Shown here one piece after another: positions 1 through 64,000 of a DNA stretch of 64,000 nt. Position 1 is the first letter of the stretch. Every line of letters begins with the position of its first letter. The position numbers and the translations under genes are program-made. Under the pieces are notes generated by a model that saw nothing but the letters and a program-made list of their open reading frames with translations, did no database searches and was not told where the DNA came from. Where the stretch lies: contig NZ_CP136920.1 in the NCBI RefSeq assembly GCF_033100135.1, positions 5,575,001 to 5,639,000 of the forward strand, in the 5' to 3' direction. Source of the stretch: Rubellicoccus peritrichatus (GTDB lineage: Bacteria; Verrucomicrobiota; Verrucomicrobiia; Opitutales; Cerasicoccaceae).

Positions 1-538
1 AAGAGAAAGCCGCCAGTAGGTGAAACCCATCCCCCGTAATCTTCGGGTCTTTTGAAGGTGAAAGATAAAATGTGCGCTGACTCGAACTGACGTTATCATC
101 GTTGTAAGTTTTCACCTCCAGGTAAAAAAGTTGATCTCCCTTCCGCACTTCAACGTCAGGATATCCAACCGAACGGCGCTTGCCGGACTGTGCCATCGGA
201 GTATCCGCTGAAAAACCAGCCGCCTTGAGTTCTTCAATCAAAACCTGCTCCACATCCAAGCCCGCCTCATTGACCCGGCCGGCTTTGACGCCTTCTTTCC
301 GCAGTTTCAGAAATGTATTTTCCATCACTTGACTGAAAGCATCGCCTTCCTCACCGTCCCAATCGAGAACATTGTAACCAGTCATCGACGGAATGATTTG
401 GCGCAGCGGTACCCGCTCCCCCGCAGGAAGCATGTTATCAAAGAGAGCTTCAGTTTGGGCAAAAGTCGTTAGGGCGCACAGATTGACGCAACAGACGGTT
501 GATAAAAAGACGATAAAACTGAAACACGAATGCTTCAT
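1..538 (-). CDS. Secreted PD-(D/E)XK nuclease-like protein, C-terminus outside the window
   Basis: The gene runs off the left edge, so about 179 residues are visible. Residues 1-28 form a signal peptide (short basic start, hydrophobic core, cut near TTFAQ). Further on, a Pro-Asp pair at 127-128 is followed 13 residues later by Glu-Val-Lys at 141-143, in the context YPDVEV...FYLEVKTY. This spacing and its beta-strand setting match the PD-(D/E)XK nuclease core. The start ATG overlaps the stop of the upstream glycosyltransferase by four bases (ATGA), so the two are probably translationally coupled. A nuclease fold on an exported protein is unusual, and the motif could be a chance match. The family is not recognised; the motif is seen, the function is inferred. 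Confidence 0.7.
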   Translation of the reverse strand, partial: MKHSCFSFIVFLSTVCCVNLCALTTFAQTEALFDNMLPAGERVPLRQIIPSMTGYNVLDWDGEEGDAFSQVMENTFLKLRKEGVKAGRVNEAGLDVEQVLIEELKAAGFSADTPMAQSGKRRSVGYPDVEVRKGDQLFYLEVKTYNDDNVSSSQRTFYLSPSKDPKITGDGFHLLAAFS

Positions 539-2619
539 CGCTTCTTTCTCGTATATTTTGGATCCTTCAGCATGCGTCGATAAAACCGATAAATATGTTT
601 ATGCCATGGCGTTGGACGCACTTCAAGCTTAGCCATATTCTCTTTACCGATCTGGCGTTCCAATTCAAGGAACTGATAAAAGATAGGAAGCGCAAAATCT
701 TTGAGGACTTCACGCTGGGCCGGAGGACAGTCTTCCAGAATACGGCGAACAACACGCTGATGATTGGTGTAGTGATTCGTCACTCGTGAAAAACCAGTTT
801 CCAGAAAACGATACCAGAAAATCTCACGCGGAATGATATCCACATCATAACCCGCATAAGCGAGATTAAGCAGGATTTCCCAATCTTCATTCGAGGCGTT
901 GCGTACGGGAGTAAAACCACCAACCCCCTCAAAAGCTTCCCGGGTGATAATGAAGTTCGCATCTCCAAAAACATTCTCAACTATACCGAAGGCAACAGAC
1001 CCGCCAATTGGCCGGTAAATGTAGGCAATATCTTCGTCACCAGTAGGAGGTGTATCTGCTTCGAAGGCCGTGAAGTAACAAGTGAGGCAATCCGCGCCTG
1101 AACGCTGGATGGCCTCGACCATGGTCGAAAGCATTGGCGGCTTGGCCAGATTGTCCGCATCCATGAAAACGATGTAATCTCCCTTCGCCCTGGCAGCTGC
1201 ATGATTTCTGGTGTGCCCGACTCCACCGTTTTCCTTCTCAAGGAAAGTCCAGTTGGGGCGGTCGTAGTGCTTTTTCATTTGCGCAAAAACTTCGTTTGCT
1301 TCCGGACTCGGACTGCCATCATTGCAGATAATGACTTCGAAGTTCGGATACTCGATCCTATCCACAGACTCCAGCAACTGCGGTAAATAAACTGGATGAT
1401 TGTAATATGGAATGCAAATGGAAACCAAAGGCTGCTCTGCTTTCGGAGCTTTGGCCAGAGGTTGTAAGGTATCGTGATATTCGCTCCAACTATGATTAGC
1501 TGTTGCCGCGCTATAGGCATGTGAGACGTCAAGAGTCAGCTTCTCCCGACGTTCCAGCACATCGGCGACACCTTCTCGTGTTGGTTCGAAGAGACGCTCC
1601 TCTGCAGTCAGTTCAGGAATACCTCCGGTCCTTGCGGCGAAAAACGGAAGCTTTCTTTCGATACACTCGATAACAGTATAGGGGCAATTATCGAGCAATG
1701 AAGGAATCAGCACAACGCCCCCCGACTCAGCCAGATACTGCATGGCGCCATGTGTGTCGCGTTTGAATTCGCAAGCAATCTCCCAGGAAGGATTCGCAGC
1801 CTGAAGCTCATCCAGAATCTCCTCCGCCTTACTACCATTGTGCATTCCAGGCTTTCCGAGGAAAGTAATCTTCCGAATCGTATTCTCGGAATTGCGGGTA
1901 TTATAAAGACGAAGCCCATCGAGAAACACTCCAAGGCCTTTGCGTGTTTCCAGTCGCCCAAAAAAGATGAGATGGTCAGGATCAGGCTTTGAAACGGACT
2001 TTTCTGCTTTCTCAAGGTAGGAACAATGCAAAACCCGACGATCCTTGGCTAATTTCCAACCATTTGATTCGGCCCAATCAAACATATGCTGACTCGGTGC
2101 GATCAGCTGATCCGCATGCTGACAGCAATAGCGTTCGACGAAATTCATCTTCATGTCAGGAATGACATGAGTTTGCCATTCCTGCATGCCCTCACGCTGC
2201 CATTCGGAGGGACTGTGCATGGTAACTACCAGGCGCGTATTCTGAAGCGCCACTCCGGTCCGCCGGGATCGAATCGAATAAAAACCATTGGCATGCCAGT
2301 CCTGAAAATGGACGAGATCAAAATGCTCGGCATCCAGGAACTCACAGATGCGACGAGAGCGCTCCAGGAACCACTCTTCCCAGGGCGCTGCCTTCTTGTA
2401 TGGATCCCGATTGTCCAGTGAGTCGTGTGTGATGACACGAATTCCCCGCTTCTGATAAGCTTTCTTCCAGCCAGCGCTGATGCCCTCCTCCACCTTCGAG
2501 GTAAACAAAATCGTTAACTCGTGCTTGGCCAGTAGCTGGCAAAGATTATAAACGTGTGTGCCAATGCCGCCGTTCCGTATTGGACCAACCATGTCGGGCG
2601 TGACAATGCAGATTTTCAT
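535..2619 (-). CDS. Two-domain glycosyltransferase (GT4 + GT2 fusion)
   Basis: This 694-residue cytoplasmic enzyme probably transfers sugars to a surface polysaccharide or glycan. Residues 1-385 form a GT-B, GT4-type domain: the N-terminal loop NGGIGTHV near residue 17 and the donor-site region with the conserved Glu in YTVIECIERK near 320. From about residue 398 a GT2 (GT-A) domain begins (LVSICIPYYN), with ICNDGS and the metal-binding acidic motif FMDADN near 485. Both domains keep their key motifs, so both may be active and could add two sugars in sequence. It is the first gene of a two-gene unit with the secreted PD-(D/E)XK-like protein. Acceptor and sugar donors cannot be read from sequence. 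Confidence 0.88.
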   Translation of the reverse strand: MKICIVTPDMVGPIRNGGIGTHVYNLCQLLAKHELTILFTSKVEEGISAGWKKAYQKRGIRVITHDSLDNRDPYKKAAPWEEWFLERSRRICEFLDAEHFDLVHFQDWHANGFYSIRSRRTGVALQNTRLVVTMHSPSEWQREGMQEWQTHVIPDMKMNFVERYCCQHADQLIAPSQHMFDWAESNGWKLAKDRRVLHCSYLEKAEKSVSKPDPDHLIFFGRLETRKGLGVFLDGLRLYNTRNSENTIRKITFLGKPGMHNGSKAEEILDELQAANPSWEIACEFKRDTHGAMQYLAESGGVVLIPSLLDNCPYTVIECIERKLPFFAARTGGIPELTAEERLFEPTREGVADVLERREKLTLDVSHAYSAATANHSWSEYHDTLQPLAKAPKAEQPLVSICIPYYNHPVYLPQLLESVDRIEYPNFEVIICNDGSPSPEANEVFAQMKKHYDRPNWTFLEKENGGVGHTRNHAAARAKGDYIVFMDADNLAKPPMLSTMVEAIQRSGADCLTCYFTAFEADTPPTGDEDIAYIYRPIGGSVAFGIVENVFGDANFIITREAFEGVGGFTPVRNASNEDWEILLNLAYAGYDVDIIPREIFWYRFLETGFSRVTNHYTNHQRVVRRILEDCPPAQREVLKDFALPIFYQFLELERQIGKENMAKLEVRPTPWHKHIYRFYRRMLKDPKYTRKKR

Positions 2620-2805
2620 GGAGCTGAACTGAATTAGAAAAAAGAGCCTGTCTCAATCAAGACAAAGCTCCTGGAATCGGAAAGCTCGCGAGCCTCGCGT
2701 AATCGCTCTATTTTGCAACCCTTCTTTCGAGCCTACGACATCTGCATGACAAATGCAGAAAAAATTCGCTCGTCATTCACAATCGAGATACCTAGAGGTG
2801 CCTGC

Positions 2806-3519
2806 ATGTCTATTAAGGTGAATTTGGAAGTTCCTGGTTGGTCAACTGAGATTGAACTCATGGTGTTGGCCCGCCTCGCACAGCTCGTCCCCGACGGAGG
2901 TACTATTGTCGAGCTCGGCACACTCGCCGGCAGAACAGCCTACGCCATGGCTGCGAGCAATCCAAAGGTCAAAGTTCACTGCGTAGATGTCTGGGAGAAT
3001 TTTCTTAAAAGCAGCATCCCGGAGCCTTCCCTCATGCACTTCTCCGGAGATATTGAAGCTTTCGATACGGAAAACATCTACGAATGCTTCCTCAAGCAGG
3101 TTGAAGGCCTGGACAATATCGTCCCGCATCGTGGAAAAACCACCGAAGTGCCGTGGGATTCCGACGAGAAAATCGATCTGCTTTACATCGATGCCGACCA
3201 TGATGAAGAACCCGTTTACCAGGACCTCCTGAAATGGTTTCCCCGCATGAAGCGCAACGGCATCATCCTCGGGCATGACTTCAATATGGGCTCAGTCAAG
3301 CGAGCCCTGGCACGCTTTTCCCATGAAACAGATAAAATGGGCGAATACATGCAGTTGATCAATATCCCCAGCTGTGTCATCTGGGCTTATGTCAGAGGAA
3401 CCGATCATGCTAAGTCCTGGGGCATGGACTTCACCTCACTCTTTCCCTATGGCTGCTGGCATTATCCACTGACCGAAGCGGGGTTTGGCAAAAAGAAGTC
3501 AGAGGCGACAGAGAGTTAG
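2806..3519 (+). CDS. Class I SAM-dependent methyltransferase
   Basis: A 237-residue methyltransferase of the Methyltransf_24 type. The SAM-binding motif I is VELGTLAGRTA, followed by the acidic strand end HCVDVWENF and the core strand LLYIDADHDEEP, which carries acidic residues typical of O-methyltransferases of this fold; the strand IILGHDF follows. An in-frame ATG exists 93 bases upstream, but the start at 2806 is preferred because GAGGTG sits 6 bases before it and the protein family begins there. It is divergent from the glycosyltransferase on its left, so the two may serve the same glycan, but the substrate is unknown. Confidence 0.82.
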   Translation: MSIKVNLEVPGWSTEIELMVLARLAQLVPDGGTIVELGTLAGRTAYAMAASNPKVKVHCVDVWENFLKSSIPEPSLMHFSGDIEAFDTENIYECFLKQVEGLDNIVPHRGKTTEVPWDSDEKIDLLYIDADHDEEPVYQDLLKWFPRMKRNGIILGHDFNMGSVKRALARFSHETDKMGEYMQLINIPSCVIWAYVRGTDHAKSWGMDFTSLFPYGCWHYPLTEAGFGKKKSEATES

Positions 3520-3555
3520 AGCCATAATAGCTTAAGGAATTCTATGCGTGGAAAG

Positions 3556-3649
3556 TTTAGCCACAAAAAGGCACAAGAATTCACGAAAATGGCTGAATAA
3601 AGCCAGTGTCTTTTCTTTTTGTGGTTTTTCGTGCATTTTTGTGGCTAAA
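3556..3649. repeat. REP-like imperfect palindrome
   Basis: A 94-base imperfect inverted repeat. The outer arms TTTAGCCACAAAAA and TTTTTGTGGCTAAA are perfect complements, and the inner arms are built of degenerate GCAC/ACAA words. Palindromes with a GCCACA...TGTGGC frame occur scattered between genes in many environmental bacteria. Only one copy lies in this window, so the repeat status is inferred from the type and not shown here. Confidence 0.5.
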
Positions 3650-3899
3650 AAGGTTTTTTGAGAAGAATTTGCCTCCAGTTTTCATTCCAAAAAGTGACTT
3701 TTTTTCAGCTTTTTTCGCGATTTTCATAAGCTCCGATTTATTGCCAAAGTTATTCACTTTTTTACACTTTGGAAATCACTCGTTACGAGCAAGTTACAGA
3801 GTTACTAACCATGCGTTCAAAACTTAATCAAGAAATTCACAAACTTTTGATAACCAGTAACTTTTGAACGTTTTTTCTTGATTCAAAAACCACCTGGAA

Positions 3900-5112
3900 C
3901 TAGCCTTCAATCAGTTCTTTGAAAGAACGGGTTGCTGGTCAGCCAAAACTCGTTCCAATTAGTAATCTCTTATTGAGATCTTTGCGAAGGAGGCTCCTTA
4001 GATTCGTCTCGGAGTCAGGATTTGCAGTTATTGAGCATACTTTGTGTATGCTCTTTGGATCCTTGAGGTGATTACGTTACGGTTGGAACCATGTGATGAC
4101 GAAACCAGCACAAACCTCAGGATAATCCCGGGAAACCGGGTAAAAGGTCGTAGCTGACTGGTAACTACGACCCCCTTGCGAAAGATTTCGATCTTTTGTC
4201 AGGGCAGCTTTCACCCGTCCCGACCAATGGCGTCGCAGCTAATTGGTTTATTGCGAATAGAGGGATGAGGCGGCAAGCCGGACAACATTGTCCGTCCGGC
4301 GAGTCGAGTTAGGAGCTCAGCGAGTCAATGCGCTGATGTTTCTCCGACGCGGTGACCCTGGCAGGGGTCAAAGGAAGCTACCGTGAACCAGCCCCCCACA
4401 TGTATCCGGCGACAAGCACAGTTGCCCTAAGATCTGCGAACCACGCGCAAGCAGATGCGAAAAGGATCCAGCGGATGGGAGTGAAGGAGATGCGGCCTCT
4501 TAATCGAGAAGCCTAGTGCCTTCAGCCAAAGAGCAAGCGGTGTCCAAAACACATCGATTGCCTGTGTCAAGTAATGCTTCCTGAGGGAATGTTTAGTGAA
4601 GTCTGGATCTGTCTCTCACGGCAGATTCGGTCCTCATCCATCAGTGCGTTGGAGTGACGTCCACTGCAACGTATTGAAGGCAGCGAATCATAGAACTGTC
4701 CTCAGGGACGGCGTGCACGTGTTCGTTGAAGCAATATCGAGGCAAGACCCGTAACCAATATGGAATGTGGCGATTCAGGTCGTTGCATGAAGTGTGGACA
4801 AGCGGCCAAGAAGTTGGACACAGCAATTTCTTGACCGGGTGCGGCGAGTAGTTCGTTGGTAGCGAGCAACCGAACCGTGCTGAAAGGCCTCACCCAAAAT
4901 CTCAGACCAGGTAACTGCGTCTGGCGGGCCTGCTATGAGCCCGTAGACTTCGCTTGTGACTGCGAAGACTAGCGTCGGGGAGTCGCCAGCCTTTCGGAAC
5001 CAACCATTCCGATTGAGCGCCAAATGACGACATAGGGAAAGAGCGTTTGGCGAACGCCCACCCCCAACATTTGAAAGCCCCACGGGATAGCCCCGTGGGG
5101 CTTTCAACGTTT
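3900..5112 (+). ncRNA. Candidate giant structured noncoding RNA (about 1.1-1.2 kb)
   Basis: This long stretch has no credible open reading frame on either strand, yet it is GC-rich and unlike the AT-rich spacer before it. It is dense in hairpins: GAGCATAC/GTATGCTC at 4033-4053; CCCGG-GAAA-CCGGG with a GNRA tetraloop at 4127-4140; GGTCGTAG/CTACGACC at 4146-4172; CTTCGC/GCGAAG near 4948-4967; GTTCG-TTG/CAA-C-CGAAC near 4850-4875; GCGTT/AACGC at 5043-5057. It ends in a strong hairpin at 5073-5105. The GAAA tetraloop favours the plus strand. I saw no motifs of 16S/23S rRNA, RNase P, tmRNA or group I/II introns. Size and ornate structure recall the GOLLD, ROOL and OLE classes, but I cannot assign it to one. 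The boundaries are estimates. Confidence 0.62.
5073..5105 (+). terminator. Strong hairpin at the 3' end of the structured RNA
   Basis: GAAAGCCCCACGGG pairs with CCCCGTGGGGCTTTC across a short loop. It is followed by AACGTTT and not by a pure T-run. Because the stem is nearly symmetric it could also stop transcription of the GT-C gene arriving on the minus strand. Confidence 0.6.
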
Positions 5113-5153
5113 ATGGAGCACGATATTGCACACATTTGCAGACTGCTCTAAGC

Positions 5154-7148
5154 TCAATAGAACAACATGACTAGCTGACGTGCTAATAGATTTGCATCAG
5201 AACCATTAGGCAGACCAGTAGGCACGCCACCGCCACCAGCCGACATTTGCGTCGCCACGCGTAATTGTGGCGACAATTGCGAATCGGGAATCGCGACGAT
5301 ACGCATTTTTAACTCATTCGGAAGCCCATCTGTCATGACGAGTGCAGTCATTGCCTCCTGTGAAAGGCTATTGTTTAGCCCGATCAGCGACAGCCATTGC
5401 GCCTGCGCGGCTGAAGTATCTCCATTCCAATGAAGATAAACTCCATAAATATAGGCAACGCGCGGAGAATACTTATCCAAAGCGGCGGCAACGGCGATTC
5501 GTTTTTCGAGTTGCTCACCCGATGGGCGATCCGGCAAAGCCGCGAGGTCCAAATTGTAGCGCGCAATAACTTCCAACTCCTGAGCAGCATGACGTAACGG
5601 ATTCACCTCCAGGGCCTCTTGAGACCACATCAATGCTTCCTCATCTTCACCAGCATCAAGTGCCGCATAGCCTAAAAGCAGATAATCCTGAATTTCTGTT
5701 ACTGGCTCACGAACCTGCCAGAAATTAGAAAAAGTCAGAACTGCTCCAGCCAGCATGAGGCAGAGGCCAGCTGCGATTTGATCAAATCCAAGCCTGCTCC
5801 ATGGCATAATGCCCCAGCCACCAGCGAAAACTGCAAGCAGTGGAACAAGTGGGATACGAAATCGGGCGCTGACGTAAGTCAGCACCACTCCCGCCGTGTA
5901 CGCCAGAGCAGCTCCAGCCAAAATGGTAAACGAAAGACGGTTTTTCCTGCCCCAAAGTAGCAACGGCAGCGCAGCCGTCATCAATAAGCCCCAACCAAGA
6001 AAATTCCACCGCAACCAGGGCGACAGCCCATGGTGAACCGCGAAGGTCTTGTTATTGTATTGCTCGTAATTGTTGAAAAGGTAGTAAGTTTTTGCGGCCA
6101 GACGCCGAAAAAAGCCAACTGGATCATCAGATACCATTTTAAAGAAACGCCCTCTCCAATAATCGTTCACAGACGCAACATCAGCAGGTGCATCATCTCC
6201 AATATCTTTTCGATACATCAATAAAGATTCAATACGTGCAGGATTCACATGCCGTTCGCTCTGATTGATTTCGATTTGCTGAGTGTAGTATTTGCCATGC
6301 GAATCCGGACGGTTTGCAGCCCAGAGATTGAATGGTCCCTGGGTCGGCAACACCTTAAAACTACCGGAAAGCTGAGCGTTGAATATTCCCATCGTCAAAG
6401 CAGGAATAGCCAACCCAATCCAAACCACAAAGACGGGCCAGCAGGGTGCCTTCCTCTCAGAAGTCGATGCAGCATCCACCTTTTGGCGCCTGCAATCCAG
6501 CCATACCAGTAAACACATCAAGCAAGGGACAACTAAAGCAATCGACCACATCTGCGGCCGCGTCAATCCGGCGAGAGCCAAAAGAAATCCACTCGCAAGC
6601 GCGTTTTGCGCATTTGCACTCTTCAAAAAAGCCAAGGCGCGATCCAGACCGGCCAGCATAAGCGCAACCGCCAGAGTGATATCCAACGGGTCCACCATGA
6701 AAAATAAACCGACTGGATAAAGGGCCCAAATCAAACATGCGACGATTCCGGCGCTGATGTCTCCCCATAGCTCAATTGCCAATCTCCATATCAACCAAAG
6801 TGATATGAGCCAGGACAACAAATTGACCAATCTGGCCCAATCTGGCAGCAGGATTTCCGGCAAGCCAAGCTTAACTGCAATCGACAATACCAGTGGATAA
6901 CCCGGAGCTCGGTAAAAGGGCTCAGCAGGAAGACGGTTCTCAGCAATATCCTTAGCTAAAAGCAGGTTCTCTTTGCTATCCAGGACGGGATACATACCCA
7001 TCGGTGTCGCCGCATACCAGAAGCTATGCCCGGCCGCATATCCCAGACCAAGCAGCAAGAGACACCAGAGCACAGTTTTTCCACGCTGTCCTAAGAAGCG
7101 GGCATTACTGTTTTCCTCAGAGCTATCCGATGAAGATGAATCCGACAC
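5154..7148 (-). CDS. GT-C membrane glycosyltransferase with TPR-like tail
   Basis: A 664-residue polytopic membrane protein of the GT-C fold (ArnT/PMT-like), which uses polyprenyl-phosphate sugars on the periplasmic side. After a short Ser/Glu-rich cytoplasmic tail the first membrane helix starts near residue 29. The first loop carries the Asp in VLDSKENLLLAKDIAEN and then FYRAPGYPLVL, the classical loop of this fold. About ten further hydrophobic helices run to residue ~480. The last 180 residues are soluble and contain TPR-like helices (GYAALDAGEDEEALMWSQEA). The gene lies just past the terminator of the FKBP gene, so it needs its own promoter in a gap of about 30 bases or some readthrough. 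Acceptor unknown. Confidence 0.82.
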   Translation of the reverse strand: MSDSSSSDSSEENSNARFLGQRGKTVLWCLLLLGLGYAAGHSFWYAATPMGMYPVLDSKENLLLAKDIAENRLPAEPFYRAPGYPLVLSIAVKLGLPEILLPDWARLVNLLSWLISLWLIWRLAIELWGDISAGIVACLIWALYPVGLFFMVDPLDITLAVALMLAGLDRALAFLKSANAQNALASGFLLALAGLTRPQMWSIALVVPCLMCLLVWLDCRRQKVDAASTSERKAPCWPVFVVWIGLAIPALTMGIFNAQLSGSFKVLPTQGPFNLWAANRPDSHGKYYTQQIEINQSERHVNPARIESLLMYRKDIGDDAPADVASVNDYWRGRFFKMVSDDPVGFFRRLAAKTYYLFNNYEQYNNKTFAVHHGLSPWLRWNFLGWGLLMTAALPLLLWGRKNRLSFTILAGAALAYTAGVVLTYVSARFRIPLVPLLAVFAGGWGIMPWSRLGFDQIAAGLCLMLAGAVLTFSNFWQVREPVTEIQDYLLLGYAALDAGEDEEALMWSQEALEVNPLRHAAQELEVIARYNLDLAALPDRPSGEQLEKRIAVAAALDKYSPRVAYIYGVYLHWNGDTSAAQAQWLSLIGLNNSLSQEAMTALVMTDGLPNELKMRIVAIPDSQLSPQLRVATQMSAGGGGVPTGLPNGSDANLLARQLVMLFY

Positions 7149-7176
7149 GTGTGAGCCCAGCCTGTCAGCTAATTAC

Positions 7177-7206
7177 AAAAAAGCACCCGAAAATCGGGTG
7201 CTTTTG
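7177..7206 (-). terminator. Intrinsic terminator of the FKBP isomerase gene
   Basis: Read on the minus strand, AAAAGCACCCGA and TCGGGTGCTTTTTT form a perfect stem with a tiny loop and a T-run. It begins about 30 bases after the stop of the FKBP gene. Confidence 0.85.
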
Positions 7207-7232
7207 AGAAAATTTCAAATTGGCAACTCAGC

Positions 7233-7919
7233 TTATCCCTCAGGATTGACCTCGAGCATTTCCACGTCGAAGACCAAAACAGAGTTTGGTGGGATGCGGC
7301 TACCAGGAGGAGGTTGCTGACCATAACCCAACTGTGGCGGGATATAGAGCTTTACCTTACCGCCAGGGCCTACGAGCTGAACACCTTCACCGAAACCAGG
7401 AACTACTCCTGCGACCGGGAAAGTTGCTGGCTCACCACGTTGCTTGGAGCTGTCGAAAACAGTACCGTTAGGCAATGAACCTTCATAATGAAGCTTTACT
7501 GTATCATCGGTACCTGCGCGACCTTCTTCACCTTCTTCGAGGATCTCGTAGTAGAGACCTGTAGAGGATTTCTTGACGTTTGGGTTGCTATCCAGTTCTG
7601 CAAAGAATGCATCCGTTTCTTTTGCTTGAGCTGCCATCATACGAGCCTGGAGAAACTGCTGGACCTTCATCGCTGCAGCCTGTGGATCAGCAGGGCCATC
7701 CTCACCAGCGAGCCCAGCATTGATGCCGGCAAGAAATGCCTTCTGTTCGCTGTCTGATAGATCAAGCTGACTGATTTGTTGACTCATCAGCCAACCAAAG
7801 TCCTTGAGTGTTGCGGTATCATCCGCAGCTGGAGCATCTTCAGCACGCAGTCCGGAGGATAGAATTAGTAAAACCGCAGAGGTAGAAACTGCGAATTTAA
7901 GGATTGAAGGGTGTTTCAT
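7233..7919 (-). CDS. FKBP-type peptidyl-prolyl isomerase, exported (FkpA/Mip-like)
   Basis: The protein catalyses cis-trans isomerisation of peptidyl-prolyl bonds in the periplasm. A signal peptide (MKHPSILKF... to SGLRAE) is followed by a helical dimerisation region at about 35-110 and an FKBP domain in the last 120 residues. The domain keeps VKLHYEGSLPNGTVFDSS, the active-site VPGFGEGVQL and the closing strand VLVFDVEML. An upstream in-frame ATG at 7937 would add six residues (MGKAKT); the start at 7919 gives the more typical signal peptide. The gene stands alone and is closed by an intrinsic terminator. Confidence 0.92.
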   Translation of the reverse strand: MKHPSILKFAVSTSAVLLILSSGLRAEDAPAADDTATLKDFGWLMSQQISQLDLSDSEQKAFLAGINAGLAGEDGPADPQAAAMKVQQFLQARMMAAQAKETDAFFAELDSNPNVKKSSTGLYYEILEEGEEGRAGTDDTVKLHYEGSLPNGTVFDSSKQRGEPATFPVAGVVPGFGEGVQLVGPGGKVKLYIPPQLGYGQQPPPGSRIPPNSVLVFDVEMLEVNPEG

Positions 7920-7937
7920 CGTTTTGGCTTTTCCCAT

Positions 7938-8150
7938 GTTGTCGGGTTATGGTCAATCATATCCTTTGTTTGTTCCATTACAGGCAATACATAATTGCTA
8001 AAAAAGACATGTTTTTCTCGAAACCCCATTTAATGACTCTGAAAAGCATGAAAAATCCGCCGGCAACAAAACACCTAAGAGACTAATTACCAATTACTTG
8101 CAACTCCATAACCATAGTGGCGGGCTATTCTGAATGAGATGCACATATTA
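7938..8150. other. Gene-free spacer before the small-RNA repeats
   Basis: AT-rich leader and promoter region for the FKBP gene (minus) and presumably for the first small-RNA unit (plus). I see no gene or clear promoter boxes in it. Confidence 0.5.
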
Positions 8151-8288
8151 TTTATCAAAAATACCGGAATAATAGGCCAAATAGACGGCTCTTATTTATG
8201 CAAGCAAGCAAAGCAAGTAGCAATACAATCAGGTTCAGTAGTTAGGTTCAGAGGCGGTCCGCTGTTAACGGGCCGCCTCGTTTTTATT
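8151..8288 (+). ncRNA. Small-RNA-like tandem unit, copy 1 of 3
   Basis: The unit starts with TTTAT(C/T)A(A/G)AAATACCGG and holds a short hairpin, an unpaired GCAAGCAAGCAAAGCAAG stretch, a doubled AGGTTCAG word and an 11-bp terminator stem. The stem is GAGGCGGTCCG/CGGGCCGCCTC with loop CTGTTAA, followed by T5. Copy 1 has three point differences from the others in the 5' hairpin region (AATAATAGGCCAAATAGACGG), one of which unpairs a stem base. No gene follows on the plus strand, so a self-contained small RNA fits better than a riboswitch. Confidence 0.65.
8250..8286 (+). terminator. Terminator of small-RNA unit 1
   Basis: 11-bp GC-rich stem (GAGGCGGTCCG/CGGGCCGCCTC, one U-G pair), loop CTGTTAA, then five T. 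Copies 2 and 3 have the same stem at about 8462-8496 and 8655-8691. Confidence 0.85.
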
Positions 8289-8360
8289 AATGATCGAGTA
8301 ACCTGAAGTTCATCTGAACCCAAAGCAGTCTGCGGACCCTAATTTAGTAACGGCCACAAA

Positions 8361-8499
8361 TTTATTAGAAATACCGGAATAAGAGGCCAAGTGGACGGCT
8401 CTTATTTATGCAAGCAAGCAAAGCAAGTAGCAATACAATCAGGTTCAGTAGTTAGGTTCAAGAGGCGGTCCGCTGTTAACGGGCCGCCTCGTTTTTTAT
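8361..8499 (+). ncRNA. Small-RNA-like tandem unit, copy 2 of 3
   Basis: Same layout as copy 1, 210 bases further on. Here the 5' hairpin is perfect: AATAAGAG pairs with CTCTTATT around GCCAAGTGGACGG. One extra A before the terminator (TTCAAGAGG) is the only difference from copy 3. The terminator T-run has six T. The spacer to copy 1 is unrelated in sequence, so conservation stops at the unit borders. Confidence 0.65.
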
Positions 8500-8555
8500 A
8501 CAAATTGATAGAACTTATCGCAATTTAAAGCACCTGAATTCTGGTCAATTGAAAA

Positions 8556-8693
8556 TTTATCAGAAATACCGGAATAAGAGGCCAAGTGGACGGCTCTTAT
8601 TTATGCAAGCAAGCAAAGCAAGTAGCAATACAATCAGGTTCAGTAGTTAGGTTCAGAGGCGGTCCGCTGTTAACGGGCCGCCTCGTTTTTTAT
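8556..8693 (+). ncRNA. Small-RNA-like tandem unit, copy 3 of 3
   Basis: Third copy, 195 bases after copy 2 and nearly identical to it, with perfect 5' hairpin and terminator. Its T-run reaches the stop codon of the phosphatase gene that arrives on the minus strand, so the two convergent transcripts meet here. Confidence 0.65.
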
Positions 8694-9163
8694 ACCTGGT
8701 TAGACTTTTCAAGAACATCATCAAGGACCTGAGCCACCAGCTTCTCAATCATGGGCAATGCTTCTTCAGCGGTTGCAGCATCAAGATCGTGGACGGTCCA
8801 GTATTCAACAGAATCAACTGAATCAGGGAACTGAGCATGCATCAGCGGACGATGTTCAGCTTCCTTCAAAGCGATGATGTGATGTGCCTTGATCAAGTCT
8901 TGCCTTTGCAAGGCTGCGGGTTCCTTAGCTGTAAGTTCAATAGGAATACTGCGCTCAGCAAGTGCTTCGCGTGTGTATTTTGAAATTGGGCCAAAATTCA
9001 CATGTGGCTGAAGATCCAGGCCACGTGAAAAAGCCCTCCAACCAATCCCTAATTGTTCCGCTCTATGATTGAAAATGGCTTCAGCAAAACGGCTCCGATA
9101 ATAGTTCCCAGTGCAGAGAAATAAGATCCACTGGTTTCCGGTATTTGGCTTTGTTCCTCCCAT
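8690..9163 (-). CDS. Low-molecular-weight protein-tyrosine-phosphatase family protein
   Basis: A 157-residue cytoplasmic phosphatase-like protein. The P-loop CTGNYYRS (Cys17, Arg23, Ser24) is the CX5R signature, here near the N-terminus as usual for this family (Wzb, arsenate reductase). The later acid loop reads HDLD near residue 125, where classical members have Asp-Pro, so activity is likely but not certain. It lies 3 bases after the DUF4870 gene and is probably co-transcribed with it. No arsenic genes are near; with a Wzc-type kinase elsewhere in the window a Wzb-like role is possible but unproven. Confidence 0.85.
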   Translation of the reverse strand: MGGTKPNTGNQWILFLCTGNYYRSRFAEAIFNHRAEQLGIGWRAFSRGLDLQPHVNFGPISKYTREALAERSIPIELTAKEPAALQRQDLIKAHHIIALKEAEHRPLMHAQFPDSVDSVEYWTVHDLDAATAEEALPMIEKLVAQVLDDVLEKSNQV

Positions 9164-9166
9164 GAA

Positions 9167-9535
9167 TCAGGAAACAAATCGAATCGTTAGCGGATAACGA
9201 TAAAATTCACCATTCGATGCCTTAATCGTAGCAATGATACATAAGACCATGCTTGCGATGCTAATTCCAATAATTAGGAAAATTCCGACAAAGATAAAGA
9301 CCAGTGGGATGCATACAATAGTATAGATTAGTAAAGATATATGAAAATTAAGCGCCTCTTTTGCATGCTCAGCAACAATAGCCGAATCCCCCCGCTTAAC
9401 CAGGTAAGCAATCAGTGGAAGGATGATCGCAACTCCAAGCAGGAGTGATATGTGAGACAGAATCGCCCAAAGCTTTTCATCGGAGGTCATCTCAATGGGA
9501 GGAGGAATGCTACTTTCGTTTTGGTATTGGTTCAT
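9167..9535 (-). CDS. DUF4870 small membrane protein
   Basis: A 122-residue inner-membrane protein. It matches the DUF4870 pattern: SDEKLWAILSHIS at the start, a first helix (LLLGVAIILPLIAYL), the charged turn KRGDSAIVAEHAKEALNFHIS, then two long hydrophobic helices and a C-terminal FYRYPLTIRFV. Function of the family is not known. It forms a two-gene unit with the phosphatase downstream. Confidence 0.85.
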   Translation of the reverse strand: MNQYQNESSIPPPIEMTSDEKLWAILSHISLLLGVAIILPLIAYLVKRGDSAIVAEHAKEALNFHISLLIYTIVCIPLVFIFVGIFLIIGISIASMVLCIIATIKASNGEFYRYPLTIRFVS

Positions 9536-9650
9536 GGCTATGAAGGCAAAATTAGTCTGAGTTTAAGTCTGGGGTCAAAGCCAAATAAAATCGTGTTAAA
9601 ATCCCGCAAAAATCATTGCATTATATAGACACCATCTTGAACTAAATATC

Positions 9651-9686
9651 CACTAACGTATAAGTGCGTTTAGTGTAGGGTATAAT
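9651..9686 (+). promoter_or_regulatory. Candidate promoter with palindromic operator for the ABC importer operon
   Basis: TATAAT at 9681-9686 is a perfect -10 box. Just upstream, CACTAA (9651-9656) and TTAGTG (9670-9675) form an inverted repeat where the -35 box would lie, and no good -35 box is visible. This fits a promoter that needs an activator or is blocked by a dimeric regulator. It lies about 110 bases before the TPR lipoprotein gene. Confidence 0.4.
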
Positions 9687-9797
9687 AAACTGCTGTTATT
9701 CACGATAAACATCCATAGTTGAATAAAGACGCTGGACACGCGTCACCTTCCCGCTTAACTCCGAGGGTTTTGGTTTTATCCCGAACCACAGATTTAT

Positions 9798-10745
9798 ATG
9801 CCCGTCGGTCGCCTAACATCATCTTCCCGTTTGTTTTACAGCTTTTGCTGCAAGACTCTGCTCTTTGGCTTAGCCAGCTTAATTGTGCTGCTTCACGGCT
9901 GCGGTCCAGCAGAACTCAGCGACAGAGAAAAAAACGATTTAATCGAAAGTGGTGTGGCGGCGCTTGAGTTTTTTGATTTCAAAAAAGCCTACGAAGATCT
10001 TTCAAAAGTTCGCCCCCAATTGGAGGAAGGATCCAAGCAATGGGAGGAAGTAACCTACGGCCTTGCATTGGCTGCCTGGCATACAAGCCCACCCGATGGT
10101 TTCATGGTTGGTTTGGCTACAGAATTGTTTCAAGACCTTATCAATCAGGGAAAATCTCCTGAAATCATAGCCCAAGTTCGGCTGGATTTGGGACGTATTT
10201 ACGAGATAACCGACTTTCCTGGTGACAAGGTTAATGTCGAAAAAGCGCAGCAGGAATTTGAAACCGTGATGAAGCAAAACCCCGGTAACGATTATGGTTA
10301 CCAAGGTATGCTCCGGCTTGCGCAAACTTATGTGCAAGAGCTTGATACTGCCAATGCCGAGAAAGCAGCGAACCTCATCAGTGACTACATCGCCAGATAT
10401 CCTGAGAGCGAGTGGAAGTCCGTCGCAGCACAGTATCTGGGAGACATCTACTACATGTATCTGGGCGATGACACCAAGGCGCTGGAAGCTTACAAGATAG
10501 CGAAAGCTGCAGGATTTCCCAACAAATCGTCCATGGATGTCTACATATGGCGCATGGGAATCTTAGCTGAGCGGACCGGGAAGGACCGAGATGCGACTGA
10601 TTACTTTTATGAAATAGTCACTGAGTATCCGCGCAGTGTTTATGGCACTTACGCCAGAGACCGAGTTGCTGAATACGTTGATAAGCATCCAAACTCTGGT
10701 GTCGTGGTGCCGGAGCTACAACAAGTCACCAGCAGGAAGAAATAA
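9798..10745 (+). CDS. TPR lipoprotein, first gene of the ABC importer cluster
   Basis: A 315-residue lipoprotein. The hydrophobic segment ends in the lipobox LHGC at about residues 33-36, and the N-terminal region before it is rather long. The rest is a chain of helical TPR-like repeats (KAYEDLSKVRPQLEEG; YGYQGMLRLAQTYV; YLGDIYYMYLGDDTKALEAYKIAKAAG), like the YbgF/BamD group that binds envelope partners. The stop is 2 bases before the binding-protein start, so it is clearly in the transporter operon and may help assemble or dock the importer. Role inferred from context only. Confidence 0.82.
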   Translation: MPVGRLTSSSRLFYSFCCKTLLFGLASLIVLLHGCGPAELSDREKNDLIESGVAALEFFDFKKAYEDLSKVRPQLEEGSKQWEEVTYGLALAAWHTSPPDGFMVGLATELFQDLINQGKSPEIIAQVRLDLGRIYEITDFPGDKVNVEKAQQEFETVMKQNPGNDYGYQGMLRLAQTYVQELDTANAEKAANLISDYIARYPESEWKSVAAQYLGDIYYMYLGDDTKALEAYKIAKAAGFPNKSSMDVYIWRMGILAERTGKDRDATDYFYEIVTEYPRSVYGTYARDRVAEYVDKHPNSGVVVPELQQVTSRKK

Positions 10746-10747
10746 GA

Positions 10748-12571
10748 GTGAAAATTAGTACCAATCTCATTGCCTTAATTATTTTGCTGATAGCTTATGC
10801 TTTCAGCGCAGGCCGTTTCTTCCTCATTTCTCAGTCCGGTGACGCTGATGACGCCAAAAAGGTGGTTCGTGTCACTCACTGGCAATTAGAGCCCGGATAC
10901 CGTGATGCAATGCAATGGGCAATCGACCAGTACAACGAGCTCCCTCACGTCAAGGAAGCGAATGTTGTAGTCGAACAAGCAGCAATCACAGAGAAAGTTT
11001 ACAATCAGTTCATGAACGTCCACCTGATCAGTGGCACCGCTCCGGATATTGCCTCGAAGGGGATGACCCAGTTGATCAAGGGGAACAATGTAGCCCGCTA
11101 TTATGCTGCCATCAGCGATTATATCAATGACCCCAATCCTTACAATAAACCGGAATACTTACCGGATGATCTCGACCCGAAAACCGCAGAATATCTGACG
11201 AATGCGACTTGGAAAGACACATTCATTGATGGTATGCAGGGTGGGTATGACCCATTACTTGATGATTACTATGCCGTCCCGGTAAGCACCTTCGGGCAGG
11301 GACGTCTCTTTTACAATATGACGCTCCTTAAGGAGGTGAAGCTATTTATCAAAGCGGCAATAGCCCAAAAGCCTCAGCCAGAATGGCTGACAAAGACATG
11401 GATTAATAAAGAGAATGGTGAAGTCACTGGTTACCTCCCTGATAACCAACGCCTGCGCGACTGGCTGAATTCTGGCGAACCACCGGAAACTCTCGGACAG
11501 CTCATGCTTTACTGTTATGCCGTGGAAGCCTACGCCGAGGAAAATGACCTGAAGTTCCTTGTTCCAATCTCTGGAAGTAATTATTTCACCAGTAATCTGG
11601 CATCCCGTTATGAGGGAGTATTCCTGTCATCATTCGCAGCTCCACTGGAAGTTCAAATTGGAAGTGGAGTCGATCCGTTCGAAGCCATTATCGGATGGGA
11701 AAATAATACCTGGTCATTTGAATCCCCTGAGTTTGTAAACTATTTTGAATTTGCCACAACCATCACGAAATTTTTCCCACAAGGCTTTTTAGGACTGGAC
11801 CGCGAACAGGCCCAGCGCCGCTTTATTCTTGGCAACGCAGCGCTGATTTCAGCGGGAGGTTGGGATGCATCAAGTATTTTCACCGGAGCAGCAAATCGTG
11901 ACAATCCGGAAGACGTTTTTGAAGTCAAAGTGACGCGCCCTCCTCTCCCTGCAGAAGATGAACGCTGGGCAGAATTCCTGCCTTATCATGGCACTGAAGC
12001 AAACTTCAAAACAGGTGTACCACTCGCTCTAAACAAACAAAGTAAAAACTTTGAATGGGCTCTCGATTTCCTACAATTCGTTACGTCCATGCCTGTCAAT
12101 GAAGAGCTCAATCGCCAGGCAGCATGGCTACCGGCAATTGTAGGTGCAGATACCATTGAGCAAATGCTTCCATTCTCACCTGTTGTCGAAGGATTCCCTC
12201 CTGTGAATGCACTGACATTTAGAGACACACCAGCCGCCATCAAAAATCAGTGGCTGGGAAAATCAAAATTGGTCATGACCGGTGACATGACCTATCAGGA
12301 GTTTGCCGACCACATGAATGCCTTTTTAAGCAATCCGGAATTAGGAGTGGTTGATTACTGGTTTGATCATCGTCGATCGGAAAATGACAAATCACGCGCT
12401 CGTGACCGCACTATCAGTGTCGAACGTTTCAAAGTGCTAATCAGCGGTGATGAAAAAGCCGGTGAAAGAGAACGCTCACTTTTCTATGCCTCCCTCAATT
12501 CGGACGAAGCGGTTCATATTGAGAAAATGTGGACCGACAATCATCCTGATAAACCTTTTCCTGCTAACTGA
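10748..12571 (+). CDS. ABC importer solute-binding protein, oversized (family 1, sugar type)
   Basis: A 607-residue extracytoplasmic binding protein, much longer than the usual 400-450. An N-terminal hydrophobic segment (residues 5-28) has no clear cleavage site, so it may stay as a membrane anchor. The mature part opens with VVRVTHWQLEPGY and has the family-1 pattern SGTAPDIASKG, and late in the chain FILGNAALISAGGWDA. The permease gene starts 2 bases after its stop. Sugar or oligosaccharide uptake is the family's usual job; the ligand cannot be read from sequence. Confidence 0.85.
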   Translation: MKISTNLIALIILLIAYAFSAGRFFLISQSGDADDAKKVVRVTHWQLEPGYRDAMQWAIDQYNELPHVKEANVVVEQAAITEKVYNQFMNVHLISGTAPDIASKGMTQLIKGNNVARYYAAISDYINDPNPYNKPEYLPDDLDPKTAEYLTNATWKDTFIDGMQGGYDPLLDDYYAVPVSTFGQGRLFYNMTLLKEVKLFIKAAIAQKPQPEWLTKTWINKENGEVTGYLPDNQRLRDWLNSGEPPETLGQLMLYCYAVEAYAEENDLKFLVPISGSNYFTSNLASRYEGVFLSSFAAPLEVQIGSGVDPFEAIIGWENNTWSFESPEFVNYFEFATTITKFFPQGFLGLDREQAQRRFILGNAALISAGGWDASSIFTGAANRDNPEDVFEVKVTRPPLPAEDERWAEFLPYHGTEANFKTGVPLALNKQSKNFEWALDFLQFVTSMPVNEELNRQAAWLPAIVGADTIEQMLPFSPVVEGFPPVNALTFRDTPAAIKNQWLGKSKLVMTGDMTYQEFADHMNAFLSNPELGVVDYWFDHRRSENDKSRARDRTISVERFKVLISGDEKAGERERSLFYASLNSDEAVHIEKMWTDNHPDKPFPAN

Positions 12572-12573
12572 GT

Positions 12574-14073
12574 ATGGCTTCCTCTCGCAGCTCCCAAAGC
12601 GACCTATCATCAGCTGAACTATCCAAGTTCAAGCGCCATCAATTCTGGCAAAAGTCCAGACTATGGTTAACCCTCTACATGCTTTGCCTGCCAACGATAG
12701 GCTCGCTTCTGCTTTTTAGCTACTACCCCAAGGTCGACGTTGTCATAATGTCTTTCTTCCGCTGGGTGCCATCGCAGATCCGGGAGTTTATCGGTTTCAA
12801 TAATTTTAAGGAAGCCTTTGCCGACCCACAATTCTGGCAGTCGTTCAAGCTGGTTGGCATTTTGCTCGTGGCCAATCTGGCAAAACTCTGGCCTGGCATC
12901 CTCGCGGCAATCGCACTGCATCGCCTCGCCAGTCAAAAACTGAGGTATCTTTTCCAGGTCTGCTTTGTCGTCCCAATGATCATCCCGGCAATGGTCTGGC
13001 TCTTGATCTGGAAAAGCTTTTACGATCCTGACTTTGGTCTCCTCAACCGCGTATTGAAAGTAACTGGAGGTATGGAACTGCTGGATGGCATGGATACGTT
13101 CATGCCCAAAGTCGCCAGTCTGCTCTCCCCTGTTTTTAATGGTTTCATCAATCCAGTCTTTGGCGGTGTTGGCGGTTTGATCCTTCTTGGTTTCTTCATT
13201 TTCGGCAGTGCCGGTCGCAAAGAACTGGAGAAATCCCGTTGGGGAGATTACGGGCTGATCATTGCAAGCTCTCTAATCGTTCCGGTTTTTGCCTGGACAG
13301 GACTTATTCAGACCATTCCTGGCATTGTCGTCATGCTGATTGCAATCATTGTGGCGATGGTCTTACTCAACAAAAGACTGGGATCATCATGGATTGCATG
13401 GCCTTTCCTGATCCTTGCCGGTATCACTGTTTTCTGGGGTGAACTGGTGAGGTTGCCCATTGGCATCATCGCTGCATTTGCCATCTACGAAATCATTCGA
13501 TCCAAACGAGATTTCTACACTGGAAAACCAATTTTGATGACGATTTCTCTAACTGTCATCACCGTGGGCTCACTCTTGATTTTATTCGGTAATATCTGGA
13601 CCGAACCTCTTGAACAATTTCATGGCGGCAATCCGGCCTGGCTTGGGAACAAGGATCTCGTCATTCCTGCTCTTATCTTTTGGGGATTCCCGTGGGTAGG
13701 AACCGTTGGGGTTCTTATCTATCTTTCAGGTCTCCAAAACATTCCTCAGGATGTCTATGAAGCAGCCGAATTGGATGGAGTCAGTCCTCTGGGAATGATC
13801 TGGCACGTTGAATTGCCACTGATCATGACTCAGGTCCGTATCAATTTGATCTTCCTGACCATTAACACACTCGTTGCCTACGAGACCTTCCTGATTCTAC
13901 TGGGGCCCGATGGCGGACCAGGCAACAAGGGTATGGTTCCCGGACTATACATGTTCAGTTCGGCGTTCAGTGAGGGCCGTTTCGGTTACGCCTGTGCCCT
14001 GGGCATGGTGCTCTTCATCATCATCCTGCTCTTGACCATCGTTTACCAAAAATACGTCCGCGTAGAAAAGTAA
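12574..14073 (+). CDS. MalF-type ABC permease with an inserted membrane domain
   Basis: A 499-residue inner-membrane permease. The N-terminal helix and core match MalF/UgpA-type subunits, and the cytoplasmic EAA loop is intact (DVYEAAELDGVSPLGMIWHVELPL), which docks the ATPase. Normal members have about 290-320 residues. Here the periplasmic stretch between DPDFGLLNRVLKVTG and NPAWLGNKDLVIPAL, usually a few residues, is expanded by roughly 190 residues holding five or so hydrophobic helices. Reading frame and codon use continue smoothly, so it is a real insertion and not a frameshift fusion. Confidence 0.87.
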   Translation: MASSRSSQSDLSSAELSKFKRHQFWQKSRLWLTLYMLCLPTIGSLLLFSYYPKVDVVIMSFFRWVPSQIREFIGFNNFKEAFADPQFWQSFKLVGILLVANLAKLWPGILAAIALHRLASQKLRYLFQVCFVVPMIIPAMVWLLIWKSFYDPDFGLLNRVLKVTGGMELLDGMDTFMPKVASLLSPVFNGFINPVFGGVGGLILLGFFIFGSAGRKELEKSRWGDYGLIIASSLIVPVFAWTGLIQTIPGIVVMLIAIIVAMVLLNKRLGSSWIAWPFLILAGITVFWGELVRLPIGIIAAFAIYEIIRSKRDFYTGKPILMTISLTVITVGSLLILFGNIWTEPLEQFHGGNPAWLGNKDLVIPALIFWGFPWVGTVGVLIYLSGLQNIPQDVYEAAELDGVSPLGMIWHVELPLIMTQVRINLIFLTINTLVAYETFLILLGPDGGPGNKGMVPGLYMFSSAFSEGRFGYACALGMVLFIIILLLTIVYQKYVRVEK

Positions 14074-14100
14074 GTCCCATACAGTCTAAATTTTAAGCTA

Positions 14101-14937
14101 ATGCCTAAGAAAATCAGCAAACTCGGAGAAGGGATCAAACTTGGTTACCTTTGCTTCGTCCTGTTTTTTGCCTTCGTTCCGCTCTTCATCATGATCGTGG
14201 TGAGCTTTAAAAGTAACGAACAATACCTTTCCAATCCCTGGTTCTTCGATCACCCCAGCACATGGAAATGGGGCAACTGGGGCATCGCCTGGGATACCGT
14301 TAGTGGATACATCTCGAATTCGATTTTCGTCTCAGTCTCCGGAACCGCAATCACTCTCGGCATCGTCCTGATGGCCAGTTATGCCATCGCACGCTATGAT
14401 TTTCCGGGGAAGAACGTGATTTTCTATCTGGTTATGGCGACAATGTTCCTTCCCGGAACAGTTGCGGCACTGGTAACGTTATTCGACCTTTTGATGAAGC
14501 TGAATCTGGTTAACTCACTATGGGCTCTGGTCGTTATGGCCGCAGTTGGAGGCCAGGTGGCGGGTGTTTTCATTTTGAGAAATTTCATCGAAGATATTCC
14601 CAAGGAGCTTTTTGAATCGGCTCAACTGGACGGAGCGGGTCACCTCCAGCAGATTCGCCACATCATCCTTCCCCTATCTGCTTCTATTATTTCGGTGACG
14701 TGCATCATGGATTTTCTTGGCTCATGGAATAACGTGATCCTGCCACTTTTACTTTTACGCGATGATGCTCTCCTGACCATTCCCGTTGGACTGTTCCGAC
14801 TCGATGGCGAATATGTCAAACAGTACGGCCAACTCATGGCAGGATATGCAATCTCGTCCGTTCCACTTCTGTTGATTTTCCTTTTCTCAATGCGACTATT
14901 TGTCAAAGGACTATCCGCTGGGGCTGTCAAAGGATAG
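14101..14937 (+). CDS. MalG-type ABC sugar permease
   Basis: A 278-residue permease of normal size with six membrane helices. The cytoplasmic EAA loop is ELFESAQLDGAGHLQQIRHIILPLS, the partner loop to that of the preceding subunit. It pairs with the enlarged MalF-type permease to form the pore of an importer. No ATPase gene follows; in many bacteria one shared MsmK-type ATPase serves several such importers, which is the likely arrangement here. Confidence 0.9.
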   Translation: MPKKISKLGEGIKLGYLCFVLFFAFVPLFIMIVVSFKSNEQYLSNPWFFDHPSTWKWGNWGIAWDTVSGYISNSIFVSVSGTAITLGIVLMASYAIARYDFPGKNVIFYLVMATMFLPGTVAALVTLFDLLMKLNLVNSLWALVVMAAVGGQVAGVFILRNFIEDIPKELFESAQLDGAGHLQQIRHIILPLSASIISVTCIMDFLGSWNNVILPLLLLRDDALLTIPVGLFRLDGEYVKQYGQLMAGYAISSVPLLLIFLFSMRLFVKGLSAGAVKG

Positions 14938-15010
14938 TGAGACTCACAAGGGCACACACCGAATCCAGTCTTGTCCTTCGTATCTTAAGCTTTCAGAGTC
15001 ACTTTCTCTC

Positions 15011-15766
15011 GTGGTGATACTGAATCCGATTCCCCTTCTTAAGCACCTTGTACCAGCGTATGTAGTAATGCTGTTGTTATCTCCGCTATCTGCCTATGTG
15101 GAGGATCGAGAACTTGAATATATCCTCGACCAGCATGTGGAGGCAATGGGTGGAAGAGGAGCCATTCAAGAAATAAAGACAGTCAGCATGCGGGGTGTAA
15201 CAACGAGTAAATCGGGTGAGGATCGTCGCATATTTCTGGTAAGGAAGCTCCCGAATAAAATTCGATTAAATCTGGATTCCAACAACGTAGAACTTGTTGT
15301 TGGTTACGATGGCTCTAACGTCTGGTATTACTATGATCGACAGGGTAATATTACTGCCCCAGAGGATAGGGTTTCAGAATTCGAAAGTATCCGGAGAGAT
15401 TCTCCATTCTGGCTGCCCATCACCCAATTTGAAAAAGCAGAATACAAGATAACACGTCTTCCTGATGAGACTATTGACGAGGCTAAATGTTACGTTTTTC
15501 AAGTGGAGATCCCGGATCTGGGGACAGAGCGTTATTTTGTAGACCAGAGCACGCTTCTAGCCAAAAAGCGGGAAGTAGACGAAATCAACGATGACGGAAG
15601 CGTTGAAAAAACAACAACATTGTATAACGATTATGAGGCAACTGGCGGGGTTCAGTTCCCTATGTCAATGGAGACGATTGGGGAGGATGGCGCTTCTGTG
15701 ATCATCAAATTTGATAGTGTAAAAATCAATAAGGGCATTTTTGATTCTTACTTCAGGAAGCCGTAA
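15011..15766 (+). CDS. Exported LolA-like outer-membrane lipoprotein-sorting family protein
   Basis: About 251 residues if the GTG at 15011 is used. This start gives a good signal peptide ending near LSAYVED; an ATG 111 bases earlier would overlap the permease gene and add a polar stretch. The mature protein begins with YILDQHVEAMGGRGAIQEIKTVSMRG and has repeated long beta strands, as in the LolA/LolB-like half-barrel proteins (MtrR/DUF4292 type). It probably binds a hydrophobic group in the periplasm. Position after the importer suggests co-transcription; function uncertain. Confidence 0.7.
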   Translation: MVILNPIPLLKHLVPAYVVMLLLSPLSAYVEDRELEYILDQHVEAMGGRGAIQEIKTVSMRGVTTSKSGEDRRIFLVRKLPNKIRLNLDSNNVELVVGYDGSNVWYYYDRQGNITAPEDRVSEFESIRRDSPFWLPITQFEKAEYKITRLPDETIDEAKCYVFQVEIPDLGTERYFVDQSTLLAKKREVDEINDDGSVEKTTTLYNDYEATGGVQFPMSMETIGEDGASVIIKFDSVKINKGIFDSYFRKP

Positions 15767-15852
15767 AATCTCACACTTTGCGGATACGTTTTAAGAAGCA
15801 AAATGTTGGCAAATTAAACAATCTATCCGCGCAACTGGATCATCGCCCCAGT

Positions 15853-16419
15853 TCAAGTACGGCGGCGATACCAGACGATGTAACCAAGAGTGGCAAGGCC
15901 AGTGAGAGCAGCATAGGTTCCGGGCTCAGGAACAGCGGTAACTTGAATTGTGTCGGACGAAGTACCGAACGTGACGGTCATAGTTGTCCCTGCGGTGGCT
16001 AGATTTTCCAAAATCGTCTGATATTGCGCCTCCATAACGGTATAGTCGACTCCGATTGCGCTCATGCTGACGGTCTGCTCAGGCAATGGTCCACTGCCAT
16101 TGATAGCAAAGCGCATGTAGGCATCATCCTGAACATCAAAATCCCTCACCACCATGATTGTCGAAAATATCGTGTTCGGCGTCGATGACGAGAAAGCAGT
16201 CAGGTTCATGAAATCTGAGCCCAACACATTACCCGACGAGGGTGAGAAAAAATCCAAGTAAGAAAGAGGTCCGGTACTTTGAGGGGTTCCGACAATCGAT
16301 CCCGATACGTCAAAGGTTTTGGCTGTTGCATCGACCGTGAGAACAATGAGCCCCTGTGCACTATTTGCAAAAAAGGCACAACAGGCGGCGAACAACAGTG
16401 TGGATATTGGTTTTATCAT
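15853..16419 (-). CDS. PEP-CTERM anchored surface protein
   Basis: A 188-residue exported protein. It begins with a signal peptide (MIKPISTLLFAACC) and ends with the sorting signal: VPEPGTYAAL, a hydrophobic helix, then WYRRRT. Exosortase cuts such tails and moves the protein to the cell surface. The body is beta-rich without a recognised domain. The start at 16419 is preferred over an ATG 39 bases upstream because it gives a clean signal peptide. No exosortase gene lies in this window. The gene stands alone, convergent with the LolA-like gene. Confidence 0.85.
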   Translation of the reverse strand: MIKPISTLLFAACCAFFANSAQGLIVLTVDATAKTFDVSGSIVGTPQSTGPLSYLDFFSPSSGNVLGSDFMNLTAFSSSTPNTIFSTIMVVRDFDVQDDAYMRFAINGSGPLPEQTVSMSAIGVDYTVMEAQYQTILENLATAGTTMTVTFGTSSDTIQVTAVPEPGTYAALTGLATLGYIVWYRRRT

Positions 16420-16606
16420 AATAGTCGTAATTGGAGTGAAGTAACCGAATAGAACCAATATTGATCGTCATAACTGTAATCAAATTAACCAAACACTCAT
16501 GAATGGTGAATTCAAAGATAGCTCATGCCTAAAAGACAGGGAAACACAGTGCCAAAAAACAGTTAGCCAATGAACCCGCACATACCCAGTTTGCAGCTAT
16601 TTACTT

Positions 16607-16682
<76 letters not shown>

Positions 16683-16786
16683 ACTTTGGTATCACGATAG
16701 ATCTCGTGAAGAAACGAAGTAAAAAGGAGAATAGAGCGATCTCTGGCAAGAGAAAACCCAACTTCTTTGCGAAAAATCGTTAAAGC

Positions 16787-17224
16787 CTATTTCTGATCGA
16801 TATAGTAGCCAACCACTTGCCAGAGATCGCTCCCATCCGCATCCTGACTGGCTGACATTACGACAATCTCGTCCACAGCCTCTTCTCGCCCGACGAAAGA
16901 AGTACGAAAATTAACGATTACATAGTCTCCCTCAGGGCCACCAGGGAGCACCGGGGTCGCGAAAAGTCGTTGTAGAATCCTTTTATCTACTGAACCAAGT
17001 GGCTGACGAACCTGTCCGAGCCCGCTAACCCAATCTTCTTTTTTCATTTCCTCTCGAAATTGTGGCGCCGTTATCTCCAAAGCTTCGGCATATTTTTCCT
17101 CATCGATTAAAGGCAACCAAGCCAATGCAGCTTCCTTAGCCGCGATCTCTCTGTCAGCCACCGCATGCGCCAGATGAAATGTCGAAAAAATGAAAACCAG
17201 AAATACAAAATTACGCGCAAACAT
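16787..17224 (-). CDS. Exported DUF4019 protein
   Basis: A 145-residue periplasmic protein. The signal peptide MFARNFVFLVFIFSTFHLAHA is followed by AAKEAALAWLPLIDEEKYAEALE, the typical DUF4019 opening, then beta strands ending in VVGYYIDQK. The longer ATG at 17311 would put 29 non-signal-like residues in front. Function of the family is unknown. The promoter region is shared with the divergent fabG. Confidence 0.78.
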   Translation of the reverse strand: MFARNFVFLVFIFSTFHLAHAVADREIAAKEAALAWLPLIDEEKYAEALEITAPQFREEMKKEDWVSGLGQVRQPLGSVDKRILQRLFATPVLPGGPEGDYVIVNFRTSFVGREEAVDEIVVMSASQDADGSDLWQVVGYYIDQK

Positions 17225-17329
17225 GTGCTCAGAATTGGGCTCATTTGAACTAAATGTCCAGCAATACCAGATACTTTTAGGTTTTTGCTTGCATGGAGTA
17301 GCCACCAGCATTGTTTTCTTCCGTTTTCA

Positions 17330-18076
17330 ATGCAACTAACCTTTGATCAAAGAGTAGCACTTGTGACCGGAGCCGGTCGTGGAATCGGTCGCGAAATAGC
17401 GGAATCGCTTGCTGCCGCTGGAGTTACCGTAATCTGCGTCAGTAAATCTGACAGCTCTTGTGGTGCTGCAGCCGAAGCAATTCGTGAAAAAGGTGGCAAA
17501 GCTTCGCACCTGGCCGTCGATGTATCCGACACCGCAGCTGTTCAGGCAGCCTGCGAAAATCTACTTAAAGAGTTCGGAACAATCGATATCCTTGTAAACA
17601 ATGCAGGCATTACGCGCGATATGCTGATGTTGCGTATGTCTGATGAGGATTGGGACAGTGTCATCGATACAAATCTGTCCAGCTGCTTCCACTGGACCAA
17701 AAATCTGCTTCGTCCCATGACACGTAAACGCTGGGGGCGCATCATCAATATTTCTTCCGTCGTCGGAGTCATCGGTAATGCTGGCCAGGTAAACTACGCA
17801 GCTGCAAAAGCCGGAATGATTGGCATGACCAAAGCTCTCGCCCGTGAAGTAGCATCACGCAGCATTACCGTAAATGCCGTAGCACCAGGCTTTATTGAAA
17901 CTGACATGACGGCTGGCCTAAGTGACGAAGTCAAAGAAATGGCCCAAAAAACTATTCCCTTGAAACGATTCGGAAAAACCTCCGAAATAGCATCAATTAC
18001 AGCATTTCTTGCATCCGAGCAGTCCGCATACATAACCGGCCAAACTTTTTCGGTTGACGGCGGCATGGCGATGTAA
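17330..18076 (+). CDS. fabG: 3-oxoacyl-[acyl-carrier-protein] reductase FabG
   Basis: Reduces 3-oxoacyl-ACP with NADPH in type II fatty-acid synthesis. The 248-residue SDR protein has the cofactor loop TGAGRGIG (13-20), NNAG (90-93) and the catalytic Ser142, Tyr156 and Lys160 (ISSVVG, YAAAK). The C-terminal ITGQTFSVDGGMAM is typical of FabG. The ATG at 17330 is chosen over one 45 bases upstream because family members start at this point. It leads a fabG-acpP-fabF block with short gaps. Confidence 0.95.
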   Translation: MQLTFDQRVALVTGAGRGIGREIAESLAAAGVTVICVSKSDSSCGAAAEAIREKGGKASHLAVDVSDTAAVQAACENLLKEFGTIDILVNNAGITRDMLMLRMSDEDWDSVIDTNLSSCFHWTKNLLRPMTRKRWGRIINISSVVGVIGNAGQVNYAAAKAGMIGMTKALAREVASRSITVNAVAPGFIETDMTAGLSDEVKEMAQKTIPLKRFGKTSEIASITAFLASEQSAYITGQTFSVDGGMAM

Positions 18077-18111
18077 ACAACCAATAACCAATCAATTTAC
18101 TTTTTACGACC

Positions 18112-18369
18112 ATGGCGGATAAAACCATTGAACAACGAGTTAAGGAAATAATCGTCAACCAGCTCAACGTGAATGAAGAGCAGGTTAAGCCAGAGGCTTC
18201 GTTCCTGGATGACCTCGGCGCAGACTCGCTCGACACTGTCGAGCTTGTTATGGCGTTCGAAGAAGAATTCAAGGACGAGATCCAAGGCGAAATCCCCGAG
18301 AGTGAGGCGGAAAAGCTCCAGACTGTGGGCGACGTCGTCAAGTTCATCGAGGAAAAGTCGAAAGCCTAA
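18112..18369 (+). CDS. acpP: Acyl carrier protein
   Basis: An 85-residue acidic helical protein that carries growing acyl chains on a phosphopantetheine arm. The attachment site is Ser39 in GADSLD. The remainder matches AcpP throughout ([26 protein letters not shown]). It sits between fabG and fabF, as in many bacteria. Confidence 0.97.
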
Positions 18370-18448
18370 ACTCATCACCTAAACAACCAACGCGAGACAA
18401 CTGTGGTGGGCTTAACTGCTGCAGAGTCATTAGCGATTCCTTTTCTGG

Positions 18449-19711
18449 ATGCAGAACCATCAGCCAGGATCTAAAGTAGTTATTACCGGACTCGGCACAC
18501 TAACCGGTGCCGGGATAGGTGTTGACGATTTTTGGGACAACCTCTGCGCAGGGCGCAGTGGCATTGACCGAATCAAGGGGTTCGATATAGACCCCTACCC
18601 CTGCCAGGTTGGATCTGAAGTTAAGGATTTTGATCCTTGCGATTACATGGATCGCAAAGAGGTCAATCGCAATGACCGTTACACTCATTACGCCATGGGT
18701 GCCGCCAAACTGGCACTCAAGGACGCAGACCTTGACACCACCAAGGTGGTTCAGGAACGCATGGGAGTAATTGTCGGCTCTGGTATCGGAGGTATTGAAA
18801 CTGTTGAAACCCAAACTCAACGACTCTTCAACATGGGTCCGCGCAGGGTTTCACCTTTCATGATCCCTTCACTCATCGCAAATATCGCTTCAGGCGTTAT
18901 TGCGATTGAGATCAAAGCAAAGGGGCCAAATTTCGCGGTCGTCAGCGCCTGCACAACGGGAACTCATGCCATTGGTGAAGCCATGCATGTGATCAAGCGA
19001 GGTGAAGCCGATATCATGCTCGCAGGTGGAACAGAAGCAGCCATAACCAAGACAGGGTTTGCCGGTTTCTGTGCGATGCGAGCAATGAGTACCAATTTCA
19101 ATGATGAACCGCAGCGTGCAAGTCGTCCATTCGACGAGAAACGCGACGGATTTGTCATGGGTGATGGTTCTGGAATTGTCGTCCTAGAATCAGAAGAACA
19201 CGCCAAAGCACGTGGAGCACGGATTTACTGCGAACTTGTTGGTTACGCAACAACCTGTGACGCCCATCATATTACAAGTCCCGATCTTGAAGGCACTGGA
19301 TTGGCAAATTGCCTGACCAATGCACTGAATTACTCGGGAGTTGAGGCCACTGAAGTAGATTACATCAACGCTCATGGGACATCAACCCCATACAATGATC
19401 GTTGTGAGTCTGCAGCTGTAAAAACGGTCTTGGGTGATCATGCCTACAAGATCGCAATGAGCTCGACAAAATCAATGACCGGCCACCTCCTGGGAGCGGC
19501 TGGAGGCATTGAGGCTGCCGTTTGCGCCAAGGCAATACAAACAGGCATCATTCCACCAACGATCAATTACGAAAATCCAGACCCGAATTGTGACTTGGAT
19601 TACGTGCCGAATAAAGCAAAAGAAGCTACGGTAAACGTCGCTTTGAGCAATAATCTTGGATTTGGTGGCCACAATGCGACGGTTGTTTTACGTCGATATC
19701 CCCTAAATTAG
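18449..19711 (+). CDS. fabF: 3-oxoacyl-[acyl-carrier-protein] synthase II FabF
   Basis: Condenses malonyl-ACP with acyl-ACP in chain elongation. The 420-residue thiolase-fold enzyme has the nucleophile Cys168 in SACTTGTHAIG, the first His in NAHGTSTPYND and the second in KSMTGHLLGAAGG. These are the Cys-His-His triad of KAS II. Length is normal. It is the last gene of the block and is closed by a terminator. Confidence 0.96.
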   Translation: MQNHQPGSKVVITGLGTLTGAGIGVDDFWDNLCAGRSGIDRIKGFDIDPYPCQVGSEVKDFDPCDYMDRKEVNRNDRYTHYAMGAAKLALKDADLDTTKVVQERMGVIVGSGIGGIETVETQTQRLFNMGPRRVSPFMIPSLIANIASGVIAIEIKAKGPNFAVVSACTTGTHAIGEAMHVIKRGEADIMLAGGTEAAITKTGFAGFCAMRAMSTNFNDEPQRASRPFDEKRDGFVMGDGSGIVVLESEEHAKARGARIYCELVGYATTCDAHHITSPDLEGTGLANCLTNALNYSGVEATEVDYINAHGTSTPYNDRCESAAVKTVLGDHAYKIAMSSTKSMTGHLLGAAGGIEAAVCAKAIQTGIIPPTINYENPDPNCDLDYVPNKAKEATVNVALSNNLGFGGHNATVVLRRYPLN

Positions 19712-19747
19712 ATTTCGGGCGCTTATTGAAAACCTGCTCTTATAGTC

Positions 19748-19776
19748 ACAAGAGCCCGTTAGAGGCCCTTGTTTCT
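19748..19776 (+). terminator. Terminator after fabF
   Basis: ACAAGAGCC and GGCCCTTGT form a stem around CGTTAGA, followed by TTCTT. It closes the fatty-acid block. Confidence 0.7.
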
Positions 19777-19823
19777 TGATTGCATTCGGCAGGAAATTAA
19801 TCATCTTCCCCGTGTAGATAAAA

Positions 19824-19850
19824 CATGGGCGGGAATTCGCCTTGCCCATG
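19824..19850 (+). promoter_or_regulatory. Inverted repeat just before the desaturase start
   Basis: CATGGGC and GCCCATG are perfect 7-base arms, with GGCG/CGCC extending inward. The element ends 13 bases before the ATG, so it can act as an operator or as an mRNA hairpin close to the ribosome site. Fatty-acid regulators often bind such palindromes, but no regulator gene is near. Confidence 0.4.
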
Positions 19851-19863
19851 ACTATTACTTTTT

Positions 19864-21006
19864 ATGTTCAAAAACATTCCATTCGAACGTGTCCAATGGA
19901 TCACGAGTAGTTTTCTTATTGGTACACTCGCACTAGCGGTTACAGCCGTACCACTTTACTTGATACTGGTAAGCACTGGAACCTGGTTTCTCTGGGCGCT
20001 TTTCTTTTTTTACACAGCAGCAACCGGCCTGAGCATCACACTGGGCTACCATCGGCTTTTTTCTCATCTCGCCTTCAAAGCGAAACGTCCCGTTAAGTGG
20101 TTTGTCATTCTCTTTGGTGCGGCCGCCTGGGAAAACTCCGTCATCACATGGTCTTCGGAGCACCGCAGGCACCACAAGCATGTGGACCACGATGATGACC
20201 CTTACAACATCAACCTCGGTTTCTGGTGGGCACACATGGGTTGGCTCATGTTCAAGTTGAAGCCTGAAGCACCAATCGACAATGTGAAGGACCTGGAAAA
20301 AGATCCAGCGCTTGTCTGGCAGCATAAATACATTCACTTTATTGCGGCATTCATGGGATTTGTCCTCCCAACATTAATCTGTGGCCTATACTATGGCAGC
20401 TGGATGGGAGCACTTGGCGGTTTTCTAATTGTTGGGGTTCTCCGTACAGTGATCGTTCAGCATGCGACTTTCTTCATAAACTCTGCCTGCCATTACATCG
20501 GCTCCCAGCCCTACTCATCCACTCACAGCGCCCGTGACAGCTGGCTGATGGCTATTTTCACTTTCGGTGAAGGTTACCATAACTATCACCATGAGTTCCA
20601 GCACGACTACCGTAATGGTGTAAAGCCATGGCAAATCGATCCAACTAAATGGACGATCTGGCTTCTGTCCAAAGTTGGCATGACTTCAGACCTCCGTCGT
20701 GTTTCAGAAGCAAAGATTCTTCTCGCTGAAATCCAGCAGGCACGCTCTCGTATCCAACAGGGGCTTGATTATTGCGGTGGTGACCAGTTCACGGAAGCCG
20801 CTCGTCTCAAGCTGCAAGCTTCTATCGATGCTTTGCACCATGCCCAGGAAGAACTGGCTGCGCGCTATGATCACCTCCAGACCGTGGTTAAGGACCGTGT
20901 GGAATTCTCCAAAGGTCGTGTTGCAGTATGGCGCCGCGAACTCCGCGAAGCCATGACGCACCTTGATGAGATCTTGGAATTCGATCTCGTTCCGAGAGCT
21001 GTTTAA
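19864..21006 (+). CDS. Acyl-CoA (delta-9 type) fatty acid desaturase with C-terminal coiled coil
   Basis: A membrane di-iron enzyme that puts a double bond into acyl chains. The three histidine boxes are complete: HRLFSH (63-68), EHRRHH (99-104) and EGYHNYHH near 240. Four hydrophobic helices lie between them. Residues from about 285 to the end, which family members often lack, form an amphipathic helical stretch (ILLAEIQQARSRIQQ; AQEELAARYDHLQTVVKD) with coiled-coil character. Its location beside fabF suggests control of membrane fluidity. Its stop overlaps by four bases the stop of the convergent glycosyltransferase gene. Confidence 0.9.
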   Translation: MFKNIPFERVQWITSSFLIGTLALAVTAVPLYLILVSTGTWFLWALFFFYTAATGLSITLGYHRLFSHLAFKAKRPVKWFVILFGAAAWENSVITWSSEHRRHHKHVDHDDDPYNINLGFWWAHMGWLMFKLKPEAPIDNVKDLEKDPALVWQHKYIHFIAAFMGFVLPTLICGLYYGSWMGALGGFLIVGVLRTVIVQHATFFINSACHYIGSQPYSSTHSARDSWLMAIFTFGEGYHNYHHEFQHDYRNGVKPWQIDPTKWTIWLLSKVGMTSDLRRVSEAKILLAEIQQARSRIQQGLDYCGGDQFTEAARLKLQASIDALHHAQEELAARYDHLQTVVKDRVEFSKGRVAVWRRELREAMTHLDEILEFDLVPRAV

Positions 21007-22277
21007 TCAGCTTCGACAACGTTTTGCTCGTTGCTATGGTCAGCAACGAATTTTTCGAGTGTTCTAACACTCAACGCTTTACCGTCTTCTTCTTTAAGCT
21101 TTTGAGCCAATTCTTCGGCTCGTCGACGATAAGCAGCTTTCTTCTCAATCTTACGGAGCCTGTGTGGAAGTTTCTCAGGCCAATGCTTCTTACCGACTCG
21201 CTTTCCTGCTTTCAGACGAATTATCTCTACAGCCCACCATTCCTGGTCAGCAATATGAGGGATAATGATCTGTGGTTTACCGGCATGTAAAGCAGATGCT
21301 GTTGTTCCAGCCCCACCATGGTGTATGACAACGGATGCATGGCGAAAGAGTTGATCATGAGACATGCTCGGGACAAATTTGATTTCAGGGCGCTTTATCT
21401 CAACAGACAAACCAGCCCATCCTGTTTGAATGATGACTTTCTTGCCTCGAGGCCAGGCACTCAGAAATCGGCTCATGACAGTATGTGTATCATCAAATGT
21501 GACGCTACCGAAGGTCAGTACGGGAACTTCCTTACCCTCACAAAACGCTTCGAGTTCACATTCAACCAACTCATTCTCATCTGCCTGCCAGCGCAGATAG
21601 CCGACAAACTTGAAGCTGTCATCATGCGGAAATATATCCATCAATGAGGGTGAAACCGCGACCATAGAAAGTTCTGCTGGTTTGATCAGGAAGCCTTTGG
21701 AAGGTGGAAGGCCATTCTGCTTGAACAACTCACCGCAAACAGAATTCAAAGTCGCATCAACCAACCAACTCCCTATACGCCAGCAAGTCATGTTCCAACG
21801 CTGCTGAATAGACTTGGGCCACCCGAGAAGGCGTGGAATCATTTCCGGAGGATAACTCGGGGTCGGAATAAGATTATGGCAAAACGCAAAAGTGGCGTAT
21901 GGCTTCCCGTGAAGTGCCGCAAGCTGCCCCCATTGTGGAAAGAAGTATGAACCAACAAGGACATCACACCAATCCAACTGTGGGCCGATCCGTTCAATAA
22001 GTTCACCAAGGAATGGTAATGCTCCACGGTAAATATGCCTCAACTGCAACAATGGAATCTTTGCGCGACTAAGCTCTCGCATAAACTCGGCAAAGATCTC
22101 ACGTTCCCAGTCGGGTGGCATGTGGACGAATTCAAGGCCGGCTTTTTCAATATCATTACGATAAAGTGGTGCCGTCGCATAGCGCACTTCATGGCCTGCT
22201 TCCTTGAGTGCTTTTCCGTAGCCAATCAGTGGAAAAATATCGCCTGTCGAACCGTGTGATGTGAGGAGAACTCGCAT
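21003..22277 (-). CDS. UGT-like glycosyltransferase (GT1 family)
   Basis: A 424-residue GT-B enzyme. It starts with MRVLLTSHGSTGDIFPLIGYGKAL, the acceptor-side signature of GT1, and near residue 320 has the donor motif HHGGAGTTASALHAGKP with the later DQEWWA. It resembles sterol, rhamnosyl and macrolide glucosyltransferases. It could glycosylate a lipid, which fits the neighbouring desaturase and the hopanoid genes elsewhere in the window, but the acceptor is not determined. Confidence 0.88.
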   Translation of the reverse strand: MRVLLTSHGSTGDIFPLIGYGKALKEAGHEVRYATAPLYRNDIEKAGLEFVHMPPDWEREIFAEFMRELSRAKIPLLQLRHIYRGALPFLGELIERIGPQLDWCDVLVGSYFFPQWGQLAALHGKPYATFAFCHNLIPTPSYPPEMIPRLLGWPKSIQQRWNMTCWRIGSWLVDATLNSVCGELFKQNGLPPSKGFLIKPAELSMVAVSPSLMDIFPHDDSFKFVGYLRWQADENELVECELEAFCEGKEVPVLTFGSVTFDDTHTVMSRFLSAWPRGKKVIIQTGWAGLSVEIKRPEIKFVPSMSHDQLFRHASVVIHHGGAGTTASALHAGKPQIIIPHIADQEWWAVEIIRLKAGKRVGKKHWPEKLPHRLRKIEKKAAYRRRAEELAQKLKEEDGKALSVRTLEKFVADHSNEQNVVEAD

Positions 22278-22451
22278 AAAAAGATTAGTGAGGAGGCAGA
22301 AATATGAAGACAGAAGGGTTTACCAGTGAAAACAGTAATAGCTTTTCAGGCTTCTTACTTGATTGCCAATTACTTGCGAGAGTTAGCCCGGGCATCACGC
22401 AATGAACAGCCTTTAACGTCGCGTCACAAAAAAGTTACATCGAAACATAAC

Positions 22452-23663
22452 TCATATATTGCTTAATCCCGCAAGCCATCCCGTAGTCCAGCAAGTTTGT
22501 AGATTAGCGCCACCTGGCAGACCATCAACATCCAAAATATCGCCTACGAAATGCAGTCCAGGAACCAAACGACTTTGAAAGGACCTAAAGTCGATCTCGC
22601 TTAATGCTACTCCCCCGCACACTGCTGTTTCCTGATAATGGCTACCGCGTTTGACTATTTTTATCGAATCATGCCGAAGTTGACGATGCAAGGCACGGGC
22701 CTCCTGCTTGGTCAAACGTTGCCACTGCGTTGATGGATCGATCCCGGCATCTTTCACCATTTGCAGCCATAGTCGACTTGGAATGGGCGCATGTTGCTCA
22801 TCACCAACAGGCCTTCGCGGATTGGCACGAGTAATCGCATCAATAGTACGCTCAGTAGGATTCTTCAGTCCACCAATCCAGTCGATGCGTAAGGAAAAAG
22901 TATAACGCCGATCTCTCATCGATTCCGCAGCACGCGATGTCAACTCACCAACCACCGGACCACTCAGCCCCCAAGGTTCAAGACGAATGAGTCCGCTTGC
23001 CTCTGCACCCGAATCATCAATGAGATGAGCTCCCTCAACAAGTTCACCAGCAGCATGAACAATCCTGCTGTCTCGTGTATGTAGATCAAAAATAGCTGGG
23101 ACAGGCTCAACAACAGTATGCCCAAATGCAGCGCATATACCTTTGGCTTTTGTCGCCAGCAACCCGCCACCTGCTAATACGAGAGAATCGCATTCCATCG
23201 TCCCTTCTCCCTCAAGCGTTATCCAAAAACCACCAGTAGATTTCGCATCTGCAGCGACCACATTGCAATTCGTGGAGATCTTGATGCCGGCCTCCGAAAC
23301 AAGCCCAAGCAACTTATTCCTTAGGACATCAATGCCATCAACCGGGATCACTCGACCAGTCTCATCAACATCAAAAGCAATACCATGCTGCTCAAACCAG
23401 GACATTGCATCAGCAGCTCCCCAACGATGCAAGGGACCAAGCATTTCGCGGCCACCTCGGACATATTGGTCGGCCATCTCAGCTGGTTCATAGATTTCAC
23501 GCGTCAGGCTCCACGGATCACGATTTTTCTTTAGAAAACAGCCCAGCGCTTCTGACTCCTTCTCAACAATTGTAACCTGCGTATCAGGAGCATGCTCTAT
23601 CCAGCTAAGAGCGGCAAAAATTCCGGCAGGGCCTGCGCCTATCACGATCAAATGTTCAGCCAT
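22452..23663 (-). CDS. FAD-dependent oxidoreductase of the HI0933/BaiN family
   Basis: A 403-residue flavoprotein. The N-terminal dinucleotide loop IGAGPAGIFAALSW and the Glu in VTIVEKE bind FAD. The middle carries the inserted beta domain of the HI0933 group, and the end LHFVGDILDVDGLPGGANLQTCWTTGWLAG is the family's closing FAD motif. The members have been linked to reduction of unsaturated compounds, but the substrate here is open. It ends a minus-strand run that starts with the HAD protein. Confidence 0.87.
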   Translation of the reverse strand: MAEHLIVIGAGPAGIFAALSWIEHAPDTQVTIVEKESEALGCFLKKNRDPWSLTREIYEPAEMADQYVRGGREMLGPLHRWGAADAMSWFEQHGIAFDVDETGRVIPVDGIDVLRNKLLGLVSEAGIKISTNCNVVAADAKSTGGFWITLEGEGTMECDSLVLAGGGLLATKAKGICAAFGHTVVEPVPAIFDLHTRDSRIVHAAGELVEGAHLIDDSGAEASGLIRLEPWGLSGPVVGELTSRAAESMRDRRYTFSLRIDWIGGLKNPTERTIDAITRANPRRPVGDEQHAPIPSRLWLQMVKDAGIDPSTQWQRLTKQEARALHRQLRHDSIKIVKRGSHYQETAVCGGVALSEIDFRSFQSRLVPGLHFVGDILDVDGLPGGANLQTCWTTGWLAGLSNI

Positions 23664-23672
23664 AGCAAATGA

Positions 23673-24254
23673 TCAAGCTCCACCCAGAGCACGCCATCGA
23701 GGGCAATCAACTGTGTGGTCATTCACCAAGCCAGCAGCCTGCATAAAAGCATAGCATATAGTTGAGCCAACAAACGTAAATCCACGTTTCTTCATGTCCT
23801 TGCTCATACGATCGGATTCAGCTGTTGTAGCCGGAACTTCCTTTAAATTCTTCCATTGGTTCTGAATGACTTCACCGTCAACAAAACTCCAAATGTACGT
23901 ATCAAAACTCCCAAATTCATCTACAACCTTGAGGAAGGCCTGGGCATTTTTGCGGACACCAAAGACTTTCAAACGATTCCTGACAATTCCCGGATCTTTA
24001 AGTGTCTTTTCCAATTTTGTATCGGTCCAGCGAGCCAATTTAGCTGCATCAAAGTGATCGAAAATCCGTCGATAGTTTTCCCGCTTTTTCAGAATCGTAT
24101 TCCAGCTTAGGCCAGCCTGGGCCCCTTCGAGACATATGAACTCAAACAATAAACGATCATCGTGAATCGGAACTCCCCATTCATCATCATGATACGCAGC
24201 GTAGAGTTCATCTCCATCAGGAACCCAGGAACAACGATTTGCCATTACTTTCAT
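23673..24254 (-). CDS. tag: DNA-3-methyladenine glycosylase I
   Basis: Removes 3-methyladenine from alkylated DNA (base-excision repair). The 193-residue protein has CSWVPDGDELYAAYHDDEWG at the start, the conserved LFEFICLEGAQAGLSW, and near the C-terminus FTFVGSTICYAFMQAAGLVNDH with zinc-site residues. Start 24254 (MKVMANRC) is preferred; an in-frame ATG lies 9 bases further in. The start codon region touches the stop of the small membrane protein gene upstream. Confidence 0.94.
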   Translation of the reverse strand: MKVMANRCSWVPDGDELYAAYHDDEWGVPIHDDRLLFEFICLEGAQAGLSWNTILKKRENYRRIFDHFDAAKLARWTDTKLEKTLKDPGIVRNRLKVFGVRKNAQAFLKVVDEFGSFDTYIWSFVDGEVIQNQWKNLKEVPATTAESDRMSKDMKKRGFTFVGSTICYAFMQAAGLVNDHTVDCPRWRALGGA

Positions 24255-24258
24255 CGAA

Positions 24259-24459
24259 TTATGGTCCCCGATAAATCGCAGCACTGAGTGCGGCCAGGAT
24301 GTGAACGATCCAACCCAATAAAACAAGCCATAGCAATCCTGCTAATAGAAAGAAAAAAATCGCCATCAAAAGTCTTCCCTGAAGCAACTGCCCGAGCCCG
24401 GGAATAGCGAAACTGCATAAGGCGGCGATAACATTTCCAGCTGATCCTTGTTCTGCCAT
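24259..24459 (-). CDS. Small membrane protein
   Basis: A 66-residue hydrophobic protein: short polar start, IPGLGQLLQGRL, then one long or two short membrane helices (MAIFFFLLAGLLWLVLLGWIVHILAALSAAIY). The Gly-Leu-Gly-Gln turn before the helix is typical of small TM2-like proteins seen next to tag in other bacteria. Function unknown. It lies 4 bases before the tag start and is likely in one transcript with it. Confidence 0.75.
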   Translation of the reverse strand: MAEQGSAGNVIAALCSFAIPGLGQLLQGRLLMAIFFFLLAGLLWLVLLGWIVHILAALSAAIYRGP

Positions 24460-24482
24460 AATGATCTTCTCTCTAAATATAA

Positions 24483-25460
24483 TTATTCAAAAATAAGTCT
24501 GAAATCACTTCGCATACTAACGACAAGCCAACCATTTGCAGCGGCCTTGCCTAAAAGCTCTTGATTAGGATAATCATACTCCCGAATCGGGTCATCATGA
24601 TTAACGATCATGGCAAAACTCGCACGGTTGCCATGTCCTGCGAACTGAAGCATCTCATAATCACCCATGGTGTTGCCTGCGGCAAAAACCGGGCCACGCC
24701 CAATCTGCTCCCAGATATTTTCCGGCTTGCCTGCATCAAGATTTAAAGGATCCCAATAATGATCGGAGCGAACAAAAACCGGCCTTCCGTGATCAAGACG
24801 AAACTCCATGGCCATTTTTGAACCAATCGCACGCTCAGGCTCGATATTAACCCGACCGTCCAAGACGGCACGAACAAATGCTGTCTGAGAACCTGAGACG
24901 ACATAAACCGCAAACTGCTTTTCGGCCAAAAGAGACATCAGCTCGATCATTGGTTTATAGAATAGTGCGGCATAAGGTCGATTGAAGCGCGGGTGAATTG
25001 TGTTTCGAAGAAATTGCTTTGAATAATCGATATAATTGGCCTGTGTCGCACCAATAAATGGAGTCACTGTTACCTCTTCGTAATTTCCAGCAAACACATA
25101 TGCATCATCATGTTCCACTGCAGATTTCCATGGCTGTTTAAGGGCCAGTGAAGGATCCGCTGCCGCCTGCTCGCGGAGCCTTTCCTGGGAAACGACAATT
25201 TGAAAATACATTGGCTTCTCGCAGAGGATGGTCCCATCCATATCAAAAACCGCAATACGCTCTTCGATCGGAACAAACCCGGGATCCGATGGACTCGTTG
25301 CTCTTTGAACATAATCCAAAATGGCCAACTTGGCTGGCGTATTGTTCCAGGAAGCCAGCGGGTTAATAACATGCTCTGGCAAACGAAAGCCCCAAGCCGT
25401 ATTAACTGAGACCAGAATGAAGATACTAACTGTAAGAATGACGTGAGATGGACGTTTCAT
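24483..25460 (-). CDS. Exported HAD-family phosphatase
   Basis: A 325-residue haloacid-dehalogenase-fold protein with a signal peptide (MKRPSHVILTVSIFILVSVNTAWG). Motif I is FDMDGT with Asp73 and Asp75, motif II is YVVSGSQTAFVRAV, and motif IV is FAAGNTMGDYEML. This is the phosphoserine-phosphatase-like C1-cap subgroup. An ATG 87 bases upstream would hide the signal peptide, so 25460 is preferred. Substrate unknown; a periplasmic monophosphate ester is likely. Confidence 0.84.
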   Translation of the reverse strand: MKRPSHVILTVSIFILVSVNTAWGFRLPEHVINPLASWNNTPAKLAILDYVQRATSPSDPGFVPIEERIAVFDMDGTILCEKPMYFQIVVSQERLREQAAADPSLALKQPWKSAVEHDDAYVFAGNYEEVTVTPFIGATQANYIDYSKQFLRNTIHPRFNRPYAALFYKPMIELMSLLAEKQFAVYVVSGSQTAFVRAVLDGRVNIEPERAIGSKMAMEFRLDHGRPVFVRSDHYWDPLNLDAGKPENIWEQIGRGPVFAAGNTMGDYEMLQFAGHGNRASFAMIVNHDDPIREYDYPNQELLGKAAANGWLVVSMRSDFRLIFE

Positions 25461-25509
25461 GAAGATCCTTAAAAACTGAATATCGACCTTATTCAAATGA
25501 ATAAAATAG

Positions 25510-26301
25510 CTAGCGAGTCGCTTGCCAGATGTGAAGACAAGATTCAATTAACGCTGGAAACTCTGATAGAGGAATTTGACTTGGGCCGTCAGAAAGTGCG
25601 TTGGCCGGGTCGGGATGTGTTTCCATGAAAAGACCATCTGCTCCTGCAGCCAATGCTGCGCGTGCCAGTGCTGGCACATACTCGCGTTGCCCTCCACTTT
25701 TGCCTCCAGCCGCCCCCGGGAGCTGCACACTGTGAGTTGCATCAAAAACAGCTGGATGACCCAAGGCTTTCATCATCGAGAAAGAACGCATATCAACGAC
25801 CAGATTCTGATAACCAAAAGCTGTCCCTCGTTCAGTCTGCCATATTTCGGCAGCTCCGGCACCTTCCAGTTTGTTGACGACAAACTGCATCTCATGTGGC
25901 GATAAAAACTGCCCCTTTTTTACGTTAACCACGCAGCCGGTTTTGGCGGCCGCCACAAGTAAATCCGTTTGACGACAGAGGAAGGCCGGTATCTGCAAGA
26001 CATCACAAACGGCCCCCACTTGCTCACATTGTTCCGGCAGATGGATGTCGGTGACGACTGGAAAGGCAAAATCCTGCTTGATCATAGCCAGCAGTTCCAA
26101 GCCTTGCTCAATACCAGGACCACGCTTACTTTCAAGACTGGTGCGATTGGCCTTATCAAAAGATCCTTTGAATACAATATTCAGTTCGGCATGCTTTTCT
26201 CGTAACCCAGCCAGGACTTCAGCCGCTGCCCGGCATATCTCGGCATTTTCTAAGGAGCAGGGCCCTGCAATAAGTAAAAGTTTATCAGAGTCAAAATACA
26301 T
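25510..26301 (-). CDS. kdsA: 3-deoxy-8-phosphooctulonate synthase KdsA
   Basis: Joins phosphoenolpyruvate and arabinose 5-phosphate to make Kdo 8-phosphate for LPS. The 263-residue TIM barrel has [39 protein letters not shown] and [11 protein letters not shown], all diagnostic of KdsA. The start at 26301 ([10 protein letters not shown]) is preferred over an ATG 66 bases upstream since the family begins here. Its presence shows a Gram-negative outer membrane with Kdo. Confidence 0.95.
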
Positions 26302-26408
26302 GGTATCCGCGTGAGGATCACCAACATCGGACAGAACGTCAAGGAACTCTCCGAAAAGTAGAAGCATCCACTCAATTACAATAACGGAATGGAGGAAAAC
26401 AAACCAAG

Positions 26409-26426
26409 TATCTTGACATCAAGATA
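26409..26426 (+). promoter_or_regulatory. Perfect palindromic operator over the pirin promoter
   Basis: TATCTTGA-CA-TCAAGATA is a perfect 18-base palindrome ending 20 bases before the ATG. It contains a perfect -35 box TTGACA (26413-26418); TCTATT about 16 bases on may be the -10. The shape matches operators of MarR/MhqR-type quinone- or thiol-sensing repressors (consensus like ATCTCGA-TCGAGAT). The regulator gene is not adjacent. Confidence 0.6.
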
Positions 26427-26446
26427 AATATTACTCTATTCATGAT

Positions 26447-27139
26447 ATGATAAAAGTACGCAAATCGGATGAACGAGGCCATGCAAACTATGGGTGGCTC
26501 GACACGCATCACACCTTTTCATTTGGGAACTATCATGATCCTGACCACATGAACTGGCGTTATCTGCGTGTTCTCAATGATGATCTGATTTCTGGTGGTT
26601 CGGAGTTCCCAAATCATCCTCACGACAACATGGAAATATTTTCTTATGTCACTGAAGGTAAGTTGGAGCACAAGGATAGCCTCGGCAACATTGCCCAGGT
26701 CCGCCCTGGACGCGTACAATTAATGAGCGCCGGTAGCGGCATAACTCACTCCGAGTACAACCCATCTAAGACCGAGCGTACACATCTCTTCCAAGTCTGG
26801 ATCATGCCTTCGATACGCAATACTGAACCGACATACCAGGAACTCGATTACGACCTGGAGGAGCTGAATAACAGCCTCAAACTCCTCGTCGCTCCTGAAA
26901 GCAATGAAGGCGCAATGACCATTCGCCAGAAAACGCGTATTTACACAGGCCAACTAGATACAAATAAAAGCATCAACCTGCCAGTTGACCGATACGGATG
27001 GTTACAAATAATCAAAGGATCGATAACCCTGAATGGACATGCTCTCTCTGTTGGTGATGGCGCTGGCACGAAGGATGAAAATGCCCTGAAGTTAACAGCC
27101 CAAAAAGATACGGAATTCCTCTGGTTCTCAATGGATTAA
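26447..27139 (+). CDS. Pirin family protein (YhhW-like)
   Basis: A 230-residue bicupin. The metal site is visible as HPHDNMEIFSYVTEG and HSEYNPSKTE; the typical opening is RGHANYGWLDTHHTFSFGNYHDP. YhhW-type members have quercetin dioxygenase activity and are tied to stress from aromatic or quinone compounds. The operator-like palindrome before the gene supports such induced expression. Monocistronic by appearance. Confidence 0.93.
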   Translation: MIKVRKSDERGHANYGWLDTHHTFSFGNYHDPDHMNWRYLRVLNDDLISGGSEFPNHPHDNMEIFSYVTEGKLEHKDSLGNIAQVRPGRVQLMSAGSGITHSEYNPSKTERTHLFQVWIMPSIRNTEPTYQELDYDLEELNNSLKLLVAPESNEGAMTIRQKTRIYTGQLDTNKSINLPVDRYGWLQIIKGSITLNGHALSVGDGAGTKDENALKLTAQKDTEFLWFSMD

Positions 27140-27227
27140 GGGAATCGAATACTTCCGACAAAAGACTAGCTTTTTGCTCGCTGCCGCGGCAAAGCAAGGC
27201 CCTAATTGAGGTCAAAGAATCAATGCT

Positions 27228-28829
27228 ATGGAAGCACTACTGGAGAATCCATATGTCGTACTGTTCGTCGTTATCGGCAGCGGGTTATTGCTTGGAAGTG
27301 TTAGCATCAAAGGCATTACACTGGGCAGTTCGGGTGTGTTGTTTACTGCGCTCCTGGCTGGGCATTTCCACTACGATATTCCTGAGGCAGTAGGCACACT
27401 GGGGCTTGTCCTTTTTGTCTATTGTGTCGGCATTGGAGCAGGTGGTCGCTTTTTCAGCGCAATTGCCCGCGAAGGTAGCAACCTGGCAAAACTCGGTTTG
27501 TTGGTTGTCGTGATTGGAAGTGGGCTGGCATATGGCTTGGCCTTGCTCTTTGACATACCTGCCGATGTCGCAGTTGGGATTTTTGCCGGTTCAATGACCA
27601 GCACCCCCGCCCTTGCAGCCGCAAGTGAAAGCCTGGCCAATGCAGGTGAAAGCGCACTGGTGATCGGCTATGGCATCGCCTACCCTTTCGGCGTTGCTGG
27701 AGTGGTTATCCTGATTCAAATACTGCCGCGAGTCCTTCGGTGGGACTTTGAAAAAGAAGCTGAAAAACACAAGGACCCGAAAGACGAGTTGCAACGCGTC
27801 CTTAATGTTCTGGTTGAAGTAACCAACCCTAACATCGTCAACAAGCGCATTTCCGAAAGTGGTTTTGCAAGCTTTGAAGCCTGTCAGGTATCGCGTGTCA
27901 TGCGTGAGGGAAAACTGAGACCTTTGAATTATGACGATACTTTCAGCATGGGCCAAAAGCTACTGCTTGTCGGACGGTCAAAGGAAATCGAAATTGCTAT
28001 TGATTATGTTGGCCAGAAGAGCGACGAGCACTTTGTCCTTGATGTAGAGAATGAGCGTCAGGAGCTACTTGTTACGGATAAAAAAGTTTCCGGTACTAAA
28101 ATTGGTACACTCGATCCACTAAAGGAGCATGGTGTTATCATTTCGCGTATCAATCGTCTGGGGCTGACTTTTGTTCCAAATGCTGACACTGAGATTGAAT
28201 CAAACGACCTGCTCACAGTCGTAGGCACTCCTGACAACCTGAAGGCTTTTGCCAGTCACATAGGCCACCGCTCCAATGCCATTGGAGAAACCGATCTGCT
28301 ATCACTCTCACTTGGTCTGGCTGTAGGTATCGCTCTTGGCATGATACCGTTTGGGATGAAAGGTGCCCAAATCACACTGGGGCTGGCGGGCGGACCGCTC
28401 ATCGCAGGCCTGTTGCTAGGACATTTTGGCCGAGTCGGACGGCTTGTCGGACATATCCCACGCCCTACTCGCGTTCTCTTACAAGAATTTGGTCTCGTTC
28501 TTTTTTTGTCAGATGCGGGGATTCGCGGAGGCGGGGCTTTCGTCGAGACGATTCAACAGCATGGAATGATTTTGTTCGCGGTTGGGATATTACTAACACT
28601 GCTTCCCATCATGATTGCTCTCCCATTGGCAATCAAAGTATTTGGCATGAATAAACTCCAAGCTTTGGGAGGCATATGCGGTGGCATGACTTCGACCCCG
28701 GCTCTGGGCGCCATCACGGCGAAAACCGACTCTCAAATCCCAGTGGTCTCCTATGCCACTGCTTATCCAATTGCGCTAATTCTTATGACTGTCTTTGCCA
28801 AGATACTTGTCGGACTACTTGGCGGATAA
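27228..28829 (+). CDS. AspT/YidE-family membrane transporter with two TrkA-C domains
   Basis: A 533-residue inner-membrane protein of the aspartate-alanine exchanger family. Two homologous membrane halves (about 1-165 and 350-533), each with five helices, flank two cytoplasmic TrkA-C (RCK-C) domains near 190-270 and 275-345. Each half carries the duplicated motif GSMTSTPALAAA and GGMTSTPALGAI, typical of the family. Likely substrate is a small carboxylate or amino acid; direction unknown. Confidence 0.9.
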   Translation: MEALLENPYVVLFVVIGSGLLLGSVSIKGITLGSSGVLFTALLAGHFHYDIPEAVGTLGLVLFVYCVGIGAGGRFFSAIAREGSNLAKLGLLVVVIGSGLAYGLALLFDIPADVAVGIFAGSMTSTPALAAASESLANAGESALVIGYGIAYPFGVAGVVILIQILPRVLRWDFEKEAEKHKDPKDELQRVLNVLVEVTNPNIVNKRISESGFASFEACQVSRVMREGKLRPLNYDDTFSMGQKLLLVGRSKEIEIAIDYVGQKSDEHFVLDVENERQELLVTDKKVSGTKIGTLDPLKEHGVIISRINRLGLTFVPNADTEIESNDLLTVVGTPDNLKAFASHIGHRSNAIGETDLLSLSLGLAVGIALGMIPFGMKGAQITLGLAGGPLIAGLLLGHFGRVGRLVGHIPRPTRVLLQEFGLVLFLSDAGIRGGGAFVETIQQHGMILFAVGILLTLLPIMIALPLAIKVFGMNKLQALGGICGGMTSTPALGAITAKTDSQIPVVSYATAYPIALILMTVFAKILVGLLGG

Positions 28830-28839
28830 AGTGATAAAA

Positions 28840-28870
28840 GGCGCTGGCCACAATCCATGTCCAGCGCCTG
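28840..28870 (+). terminator. Terminator after the AspT-family gene
   Basis: AGGCGCTGG and CCAGCGCCT form a 9-bp stem, followed by GTTTCT. The two convergent genes share this spacer. Confidence 0.7.
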
Positions 28871-28958
28871 TTTCTAAAAACGGTTTAGTCCAGTCAATTG
28901 AGACAGAAAGATGAAGTAGATTGAACTGGCTTCACCAGCTTTCTGACTTTGCCTTAGC

Positions 28959-30521
28959 TTACTCAGAGTCCGTGATCACCTCGAAGACAAGACTCCACCA
29001 GCCATCGGTTCCGACAGAATCGGCAAACTCATCATCTGGCGCTCTACTACGTGGGTCCGGATCAGGTGGGAAATTATTCAAACCAGCATAGGAATGACAA
29101 ACGGTACAGCTCGATGCAGTGCCGCCTGCATCAGCTGCTTCCAAGTAAGGATTGAATATCACATACGGACTGCCATCGAATTCTGTCGGCTCACCTGATG
29201 CAAAGAAAGTCTGCATCAAAAAATTGCGGAAGACGCCAGAAACCGAATCTAGTCGCTGCCCTGAATAAGGGCCGAAGTCAGGTTCCGGATGCCACCAAAA
29301 AGTAGCAACAGTCTTACCAGCAACTTCTGCCTCAGGTAGAATATGCATCCCTGTGAGGAGGAAAAAATCTCCGACCTTCAACTTAACAGCCAATTTCGGA
29401 TACTGGCGTGCAATTGCTGCTTTTGCCTCAGTAAGATCATCCTCAGTAATGGTTTGAGTATAAAACTCATTAATCGAAACAACATCAGCGACGTAAGCAT
29501 CGTCACCATTCCAGGAAATTGTCACAGTCGTGCCGGACGGAACTTCGTCGCCTGTTACATCGACAACAACAGCCCGCTTAAAGCCAAGAAGATCGCCTAC
29601 TGGCAATGGTGGATTCTCAGCACTCGGCGTATCGGCAGTTACTGGATATTGCGGGTCTCCGTCCCAGACAGGTAGAATTCGATACTCCGGATCCAACTCA
29701 TCAAGGATCGGAAACCAAATCGGTTTCAGTCCAATAGAACTAGCTGGAAAACTAATCTTCCGATCTTCTGCTGGTGTTCCATCCTGAGTAAACTTCTCAC
29801 TCAACTCAACAAAAGTGGATTTATAATTATAGCGGTTCCGACGAATAAAGTCTGTCGCCGCTTCGTTAAAAAAGAGCGAAGTGATTGTCCCTGCACCACT
29901 CGAATCGGCAAGACGATCATGTTGGTCTGGAACCTCAAAATCATTTGCTGAATCGCCTCCATCCTCAGAAAAGATTTCATCACGCGTAAAATAGCTTTCG
30001 AATAAAGGAAGCTCATTCTCACCTAATGCGGTTACATAAGACCAGAATTCCCAGAAATACTGACGCTGGTCATTGAAATTACCTGCCCAGGCAGAGGCTA
30101 AAAGATCGGCAGTATCGATATTAAATCCGAGAGTTCCCCGTGTCACAAAGACCTGTTCTCCATAACTCCACCAATATGGGTTATCAGGATCAGTCGCTGT
30201 AGTGTAGTTCAACCAATCTTCCTTCGCGTAGGAATAGAACACCGGATACTCGGCATCACTGCTATAGAGCCATTTTAAGTCGTCAGCATAAAAATCAATA
30301 TCGGCTTGAGTTTCTCCGGCAGCATAAAGCCATCCCAGTGTTTCATGGTAAAGCCAGCCTTGTTCCTGGTCTGGACTCCAGAAAAAGCCAAACCAATCCG
30401 TGTATTTCCATCCATTCGGATCGCCAGACGAGTCAGTCCAAAGGGCCGCTCGGGCGAAGGTTGTGAAGACAAACAGGGGAGATAATAGATATACGAGTGA
30501 TCTAAACATTCGCACAAGCAT
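28959..30521 (-). CDS. Secreted protein with tryptophan-rich GW repeats and a C-terminal CxxCH heme motif
   Basis: About 520 residues with a signal peptide (MLVRMFRSLVYLLSPLFVFTTFARA). The N-terminal 70 mature residues hold the W/Y-rich repeats seen in exported Verrucomicrobia proteins (WFGFFWSPDQEQGWLY; HETLGWLYAAG; DLKWLYSS). Near the C-terminus is CTVCHSYAG, a c-type heme-attachment motif in its normal context; the nearest upstream Cys is not needed for it. The middle shows no domain I recognise. It may be an exported c-type cytochrome-like enzyme. An ATG 42 bases upstream is less likely because it would weaken the signal peptide. Confidence 0.75.
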   Translation of the reverse strand: MLVRMFRSLVYLLSPLFVFTTFARAALWTDSSGDPNGWKYTDWFGFFWSPDQEQGWLYHETLGWLYAAGETQADIDFYADDLKWLYSSDAEYPVFYSYAKEDWLNYTTATDPDNPYWWSYGEQVFVTRGTLGFNIDTADLLASAWAGNFNDQRQYFWEFWSYVTALGENELPLFESYFTRDEIFSEDGGDSANDFEVPDQHDRLADSSGAGTITSLFFNEAATDFIRRNRYNYKSTFVELSEKFTQDGTPAEDRKISFPASSIGLKPIWFPILDELDPEYRILPVWDGDPQYPVTADTPSAENPPLPVGDLLGFKRAVVVDVTGDEVPSGTTVTISWNGDDAYVADVVSINEFYTQTITEDDLTEAKAAIARQYPKLAVKLKVGDFFLLTGMHILPEAEVAGKTVATFWWHPEPDFGPYSGQRLDSVSGVFRNFLMQTFFASGEPTEFDGSPYVIFNPYLEAADAGGTASSCTVCHSYAGLNNFPPDPDPRSRAPDDEFADSVGTDGWWSLVFEVITDSE

Positions 30522-30673
30522 ATCGAATCTCAATGAGAAGTGAATCTTATTAACTTGATGCAAGGTATCTTTACTAGAAATAAATATGGAGTTCCCTATC
30601 TATTTAGGGCACATCGGACCAACCTCCTGGGATAAGCTCGACTCTAAATCCACTATGATTTTGCGACTTACGA

Positions 30674-31225
30674 TCAATTCGCAAAGAAAGCCTCAACCTG
30701 GGCCACAATATCATCAACGAGTGCCAGCTTCCCAGCCCCCTCATAACCACAGGCAAGCATGCCGTTTTCCTGAGGTTCGATAAACAGATGGCCACGTTCG
30801 CGAAGCGTCTCAATATTGGTTTGAGTCGCCGGATGTCCCAGCATCTTGCCATTCATGGCAGGCGCAATCATGACAGGAGCCGGAGTCGCTAAATAAATAC
30901 TAGTTAACAGGTCTGGTGCCAGTCCATGTGCAAAGCAGGCCAAGATATTTGCTGTCGCAGGCGCTACCAGAACCAGGTCAGCTTTATCTGCCAACTCGAT
31001 ATGGCCAGGCTGCCAGCCTTGGCCTTCTTTCCAGAGATCAACGCTCACTGGATTACGGGAAAGCGTTTGCAACGCAATGGGACCGATGATTTCGGCAGCT
31101 TCCTTTGTCATCACACAGAATACACTCGCACCCAACTGAGTAAGGCGTGACGTAATATCCGCTGCCTTATAGGCTGCGATTGAGCCAGTGACACCGAGGA
31201 CAATGGTTTTGCCTGCTATCGACAT
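30674..31225 (-). CDS. Phosphopantothenoylcysteine decarboxylase (CoaC-type flavoprotein)
   Basis: Decarboxylates phosphopantothenoylcysteine in CoA synthesis. The 183-residue HFCD-fold protein has VLGVTGSIAAYKAADI, the segment PGHIELADKADLVLVAPATANILACFAHGLAPDLL split by the usual spacing, and PAMNGKML, the conserved substrate clamp. Only the decarboxylase half is present; the usual C-terminal CoaB ligase part is absent, so CoaB must be a separate gene. Start 31225 fits the family; an ATG 63 bases upstream does not. Confidence 0.88.
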   Translation of the reverse strand: MSIAGKTIVLGVTGSIAAYKAADITSRLTQLGASVFCVMTKEAAEIIGPIALQTLSRNPVSVDLWKEGQGWQPGHIELADKADLVLVAPATANILACFAHGLAPDLLTSIYLATPAPVMIAPAMNGKMLGHPATQTNIETLRERGHLFIEPQENGMLACGYEGAGKLALVDDIVAQVEAFFAN

Positions 31226-31284
31226 GATTTGATTAAAGAGGAAGAAGGCAGAAGTGAGAAGACAGAAGTGATCGGACTTAGTTA

Positions 31285-31314
31285 ACAAAAAACCCCACAG
31301 TTTCCTGCGGGGTT
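31285..31314 (-). terminator. Terminator of the rpmJ-rpmE unit
   Basis: On the minus strand AACCCCGCAGG pairs with the following CTGTGGGGTT across a short loop, then runs into TTTTTGTT. Confidence 0.85.
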
Positions 31315-31337
31315 GAAAGATTCATGCAAAAGTCCGC

Positions 31338-31583
31338 TTAGCGGCGGCGACGGAACTTAGTCTGGAATTTCTCAACGCGGCCAGCAGTGTCAACGAAACG
31401 TTTTTCACCGGTATAGGCTGGATGCGAGTCCATAGTGATGTCGCGAACCAAAACGTTGTACTCAACACCGTCGATGGTTTCCTTCTGCTTGGACTTGACC
31501 GTGGAATAGGTCAGAAACTTCTTACCGGACGAAACGTCTACGAAGCATGCCGGCTGATAATCTGGATGAATGTCTTTTCTCAC
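31338..31583 (-). CDS. rpmE2: 50S ribosomal protein L31, type B
   Basis: An 81-residue ribosomal protein that bridges the subunits. It starts RKDIHPDYQPACF and has the type-B pattern SKQKETIDGVEYNVLVRDITMD split at the usual place, with SHPAYTGEKRFVDTAGRVEKF at the end. The CxxC zinc site of type A is missing. GTG at 31583 is the start: GAGG lies 9 bases before it and family members begin here; a TTG 15 bases upstream would extend it without reason. It follows rpmJ in one transcript. Confidence 0.93.
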   Translation of the reverse strand: MRKDIHPDYQPACFVDVSSGKKFLTYSTVKSKQKETIDGVEYNVLVRDITMDSHPAYTGEKRFVDTAGRVEKFQTKFRRRR

Positions 31584-31623
31584 TTGATTGATCCTCAATA
31601 GGTTAAGTGCCCAAACAAAAAGC

Positions 31624-31749
31624 TCAACCCTGACGGGCTTTGAAGCGTGGGTTGGTTTTATTAATCACATAAATACGTCCCCGGCGGCGAACAACCTGGC
31701 AATTCGGGTGACGGACTTTAAGTGAGCGAATAGACGAAACTACTTTCAT
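31624..31749 (-). CDS. rpmJ: 50S ribosomal protein L36, zinc-independent form
   Basis: A 41-residue protein: [18 protein letters not shown], then [23 protein letters not shown]. Sequence and length are those of L36, but the four-residue zinc ligand set of the C+ form is reduced to one Cys, as in the C- (YkgO-like) paralogues. It is 40 bases upstream of type-B L31; the two form the same pair as ykgO/ykgM in enterobacteria, which is induced on zinc shortage. Confidence 0.93.
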
Positions 31750-31810
31750 GACAAAATTGGAAACGGAGGAAAAAACGCTCTTCAGAGCATTCTGTCAATG
31801 GATTTCTCAG

Positions 31811-31838
31811 AAATAGTGCATTTTACAAGTCACTATTT
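31811..31838. promoter_or_regulatory. AT-rich inverted repeat between the transglutaminase and rpmJ genes
   Basis: AAATAGTG and CACTATTT are perfect 8-base arms with 12 bases between. The repeat overlaps the stop of the transglutaminase gene and lies about 60 bases before rpmJ. It could be an operator for the ribosomal genes or a weak terminator without T-run. Confidence 0.35.
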
Positions 31839-33375
31839 ATAATGATTTTCCGTCAATCGACACGATTTCGACCTTCAGCTGGCCAATAATATCGACTAAT
31901 TCGAGCCCCAGCGAAGCCAGAGATTCATCCTCAAGATACGAATAATGGAGTGCCACACGGGTGGGACCAGCGGTTTCAGCATCATCAATGGCATCAAAAT
32001 CCAGCCATTCACCACCAATGTAAAATTGTGTCCACATGTGGTAACCCATGATGTTCTTTTGCCCTTCATAGCTGGGTAAATAGAGCAACCCGGCGGCAAC
32101 TCGGCTGGGAATCCCTTCCGCACGACCAAGAGCGGCCAACAATACGGCGTGCTCGCTACAATCACCGACTGGATTGTTTGCCACTTCACTGGCAGAAGCG
32201 AAACCAACCGAAAGGCTCTTTTCATCAATAAAATCATAGACAAAATCTCGTAAATCCTGAGCAAGCTGGAGCGGCTTTTGATCTGCTTTTTTCCGAGCTT
32301 TAGCTGCCAGCTTCAGGATTTGGCTGTCTTCACTATTAATAATCAAATTAGGTTTCAGCGCAGGCTTTTGGCTTGGACTTAAAGATGAGATTTTATCCGG
32401 TACAGCCTTCATATTAGGACGTGTGACAGTGACAAGAGCTGCATTTTCAGCAGCATCATAAGTCACCTTCTGAAAATCTGACTCTGGCGGCAGTGACTTT
32501 TCGATATCACCATCCTGAAGCTTCAGGCGATAAACCACGGAATCCGCATCATCCGGAATCCGATGATCCACTGAAATCAGACTAGAGATAAACATCTCTG
32601 GCGGGACAAAATCCTTAAGAGCAGTCACTTCATCGACCACTATCATTGTCATGGGCATGCCCATCATGTCCATCTGAGTCATCAACACTCTTCCCTCTGC
32701 GTCAGACCAGCTCGTAGTGACAATATCGGCAGCTCCAGTCCTTAAGATAGTCTCACCACGGATCCCTTTCATTTTGGTGCCAAGGTAATCAAAAGGTTCC
32801 TCCCCAATGATTTTGACGGTTCCAGGAACCGCTTTCTGCGCATTGAGGCTTGGCGAGTAAAACAGGACATCATACTCGGTCCCCGGTTTGAATCCCTCGA
32901 TAAAGCCCTTTCGAGATAGCCCCCAGGTCATAAGTGCCCCCTTGGGAAAAGGATAGGTCTGGGTGTTCGTATAGCCCGGACCTTCGGTTGTAATGCTGAC
33001 TTTGCCGTCTGCAATTTCCCCCGAAGTTATGACAGGCTGGTTCGAAACAACCATTTTACTACTAAAGGCAAGTGGCTTGCCATCAACGGTTTCCTTCGTT
33101 GTCTCGAGTGATTCTACGGTAATTCCAATCGCACCACGTGCAATGCTCATGTAGGTATCGACCTCCGAGTGGATGACATCCCCCTCCCTTCTTAAAATCA
33201 TGTGAGAATAACCGCTTTTCTGACCTCCCAGGCGAACTTCCATCCATTCGTCGGCAAAAAGTCCCTGAGGAGGGTCTTCAGGGTCATAAGAGATGACTTC
33301 AGGCGGTTTGACTGCCAATAATGGAGCAGCAAACAAAAATATAATGGGGAAGAGTGTTTGGATTTTGCAAGGCAT
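31837..33375 (-). CDS. Exported transglutaminase-like protease/peptidase domain protein
   Basis: About 512 residues with a signal peptide (MPCKIQTLFPIIFLFAAPLLA). The first 300 residues are a beta-rich domain similar to those found before bacterial transglutaminase cores. The C-terminal core has the catalytic Cys in VGDCSEHAVLLAAL, the His in YHMWTQFYIG and the Asp in WLDFDAID, the full triad. Such proteins act on peptides or peptidoglycan in the periplasm. The start is set at 33375 over an ATG 39 bases upstream on signal-peptide grounds. Confidence 0.85.
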   Translation of the reverse strand: MPCKIQTLFPIIFLFAAPLLAVKPPEVISYDPEDPPQGLFADEWMEVRLGGQKSGYSHMILRREGDVIHSEVDTYMSIARGAIGITVESLETTKETVDGKPLAFSSKMVVSNQPVITSGEIADGKVSITTEGPGYTNTQTYPFPKGALMTWGLSRKGFIEGFKPGTEYDVLFYSPSLNAQKAVPGTVKIIGEEPFDYLGTKMKGIRGETILRTGAADIVTTSWSDAEGRVLMTQMDMMGMPMTMIVVDEVTALKDFVPPEMFISSLISVDHRIPDDADSVVYRLKLQDGDIEKSLPPESDFQKVTYDAAENAALVTVTRPNMKAVPDKISSLSPSQKPALKPNLIINSEDSQILKLAAKARKKADQKPLQLAQDLRDFVYDFIDEKSLSVGFASASEVANNPVGDCSEHAVLLAALGRAEGIPSRVAAGLLYLPSYEGQKNIMGYHMWTQFYIGGEWLDFDAIDDAETAGPTRVALHYSYLEDESLASLGLELVDIIGQLKVEIVSIDGKSL

Positions 33376-33441
33376 TGGAAAGAAACTAGACCAATAGATC
33401 AGTAAGTAGTTCAAAGATCATTCTTAATAGACATTATTTTT

Positions 33442-34824
33442 ATGAGCAAAGAATACGACTTTATTGTTATTGGCGGTGGTAGTGGCGGTTACGCCGCGGC
33501 CAGAACTGCCCTCGAATACACCAATAGTGTTGCTGTCGTGGACGGCTCTAAAGAACTCGGCGGCTTGTGCATTCTACGCGGATGTATGCCATCCAAGACT
33601 TTGATTTACTCGGCAGAAGTGCTTCACCATGCCCAAATGGCCGATAAATTTGGCCTCAACATCCCAGAAGCCACTGTGGATATGAAGCGACTCCATGAAC
33701 GAAAGCTCAAGACGATCGGTGAGTTTGCCGAATACCGCCAGGAGCAGTTAACCGATGGACGATTCGATCTCTATCGTGCCAAGGCAAGCTTTACCGGTCC
33801 CAACCAAATTGCTTTGGACAATGGCGATACATTGACTGGCAAAAAGATACTCGTTGCGACTGGCTCAGTCGTAAGTTACCCACCAATCAAGGGATTAGAT
33901 TCGGTCCCTGTATGGACAAGTGACGAGATTCTGAACCTGGATGAAGTGCCGAAATCGATTATTGTTCTCGGTGGTGGAATTGTTGCATCTGAATTGGCTC
34001 AGTTTCTAAGCCGTATTGGGACTAAAGTGATTCAGATCCAGCGCAGCCCTCACATTCTGAAAGAAGCATCGCCTCAAGCAGCGACAATTGTGGAGCAGGC
34101 ATTCCGCGATGGTGGAATCGATTTGATCACAGATACCAAGCTTGATCGTGTCGAAAAGACCCAAGACGGTCGAGTAAGAGCCGTTTTCCAGCACCAGGGC
34201 CAGGAAGTGATCAAAGAAGCTGACCATCTATTCAATGCTCTTGGGCGTAAGCCAAATACAAATGGGCTGAATCTCGAAGCAGCTGGCATTGAATTGAAAA
34301 AGTCCGGCCATATCGCTGCAAATGAGTTTCAGCAGAGTGTGAATCCCAATGTCTATGCCGCAGGAGATGTCGCAGGGCCTCATGAAATTGTCCATATTGC
34401 GATCATGCAAGGTGAGATCGCAGCCAAGCATGCATTTGGCCAAAAAACTGAACCAGTAGATTACGATAGCCTTCTCGGCGTTATCTTCACCGATCCGCAG
34501 GTCGCCCACGTCGGTTTAACTGAAACCCAAATGAAAGATCGTGGTATCGATTTTGTGGCTGCTGATTATCCATTCGATGACCATGGCAAAAGCATCCTGA
34601 TGGAAGCCAAATATGGTTACGTGAAAGTTTATGCAGAAAAAGGCACAGGCCGACTGCTAGCTGCTGAATGCGTAGGCCGTGATGCATCTGAGCTAATACA
34701 CTCAATGGCGGTTGGCGTGACTCTGGGTGCTCGTGTGCAGGATATGCTCAAGGTCCACTGGTATCACCCTACTCTGTCAGAAATCTGGAGCTATCCACTC
34801 GAAGAGGCAGCCGAAGCCGTTTAA
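33442..34824 (+). CDS. Dihydrolipoamide dehydrogenase-like pyridine nucleotide-disulfide oxidoreductase
   Basis: A 460-residue flavoprotein of the E3/MerA/glutathione reductase class. FAD loop GGGSGGYAAARTA near residue 11; redox disulfide CILRGC followed by MPSK near 43-48; NAD loop VLGGGIVASELAQFLSRIG near 178; FAD motif YAAGDVAG near 306; and the C-terminal His-Glu pair HPTLSE. The active-site sequence differs from true E3 (CLNVGC) and MerA (CVNVGC), so the substrate may be another disulfide. No 2-oxoacid dehydrogenase genes are near. Confidence 0.85.
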   Translation: MSKEYDFIVIGGGSGGYAAARTALEYTNSVAVVDGSKELGGLCILRGCMPSKTLIYSAEVLHHAQMADKFGLNIPEATVDMKRLHERKLKTIGEFAEYRQEQLTDGRFDLYRAKASFTGPNQIALDNGDTLTGKKILVATGSVVSYPPIKGLDSVPVWTSDEILNLDEVPKSIIVLGGGIVASELAQFLSRIGTKVIQIQRSPHILKEASPQAATIVEQAFRDGGIDLITDTKLDRVEKTQDGRVRAVFQHQGQEVIKEADHLFNALGRKPNTNGLNLEAAGIELKKSGHIAANEFQQSVNPNVYAAGDVAGPHEIVHIAIMQGEIAAKHAFGQKTEPVDYDSLLGVIFTDPQVAHVGLTETQMKDRGIDFVAADYPFDDHGKSILMEAKYGYVKVYAEKGTGRLLAAECVGRDASELIHSMAVGVTLGARVQDMLKVHWYHPTLSEIWSYPLEEAAEAV

Positions 34825-34856
34825 TGGTATTTGAAAAACTTCAGTAAACGCCCAAC

Positions 34857-35444
34857 TTACTTCATAAAATAAGTCCACCCTTCCTCAACCTCAGCCTTCG
34901 GAACTGAACTGACGAAAGGACGCCAGCGGGGGCGCTTTGGCTGCTTTTTCAAATGCATGCCAGCTTTGTGCGGCAAACGGTTCGCCTTTCGTGTATTGCA
35001 TTGAATGCACGAGGTAACGATGTTTTCCCAGGAAGTTTTGCCGCCCATATCACGAGGAATGACATGATCAAGATTGAGCTCTTTTTCATGAAAATGCTCA
35101 CCACAATACTGACAGACAAAGCTGTCGCGTTCAAAAACTGCGCGGCGATTAAACTTCACTTCCTTGGCGGGAACTCGATCAAAAACACGCAAAAGTAAAA
35201 CCGCTGGAATCCTCACTTTGAGCCGAACTGTGTGAAGACAATCATGATCATCTTCTGGTGGGTTCTCTATTGAGAATGTGATCCACTCTCCAGCATCCAT
35301 TACTCGGAAATCGCCCGTAGCAGTATTTATGACCTGAGCGTGATCCTGCATCAAAAGCCCAAAGGCCCTTCGCACTCCCACAATATTAACCGGCTGCCAC
35401 AGACGATTAAGAACTAAAACTCGCCTTGATAATACATCCGCCAT
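34857..35444 (-). CDS. HNH endonuclease family protein
   Basis: A 195-residue protein. The zinc Cys pairs are Cys111/Cys114 (CQYC) and Cys146/Cys149 (CIQC); the catalytic HNH core is Asp126-His127 (LDHVIP), Asn141 and Asn150-Arg152. The N-terminal 90 residues (VLVLNRLWQPVNIVGVRRAF) are the conserved lead domain of a family found singly in Verrucomicrobia, Planctomycetes and Cyanobacteria, not in restriction loci. No mobile element or methylase is near, so a housekeeping role is likelier than defence. Start 35444 fits the family. Confidence 0.87.
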   Translation of the reverse strand: MADVLSRRVLVLNRLWQPVNIVGVRRAFGLLMQDHAQVINTATGDFRVMDAGEWITFSIENPPEDDHDCLHTVRLKVRIPAVLLLRVFDRVPAKEVKFNRRAVFERDSFVCQYCGEHFHEKELNLDHVIPRDMGGKTSWENIVTSCIQCNTRKANRLPHKAGMHLKKQPKRPRWRPFVSSVPKAEVEEGWTYFMK

Positions 35445-35537
35445 ATGGGGAATTATTTTTGTAGGATCTAGTAGGAAAAAGTCAAAGCAAAAGCACTGCG
35501 TTTCCAATTTGTGACACGTTTGCGGTGTTTGAATCGC

Positions 35538-36464
35538 CTACTGAACTGACTCTAACAATTCCTGGCGTGCAGTTTCGAGCGATGGTTGATTCATCGAAAT
35601 CAATATTGTCTCCGCCTCACTTGAATTGCCTTGAGCAATCAAAACACGTGCTTTTTGTAAGCGAATAATATCCCGCTCGAGCGGATTGCTTGACGAGTTT
35701 TCAAGGAAATTCCAATGAACAAGCGCAAGCTCCCAATCAGGATTCAAAGTGTCAAAAAAAGCTTCAGCATAACGCATTTGAAACTGTCGGTTACCAGGAT
35801 CCAAACGGGCCGCATTTCCTAATGACTCCAGCATTTGTTCGGAATGCACATCTGCGGGCATCTCCTGCTCTTCAATAAAAACATCACGAGATTGGTGAAG
35901 TAACTCACCTAACTGATAATGATAAAGAGCATACTCTGGTTCCAATTCGACAGCCGCAACAAAATACGGTAATGCGAGCATCGGGCGCCCTTCCTCAACA
36001 AGGTAATTTCCTATTTGCTGCTTAACGACGGCTATCTGGGGATCAAGTTGATTCGCCTTTGCGAAAGCGACATTGGCGGCTTCCCTATCACCTACTTGGC
36101 GCAACAGCTTACCGTAGAGGATGTAACCATAAACAAAGTCAGGGTTCTCAAATACAAATGCGGAGTACTCTGTGAGAAGATTATCAAGGACTCGATCTCG
36201 CTCAGCCAATGGAAAATCTTCCGGTCTTTCCGCTATTTTCTTAAAGACAGCCTGCTGTTTGTTGTAAATACGCTCAAGGCGGAGATCAGCCATTGTCGTT
36301 CCAGATTCTCCTCTAGGAGTTGGCTGGGAACTTGAAGCCTGATGATGTGTTCTTGCTCCAGTCGAGCTAGCCCGTTCCTCGCCCTCTTCTAATCCCAGCC
36401 AAGAACATCCAGTGATTACTGGAAGCGATAGACAAAGGAAACAGATGTAAAAATAATGCTTCAA
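35538..36464 (-). CDS. TPR lipoprotein downstream of the exopolysaccharide export genes
   Basis: A 308-residue lipoprotein. The lipobox ITGC ends at Cys20, and a Ser/Gly/Thr-rich linker runs to residue ~58. Then come TPR helices: FVYGYILYGKLLRQVGDREAANVAFAKANQLDP, in parts, and LPYFVAAVELEPEYALYHYQLGELLH. It lies 9 bases after the FmdB gene in the same direction as wzc and wza. PgaA/AlgK-like TPR proteins assist polymer export; a similar scaffold role is plausible here. Confidence 0.82.
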   Translation of the reverse strand: MKHYFYICFLCLSLPVITGCSWLGLEEGEERASSTGARTHHQASSSQPTPRGESGTTMADLRLERIYNKQQAVFKKIAERPEDFPLAERDRVLDNLLTEYSAFVFENPDFVYGYILYGKLLRQVGDREAANVAFAKANQLDPQIAVVKQQIGNYLVEEGRPMLALPYFVAAVELEPEYALYHYQLGELLHQSRDVFIEEQEMPADVHSEQMLESLGNAARLDPGNRQFQMRYAEAFFDTLNPDWELALVHWNFLENSSSNPLERDIIRLQKARVLIAQGNSSEAETILISMNQPSLETARQELLESVQ

Positions 36465-36473
36465 TGTCTCCAG

Positions 36474-36677
36474 TTAATTCGAACAACAGCCACCTGTGGG
36501 TTTGCTACAGCCACAACCAGCGCTCTGCATCTGACCACTACCAGATGTACGAAAAACGGAAAGCTGCTTTTCGAGTTTTTCGCTGTCACACTCCGGGCAC
36601 TTCACTGCTGCCGTTCCTTGTACCAGGATTTCAAACTCTTTGTCACAAGATTCACATTTGTATTCGTATATAGGCAT
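36474..36677 (-). CDS. FmdB family zinc-ribbon protein
   Basis: A 67-residue protein. It opens MPIYEYKCESCDKEF, and two CxxC pairs (Cys8/Cys11, Cys27/Cys30) bind one zinc. The tail is Gly/Cys-rich (SAGCGCSKPTGGCCSN), with five further Cys residues. Family name comes from a gene near formamidase; the real role is thought to be regulatory. The start 36677 is chosen because family members begin MPIYEY; the longer frame overlaps wzc. Confidence 0.9.
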   Translation of the reverse strand: MPIYEYKCESCDKEFEILVQGTAAVKCPECDSEKLEKQLSVFRTSGSGQMQSAGCGCSKPTGGCCSN

Positions 36678-36741
36678 AAACGTCTTGGAACGAGTTAACC
36701 TTGTTGTCCTGATATCAAATGCGAAAGCGTGCTTCTGCGAA

Positions 36742-39039
36742 TTAGGCCTGAGGACCAGTTTGAGGCTTCTCCTTGATGGTCTTTCCTCCCTTGCCTCCAC
36801 GGACTGCTAATGGCTGATCGTCATCGTCATGCGTATAGTAGTCCTGATACGACTTATCGTAGTAATTCGCATAGTAGTAACTAGCCACTGCTGTACTGAT
36901 CTGATTGAGAACAGCACCAAAAACAGGTGTATTCGATTCAATCAGACGACGAAGGTTTGCCTTAGCTGTTTTCTTCTTAACTGCATTGAATTTGATGACG
37001 TAGATCAAACCATCTGCATTTGGAAGAATCGTAAGAACATCACTGACAGCCGCAATTGGCGGTGAGTCGATCATGATTCGATCGTAGCTCTCACTCAGTT
37101 TAGCTAACAATTGCTCGTACTCTGGGCTGTTGAGGATCTGAGTAGGGTTCTTGGCCTTTCCACCTGCACAAAGCACATCAAGATTTGGATAATACTCGCG
37201 ATAGATCAATGATTCCACGTCGTTATCCTCTTCATTGAAAAGCTGAACAACACCTGCTTGCTCCTCTAATCCTAGGGATTTCGCCACGTTCGGCATGCGC
37301 AAGTCAGCATCAATCACCAGTGTCTTCTCACCATGGATAGCGAAAGTTAGTGCCATATTGGTGGTTACAAACGACTTCCCCTCACTAGGCGAAGTACTTG
37401 ATACAACAATAATTTTGGCCTTCTTACTCGCCTCATTGAGCTTCAATGCTGAGTGGATCGCTCTGAAAGACTCAGTGACTCGCCGATCACTGTTGGACGC
37501 AACAGCTTGAGCTTTCTCAGGGGAATTTAGTCTCTTAATTCGAGGAACAATTCCAATCAATGGCAAGCCGACGGAATGCTCTATATCATATGCACTCTTA
37601 ATCCGATCATCCAAAAATGCGATAACAAAAACTAAGCCGATACCTGCTACAATCCCCCCGACTGTTCCAACAGCCAGATTCATAAATATATTTGGCTTAT
37701 ATGGATCAGGAGCTTGAGTTGCTTCATCAAGGATACGTGCGCTTGGTCCAATAAGTGCGATTTTTTGAATTTCCGTCTCCAGCTTCTGAGTCATTACCTG
37801 GTAGAGGCTATTACTAATCATTAATTCGTCCTCGAGGGAACGGTATTCAATCGCGATCTTGTTGAGCCCAGTCATATCATCTTCTTTTTCAGCTAGACGC
37901 TTACTAGACTGGTCATAATTTCTCTTCGCCTGTTGATAATTTGCCTTAATTTTCTGGATTGCTGAATTGATTGCCTTTTCCAACTCACTTTCGATTTCTT
38001 CTGAAGCCCGCATCGCTTCAATCATCGCAGGATGCTTCTCTCTATAGCGCTTCTTAAGAGTTGCCATCCCAATCGCCTGAGTTGAACGTTGAGTCAATAG
38101 ATCAGAGACACGTGGCATGTCTGCTATAATGGGTAAATCCCATAGTGGCTTTTCCTCAGCTTCAAATTCTTGAACCAAATTCCATTGTGTTTCAGCAACA
38201 TCAAGGATTCGCTTATCTTCGGTATGCATCGTATTCAATAGGCGTAATTCCTCGATTTCAGTGTTCTCTTCAGGATTTAAAGAAGTCCTTCCCGATTTCA
38301 CACGATACTCCACTAAACGAGATCTAATTTCCTCAACTTTCTCTTTTTGCTGCTGCACGCGGATTTTAAGGTCTTCCACTGCCCTCATTGAAGAGTCAAT
38401 ATTTTGGCGAATATTAAAATTTATATATTCATCAGCAAAGTAATTGGCCACAGTACGCGCAATTGCTGGATCAGGATGACTGTACTGAACTACAATGAGC
38501 ATCGTTAATCGTATGGGCGTGACCGAACGATTTCTGACAAGAATCTCCTGGGCACTGAGAGGTCCAGAAATGATAGACTCTGTGTAAGGAGCCATGAAAC
38601 GTTGACGTTCGTCATCCTTAATGCGCTCTGCAACAGCATCAACAATCTGCATGCTTTCGATAAGCTTTACCTGTGTATTGAAATCTTCCGCAGAAGCGAC
38701 GACGTTGTACTCGATATCAGGAGTCTCAAGAATTTTACGGTCATCTCGCAGCACTTGAAGTGTGGCTGCTGAACGAAAGAGCTCAGTTGTATTGAATGTG
38801 TACAACAAAGTGCCAGTGAAAATGACAAAGAAGGTTACGACAAAATACCATATCCTTTCACGCAGAATAACCAGATAGTCTTTCAGTGAGCGTTGAGGTT
38901 GTTGATCTTGTGCACCACCACCATAGCCACCACCATAATTATAACCATAACCATAGTAGTAGCCGCCACCACCACCATAATTACCGTATCCAGGGTAGCC
39001 GCCATAACCAGCTGACGAATTCTTTTTATCTTCGCTCAT
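36742..39039 (-). CDS. wzc: Wzc-like polysaccharide co-polymerase and BY-type tyrosine autokinase with Gly/Tyr-rich N-terminus
   Basis: A 765-residue inner-membrane protein that controls exopolysaccharide chain length and export. Residues ~10-43 are almost only Gly and Tyr (YGGYPGYGNYGGGGGYYY and more). A Wzz domain with first helix near 60-80 and a long periplasmic coiled coil follow; a second helix lies near 450-470. The cytoplasmic kinase has Walker A STSPSEGKSF, Walker A' VIDADLRMP and Walker B IMIDSPP. The C-terminal tyrosine cluster YYYANYYDKSYQDYY is the autophosphorylation site. It follows the wza-like gene by 35 bases. Confidence 0.92.
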   Translation of the reverse strand: MSEDKKNSSAGYGGYPGYGNYGGGGGYYYGYGYNYGGGYGGGAQDQQPQRSLKDYLVILRERIWYFVVTFFVIFTGTLLYTFNTTELFRSAATLQVLRDDRKILETPDIEYNVVASAEDFNTQVKLIESMQIVDAVAERIKDDERQRFMAPYTESIISGPLSAQEILVRNRSVTPIRLTMLIVVQYSHPDPAIARTVANYFADEYINFNIRQNIDSSMRAVEDLKIRVQQQKEKVEEIRSRLVEYRVKSGRTSLNPEENTEIEELRLLNTMHTEDKRILDVAETQWNLVQEFEAEEKPLWDLPIIADMPRVSDLLTQRSTQAIGMATLKKRYREKHPAMIEAMRASEEIESELEKAINSAIQKIKANYQQAKRNYDQSSKRLAEKEDDMTGLNKIAIEYRSLEDELMISNSLYQVMTQKLETEIQKIALIGPSARILDEATQAPDPYKPNIFMNLAVGTVGGIVAGIGLVFVIAFLDDRIKSAYDIEHSVGLPLIGIVPRIKRLNSPEKAQAVASNSDRRVTESFRAIHSALKLNEASKKAKIIVVSSTSPSEGKSFVTTNMALTFAIHGEKTLVIDADLRMPNVAKSLGLEEQAGVVQLFNEEDNDVESLIYREYYPNLDVLCAGGKAKNPTQILNSPEYEQLLAKLSESYDRIMIDSPPIAAVSDVLTILPNADGLIYVIKFNAVKKKTAKANLRRLIESNTPVFGAVLNQISTAVASYYYANYYDKSYQDYYTHDDDDQPLAVRGGKGGKTIKEKPQTGPQA

Positions 39040-39074
39040 TTCAGGAAATTTATAAAAAAAGGGGGGAAATATTT

Positions 39075-39689
39075 TCAGAAAATACGCTCAGAGACAAAGA
39101 TATTATCTCCATCAAGCACTTCTACATCCTTGGCTTCGGGGTCTTTGAGTATCTCGTCAAAATCTATGCGAATCACTTTCGATTTCCCACTATCTAAAAC
39201 CCGTTTCAATCGAATGTCTCCAGCATCTGCCAAGCGAGTCAAACCTCCTGCAGCGCTAAGTGCTTGGCTCAAGGTCATTTTTTTCTCAGGTGGTATTAGC
39301 ACTGGGCCTGGTCTATTAACTTGGCCATGAACTTGAATTAGCCGCTCAGTATACTGAAGCATCATCAAGGTCACATGTGGATCCACAAGATAATCACGAT
39401 TGTAAAGATTTGTGATCATCTGCTGGACATCGCTGGCAGTCATTCCCCCAACTTGAACTTTGCCTAATAGTGGAAGGACTACAGAACCGTCCTTGGCAAC
39501 ACGTACCTCTATCTCAAGATCGGGCTCTTGAAAAACTGAGACACGAAAGATATCTAGGGGTTGAATGATATAGTTACCAAGAAAATCATCACTAGCATAG
39601 CCACCGCTTGAAGAGTTTCCTGATTGCGCTGAGACAATTTGGATAAAAATGACTGGCAATAAAAGCAAACAAAGTGGCAATTTATTCAT
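39075..39689 (-). CDS. Wza-like polysaccharide export outer-membrane protein
   Basis: A 204-residue periplasmic/outer-membrane protein with a signal peptide ending near VSAQS. The Poly_export domain starts at about residue 40 (YIIQPLDIFRVSVFQEPDL; VLPLLGKVQVGGMTASDVQQMI), and an SLBB domain follows (RLIQVHGQVNRPGPV). No lipobox is present, unlike E. coli Wza, and the protein is shorter, so the barrel-forming part may come from the barrel protein upstream. Confidence 0.9.
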   Translation of the reverse strand: MNKLPLCLLLLPVIFIQIVSAQSGNSSSGGYASDDFLGNYIIQPLDIFRVSVFQEPDLEIEVRVAKDGSVVLPLLGKVQVGGMTASDVQQMITNLYNRDYLVDPHVTLMMLQYTERLIQVHGQVNRPGPVLIPPEKKMTLSQALSAAGGLTRLADAGDIRLKRVLDSGKSKVIRIDFDEILKDPEAKDVEVLDGDNIFVSERIF

Positions 39690-39740
39690 ATAATATGGGC
39701 AAATAGATTTAATATCCTTATGTGAATCTTCATATAAAGC

Positions 39741-39774
39741 AAAGGACGGTCTCTATTGAGACCATCCTTATAGC
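39741..39774 (-). terminator. Hairpin between the barrel gene and the wza-like gene
   Basis: AAGGATGGTCTC and GAGACCGTCCTT pair on the minus strand around AATA, followed by TGCTTTATAT. It may reduce readthrough from the abundant barrel mRNA into wza/wzc. Confidence 0.55.
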
Positions 39775-39801
39775 AAAATGTTCAATTAAACGGTCGAACT
39801 T

Positions 39802-41004
39802 TTAATATCTCAAAGATGCTGAAAGATCGATTGTATGCCCCATAAAGCTAGCACCATTAATATTTGATGAATTATTAATGTATGCATAAGCTGCAGTAAA
39901 CTGCAGATAAACGTTCGGGGTGTAAGTAACAGAAGTATTAGCCCTGATCGTATCATCACTACGGCCACTAGGATCATTCTCATAATCAGTATTCACAACA
40001 TCGATACGAGACGATACTGCAATAAACTGAGAAAAATTGTAGGTCGTGCCAAAGAAACCTCCAGTGTTGATTGTTGACTGACCGATTGAACCAGTTCCAA
40101 AGTCGCGATTAAAACCTGCAGTAAAATCAAGCTTAGGAGAGAACTCGTAATCAAAAGCAGACAAGACAGAGATTGTGTTGTCATCGTTAAGACCCGCTGC
40201 ATTGAAACTACGGTTTTGCCAACCAACATTAAGCCTAGTGGTTAACTTGGGATAGAGTTCACCACGAACGGAGAAACTAACAAAATTATCCAGATAATCA
40301 CCCGGAGTCTGCGACCCAAGTGCTGGATTACTTTGATTGTTAGACACGTCAGTATAACGGAAGCGATATCCAAGACCTAGATCCAACTTTGGACTGAAAC
40401 GATAAAGAACATCTAATGGAGCAGTAAAGATGTCACGATCACTAAAGGAGTTACCAAAATCTTGATTGTTGGTGTAATCAGTACGATTCCACTCGAAACG
40501 TCCGGTCGTATAAGTTTTTTGCGAAATATCATACTCTGCTTTAATATATGCAGCATATAGATCTCTTTGAACCTCATTTTGGTTTGTTCCCGTAGCAACA
40601 CCTGCAGTCGATGCAGTATTTTGCTGATTTTGAACGAAGGAGAAGCCTGCTCCAGAGGTTAATGGCCCCGAATTATAAACACCGTCAATAAAGAGGTTCG
40701 CCAGCTGGGAATCTTGATTTGTGAAACGATTATACCAAGAAATGTCTTCGCGGAAGATAATCTTGATATTAGCATTGCTATTACGCCCGATATTAACCTC
40801 CAAACCCGGGGAGAAGATAAAGATGTAATCGTCAGCTTTTAATGGATTGTTGAATACGTTTGAACGATATTGACCGGATACGCTGCCTCTAAAAAATACG
40901 TCAACAGAGTCGCCAATTGAAACCAAGGGCGCCGCGCTCGAGGGAGTTAAGAGGGCCATTCCGGGTAAGCTGGCCATTGCGAGAAATGTAGCTAGTTTTT
41001 TCAT
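39802..41004 (-). CDS. Outer-membrane beta-barrel protein (BBP2-like) of the exopolysaccharide cluster
   Basis: A 400-residue protein. The signal peptide is MKKLATFLAMASLPGMALLTPSSAA; the mature part alternates aromatic and polar residues in about sixteen strands (TGRFEWNRTDYT; LDLGLGYRFRYTDVS; LQFTAAYAYINN) and ends with LSASLRY, a C-terminal aromatic typical of barrels. Such BBP2 proteins are usual before wza/wzc in this phylum and probably make the export pore for the polymer. Confidence 0.85.
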   Translation of the reverse strand: MKKLATFLAMASLPGMALLTPSSAAPLVSIGDSVDVFFRGSVSGQYRSNVFNNPLKADDYIFIFSPGLEVNIGRNSNANIKIIFREDISWYNRFTNQDSQLANLFIDGVYNSGPLTSGAGFSFVQNQQNTASTAGVATGTNQNEVQRDLYAAYIKAEYDISQKTYTTGRFEWNRTDYTNNQDFGNSFSDRDIFTAPLDVLYRFSPKLDLGLGYRFRYTDVSNNQSNPALGSQTPGDYLDNFVSFSVRGELYPKLTTRLNVGWQNRSFNAAGLNDDNTISVLSAFDYEFSPKLDFTAGFNRDFGTGSIGQSTINTGGFFGTTYNFSQFIAVSSRIDVVNTDYENDPSGRSDDTIRANTSVTYTPNVYLQFTAAYAYINNSSNINGASFMGHTIDLSASLRY

Positions 41005-41466
41005 GATTCTGGCGATTACTGTAGCGAGAAAAGTTTTAAATGTTTGTGTTATTTAGTGAATCCAAACCGAAGAATGGAGGATAGAATAAAGGATATCAAG
41101 CCTAAGTCTTTGCAAATAAGCAACTAAAATTTTTAATGTAAGTCTGGGGTTTTTCCTGAATACAGCCGGTATATTCACTCTACTAACTAGATCGAAATGT
41201 AAAAAATCATATAAAAGCTCAGAGGCAATTCCAAATCAGAAACCACCCTAAAAATCAGCATGCTTCAGCACCAAAACTTCAACTCAGCATATAAAGTGGA
41301 CACATTCTTGGTCGTTTTTACAAAAAACTCAGCAGAAAAGCTGTGTATTAAAAAGAGAAATTTTGAAAACTTAACATTGATTATAAAGAATGATGGAACT
41401 CATATTGGTGTTTGTAAAACTATACCCTTTATATTTTCCCTGAAATAATCTGTTTTAATTTCCTAC
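41005..41466. other. AT-rich divergent promoter region
   Basis: A 462-base gap between the barrel gene and the divergent TPR gene. It has short open frames without ribosome sites or coding bias, which I take as noise. No clear hairpins or known regulatory boxes were seen. Confidence 0.5.
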
Positions 41467-43119
41467 ATGGCGACTCGTCACACCTCTAGCAGTAAAAGAA
41501 AAAGCAACCGCGTGCTCTTAGGATTGGCAATCCGTGAACGCGGGCCAAGTGGGCGCTGGAGAATACGTATCCGTTGGGGAATACTTTTTGGACTCCTAGC
41601 GATTACGGGGGTTGCAGGCTATTTCCTACTTGTGACCAGCTTCTACTTCTACTTCAAAAAAGTAGAACAATTTGATGAAGTCAGCTACTGGGATATGTTT
41701 ACACTGATCTTTAATCGGAGTGATCACCGGGAAAAAGTTGGAAATTATCAGATTGAACAAGCTAAGCATCTACTAGAGGAAGGTGAATTTAGAAAAGCCC
41801 TCCAATACCTACAAACAGGTGTCATTCGTGCCCCTGAGAACCTCGACGGGAGAACCTATTTAGCTGATTTTTTCATGTTCGGTTTCAATCAGGAGGATCG
41901 AGCCATTCAAATTCTCCGCGAGGGCGTGCCCTACGCTTATGACAATCCGGACTACCTGAAAAAGTATGTCCAAGTTCTCTTGTCCTATCAGGAGGACGAT
42001 GAAGTAGTTCAAATTGCAGAGAACATACTGGCAAGTGATCCTTCACCGGAGGTTGAGCGCATCATGGCACTTGGTGCCGCCACGGCATCCTATTATCGGG
42101 GTCGATTCGACTTGGCCGAAGATTTCCTAAAAGACTATAATCTGGATGGAGACCTGGAAGGCGCTTTACTGTCCGCTCGTATAAGCTGGGACCGCGGAGA
42201 ACGCAAAGTAGCCTTGGCCAAGCTGGAAAGTGATCTTGGAAAATTCCGAAATGATGAGCCTATCTATGAACTGCTTTCCCGTTTTTACAGAGAAATGGGT
42301 GATAACGCTAAAGCCAGACAATACGCCGTTTTGAGGAACATCAATGCCCCGTTGAGTGTTGCGCCACGTATTGATCTTCTCCAAATCCTAAGCGCAACAG
42401 ACCAAAAGGATAGAGCACGTAAGGAAGCAGAATCTATCTTATACCAGTTTGCCAACGATGAAACCAGCCTCCAGCAATTGGCAAACTACGCAACAGACGC
42501 TGGTGAAGTAGACTTATCGCGACGCATCTACGAACGTGCTCTTGAGAACGACTTTAAAATAGCACCATTCGCACTACTGCTGATCGAAAGTCACGTTACT
42601 GCTGGAGATTATCAGGGAGCCATCGCTTTTTCCAGTGAGCTGGTCAAGGAAAAGCCAGAATGGATCAAAAAGAACTGGCCGATTTTCAATAGTCTTCGCT
42701 CCGTCGCTTACTACGGACTTGGCAATGAAGACTTAACCGAGCTTTACCTCCAGCAATTCCTGGAAGCCGAAGAGGTTAGAATCGGTTCATTGCTGGCAGT
42801 TTCAAATCGTTTTCAGAAGCTGGGAGGCAAGGAGGAAGCAAGAGAGATTCTTATGCAGGCCTATGAACGCAATCCTGACAATCAGGCGGCGCTTTCAAGT
42901 CTTATTTCTCTAGAGATCGAGCTCGGCAATTCAGCCGAACTTGGGCCCTACCTTGAGAAGCTGCTCAAGATGCGTCGCCCCTCAACAACGATCCTGCAAG
43001 AGGCATACAAAAACCTGGGGAGCGACAAATTCATCTTCACCAAGGGGAGAGCCAAACTCCTGATTGAGTTGAATGGCCTTATTAGTCCAGCTGACACAAA
43101 CGAAGTAGAGCCTAGTTAA
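41467..43119 (+). CDS. Membrane-anchored TPR protein
   Basis: A 550-residue protein. A basic cytoplasmic tail (residues 1-37, rich in Arg/Lys/Ser) leads to one membrane helix (WGILFGLLAITGVAGYFLLVTSFYFYF) and a periplasmic chain of TPR repeats: AKHLLEEGEFRKALQYLQTG, LAEDFLKDYNLDGDL, EEAREILMQAYERNPDNQAAL. It is divergent from the export operon and could be part of the same machinery, but there is no direct evidence. Confidence 0.82.
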   Translation: MATRHTSSSKRKSNRVLLGLAIRERGPSGRWRIRIRWGILFGLLAITGVAGYFLLVTSFYFYFKKVEQFDEVSYWDMFTLIFNRSDHREKVGNYQIEQAKHLLEEGEFRKALQYLQTGVIRAPENLDGRTYLADFFMFGFNQEDRAIQILREGVPYAYDNPDYLKKYVQVLLSYQEDDEVVQIAENILASDPSPEVERIMALGAATASYYRGRFDLAEDFLKDYNLDGDLEGALLSARISWDRGERKVALAKLESDLGKFRNDEPIYELLSRFYREMGDNAKARQYAVLRNINAPLSVAPRIDLLQILSATDQKDRARKEAESILYQFANDETSLQQLANYATDAGEVDLSRRIYERALENDFKIAPFALLLIESHVTAGDYQGAIAFSSELVKEKPEWIKKNWPIFNSLRSVAYYGLGNEDLTELYLQQFLEAEEVRIGSLLAVSNRFQKLGGKEEAREILMQAYERNPDNQAALSSLISLEIELGNSAELGPYLEKLLKMRRPSTTILQEAYKNLGSDKFIFTKGRAKLLIELNGLISPADTNEVEPS

Positions 43120-43131
43120 TTGAAGTTACCT

Positions 43132-44433
43132 CTAAGTCTCTTCGCTATGCTTCGGCACTTTCTTGACCGTGGCCGACAGAATCCGTTTTTCATCAACTTC
43201 CTGAATAGTAACACTTAAGCTTGGTTCAGTGAGAAAGACGGCTTCTCCTGCATCTGGTAAACGCCCAAGCTCCTCCGTTACCAAACCTCCAAAGGTTGAA
43301 GCCTCTGTATCCGAAATTTCGACATCCAATCTCTGTTCAACCTCATGAATTGGCGTCAGGCCATCGATCTTATAATCCTCATGAGAAATCACGCTGACTT
43401 TCTCTTCTTCAGGGATGTCAAACTCATCATGGATATCTCCAATCAGGCTTTCCAGAATACTTTCAAGTGTCAGTATCCCGATAACACTACCGAATTCATC
43501 GCGTAGAAGCGCCATATGCGCCTTTTTTGCCAACAACTGATTCAGTGCCGATTCGAGTAAAGTGTCGTCAGTAAAGCTAAGAATATCCCGTTTGATTGAG
43601 TTGAGATCAACATCGCTCATCTGGCCAGAAAAACGGAATAGATCTTTTATATGGACCAACCCGACACAGTCATCCAAACCCTCACGGCAGAGAGGGAAAC
43701 GCGTATGGCCCGTTTGCCTGGCCAGCTCAATGTTCTCTTCTACGCTCTTTTCCAGGTCCATAATCTGAACCTGATTCCTCGGCAGAACCACATCGGAAGT
43801 TTCCAGTTCCTGCAGCCGGAGTGTATTCTGCAGGATCATCCGAGTCTGAGAACTGAGATTCGGTTCATCATCGGCCAAAGCACGAATTTGAACTTCAAAA
43901 TCCAGAATATTGTAATCTTCCTTGAATTCGACCCCGAGCATCTTGAACAACTTTCTGGCCAGAATACGAAGGATCTTAAACCAAGGTAAGAGAATCAGAA
44001 CAATAACCGAAACAAACCATGAAAGGGATTCAAGGGTTCCCTGCGGACGCATCATAGCAATGCCCCTTGGGGCGAGGAAACCGAAAAAGCTAACCACGGA
44101 TACAACCAGGACAAAGCAGAGCAGTGAAACGAAGATCAAGCTGACAAGACTATCCGGCAAGATCACATGCGATTCAAAGTAGAAGAGTATGGGAAATGCC
44201 ATGAGGCCCATCCCCACAGTTGTAACCATAATTCCAAAACGAATGACCTGAGCCGTCCAATCCGCATTATCGATCAGGAAGCGAACTGGCCATTTCTTTG
44301 CAGGCATGGATTCGTCGGCATCTTCGCCTAATGTTGCATAGCGTAACTTAACCAGACTGACTTCGCAGGCCACCAGAACTGCATTGACCAGAAGCAGAAA
44401 AAGCAGAAGCGCACTGAAAAGAATTATCTCCAC
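43132..44433 (-). CDS. CorC/HlyC-type CNNM transporter family protein
   Basis: About 433 residues. The CNNM (DUF21) membrane domain has four hydrophobic segments in residues 1-180, followed by a pair of CBS domains near 205-325 (TGHTRFPLCREG; LVHIKDLFRF; VIGILTLESILESLIGDI) and a CorC_HlyC domain at the end (DYKIDGLTPIHEVEQRL). Family members work in Mg2+/Co2+ handling. GTG at 44433 is the start: GAGGG lies 7 bases upstream, right after the hisC stop, and the membrane domain begins there. It is co-transcribed with hisC. Confidence 0.88.
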   Translation of the reverse strand: MEIILFSALLLFLLLVNAVLVACEVSLVKLRYATLGEDADESMPAKKWPVRFLIDNADWTAQVIRFGIMVTTVGMGLMAFPILFYFESHVILPDSLVSLIFVSLLCFVLVVSVVSFFGFLAPRGIAMMRPQGTLESLSWFVSVIVLILLPWFKILRILARKLFKMLGVEFKEDYNILDFEVQIRALADDEPNLSSQTRMILQNTLRLQELETSDVVLPRNQVQIMDLEKSVEENIELARQTGHTRFPLCREGLDDCVGLVHIKDLFRFSGQMSDVDLNSIKRDILSFTDDTLLESALNQLLAKKAHMALLRDEFGSVIGILTLESILESLIGDIHDEFDIPEEEKVSVISHEDYKIDGLTPIHEVEQRLDVEISDTEASTFGGLVTEELGRLPDAGEAVFLTEPSLSVTIQEVDEKRILSATVKKVPKHSEET

Positions 44434-44443
44434 CCAATAGCCC

Positions 44444-45577
44444 TCACTGCGCTGTTGTCTGGTGAAAAAACACTGGAGCCTCTGGGCCTTGAGCAATCTG
44501 CTCCAGGCATTGCCCCAGACGTGCATTTTCCAATTCAGTTCCAACTGTAACCCGAACCCAGTCACTCAACCCATATCCGCCCAGCGGCCTCACAATGATT
44601 CCATGCTTTTGAAGCACTTCAAAAGCGTCCTTCCCGTTTCTGACGCGCAGAAGAAGGAAGTTCGCCTCCGAGGGAACGAAATCCAGCCCCAGCCGCTTAA
44701 ACAACTCCGTAAGCTGCGCCTGTCCCTGCTGATTCACTTTACGTGAGCGAGCAACATGATCCTTGTCATCAAGTGCAGCAAGCGCCGCTGCCTGGCCGAT
44801 GGCATTAACATTAAACGGCTGCCTGATTCGGTTCAACAATCCCATTAATTCAGCACTGCCATAGGCATAGCCCAAACGAAAAGCAGCAAGACCATAGATT
44901 TTGGAAAACGTCCGGCAACATACCACCTTATGCCCTTTTTCAATCAGAGGTCTCAAGTCAGGCGCAACCTCCAGATATTCCGCATAGGCCTCGTCAAAAA
45001 GAAAAACCACATTATCCGGTAGACGTTCAATCAAACACTCAATGGCTTCCTGCGAATGCGTATCGCCAGTCGGATTATTAGGTGATGGCAGATATACCAT
45101 CCGAGTCTTCTCCGTAACCGCATCAGCCATTGCCTCAAGGTCGTGGCGCATGTCTGGCATTGGAACCTCAACCGGAGTGGCACCAGCGAGCAAGACTGAC
45201 AACTTGAATGCAATAAATGACTGCGCTCCCATCACGGCCTCATCACCAGGTCTCAGTAAAGCATGGCAAAGCAGAACCATGATCTCATTGGAGCCATTAC
45301 CAATGACAAATTGCTCTGGTTGAAGGGAAAAGCGCTCCGCCAGCTTATGTCGCAAGGCATAGCAACCTCCATCCGGATACAAATGTGATTGAGCCAACGC
45401 ACTGTGTGCAGCCTCTATTCCCAATGGCGAGGCTCCCAATGGATTTTCATTTGAAGCCAGCTTGAGAATATTATCCGGGTCCAAACCATATTCCCGGGCT
45501 ACGTATTCGATTGGCTTGCCGGGCTCGTAGACCGGCTGTTTTAAGATCTCAGGACGGACCAGTTCCGTGTATTTCAT
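44444..45577 (-). CDS. hisC: Histidinol-phosphate aminotransferase
   Basis: Transfers an amino group to imidazole-acetol phosphate in histidine synthesis. The 377-residue fold-type I PLP enzyme has LASNENPLGASP, the segment YLPSPNNPTGD, the Asp in FLFDEAYAEY and the PLP Lys226 in RTFSKIYGLAAFRLGY. Length and motifs are normal. It is the first gene of a pair with corC. Related aromatic aminotransferases look similar, but HisC is the best match. Confidence 0.92.
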   Translation of the reverse strand: MKYTELVRPEILKQPVYEPGKPIEYVAREYGLDPDNILKLASNENPLGASPLGIEAAHSALAQSHLYPDGGCYALRHKLAERFSLQPEQFVIGNGSNEIMVLLCHALLRPGDEAVMGAQSFIAFKLSVLLAGATPVEVPMPDMRHDLEAMADAVTEKTRMVYLPSPNNPTGDTHSQEAIECLIERLPDNVVFLFDEAYAEYLEVAPDLRPLIEKGHKVVCCRTFSKIYGLAAFRLGYAYGSAELMGLLNRIRQPFNVNAIGQAAALAALDDKDHVARSRKVNQQGQAQLTELFKRLGLDFVPSEANFLLLRVRNGKDAFEVLQKHGIIVRPLGGYGLSDWVRVTVGTELENARLGQCLEQIAQGPEAPVFFHQTTAQ

Positions 45578-54185: not shown

Positions 54186-55574
54186 CTATCCGCGATAGTT
54201 CGGATTGGGCTTGGGTATCAAGGCTTCAACTTCAGTCTTCCAATTATCCAGCTGCTCCTTCATTCGTACTGCCACATCCGGATGCAGGTCGATCAGGTTG
54301 TTTTCTTCGCCAATGTCTTCCCGCAGATTGTAGAGCTCAAGATGATCGTCCTCAAAAAACTGGATCAACTTGTAATCACCATCACGAATAGAGCATCCGG
54401 GCGTTCCACCCTGATTACTATAATGCGGGTAATGCCAGAAAATCGGTCCACGCTCGAAAGGCTCACCACGTAGGAGCGGCATCAGACTACGACCATCAAC
54501 ATGCTGCTCAGGGCAGAGATCAAGTCCTGCTGCCTCCAGTAGCGTTGGGAAAAAGTCAGGACTTGTCACTGGCTCCTCAACACGTGATCCGGCTGCGACT
54601 ACCTTGGGCCAGCGAATTAGAAGCGGTTCACGTGTGCCTCCCTCATACATCCAGCCCTTCCCTTCCGCCAGCGGTACATTGGAAGTCGGCGACCCTTCCG
54701 AGGTAGCCAGCCCGCCATTATCCGAAGTAAATATAACAATCGTATCATCCGCCTTATTAGTTGCATCAAGTGCGTCCATCAATCGACCGATATTGGTATC
54801 CATGTTCTCAACCATCGCTGCATAAGCGGGATCAGACTGTAACTTGCGGCGGCGGACCCGTTCCTTGTTTTTGTGCTGACATGGCAGCAATTCGCCTTCC
54901 TCAAATGGCTCAATCTTATCGATACCAAGCGCCTTGGCCTTGGCCTCATACTTCTTAACCAACTCTGGGGGTGATTGAATCGGTGTATGAACGGCGTAGT
55001 GCCAGAAGTTCAGAAAGAAAGGCTCATCTCCACCCGATTCGATTAACTTGATGGCCTCATCAGTCAGGCGATCCGTCAGATATTCGCCATCGGGACCATC
55101 GCTCAAAACCGGACAATTGTATGGACTGAAGTAGCCTGACTTTGGAGCACCCCAATCACAACCGCCTATGTTTTCGTCAAAGCCGTGATTTTCCGGCCAG
55201 GTAGGTTTCCCTCCCAGATGCCATTTACCAACATGCCAGGTCCTGTATCCATTTTCCCTCAGCACAGTCGCCAGTGAACGCTCCTGCATCGGCAAAGCCT
55301 GGATGTATGGCACATCACAAAGCTTACCAACACTGTGGCCGCCGATGTATTGAGTCACGCCAACACGAGCCGGATACTTGCCAGTAAGGACACTGGCACG
55401 CGTTGGAGAGCATACCGGACAAGCGGCGTAGGCATCACTAAAAAACATGCCCTGCTCCGCAAGCCGATCAAGGGCCGGCGTCTCATAAAAAGAACTGCCA
55501 TAGCAACTAAGGTCGCGCCACCCCAGATCATCCATTAAAATAAAAATGATGTTCGGCTTCTTTGTCTGACTCAT
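54186..55574 (-). CDS. Cys-type sulfatase, apparently without signal peptide
   Basis: Hydrolyses sulfate esters of glycans. The 462-residue type I sulfatase has metal ligands Asp15-Asp16 (LMDDLGW) and the activation site CSPTR with Cys55, which must be converted to formylglycine, then GKYPARVG and HVGKWHLGG. The N-terminus (MSQTKKPNIIFIL) goes straight into the fold, so the enzyme should be cytoplasmic. No maturase gene is nearby. It overlaps the GH2 gene by four bases, so the two work as one unit. Confidence 0.9.
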   Translation of the reverse strand: MSQTKKPNIIFILMDDLGWRDLSCYGSSFYETPALDRLAEQGMFFSDAYAACPVCSPTRASVLTGKYPARVGVTQYIGGHSVGKLCDVPYIQALPMQERSLATVLRENGYRTWHVGKWHLGGKPTWPENHGFDENIGGCDWGAPKSGYFSPYNCPVLSDGPDGEYLTDRLTDEAIKLIESGGDEPFFLNFWHYAVHTPIQSPPELVKKYEAKAKALGIDKIEPFEEGELLPCQHKNKERVRRRKLQSDPAYAAMVENMDTNIGRLMDALDATNKADDTIVIFTSDNGGLATSEGSPTSNVPLAEGKGWMYEGGTREPLLIRWPKVVAAGSRVEEPVTSPDFFPTLLEAAGLDLCPEQHVDGRSLMPLLRGEPFERGPIFWHYPHYSNQGGTPGCSIRDGDYKLIQFFEDDHLELYNLREDIGEENNLIDLHPDVAVRMKEQLDNWKTEVEALIPKPNPNYRG

Positions 55575-57262
55575 GATTGCGACTTTATAAATGCTGATCG
55601 CACGGCGTCACGCCCAAGTTTCGGTCGGCGATACTCATCGAAGGTGCCCTTATTATTGAATGCTCTTGGACGCATCAAAGCTCGGCCACCAGCATAGGTT
55701 TTCGCATCACTGAAATGCCAGAGACAAACACCAAGCAGATTCTGATTGGCCACCGCTTCCTCGCAAACAAGTTTGAGGTAATCATGCTGATATTCCTCAG
55801 AGTGAAAATCACGCTGCTCATCATGCCATCCTCGAAGCCCTTCACAGCCAATTTCACTGATTAGGAATGGCCGATCGTCAAGGCCAGCGGCGGCGAGCTT
55901 TTCAATCTGCGCACGGATATGAGGCACGATAAGCGATAGCGGATCAGGATGATCTTCGCAGCCATACCAGCCTGGATACATATTAATACTCACGACATCG
56001 CAGAGGCCAAAGTATAAATCCTTATCCGGGAACATCGATGCGTAGCTCACCAGGCGATTGCCACCAGCGGAACGGAGATAGCTGATTGACTCTTCGAAAA
56101 TAGGACGCGCAAACTCCTCATCCGATGAGGCTTCATTGAGAAAGCCCCAGATAATAATCGATGGATGGTTGTAGCTCCTTGCCACCATTTCCTCAAGGGA
56201 GACACGATGATGCTCCTGAAAGCGTTTGTCGGTTAACTGCTTCTCACGCTGCCCCCAGCCTAGTGCTTCCTCCCAGACGAGCATTCCGAGTTCATCGCAT
56301 AAGTCCAAAAAATGTTGGTCTTGCGGATAATGAGAACCACGAACGAAGTTGCATCCCGTATCCTTGAGTATCTGGATATCAGCAACCATTTGCGAATACG
56401 GAGTAGACGGGCCGTAATTTGGAAAATACTCATGCCGATTATATCCCAAAAGCCTGACCGGTTCTCCATTTAAAAGTAACTTGCATCCTTCTGTTTTAAC
56501 TTCGCGAAAACCAAAGCGCACGATCATGTCATCCTCGCCACAGCATAAATGCAGGCAATAGAGCGCAGGCGAATCCGGACTCCATAGTTCAGCATCACCA
56601 AGTGAAAGTGTCGTTTCAAAGCATCCACTTTCATCGGCTATGGCCGTTGCAGATTCGGCATTGATATCCAACGAAGTAATAGTGATCTCTTTGTCTTGGA
56701 CACCTTGACCATCCAATCGCCCAGCGACTTTAACCAGACGATTTCCTAAATCCTGAACATCCACATGGACATCCATAATCGCATTGCCGGGAAGATGATG
56801 CAAAAAGACCTGACGAATAATGCCACCAAACTGATAGAAATCGAAAAATGCTTCGTGCATTGGCGTCCTCTCAAAATCAAATCGATTATCAGCCAGCACT
56901 ATCAGTTCCCTTTCCCTTTTATCCGAGACAGGAAGCTCAACTTCAAAAGGGGAATAGCCGCAGAAATGCTCCTTCAGGCAAACGCCGTCAATAAGGATTC
57001 GACAGGTAAAGCTGACAGCTCCGAACTCTAACAGCGAGCGGCTGTTGGGCGCAATTTGCAGTATTCTGCGGTAGGCAGCGGTGCCACGTTTTGCACGTTG
57101 ATCCGGTAGCGTATCGAAAGCAGCTGGTACTGGGGTACGCTTCTTAAAACATATGTTGGCTACTTCGACATCCAGCAGGGATTCTCCTTCAAAGAAGGCA
57201 AAATCCCAAAGGCCATCAAGCTCGTCGACCTGGCGTTTAGAGTAATGAGGAAATGGTTTCAT
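55571..57262 (-). CDS. Glycoside hydrolase family 2 (beta-glucuronidase/galactosidase-like)
   Basis: A 563-residue GH2 enzyme, no signal peptide. Sugar-binding domain to about 160, immunoglobulin-like domain to ~255, then the TIM barrel. Acid/base Glu377 is in GFLNEASS and nucleophile Glu470 in LISEIGCEG; the barrel entry FVRGSHYPQDQHFLDLCDELGMLVWEE, in parts, is typical of beta-glucuronidases. Followed with ATGA overlap by the sulfatase. Together they suggest breakdown of a sulfated, perhaps uronic-acid-containing oligosaccharide such as ulvan fragments, inside the cell. Confidence 0.9.
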   Translation of the reverse strand: MKPFPHYSKRQVDELDGLWDFAFFEGESLLDVEVANICFKKRTPVPAAFDTLPDQRAKRGTAAYRRILQIAPNSRSLLEFGAVSFTCRILIDGVCLKEHFCGYSPFEVELPVSDKRERELIVLADNRFDFERTPMHEAFFDFYQFGGIIRQVFLHHLPGNAIMDVHVDVQDLGNRLVKVAGRLDGQGVQDKEITITSLDINAESATAIADESGCFETTLSLGDAELWSPDSPALYCLHLCCGEDDMIVRFGFREVKTEGCKLLLNGEPVRLLGYNRHEYFPNYGPSTPYSQMVADIQILKDTGCNFVRGSHYPQDQHFLDLCDELGMLVWEEALGWGQREKQLTDKRFQEHHRVSLEEMVARSYNHPSIIIWGFLNEASSDEEFARPIFEESISYLRSAGGNRLVSYASMFPDKDLYFGLCDVVSINMYPGWYGCEDHPDPLSLIVPHIRAQIEKLAAAGLDDRPFLISEIGCEGLRGWHDEQRDFHSEEYQHDYLKLVCEEAVANQNLLGVCLWHFSDAKTYAGGRALMRPRAFNNKGTFDEYRRPKLGRDAVRSAFIKSQS

Positions 57263-57372
57263 TATTAAACAAACACACTGACATAGTCAAAATGCTCCGT
57301 CGATCAAACAATGTAGAATTAATTCAGGTTTTCGCCCATTGACCCGTTTCAGGCGAATCAAGAGCAAATACA

Positions 57373-58779
57373 TTAAGCTTCAACCGGCTTCAGCTCAGGC
57401 TTCTTCTGCTTGATCGCAGTCTTTACCAGATTTGCGCCAAACTCCCAAAGAGGCCCGGGGAAGCGCTGGCAATCAGTGAGCACATCATCGAAGGCGTTCA
57501 CAAATCTCGAGACTTCCTTATCACCGATGATGAGTGGCGGTAGAATCTTAACGATATCCAGATTATGCCCGGCAACATGGCTCAGTATACGATGCTTGGA
57601 AAGCAAGGTGCTGACGATCATTTGCGGAAAGAGCCCTTTATCAACAGCATGAATTGCCTTCCAGGCCATCTTCAGTTTGAGCGCTTTCGGCTGGTGGAAT
57701 TCGATTGCGATCATGCAGCCTTTACCACGCACTTCTTTGATCAATTCGTGCTTATCCTGCAACTTGCGCAAGCCCGTCATCAATGCATTGCCGGCCTTTT
57801 CACTGTTTTCGTTGATCTTCTCCTCCTTGAGCAGATGGAGCGTCGCAAGACCACAGGCCATAGCCAGATTATTCCGGCCAAAGGTTGTGGAATGAACCAC
57901 ACAACGATCGAGCCGGGAAAAGACGCCCTGATGAATGCTGCGACGCGTCACAACTGCACCACAAGGCACATAACCACCACTCAAAGCCTTGGCCATGGTG
58001 ATAATGTCCGGCTCCAGATTCCAATGTTCGAACCCAAAAGTTTTACCAGTGCGTGACAGCCCGGTCTGGACTTCATCCATGATAAAGAGCGCACCATGCC
58101 GACGGCAAAGATCCTGAGCCGTGGAAAGAAAGTGCTCAGCTGGAATGTTGACTCCCTTACCTTGAATCGGCTCCGCCATCAAGGCTGCGACATCACCTTT
58201 GCTCAACTCATGCTCAAGAGCAGATAAGTCATTAAAAGGAATCGCCTCCATCCCTGGGAGAAACGGACCAAAGCCTTCTTGAAAATTGCCGTTGTTCGTC
58301 GCAGAAAGCGCACCGTAGGTTAAGCCATGATAACTGCCAGATAGAGTCAATATTCGCTTACGACCTGTCGCGCCACGGGCAAACTTCAGCGCTCCCTCGA
58401 CTGCTTCTGTCCCAGAATTGCAAAAGAAAACGGCTTCTAGATGCGGAGGAGTCATTTCCACGATCTTCTCTGCCAACAAACCACTCATCAGAGCGCAGTC
58501 CATCTGGACCATGTTCGGCAGATCCATCTCCAGCACATCTTCGATCGCCTTGCGGATCACCGGGTGGTTACGCCCGACATTGTAAACACCATAGCCACTC
58601 AGAAAATCCAGATAGTCCTGGCCATCCATATCGTAGAGATATGCACCTTCGGCCCGGGCGTAGACCTTATCAAAGCCAATCGTCTGCAAAACCTTAACCA
58701 ACGTCCGGTTGACGTGGGCTTCGTGCAGCCCGTAATTCTCGCCCTGACGAGCCGTTACGATTTCTTTAAGGTCGAACAT
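57373..58779 (-). CDS. Class III aminotransferase, possibly HpnO-like
   Basis: A 468-residue PLP enzyme. PLP phosphate site SGT at 122-124 (CNSGTEAVEGA), Asp235 in IMDEVQTGL and Lys264 in MAKALSGGYVP. The start (MFDLKEIVTARQGENYGLHEAHV) and C-terminal helix extend the common acetylornithine-aminotransferase layout. HpnO, which puts the amino group on bacteriohopanetriol, is of this type and size. With hpnH and ispH close by, that role is a good guess, but ornithine or putrescine transamination is also possible. Confidence 0.85.
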   Translation of the reverse strand: MFDLKEIVTARQGENYGLHEAHVNRTLVKVLQTIGFDKVYARAEGAYLYDMDGQDYLDFLSGYGVYNVGRNHPVIRKAIEDVLEMDLPNMVQMDCALMSGLLAEKIVEMTPPHLEAVFFCNSGTEAVEGALKFARGATGRKRILTLSGSYHGLTYGALSATNNGNFQEGFGPFLPGMEAIPFNDLSALEHELSKGDVAALMAEPIQGKGVNIPAEHFLSTAQDLCRRHGALFIMDEVQTGLSRTGKTFGFEHWNLEPDIITMAKALSGGYVPCGAVVTRRSIHQGVFSRLDRCVVHSTTFGRNNLAMACGLATLHLLKEEKINENSEKAGNALMTGLRKLQDKHELIKEVRGKGCMIAIEFHQPKALKLKMAWKAIHAVDKGLFPQMIVSTLLSKHRILSHVAGHNLDIVKILPPLIIGDKEVSRFVNAFDDVLTDCQRFPGPLWEFGANLVKTAIKQKKPELKPVEA

Positions 58780-58887
58780 GGAAGATGTGAGCTGACATAA
58801 ATATCAACTCATGTTGCGCACGATCAAAAAGGCCTCGTGGAAAATTGCAAACCTCTGATTTCAATTACTGCCAGATACAGACCGTAA

Positions 58888-59760
58888 TTAGATTGCTTTC
58901 AGCTTTTCGACAATCTCCTGGATAACAAATTCTGGAGTTGAAGCACCTGCCGTCACCCCAACCTTCGTGTAACGGGATTTGATGTGCTCGAAATCCAGCT
59001 CTGCAGCAGTCTCAACATGGTAAGCAGGCAGCTTTTCTTTTTCAACCAGTGCTGCGAGCTTACGGGTGTTGGCTGAATGACGACCTCCAACAACGACAAT
59101 CGCCTCGGCTCCACCGTCTTTCAAGACGTGGATATCACTTTGGCGCTCTTTGGTGGCGCCACAAATCGTGTCAAAAACAATCGCTTCCGGAAAACGCTCC
59201 TTAAGGATTTCAGAAAGTCTCCAGAATTCATCCGTAAACATGGTCGACTGAGAAACCATGCAGACCTTGTCTCCCAACTCAGGAAGATTACGAATGTCCT
59301 CTTCGTTTTTCACCACATGGCCATTGTCAGCTGTATAGCCCATCAAGCCCATCACTTCAGGATGCTTTGGGTCTCCAAAAATAACTGTGCTATAGCCTTT
59401 GCGGGAATGCATTTTGATCTTCCCCGCGATAATACCTACGTCCGGACAAGTCGCATCCTTGAAATCCATCCCTAGGTTCTTCAAATACTGGCGGCGCTCC
59501 GGCGAAATACCATGTGCACGGACCACAAGGACACCGTTCTCGCGATCTTCATCGCTGACAACGACTTCTGTCGCACTCTGATAGTCACCAACCTCTTGAA
59601 TACCAGTGGCTTCGAGCCTTTCCATCATCTGCTTGTTGTGGATAAGGGGGCCGTCTGTATAGACAGGACGTTTACCCTCCGACGCAAATTTCGAAGCAAT
59701 GTCGATTGCGCGCTCTACTCCCCAGCAGAAACCCGCACTTTTAGCTCTAAGAACTTCCAT
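58888..59760 (-). CDS. ispH: 4-hydroxy-3-methylbut-2-enyl diphosphate reductase
   Basis: Last step of the MEP pathway to IPP and DMAPP. The 290-residue iron-sulfur enzyme has Cys12 in KSAGFCWGVERA, a second Cys in DATCPDVG and the third in DTICGATKERQ, plus the conserved VRAHGISPE and the His in GDPKHPEVMG. It makes precursors for hopanoids and quinones. It probably starts its own transcript from the gap to the right. Confidence 0.96.
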   Translation of the reverse strand: MEVLRAKSAGFCWGVERAIDIASKFASEGKRPVYTDGPLIHNKQMMERLEATGIQEVGDYQSATEVVVSDEDRENGVLVVRAHGISPERRQYLKNLGMDFKDATCPDVGIIAGKIKMHSRKGYSTVIFGDPKHPEVMGLMGYTADNGHVVKNEEDIRNLPELGDKVCMVSQSTMFTDEFWRLSEILKERFPEAIVFDTICGATKERQSDIHVLKDGGAEAIVVVGGRHSANTRKLAALVEKEKLPAYHVETAAELDFEHIKSRYTKVGVTAGASTPEFVIQEIVEKLKAI

Positions 59761-59820
59761 ATAGTGATCCCAATAATAATATTGGTTCGCAATATTGTCT
59801 AGTCTGGTGAGAATTCAAGT

Positions 59821-59913
59821 TTAAAAGGCAAATGGGCGATAAAGTCCGAAGATCAAAAGTACTAAGCCAGAGCCTGCCAGTGAAATCGAGATAGCTATGG
59901 CTGAGGCCTCCAT
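59821..59913 (-). CDS. Possible tiny membrane peptide before ispH
   Basis: An ATG with AGGAG two bases upstream opens a 30-codon frame: MEASAIAISISLAG then SGLVLLIFGLYRPFAF and stop. It is one hydrophobic helix with a short basic/aromatic end and lies 60 bases before ispH on the same strand. The preceding in-frame context (GVMEAS) is reminiscent of a decayed PEP-CTERM tail. Either a real small protein or a remnant; weak evidence. Confidence 0.3.
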   Translation of the reverse strand: MEASAIAISISLAGSGLVLLIFGLYRPFAF

Positions 59914-60015
59914 CACTCCTAAAATTGCCGCAGAAAGAGCATGTAAGCGTCTGGGAAGCCAAAGTTAAAGGAGTTGGAGTATTCCTGTTCCTCCCGCTCC
60001 TTTAGTTCGGAAAAC

Positions 60016-61482
60016 CTAGCTCTTGTCAGTCTGAAAAGGGAGTAAAGGTAACTCTGCCTGGCTATAAACGGTGATGATTGGAAACTTTGCCCAACCATAT
60101 CTGACCGCGACTGGCTCTTCGACCGCATCACTTGAAACAATGATGGTCTCGCCATCGACAACAGCATCGGCCCAAACCCAGTTATCGCCATCGTCGGTTA
60201 TTGCAAAACCTGTAAGACCATTGTCTTCAGTCAAAGAAAGGCCACCTTCAGCATTTATGAACTCCAGATGAACTTGATTGTTCTCTATGCGAAATCTTTC
60301 GAAGCGGGGGCTTTCAGTAAGTCCTTCCCTGCCGTAGACCAGACCTTCGGCTGCAAGGGCCAGACGTTTGCCCACCGTCTCTTTGTCTCTCGGATGAATT
60401 TCTCTCTCTTCACCAACATCTACAGCGGTTCCAACACTTGTGTTAGGGAGTTCAAGTGCATATCCCTGTGCCTCTCGAATAGGAGCCCAACCACCTTCAG
60501 ACGGCTGAGTCTGTTTCCTTCCGTATCCAGCAAGCTCCACGTAAATGAACGGAAAGTCACCTTGGTTCCATTTTTCACGCCAGCTTTCGATCATCAGTGG
60601 AAACAGCGTCTGATACTCCTTAGGCTGTTTGTCATTCGACTCACCCTGATACCAGATTGCGCCTTTGATCGCATATGGAACAATCGGATGAATCATGCCG
60701 TTATACAGCCATGATGGTGCCTTTTGCATACTCTTCCTGTAGTAGGGGCGACCTCTCTCGTCTTTCATTGCGCTGGGATCTGCCTGGTATTGCTGGTAAG
60801 TTTCGATGATCCGGCTCAAAACAGGTTCACTCTCAATTGCCTCCATTGGCGTCCATGCCTCTGCTGGTGTTGCGCCCCACGACGTAGCGATTAATCCAAT
60901 TGGTTGATTCAGGTAGGCATTCAAGTTCTCACCAAAGAAATACGCCACTGCCGAAAATCCATCTACTGATGATGGGGAACAAACCATCCATTCGCCACGG
61001 ACATCGTCTAGTGGTACCTCACTTGATTTGCACTTGATCAAGAAAAGGCGCAGTTGATCGTTATCTGCATTGGCAAGTGCTTCATCGGCATTGCCAACTT
61101 CATTCAGCCCAAAGGCCATGTTCGATTGTCCTGAACAAACCCAAACCTGCCCAGTCAGGACATTTCTGAAGGTAATCGCTTCGCTTTTGTCACCGCTAAC
61201 TGAGACCCGACAATCGATCCCAGCCTCCACCTCAGGTAAAGTAGTCTCCCAGCGCCCAGTGGAAGACGTCACCGTATCCATTTTCGACAAAAGATCTCCC
61301 TCATCAGACCTGATCGCCACCGTAATCCTCTCCCCAGGCAACGCTTTGCCCCAGAACGGAAGAGACTGCTCTGCTTGAAGGACCATATTATCGCCAAAAA
61401 TGGCTGGAAGCGATATCGTTGCTCTGAGTGCGGTGGCAAAGAGCAACGTTGAAGACATTAAAAGGTAAAGTTTCGATTTCAT
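60016..61482 (-). CDS. Sialate O-acetylesterase-like carbohydrate esterase
   Basis: A 488-residue exported SGNH-type esterase that removes acetyl groups from sugars such as sialic acid or hemicellulose. Signal peptide to about LRA (residue 20); the opening LPAIFGDNMVLQ is the family start. The catalytic Ser is in CSGQSNMAF, with Gly/Asn oxyanion residues in WYQGESND; the Asp/His pair is probably DKETVGKRLAL region and nearby. Part of the glycan-degrading set with GH2 and sulfatase, but on its own transcript. Confidence 0.9.
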   Translation of the reverse strand: MKSKLYLLMSSTLLFATALRATISLPAIFGDNMVLQAEQSLPFWGKALPGERITVAIRSDEGDLLSKMDTVTSSTGRWETTLPEVEAGIDCRVSVSGDKSEAITFRNVLTGQVWVCSGQSNMAFGLNEVGNADEALANADNDQLRLFLIKCKSSEVPLDDVRGEWMVCSPSSVDGFSAVAYFFGENLNAYLNQPIGLIATSWGATPAEAWTPMEAIESEPVLSRIIETYQQYQADPSAMKDERGRPYYRKSMQKAPSWLYNGMIHPIVPYAIKGAIWYQGESNDKQPKEYQTLFPLMIESWREKWNQGDFPFIYVELAGYGRKQTQPSEGGWAPIREAQGYALELPNTSVGTAVDVGEEREIHPRDKETVGKRLALAAEGLVYGREGLTESPRFERFRIENNQVHLEFINAEGGLSLTEDNGLTGFAITDDGDNWVWADAVVDGETIIVSSDAVEEPVAVRYGWAKFPIITVYSQAELPLLPFQTDKS

Positions 61483-61825
61483 TGTAGATAATAACTCCCA
61501 TAAATTAAATGGTATTTTAACGCAATTATGAAATCGTCATTTCGACTGATGTGCCATTTCTCCAGATGATTAGATTAAGTGAATCAGCTCAATCGATTCA
61601 ATGAATACGCATTTCCGTACGATCAATTACCTCTGCCTGTCATTTAAAGCCTAGGAACAGTACAATAGTTCCTACTAACAAAACCAATTCCCTGAATAGG
61701 CAAATGACACTCTGCTGCCATAGAAGAATCGGACTTAAAACGATGCAATAAAAGGAATAAGGCCTTCAGCCATAGCTCTTATATGTAGCGGCAACGCTAA
61801 AACAACAATCAACATATAAGTAATC
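61483..61825. other. Gene-free AT-rich spacer
   Basis: A 343-base divergent promoter region between the esterase and the small peptide gene. A weak inverted repeat TGAATC/GATTCA lies near 61580-61600. I see no clear promoter boxes. Confidence 0.5.
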
Positions 61826-61966
61826 ATGAAACACAAAATAGTTGCACTCATTTTCGCTTCACTCTTTGGCCTTGGAGTAACCCTCGCACACGCTGGTGAA
61901 AGCGACGGATCATGCGATAAAGGCAAATGTGGAGACAAGACTGAAGCATGCACTCCAGTTGAATAG
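61826..61966 (+). CDS. Small exported cysteine-containing peptide
   Basis: A 46-residue protein. Residues 1-23 are a clean signal peptide (MKHKIVALIFASLFGLG to LAHA); the mature part of 23 residues is GESDGSCDKGKCGDKTEACT plus PVE, with three Cys and a KGKCG motif. The motif recalls the repeated (E/K)GKCG words of HvfA/BufA-type copper-binding peptides, but only one is present and no DUF692 or DoxX gene is near. A strong terminator 23 bases after the stop supports a real monocistronic gene. Confidence 0.72.
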   Translation: MKHKIVALIFASLFGLGVTLAHAGESDGSCDKGKCGDKTEACTPVE

Positions 61967-61988
61967 TCATCTCTGAAACCAAGTTTCG

Positions 61989-62022
61989 ACAGCCCGGTTA
62001 TCACGCCGGGCTGTTTTATTTT
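61989..62022 (+). terminator. Terminator of the small cysteine peptide gene
   Basis: ACAGCCCGG/CCGGGCTGT with loop TTATCACG, then TTTATTTTAT. Strong intrinsic terminator. Confidence 0.9.
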
Positions 62023-62034
62023 ATATAGCGTCTC

Positions 62035-63270
62035 CTACTCCATTGCGTAAGGTTCACCGCCATGCTTTTTGAGCAATGCAATGGCTTCATTCCGGTTTCC
62101 GGCGATCGCCTTATCGAGTGGAGTCTTTCCTTTGCCGGGAACCCTATCTCCGCCGTTGGCGTTGTTCACATCAGCTCCGTTTTCAATGAGTAGTTCAATC
62201 ACATCAACTCTGCCATGGAATGCGGCCTGTTGTAAACAAGTCCCCCACTCTCCAACCTCGTCCACTTTTTCAGGATTTGCCTCAAGCCATTGCTTCATGG
62301 CTTCAAGTTGCCCCCATGCAGCCAACTGCTGGGGAGTTGCTTCGTAGCCACGACTAATGAAAAAAGTAACGGCCTCGTCCTGATGATTATGACCAGCCCA
62401 GCCAACAGGATCACCACTATAGATGGAGTCTTTAACATCAAAACGCCCACCACTATCCATCATGACTTCGAGGATCTCAACATTGCCGTTCCAGGCTGCC
62501 TGATGCATCGCTGTGGAATGCGCATGAAATGATTCAGGCATGAAAGCATTCGGGTCCGCCCCGGCATCAATCAAGATGATGACATTCTCCGGCTTACCCT
62601 TGCTGACAGCGGCAAACAAAGCCTTCTGGAGTGAGATTGAATCGATTCCTTCCAAAGACTTTTTCAAGGCCTTTGGATCATCCTGAATTGCGCAAAGCAT
62701 GGGCGATGGCTCCGCGCCAGCTTCAACTAAAGCATCCACTGCATCCCACTCGCTGTGAGCAATGGCGGCACCAAGTGCATAAGATGGATCCGCCCCGCGT
62801 CTGGTCAGCATCTTGATCATTGGAATCTGCAGCTCATTTTCCCTCAAAAGTAAACCGGAAGCAACCAGGCCGAGCGTCGTCCCCTGATTACCGGACTCAC
62901 CACAAAAGACATCAACTTCGGCCCCAGCATCGAGAATTACCTCCGTGACTTCGACTATATTGGCTGGTGGCTTGATACTGTGAGTCCAATAAGGATTGTA
63001 AGCGGTAAAATGAAGCAATGTCGGACTGGCGAAGTAGCCGGTTTCATAGTCCTTGTCGCCATCAATCCGTTTATTGATGAGTTCGGGATGCTCCTTAAGG
63101 TAAGCGGCAAGCGCTTCTGTATCGCCTGCGTCGATCATTTCGATCGCTTCGGCAAAGATTTCATCTTCAATAATCGGGCGTTTCAGACCATCCGGCATTT
63201 CATGAGCCTCCAAAAGATTGATCAGCAGCAGCAAAACAGCTGAGTAGCATAGAATAAGGCGAGTTTTCAT
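62035..63270 (-). CDS. Exported ankyrin-repeat protein
   Basis: A 411-residue protein with signal peptide MKTRLILCYSAVLLLLINLLEA. It then holds about eight ankyrin units: IEMIDAGDTEALAAYLKEHPELIN, VTEVILDAGAEVDVF, MIKMLTRRGADPSYA, VIILIDAGADPNAF, TAMHQAAWNGNVEILEVMM, CLQQAAFHGRVDVIELLIENG, TPLDKAIAGNRNEAIALLKKHGG. Ankyrins bind other proteins; in the periplasm the partner is unknown. Single gene, convergent with the peptide gene. Confidence 0.87.
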   Translation of the reverse strand: MKTRLILCYSAVLLLLINLLEAHEMPDGLKRPIIEDEIFAEAIEMIDAGDTEALAAYLKEHPELINKRIDGDKDYETGYFASPTLLHFTAYNPYWTHSIKPPANIVEVTEVILDAGAEVDVFCGESGNQGTTLGLVASGLLLRENELQIPMIKMLTRRGADPSYALGAAIAHSEWDAVDALVEAGAEPSPMLCAIQDDPKALKKSLEGIDSISLQKALFAAVSKGKPENVIILIDAGADPNAFMPESFHAHSTAMHQAAWNGNVEILEVMMDSGGRFDVKDSIYSGDPVGWAGHNHQDEAVTFFISRGYEATPQQLAAWGQLEAMKQWLEANPEKVDEVGEWGTCLQQAAFHGRVDVIELLIENGADVNNANGGDRVPGKGKTPLDKAIAGNRNEAIALLKKHGGEPYAME

Positions 63271-63385
63271 AGGACACAGTATTTCAACGCTTTATGGTGG
63301 CTGAGAGAACACCAGGCAAATTTATTCTGCCCTCAGGTTGAAAACGTAGTTGCGCTTCTTGCCTCACCCGGCTTTTGATTGCCTC

Positions 63386-63417
63386 CCGGACGAATGAATC
63401 TCGTCCGGTTTTTTATT
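63386..63417 (+). terminator. pyrG: Leader terminator 18 bases before pyrG
   Basis: CCGGACGA/TCGTCCGG with a 7-base loop, followed by six T. No gene precedes it on the plus strand (the ankyrin gene is divergent), so the hairpin lies in the pyrG leader. In Bacillus, pyrG is controlled by a leader attenuator sensitive to CTP; this could be an attenuator of that kind. Confidence 0.6.
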
Positions 63418-63435
63418 TTCAAGACACAACAAGAG

Positions 63436-64000
63436 ATGGCAGACGAGGAAAAGAAGCGCCCAATGAAGTATATTTTTGTGACCGGTGGAGTCGTGAGCTC
63501 CCTGGGCAAAGGGCTGACAGCCGCCGCACTGGGCGCTTTGCTGGAGCAGCGCGGGCTAACTTGCCGTCTGCAGAAATTTGATCCCTATTTGAATGTCGAT
63601 CCCGGCACGATGAATCCTTTCCAGCATGGAGAAGTCTATGTCCTGGATGACGGGGCGGAAACAGATCTGGATCTAGGTCACTATGAACGCTTTACAAGTG
63701 GCAGCCTCTCCCAGTTCAACAATCTCACATCAGGCCAGGTTTACGAATCCATCATTCAAAAGGAGAGAAACGGCGAGTTTCTGGGCAAAACCGTCCAGGT
63801 GATTCCCCACGTTACGGACGAGATCCAGAAACGGATTTTCGAAGCGGGCGAAGGTGTCGATGTCCTCATTACAGAGATTGGCGGAACCGTTGGGGACATC
63901 GAAGGGCTGCCTTTCCTTGAGGCAATGCGTCAGTTTACCCTCAAAGTCGGCCATGAGCATGTGCTTTTTCTACACTGCACGCTGATTCCTTATTTGAAAG
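63436..64000 (+). CDS. pyrG: CTP synthase, N-terminal part (continues past the window)
   Basis: Makes CTP from UTP, ATP and glutamine. The visible 188 residues are the synthetase domain: [20 protein letters not shown] (ATP loop), [23 protein letters not shown] in parts, [18 protein letters not shown], and [19 protein letters not shown]. All active-site stretches are intact. An ATG 27 bases further in (MKYIFV) is the usual start of the family; 63436 adds MADEEKKRP. Confidence 0.96.

What the first reader, a model, noticed from the sequence alone, without database searches (positions are those of the whole stretch)
3900..5112. Giant, ornate structured RNA candidate with no coding capacity
A 1.6 kb gap holds a ~1.1 kb stretch without a credible ORF on either strand. 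It differs in composition from its flanks and is packed with perfect 5-8 bp hairpins, one with a GAAA tetraloop, and closed by a strong stem. Neither rRNA, RNase P, tmRNA nor group I/II intron hallmarks are visible. Known RNAs of this size and complexity (GOLLD, ROOL, OLE) are rare, and I cannot match it to any of them by eye. It may be a new class or a diverged member. It sits between a methyltransferase and a GT-C gene without mobile-element or phage context.
Basis: partly seen in the sequence, partly recalled or inferred. Interest (0 to 1): 0.88.

Follow-up and report, generated by a model that had tools for sequence, protein, structure and literature searches.

The report
Diverged MISL giant noncoding RNA gene
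The stretch is a real large structured RNA gene, but it belongs to an already catalogued class with no known function (MISL RNA); what looks new is that this class seems to begin with the same "boxA" signal that ribosomal RNA transcripts carry, which gives its unknown job a first testable handle.

Summary
In detail: window 3878-5107 (+) is a non-coding, strongly folded RNA gene. It is not a new class. cmscan matches Rfam MISL RNA (RF03079, 1-751/751) at 4120-5058, 274.4 bits, E 3.6e-82, only 0.2 bits under the gathering cut-off, so routine annotation misses it. Of 163 ungapped modelled pairs 146 are canonical, 57 of them changed on both sides from the consensus. Confirmed relatives are nearly all Verrucomicrobiota. 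My paper searches found no function.

New for the class: the Rfam model stops short of the 5' end. Before it lie (a) a closing P0 stem in 63 of 65 loci, 8% of shuffles, and (b) a boxA-like motif GTTC[TCA]TTGA in 62 of 67 loci. Its core occurs in 67 of 75 16S rRNA leaders and 1 of 30 RNase P upstreams. In front of the promoter, DnaA-box-like TTATNCAC sites are enriched (90 in 62 loci; shuffles 1.6). Most likely this is a Nus-factor-assisted, rRNA-like transcript; what the RNA then does is unknown.

The parts
3750..3757 (+). TTATTCAC, DnaA-box-like site in the AT-rich stretch upstream of the promoter (a weaker TTTTACAC follows at about 3760-3767)
   Evidence: TTATNCAC is enriched upstream of MISL as a class, but this is the only such site within 260 nt here. 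DnaA binding is inferred, not shown
3878..3906 (+). sigma-70-type promoter candidate: -35 TTGATT (3878-3883), 17-nt spacer, -10 TAGCCT (3901-3906, weak)
   Evidence: the same spacing (17 nt, then 7 nt to the motif) read by eye in G001, G004, G008 and G061. Prediction only
3914..3928 (+). boxA-like element GTTCTTTGAAAGAAC at the predicted 5' end of the transcript
   Evidence: same core as 16S rRNA leaders
3929..4119 (+). 5' domain P0 (191 nt here, 290 nt in G002, 37-49 nt in most lineages), closed by a stem between the boxA-like element and the Rfam model start; not in the Rfam model
4120..5058 (+). MISL RNA core, Rfam RF03079 positions 1-751
   Evidence: 274.4 bits, E 3.6e-82
4549..4706 (+). 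158-nt stretch standing in place of 2 consensus positions (about 402-403) inside the MISL core
   Evidence: alignment
5071..5107 (+). terminator hairpin (16 bp, 5-nt loop) taken as the end of the transcript
   Evidence: hairpins at the same place in relatives by eye

Best explanation
This is a stand-alone gene for a diverged MISL RNA of about 1.19 kb, read rightwards from about 3914 to the terminator at about 5107. Shown by computation: the MISL fold, lack of coding capacity, an extra 5' domain in front of the Rfam model, a conserved boxA-like motif at the predicted 5' end, a terminator-like hairpin, and, for the class, enriched TTATNCAC sites upstream. Inferred: the boxA-like motif recruits NusB/S10 (NusE) to the polymerase as in rRNA operons, which protects a long untranslated transcript and helps it fold while it is made; the finished RNA then works as a stable structural or scaffold RNA, not as an mRNA or cis-regulator. 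Weaker inference: the DnaA-type sites couple its expression to DnaA. My odds: MISL membership 0.97; extra 5' domain 0.95; boxA acting through Nus factors 0.6; DnaA control 0.35. What the RNA does in the cell is unknown.
For: cmscan 4120-5058 against RF03079, full length, E 3.6e-82. 146 of 163 ungapped pairs canonical, 57 changed on both sides. Four relatives in its own family match RF03079 with 239-278 bits, one of them, G002, 72% identical over 993 nt. 67 distinct full-length loci. P0 stem of at least 3 bp in 63 of 65 loci against 8.3% of 3250 shuffles; in 18 aligned loci 9 of 14 P0 pairs have double-sided changes that keep the pair. GTTC[TCA]TTGA in 62 of 67 loci, after a TTG...TA---T promoter pattern at a fixed distance. 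GYTCWTTGA in 67 of 75 distinct 16S leaders; strict motif in 1 of 30 RNase P upstreams. E. coli-based boxA consensus GYTCTTTAANA: PMC5725501 section 13. NusB is encoded in this genome. TTATNCAC: 90 sites in 62 upstreams, 55 of 62 loci with at least one, shuffles 1.6 on average; 1 site in 48 16S upstreams; 0 of 30 RNase P upstreams.
Against: 0.2 bits under Rfam's gathering score; 17 of 163 pairs non-canonical. 59 of 65 MISL motifs can pair as a 4-bp hairpin GUUC/GAAC while 0 of 67 rRNA boxA elements can, and the boxC-like GTG[CT]GA that follows boxA in 55 of 67 16S leaders is absent from all 65 MISL: the motif could be a MISL hairpin that only resembles boxA. The loose form of the motif (66 of 67) also turns up in 3 of 30 RNase P upstreams. 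In family f14, MISL has GTTCCTTGA where four f14 16S leaders have GCTCTTTGA, GTTCTTTGA or GATCTTTGA. This genome's own 16S leader was not found. Only one TTATNCAC stands near this promoter; no oriC was found to confirm the local DnaA box, and tandem TTATNCAC pairs across whole genomes are hardly above control (7 against 4). No expression data.
Confidence: 0.7

Rival explanations
1. The conserved 5' motif is a MISL-specific hairpin (4-bp stem, 7-nt loop), a structural or protein-binding part of the RNA; its likeness to rRNA boxA is coincidental.
For: 59 of 65 MISL motifs can form the stem, 0 of 67 rRNA boxA elements can; no boxC-like follow-up in MISL, 0 of 65.
Against: The first nine letters match the local rRNA boxA core and sit at the predicted transcript start. 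Stem support is thin: nearly all pairs are invariant, 4 loci have GAGC (one G-U), 6 of 65 lack a full stem. In one search, 7 of 7 genomes with a GYTCATTGA 16S element have CATTGA or CAATGA in MISL, though these lineages are related and other genomes with CATTGA in MISL have CTTTGA in 16S.
Confidence: 0.35
2. A completely new class of giant RNA.
For: Below the gathering score; a 158-nt insertion and a 191-nt 5' domain are absent from the Rfam model.
Against: Full-length match at E 3.6e-82 with 57 double-sided pair changes, and relatives of rising score in the same family, order and phylum.
Confidence: 0.02
3. The AT-rich stretch with DnaA-like boxes is an origin of replication and the RNA an origin-linked transcript.
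For: AT-rich 3601-3900; clustered TTATNCAC upstream of many MISL loci.
Against: Sampled GC skew turns from negative to positive at about 1.04-1.08 Mb in this genome while MISL is at 5.58 Mb; in G043 it turns between about 3.97 and 4.18 Mb while MISL is at 2.45 Mb.
Confidence: 0.03
4. A pseudogene or an overlooked protein-coding gene.
For: Only short ORFs.
Against: No Pfam match in the six ORFs scanned; RNA-type paired changes.
Confidence: 0.01

Closest known systems
MISL RNA (Rfam RF03079)
   Same: Full-length structure and sequence match, non-coding
   Different: 0.2 bits under the gathering score; 158-nt insertion; the Rfam model omits the 5' boxA-like motif and P0 domain found across the class
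rRNA operon leaders with boxA
   Same: GYTC-TTTGA-type core in the leader of a long untranslated structured RNA
   Different: The MISL motif is self-complementary and lacks the boxC-like follow-up; MISL is not rRNA
GOLLD, ROOL and OLE giant RNAs
   Same: Size class and ornate fold; GOLLD and ROOL form RNA-only cages and OLE a dimer (PMC12286853, passages including the abstract)
   Different: None of these families is among the matches up to E 5; whether MISL multimerises is untested

Membership tests
MISL RNA RF03079 | Covariance-model match over the full model | tested here: met
   1-751/751, E 3.6e-82
MISL RNA RF03079 | Score at or above Rfam's gathering score 274.6 | tested here: not met
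   274.4 bits, 0.2 short. This is a curation cut-off, not a biological feature; the relative G004 passes with 277.5 bits
MISL RNA RF03079 | Consensus pairs kept through changes on both sides | tested here: met
   146 of 163 canonical, 57 changed on both sides, 17 non-canonical, 8 more with a gap
MISL RNA RF03079 | Non-coding, independent transcript | tested here: inconclusive
   Non-coding. Promoter and terminator are predicted only; no RNA data
rRNA-type boxA transcript | boxA core near the 5' end | tested here: met
   GTTC[TCA]TTGA in 62 of 67 MISL; window GTTCTTTGAAA at 3914; 1 of 30 RNase P upstreams
rRNA-type boxA transcript | boxC-like element after boxA, as in local 16S leaders | tested here: not met
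   0 of 65 MISL against 55 of 67 16S leaders
rRNA-type boxA transcript | NusB/S10 binding | not testable with these tools
   NusB gene present
DnaA-controlled promoter | DnaA boxes (TTATNCACA) upstream | tested here: inconclusive
   TTATNCACA 38 sites in 62 loci, shuffles 0.5; one TTATNCAC at the window's promoter; no oriC reference found
GOLLD, ROOL, OLE | Rfam match | tested here: not met
   none listed up to E 5

The most novel reading that the evidence does not exclude
MISL RNAs are giant non-ribosomal RNAs made like rRNA: a boxA at the 5' end loads Nus factors onto the polymerase to protect and fold the transcript, and DnaA-type boxes upstream tie its synthesis to the replication cycle in Verrucomicrobiota.
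Probability: 0.25. Interest if true: 0.75.

Novelty: new member of a known kind. Interest (0 to 1): 0.5.

Why it matters
The locus itself is one more member of a catalogued giant RNA class for which my searches found no function. The comparison adds what the Rfam model lacks: a further 5' domain, a boxA-like signal shared with rRNA leaders, and repeated DnaA-box-like sites in front of the promoter in many relatives. That gives an RNA of unknown function three direct experiments, and suggests how very long untranslated RNAs in bacteria may be protected and folded.

Tried and rejected
New RNA class: rejected by the RF03079 match. Origin of replication: rejected by GC skew. Phage or plasmid element: blastn of 4120-5112 found no match in the phage or plasmid records at E 1e-5; the single viral contigs pattern hit L135 is not MISL. 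Conserved gene partner: flanking proteins cluster within lineages only, the largest cluster in 18 of 85 loci; I recognised by eye, without a library scan, Rho-like, CysK-like and M23-peptidase-like neighbours.

Literature: 'MISL RNA' is in 2 papers, 1 listed, the Ribonanza preprint PMC10925082, which shows a MISL window as a mapping example (passages). MISL with ROOL and GOLLD: 0 papers. MISL with Rfam: 3 papers, 2 listed, the other listed one on Salmonella virulence and by its title unrelated. One search gave 113 papers, 20 listed, none about this RNA by title. PMC12286853 and PMC11109978 do not hold the word MISL in the main text (passages). The paper I recall as the source of MISL (Weinberg 2017, gkx699) is not held. 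BoxA with noncoding or giant RNA: no listed title or abstract start describes a boxA on a giant RNA (listings only). PMC5725501: abstract, sections 4 and 13. PMC5835720: passages.

Controls and dropped rows. My first RNase P control anchored on a short motif and gave 0 of 30 boxA; with exact gene coordinates it is 1 of 30 strict and 3 of 30 loose, TTATNCAC still 0 of 30, and the report uses. It covers 30 of the 51 matched RNase P loci. 16S leaders: 77 taken, 2 identical ones dropped, 75 counted; 8 lack the motif. P0 and hairpin tests used 65 of the 67 loci; L036 and L084 were dropped because the motif with its extension was not matched. 64 of these entered the promoter table and 62 the upstream box count, the rest too short upstream. 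Loci are related, so they are not independent cases. The genome contigs pattern was taken from this sequence, so absence from other phyla is not proven; a planned Planctomycetota search failed and was not replaced; tandem TTATNCAC pairs 7 places in 7 of 14 genomes (2 at MISL) against 4 for the reversed control; the flanking ORFs of the five others did not reveal an oriC (by eye).

Full report
What is there. The 1634-nt gap between ORFs 2713-3519 (+) and 5154-7148 (-) holds a non-coding RNA gene on the + strand. Its longest ORF is 110 aa and antisense; six of the seven ORFs of at least 50 aa were scanned and gave no Pfam match. The fold of 3895-4890 is 4.8 standard deviations below 20 shuffles. 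The gene ends with a perfect 16-bp hairpin at 5071-5107.

Identity. The whole window at Rfam gathering scores gives only two tRNAs. The region by E-value gives MISL RNA RF03079 over its full length at 4120-5058, 274.4 bits against a gathering score of 274.6, E 3.6e-82. In that alignment 171 pairs are shown: 8 have a gap, 146 are canonical (76 as in the consensus, 13 changed on one side, 57 on both) and 17 are not canonical. The copy is long (939 nt against 751 positions), mainly through a 158-nt stretch at 4549-4706. In its own family 5 of 10 genomes carry MISL, this one included, at 239 to 278 bits, one of them over the cut-off. In 288 genomes of the phylum 24 match and 22 pass the cut-off, with Infernal's stricter filters; 0 of 14 control genomes match. 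A pattern scan of genome contigs gave 88 stretches. 61 are MISL by a profile built from the genome loci: 59 titled with a verrucomicrobial name, plus L085 ('Paceibacterota') and L116 ('bacterium'). The other 27, titled with other phyla, are not. The flanking proteins of L085 cluster with those of verrucomicrobial loci. One viral contigs pattern hit is not MISL, and phage and plasmid records gave no blastn match.

The 5' end that Rfam lacks. Among 67 distinct full-length loci, GTTC[TCA]TTGA lies within 320 nt upstream of the model start in 62, and a looser form in 66; L084 lacks both. It sits 52-64 nt upstream in most loci, 206 nt in this window and 305 nt in G002. Directly after its 15-nt extended form begins a stem that closes at the model start: at least 3 bp in 63 of 65 loci and at least 4 bp in 58, against 8.3% and 5.5% of 3250 dinucleotide shuffles; L040 and L101 fall short. 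In 18 aligned loci, 9 of 14 P0 pairs have double-sided changes that keep the pair. So the RNA has a 5' domain of 39 to 305 nt that the model does not cover.

The motif as boxA. Of 75 distinct 16S leaders from verrucomicrobial genomes, 67 contain GYTCWTTGA (50 GTTCTTTGA, 10 GCTCTTTGA, 5 GCTCATTGA, 2 GTTCATTGA). NusB/E binds boxA in nascent rRNA upstream of 16S and 23S, and its main role at rRNA is now thought to be RNA folding (PMC5725501 introduction); the consensus there, for gammaproteobacteria, is GYTCTTTAANA (section 13). With exact gene coordinates 1 of 30 RNase P upstreams has the strict motif and 3 of 30 the loose one (an earlier, less exact count gave 0). In this genome GTTCTTTGANAG occurs 17 times against 3 for the reversed control, but 15 of these lie in an unrelated dispersed repeat, so it is not a general promoter motif. 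Before the motif a sigma-70-like pattern stands at fixed distance (T at -35 in 77%, A at -12 in 58%, T at -8 in 75% of 64 loci), which places the motif at the predicted start of the transcript. NusB is encoded in this genome. Against: 59 of 65 MISL motifs are self-complementary and 0 of 67 rRNA ones are; 55 of 67 rRNA leaders have GTG[CT]GA shortly after boxA and 0 of 65 MISL do. The motif is either a boxA adapted to this RNA or a hairpin that resembles one; I put 0.6 on Nus-factor function.

Sites in front of the promoter. In 62 upstream regions of 200-260 nt there are 90 TTATNCAC sites (55 loci with at least one, 25 with two or more) against 1.6 on average in shuffles; 38 read TTATNCACA against 0.5. 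Commonest strings: TTATTCACC 39, TTATTCACA 30. 16S upstreams hold 1 site in 48, RNase P upstreams 0 of 30. TTATNCACA is among the E. coli DnaA box forms in PMC5835720 (passages). In several loci the sites stand about 11 bp apart. But the window has only one such site within 260 nt, no oriC was found to prove the local DnaA box, and tandem pairs genome-wide are hardly above control (7 against 4). The locus is not the origin by sampled GC skew. DnaA control is a lead, at 0.35.

Verdict. The gain is a corrected gene (about 3878-5107), the reason annotation misses it, and testable features of a class for which I found no function in print in the searches named under Tried and rejected.

Noticed in passing
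L158-L171 and L173 (whole genome of the window): A dispersed repeat in at least 15 copies (13 on the - strand) with two conserved blocks, about 300 and 150-200 nt in L160, the second containing GTAAACGTTCTTTGACAGTCAAG; identity unknown.
   Followed up: partly
L085 (JASGCJ010000002.1): A contig filed as Candidatus Paceibacterota carries MISL and flanking proteins that cluster with verrucomicrobial subdivision 6 loci; probably a mislabelled or mixed MAG.
   Followed up: partly
window 3556-3649: A 34-nt inverted repeat (82% complementary, 26 nt between the arms) just after the methyltransferase gene; it gives only sub-threshold microRNA family matches.
   Followed up: no
L031 and L046 (genome G226): One genome carries two different MISL copies, 502 and 405 bits, each with the boxA-like motif.
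   Followed up: no
L064 and related loci (Verrucomicrobiota): In one lineage MISL is followed by genes that look by eye like cysK and then rho; conserved there, not elsewhere.
   Followed up: no
L324 and L325 (genomes G340 and G198): TTATTCACAAGTTATCCAC at the start of a gene that looks by eye like a PIN/PhoH-type protein, in two genomes of one genus, away from MISL.
   Followed up: no
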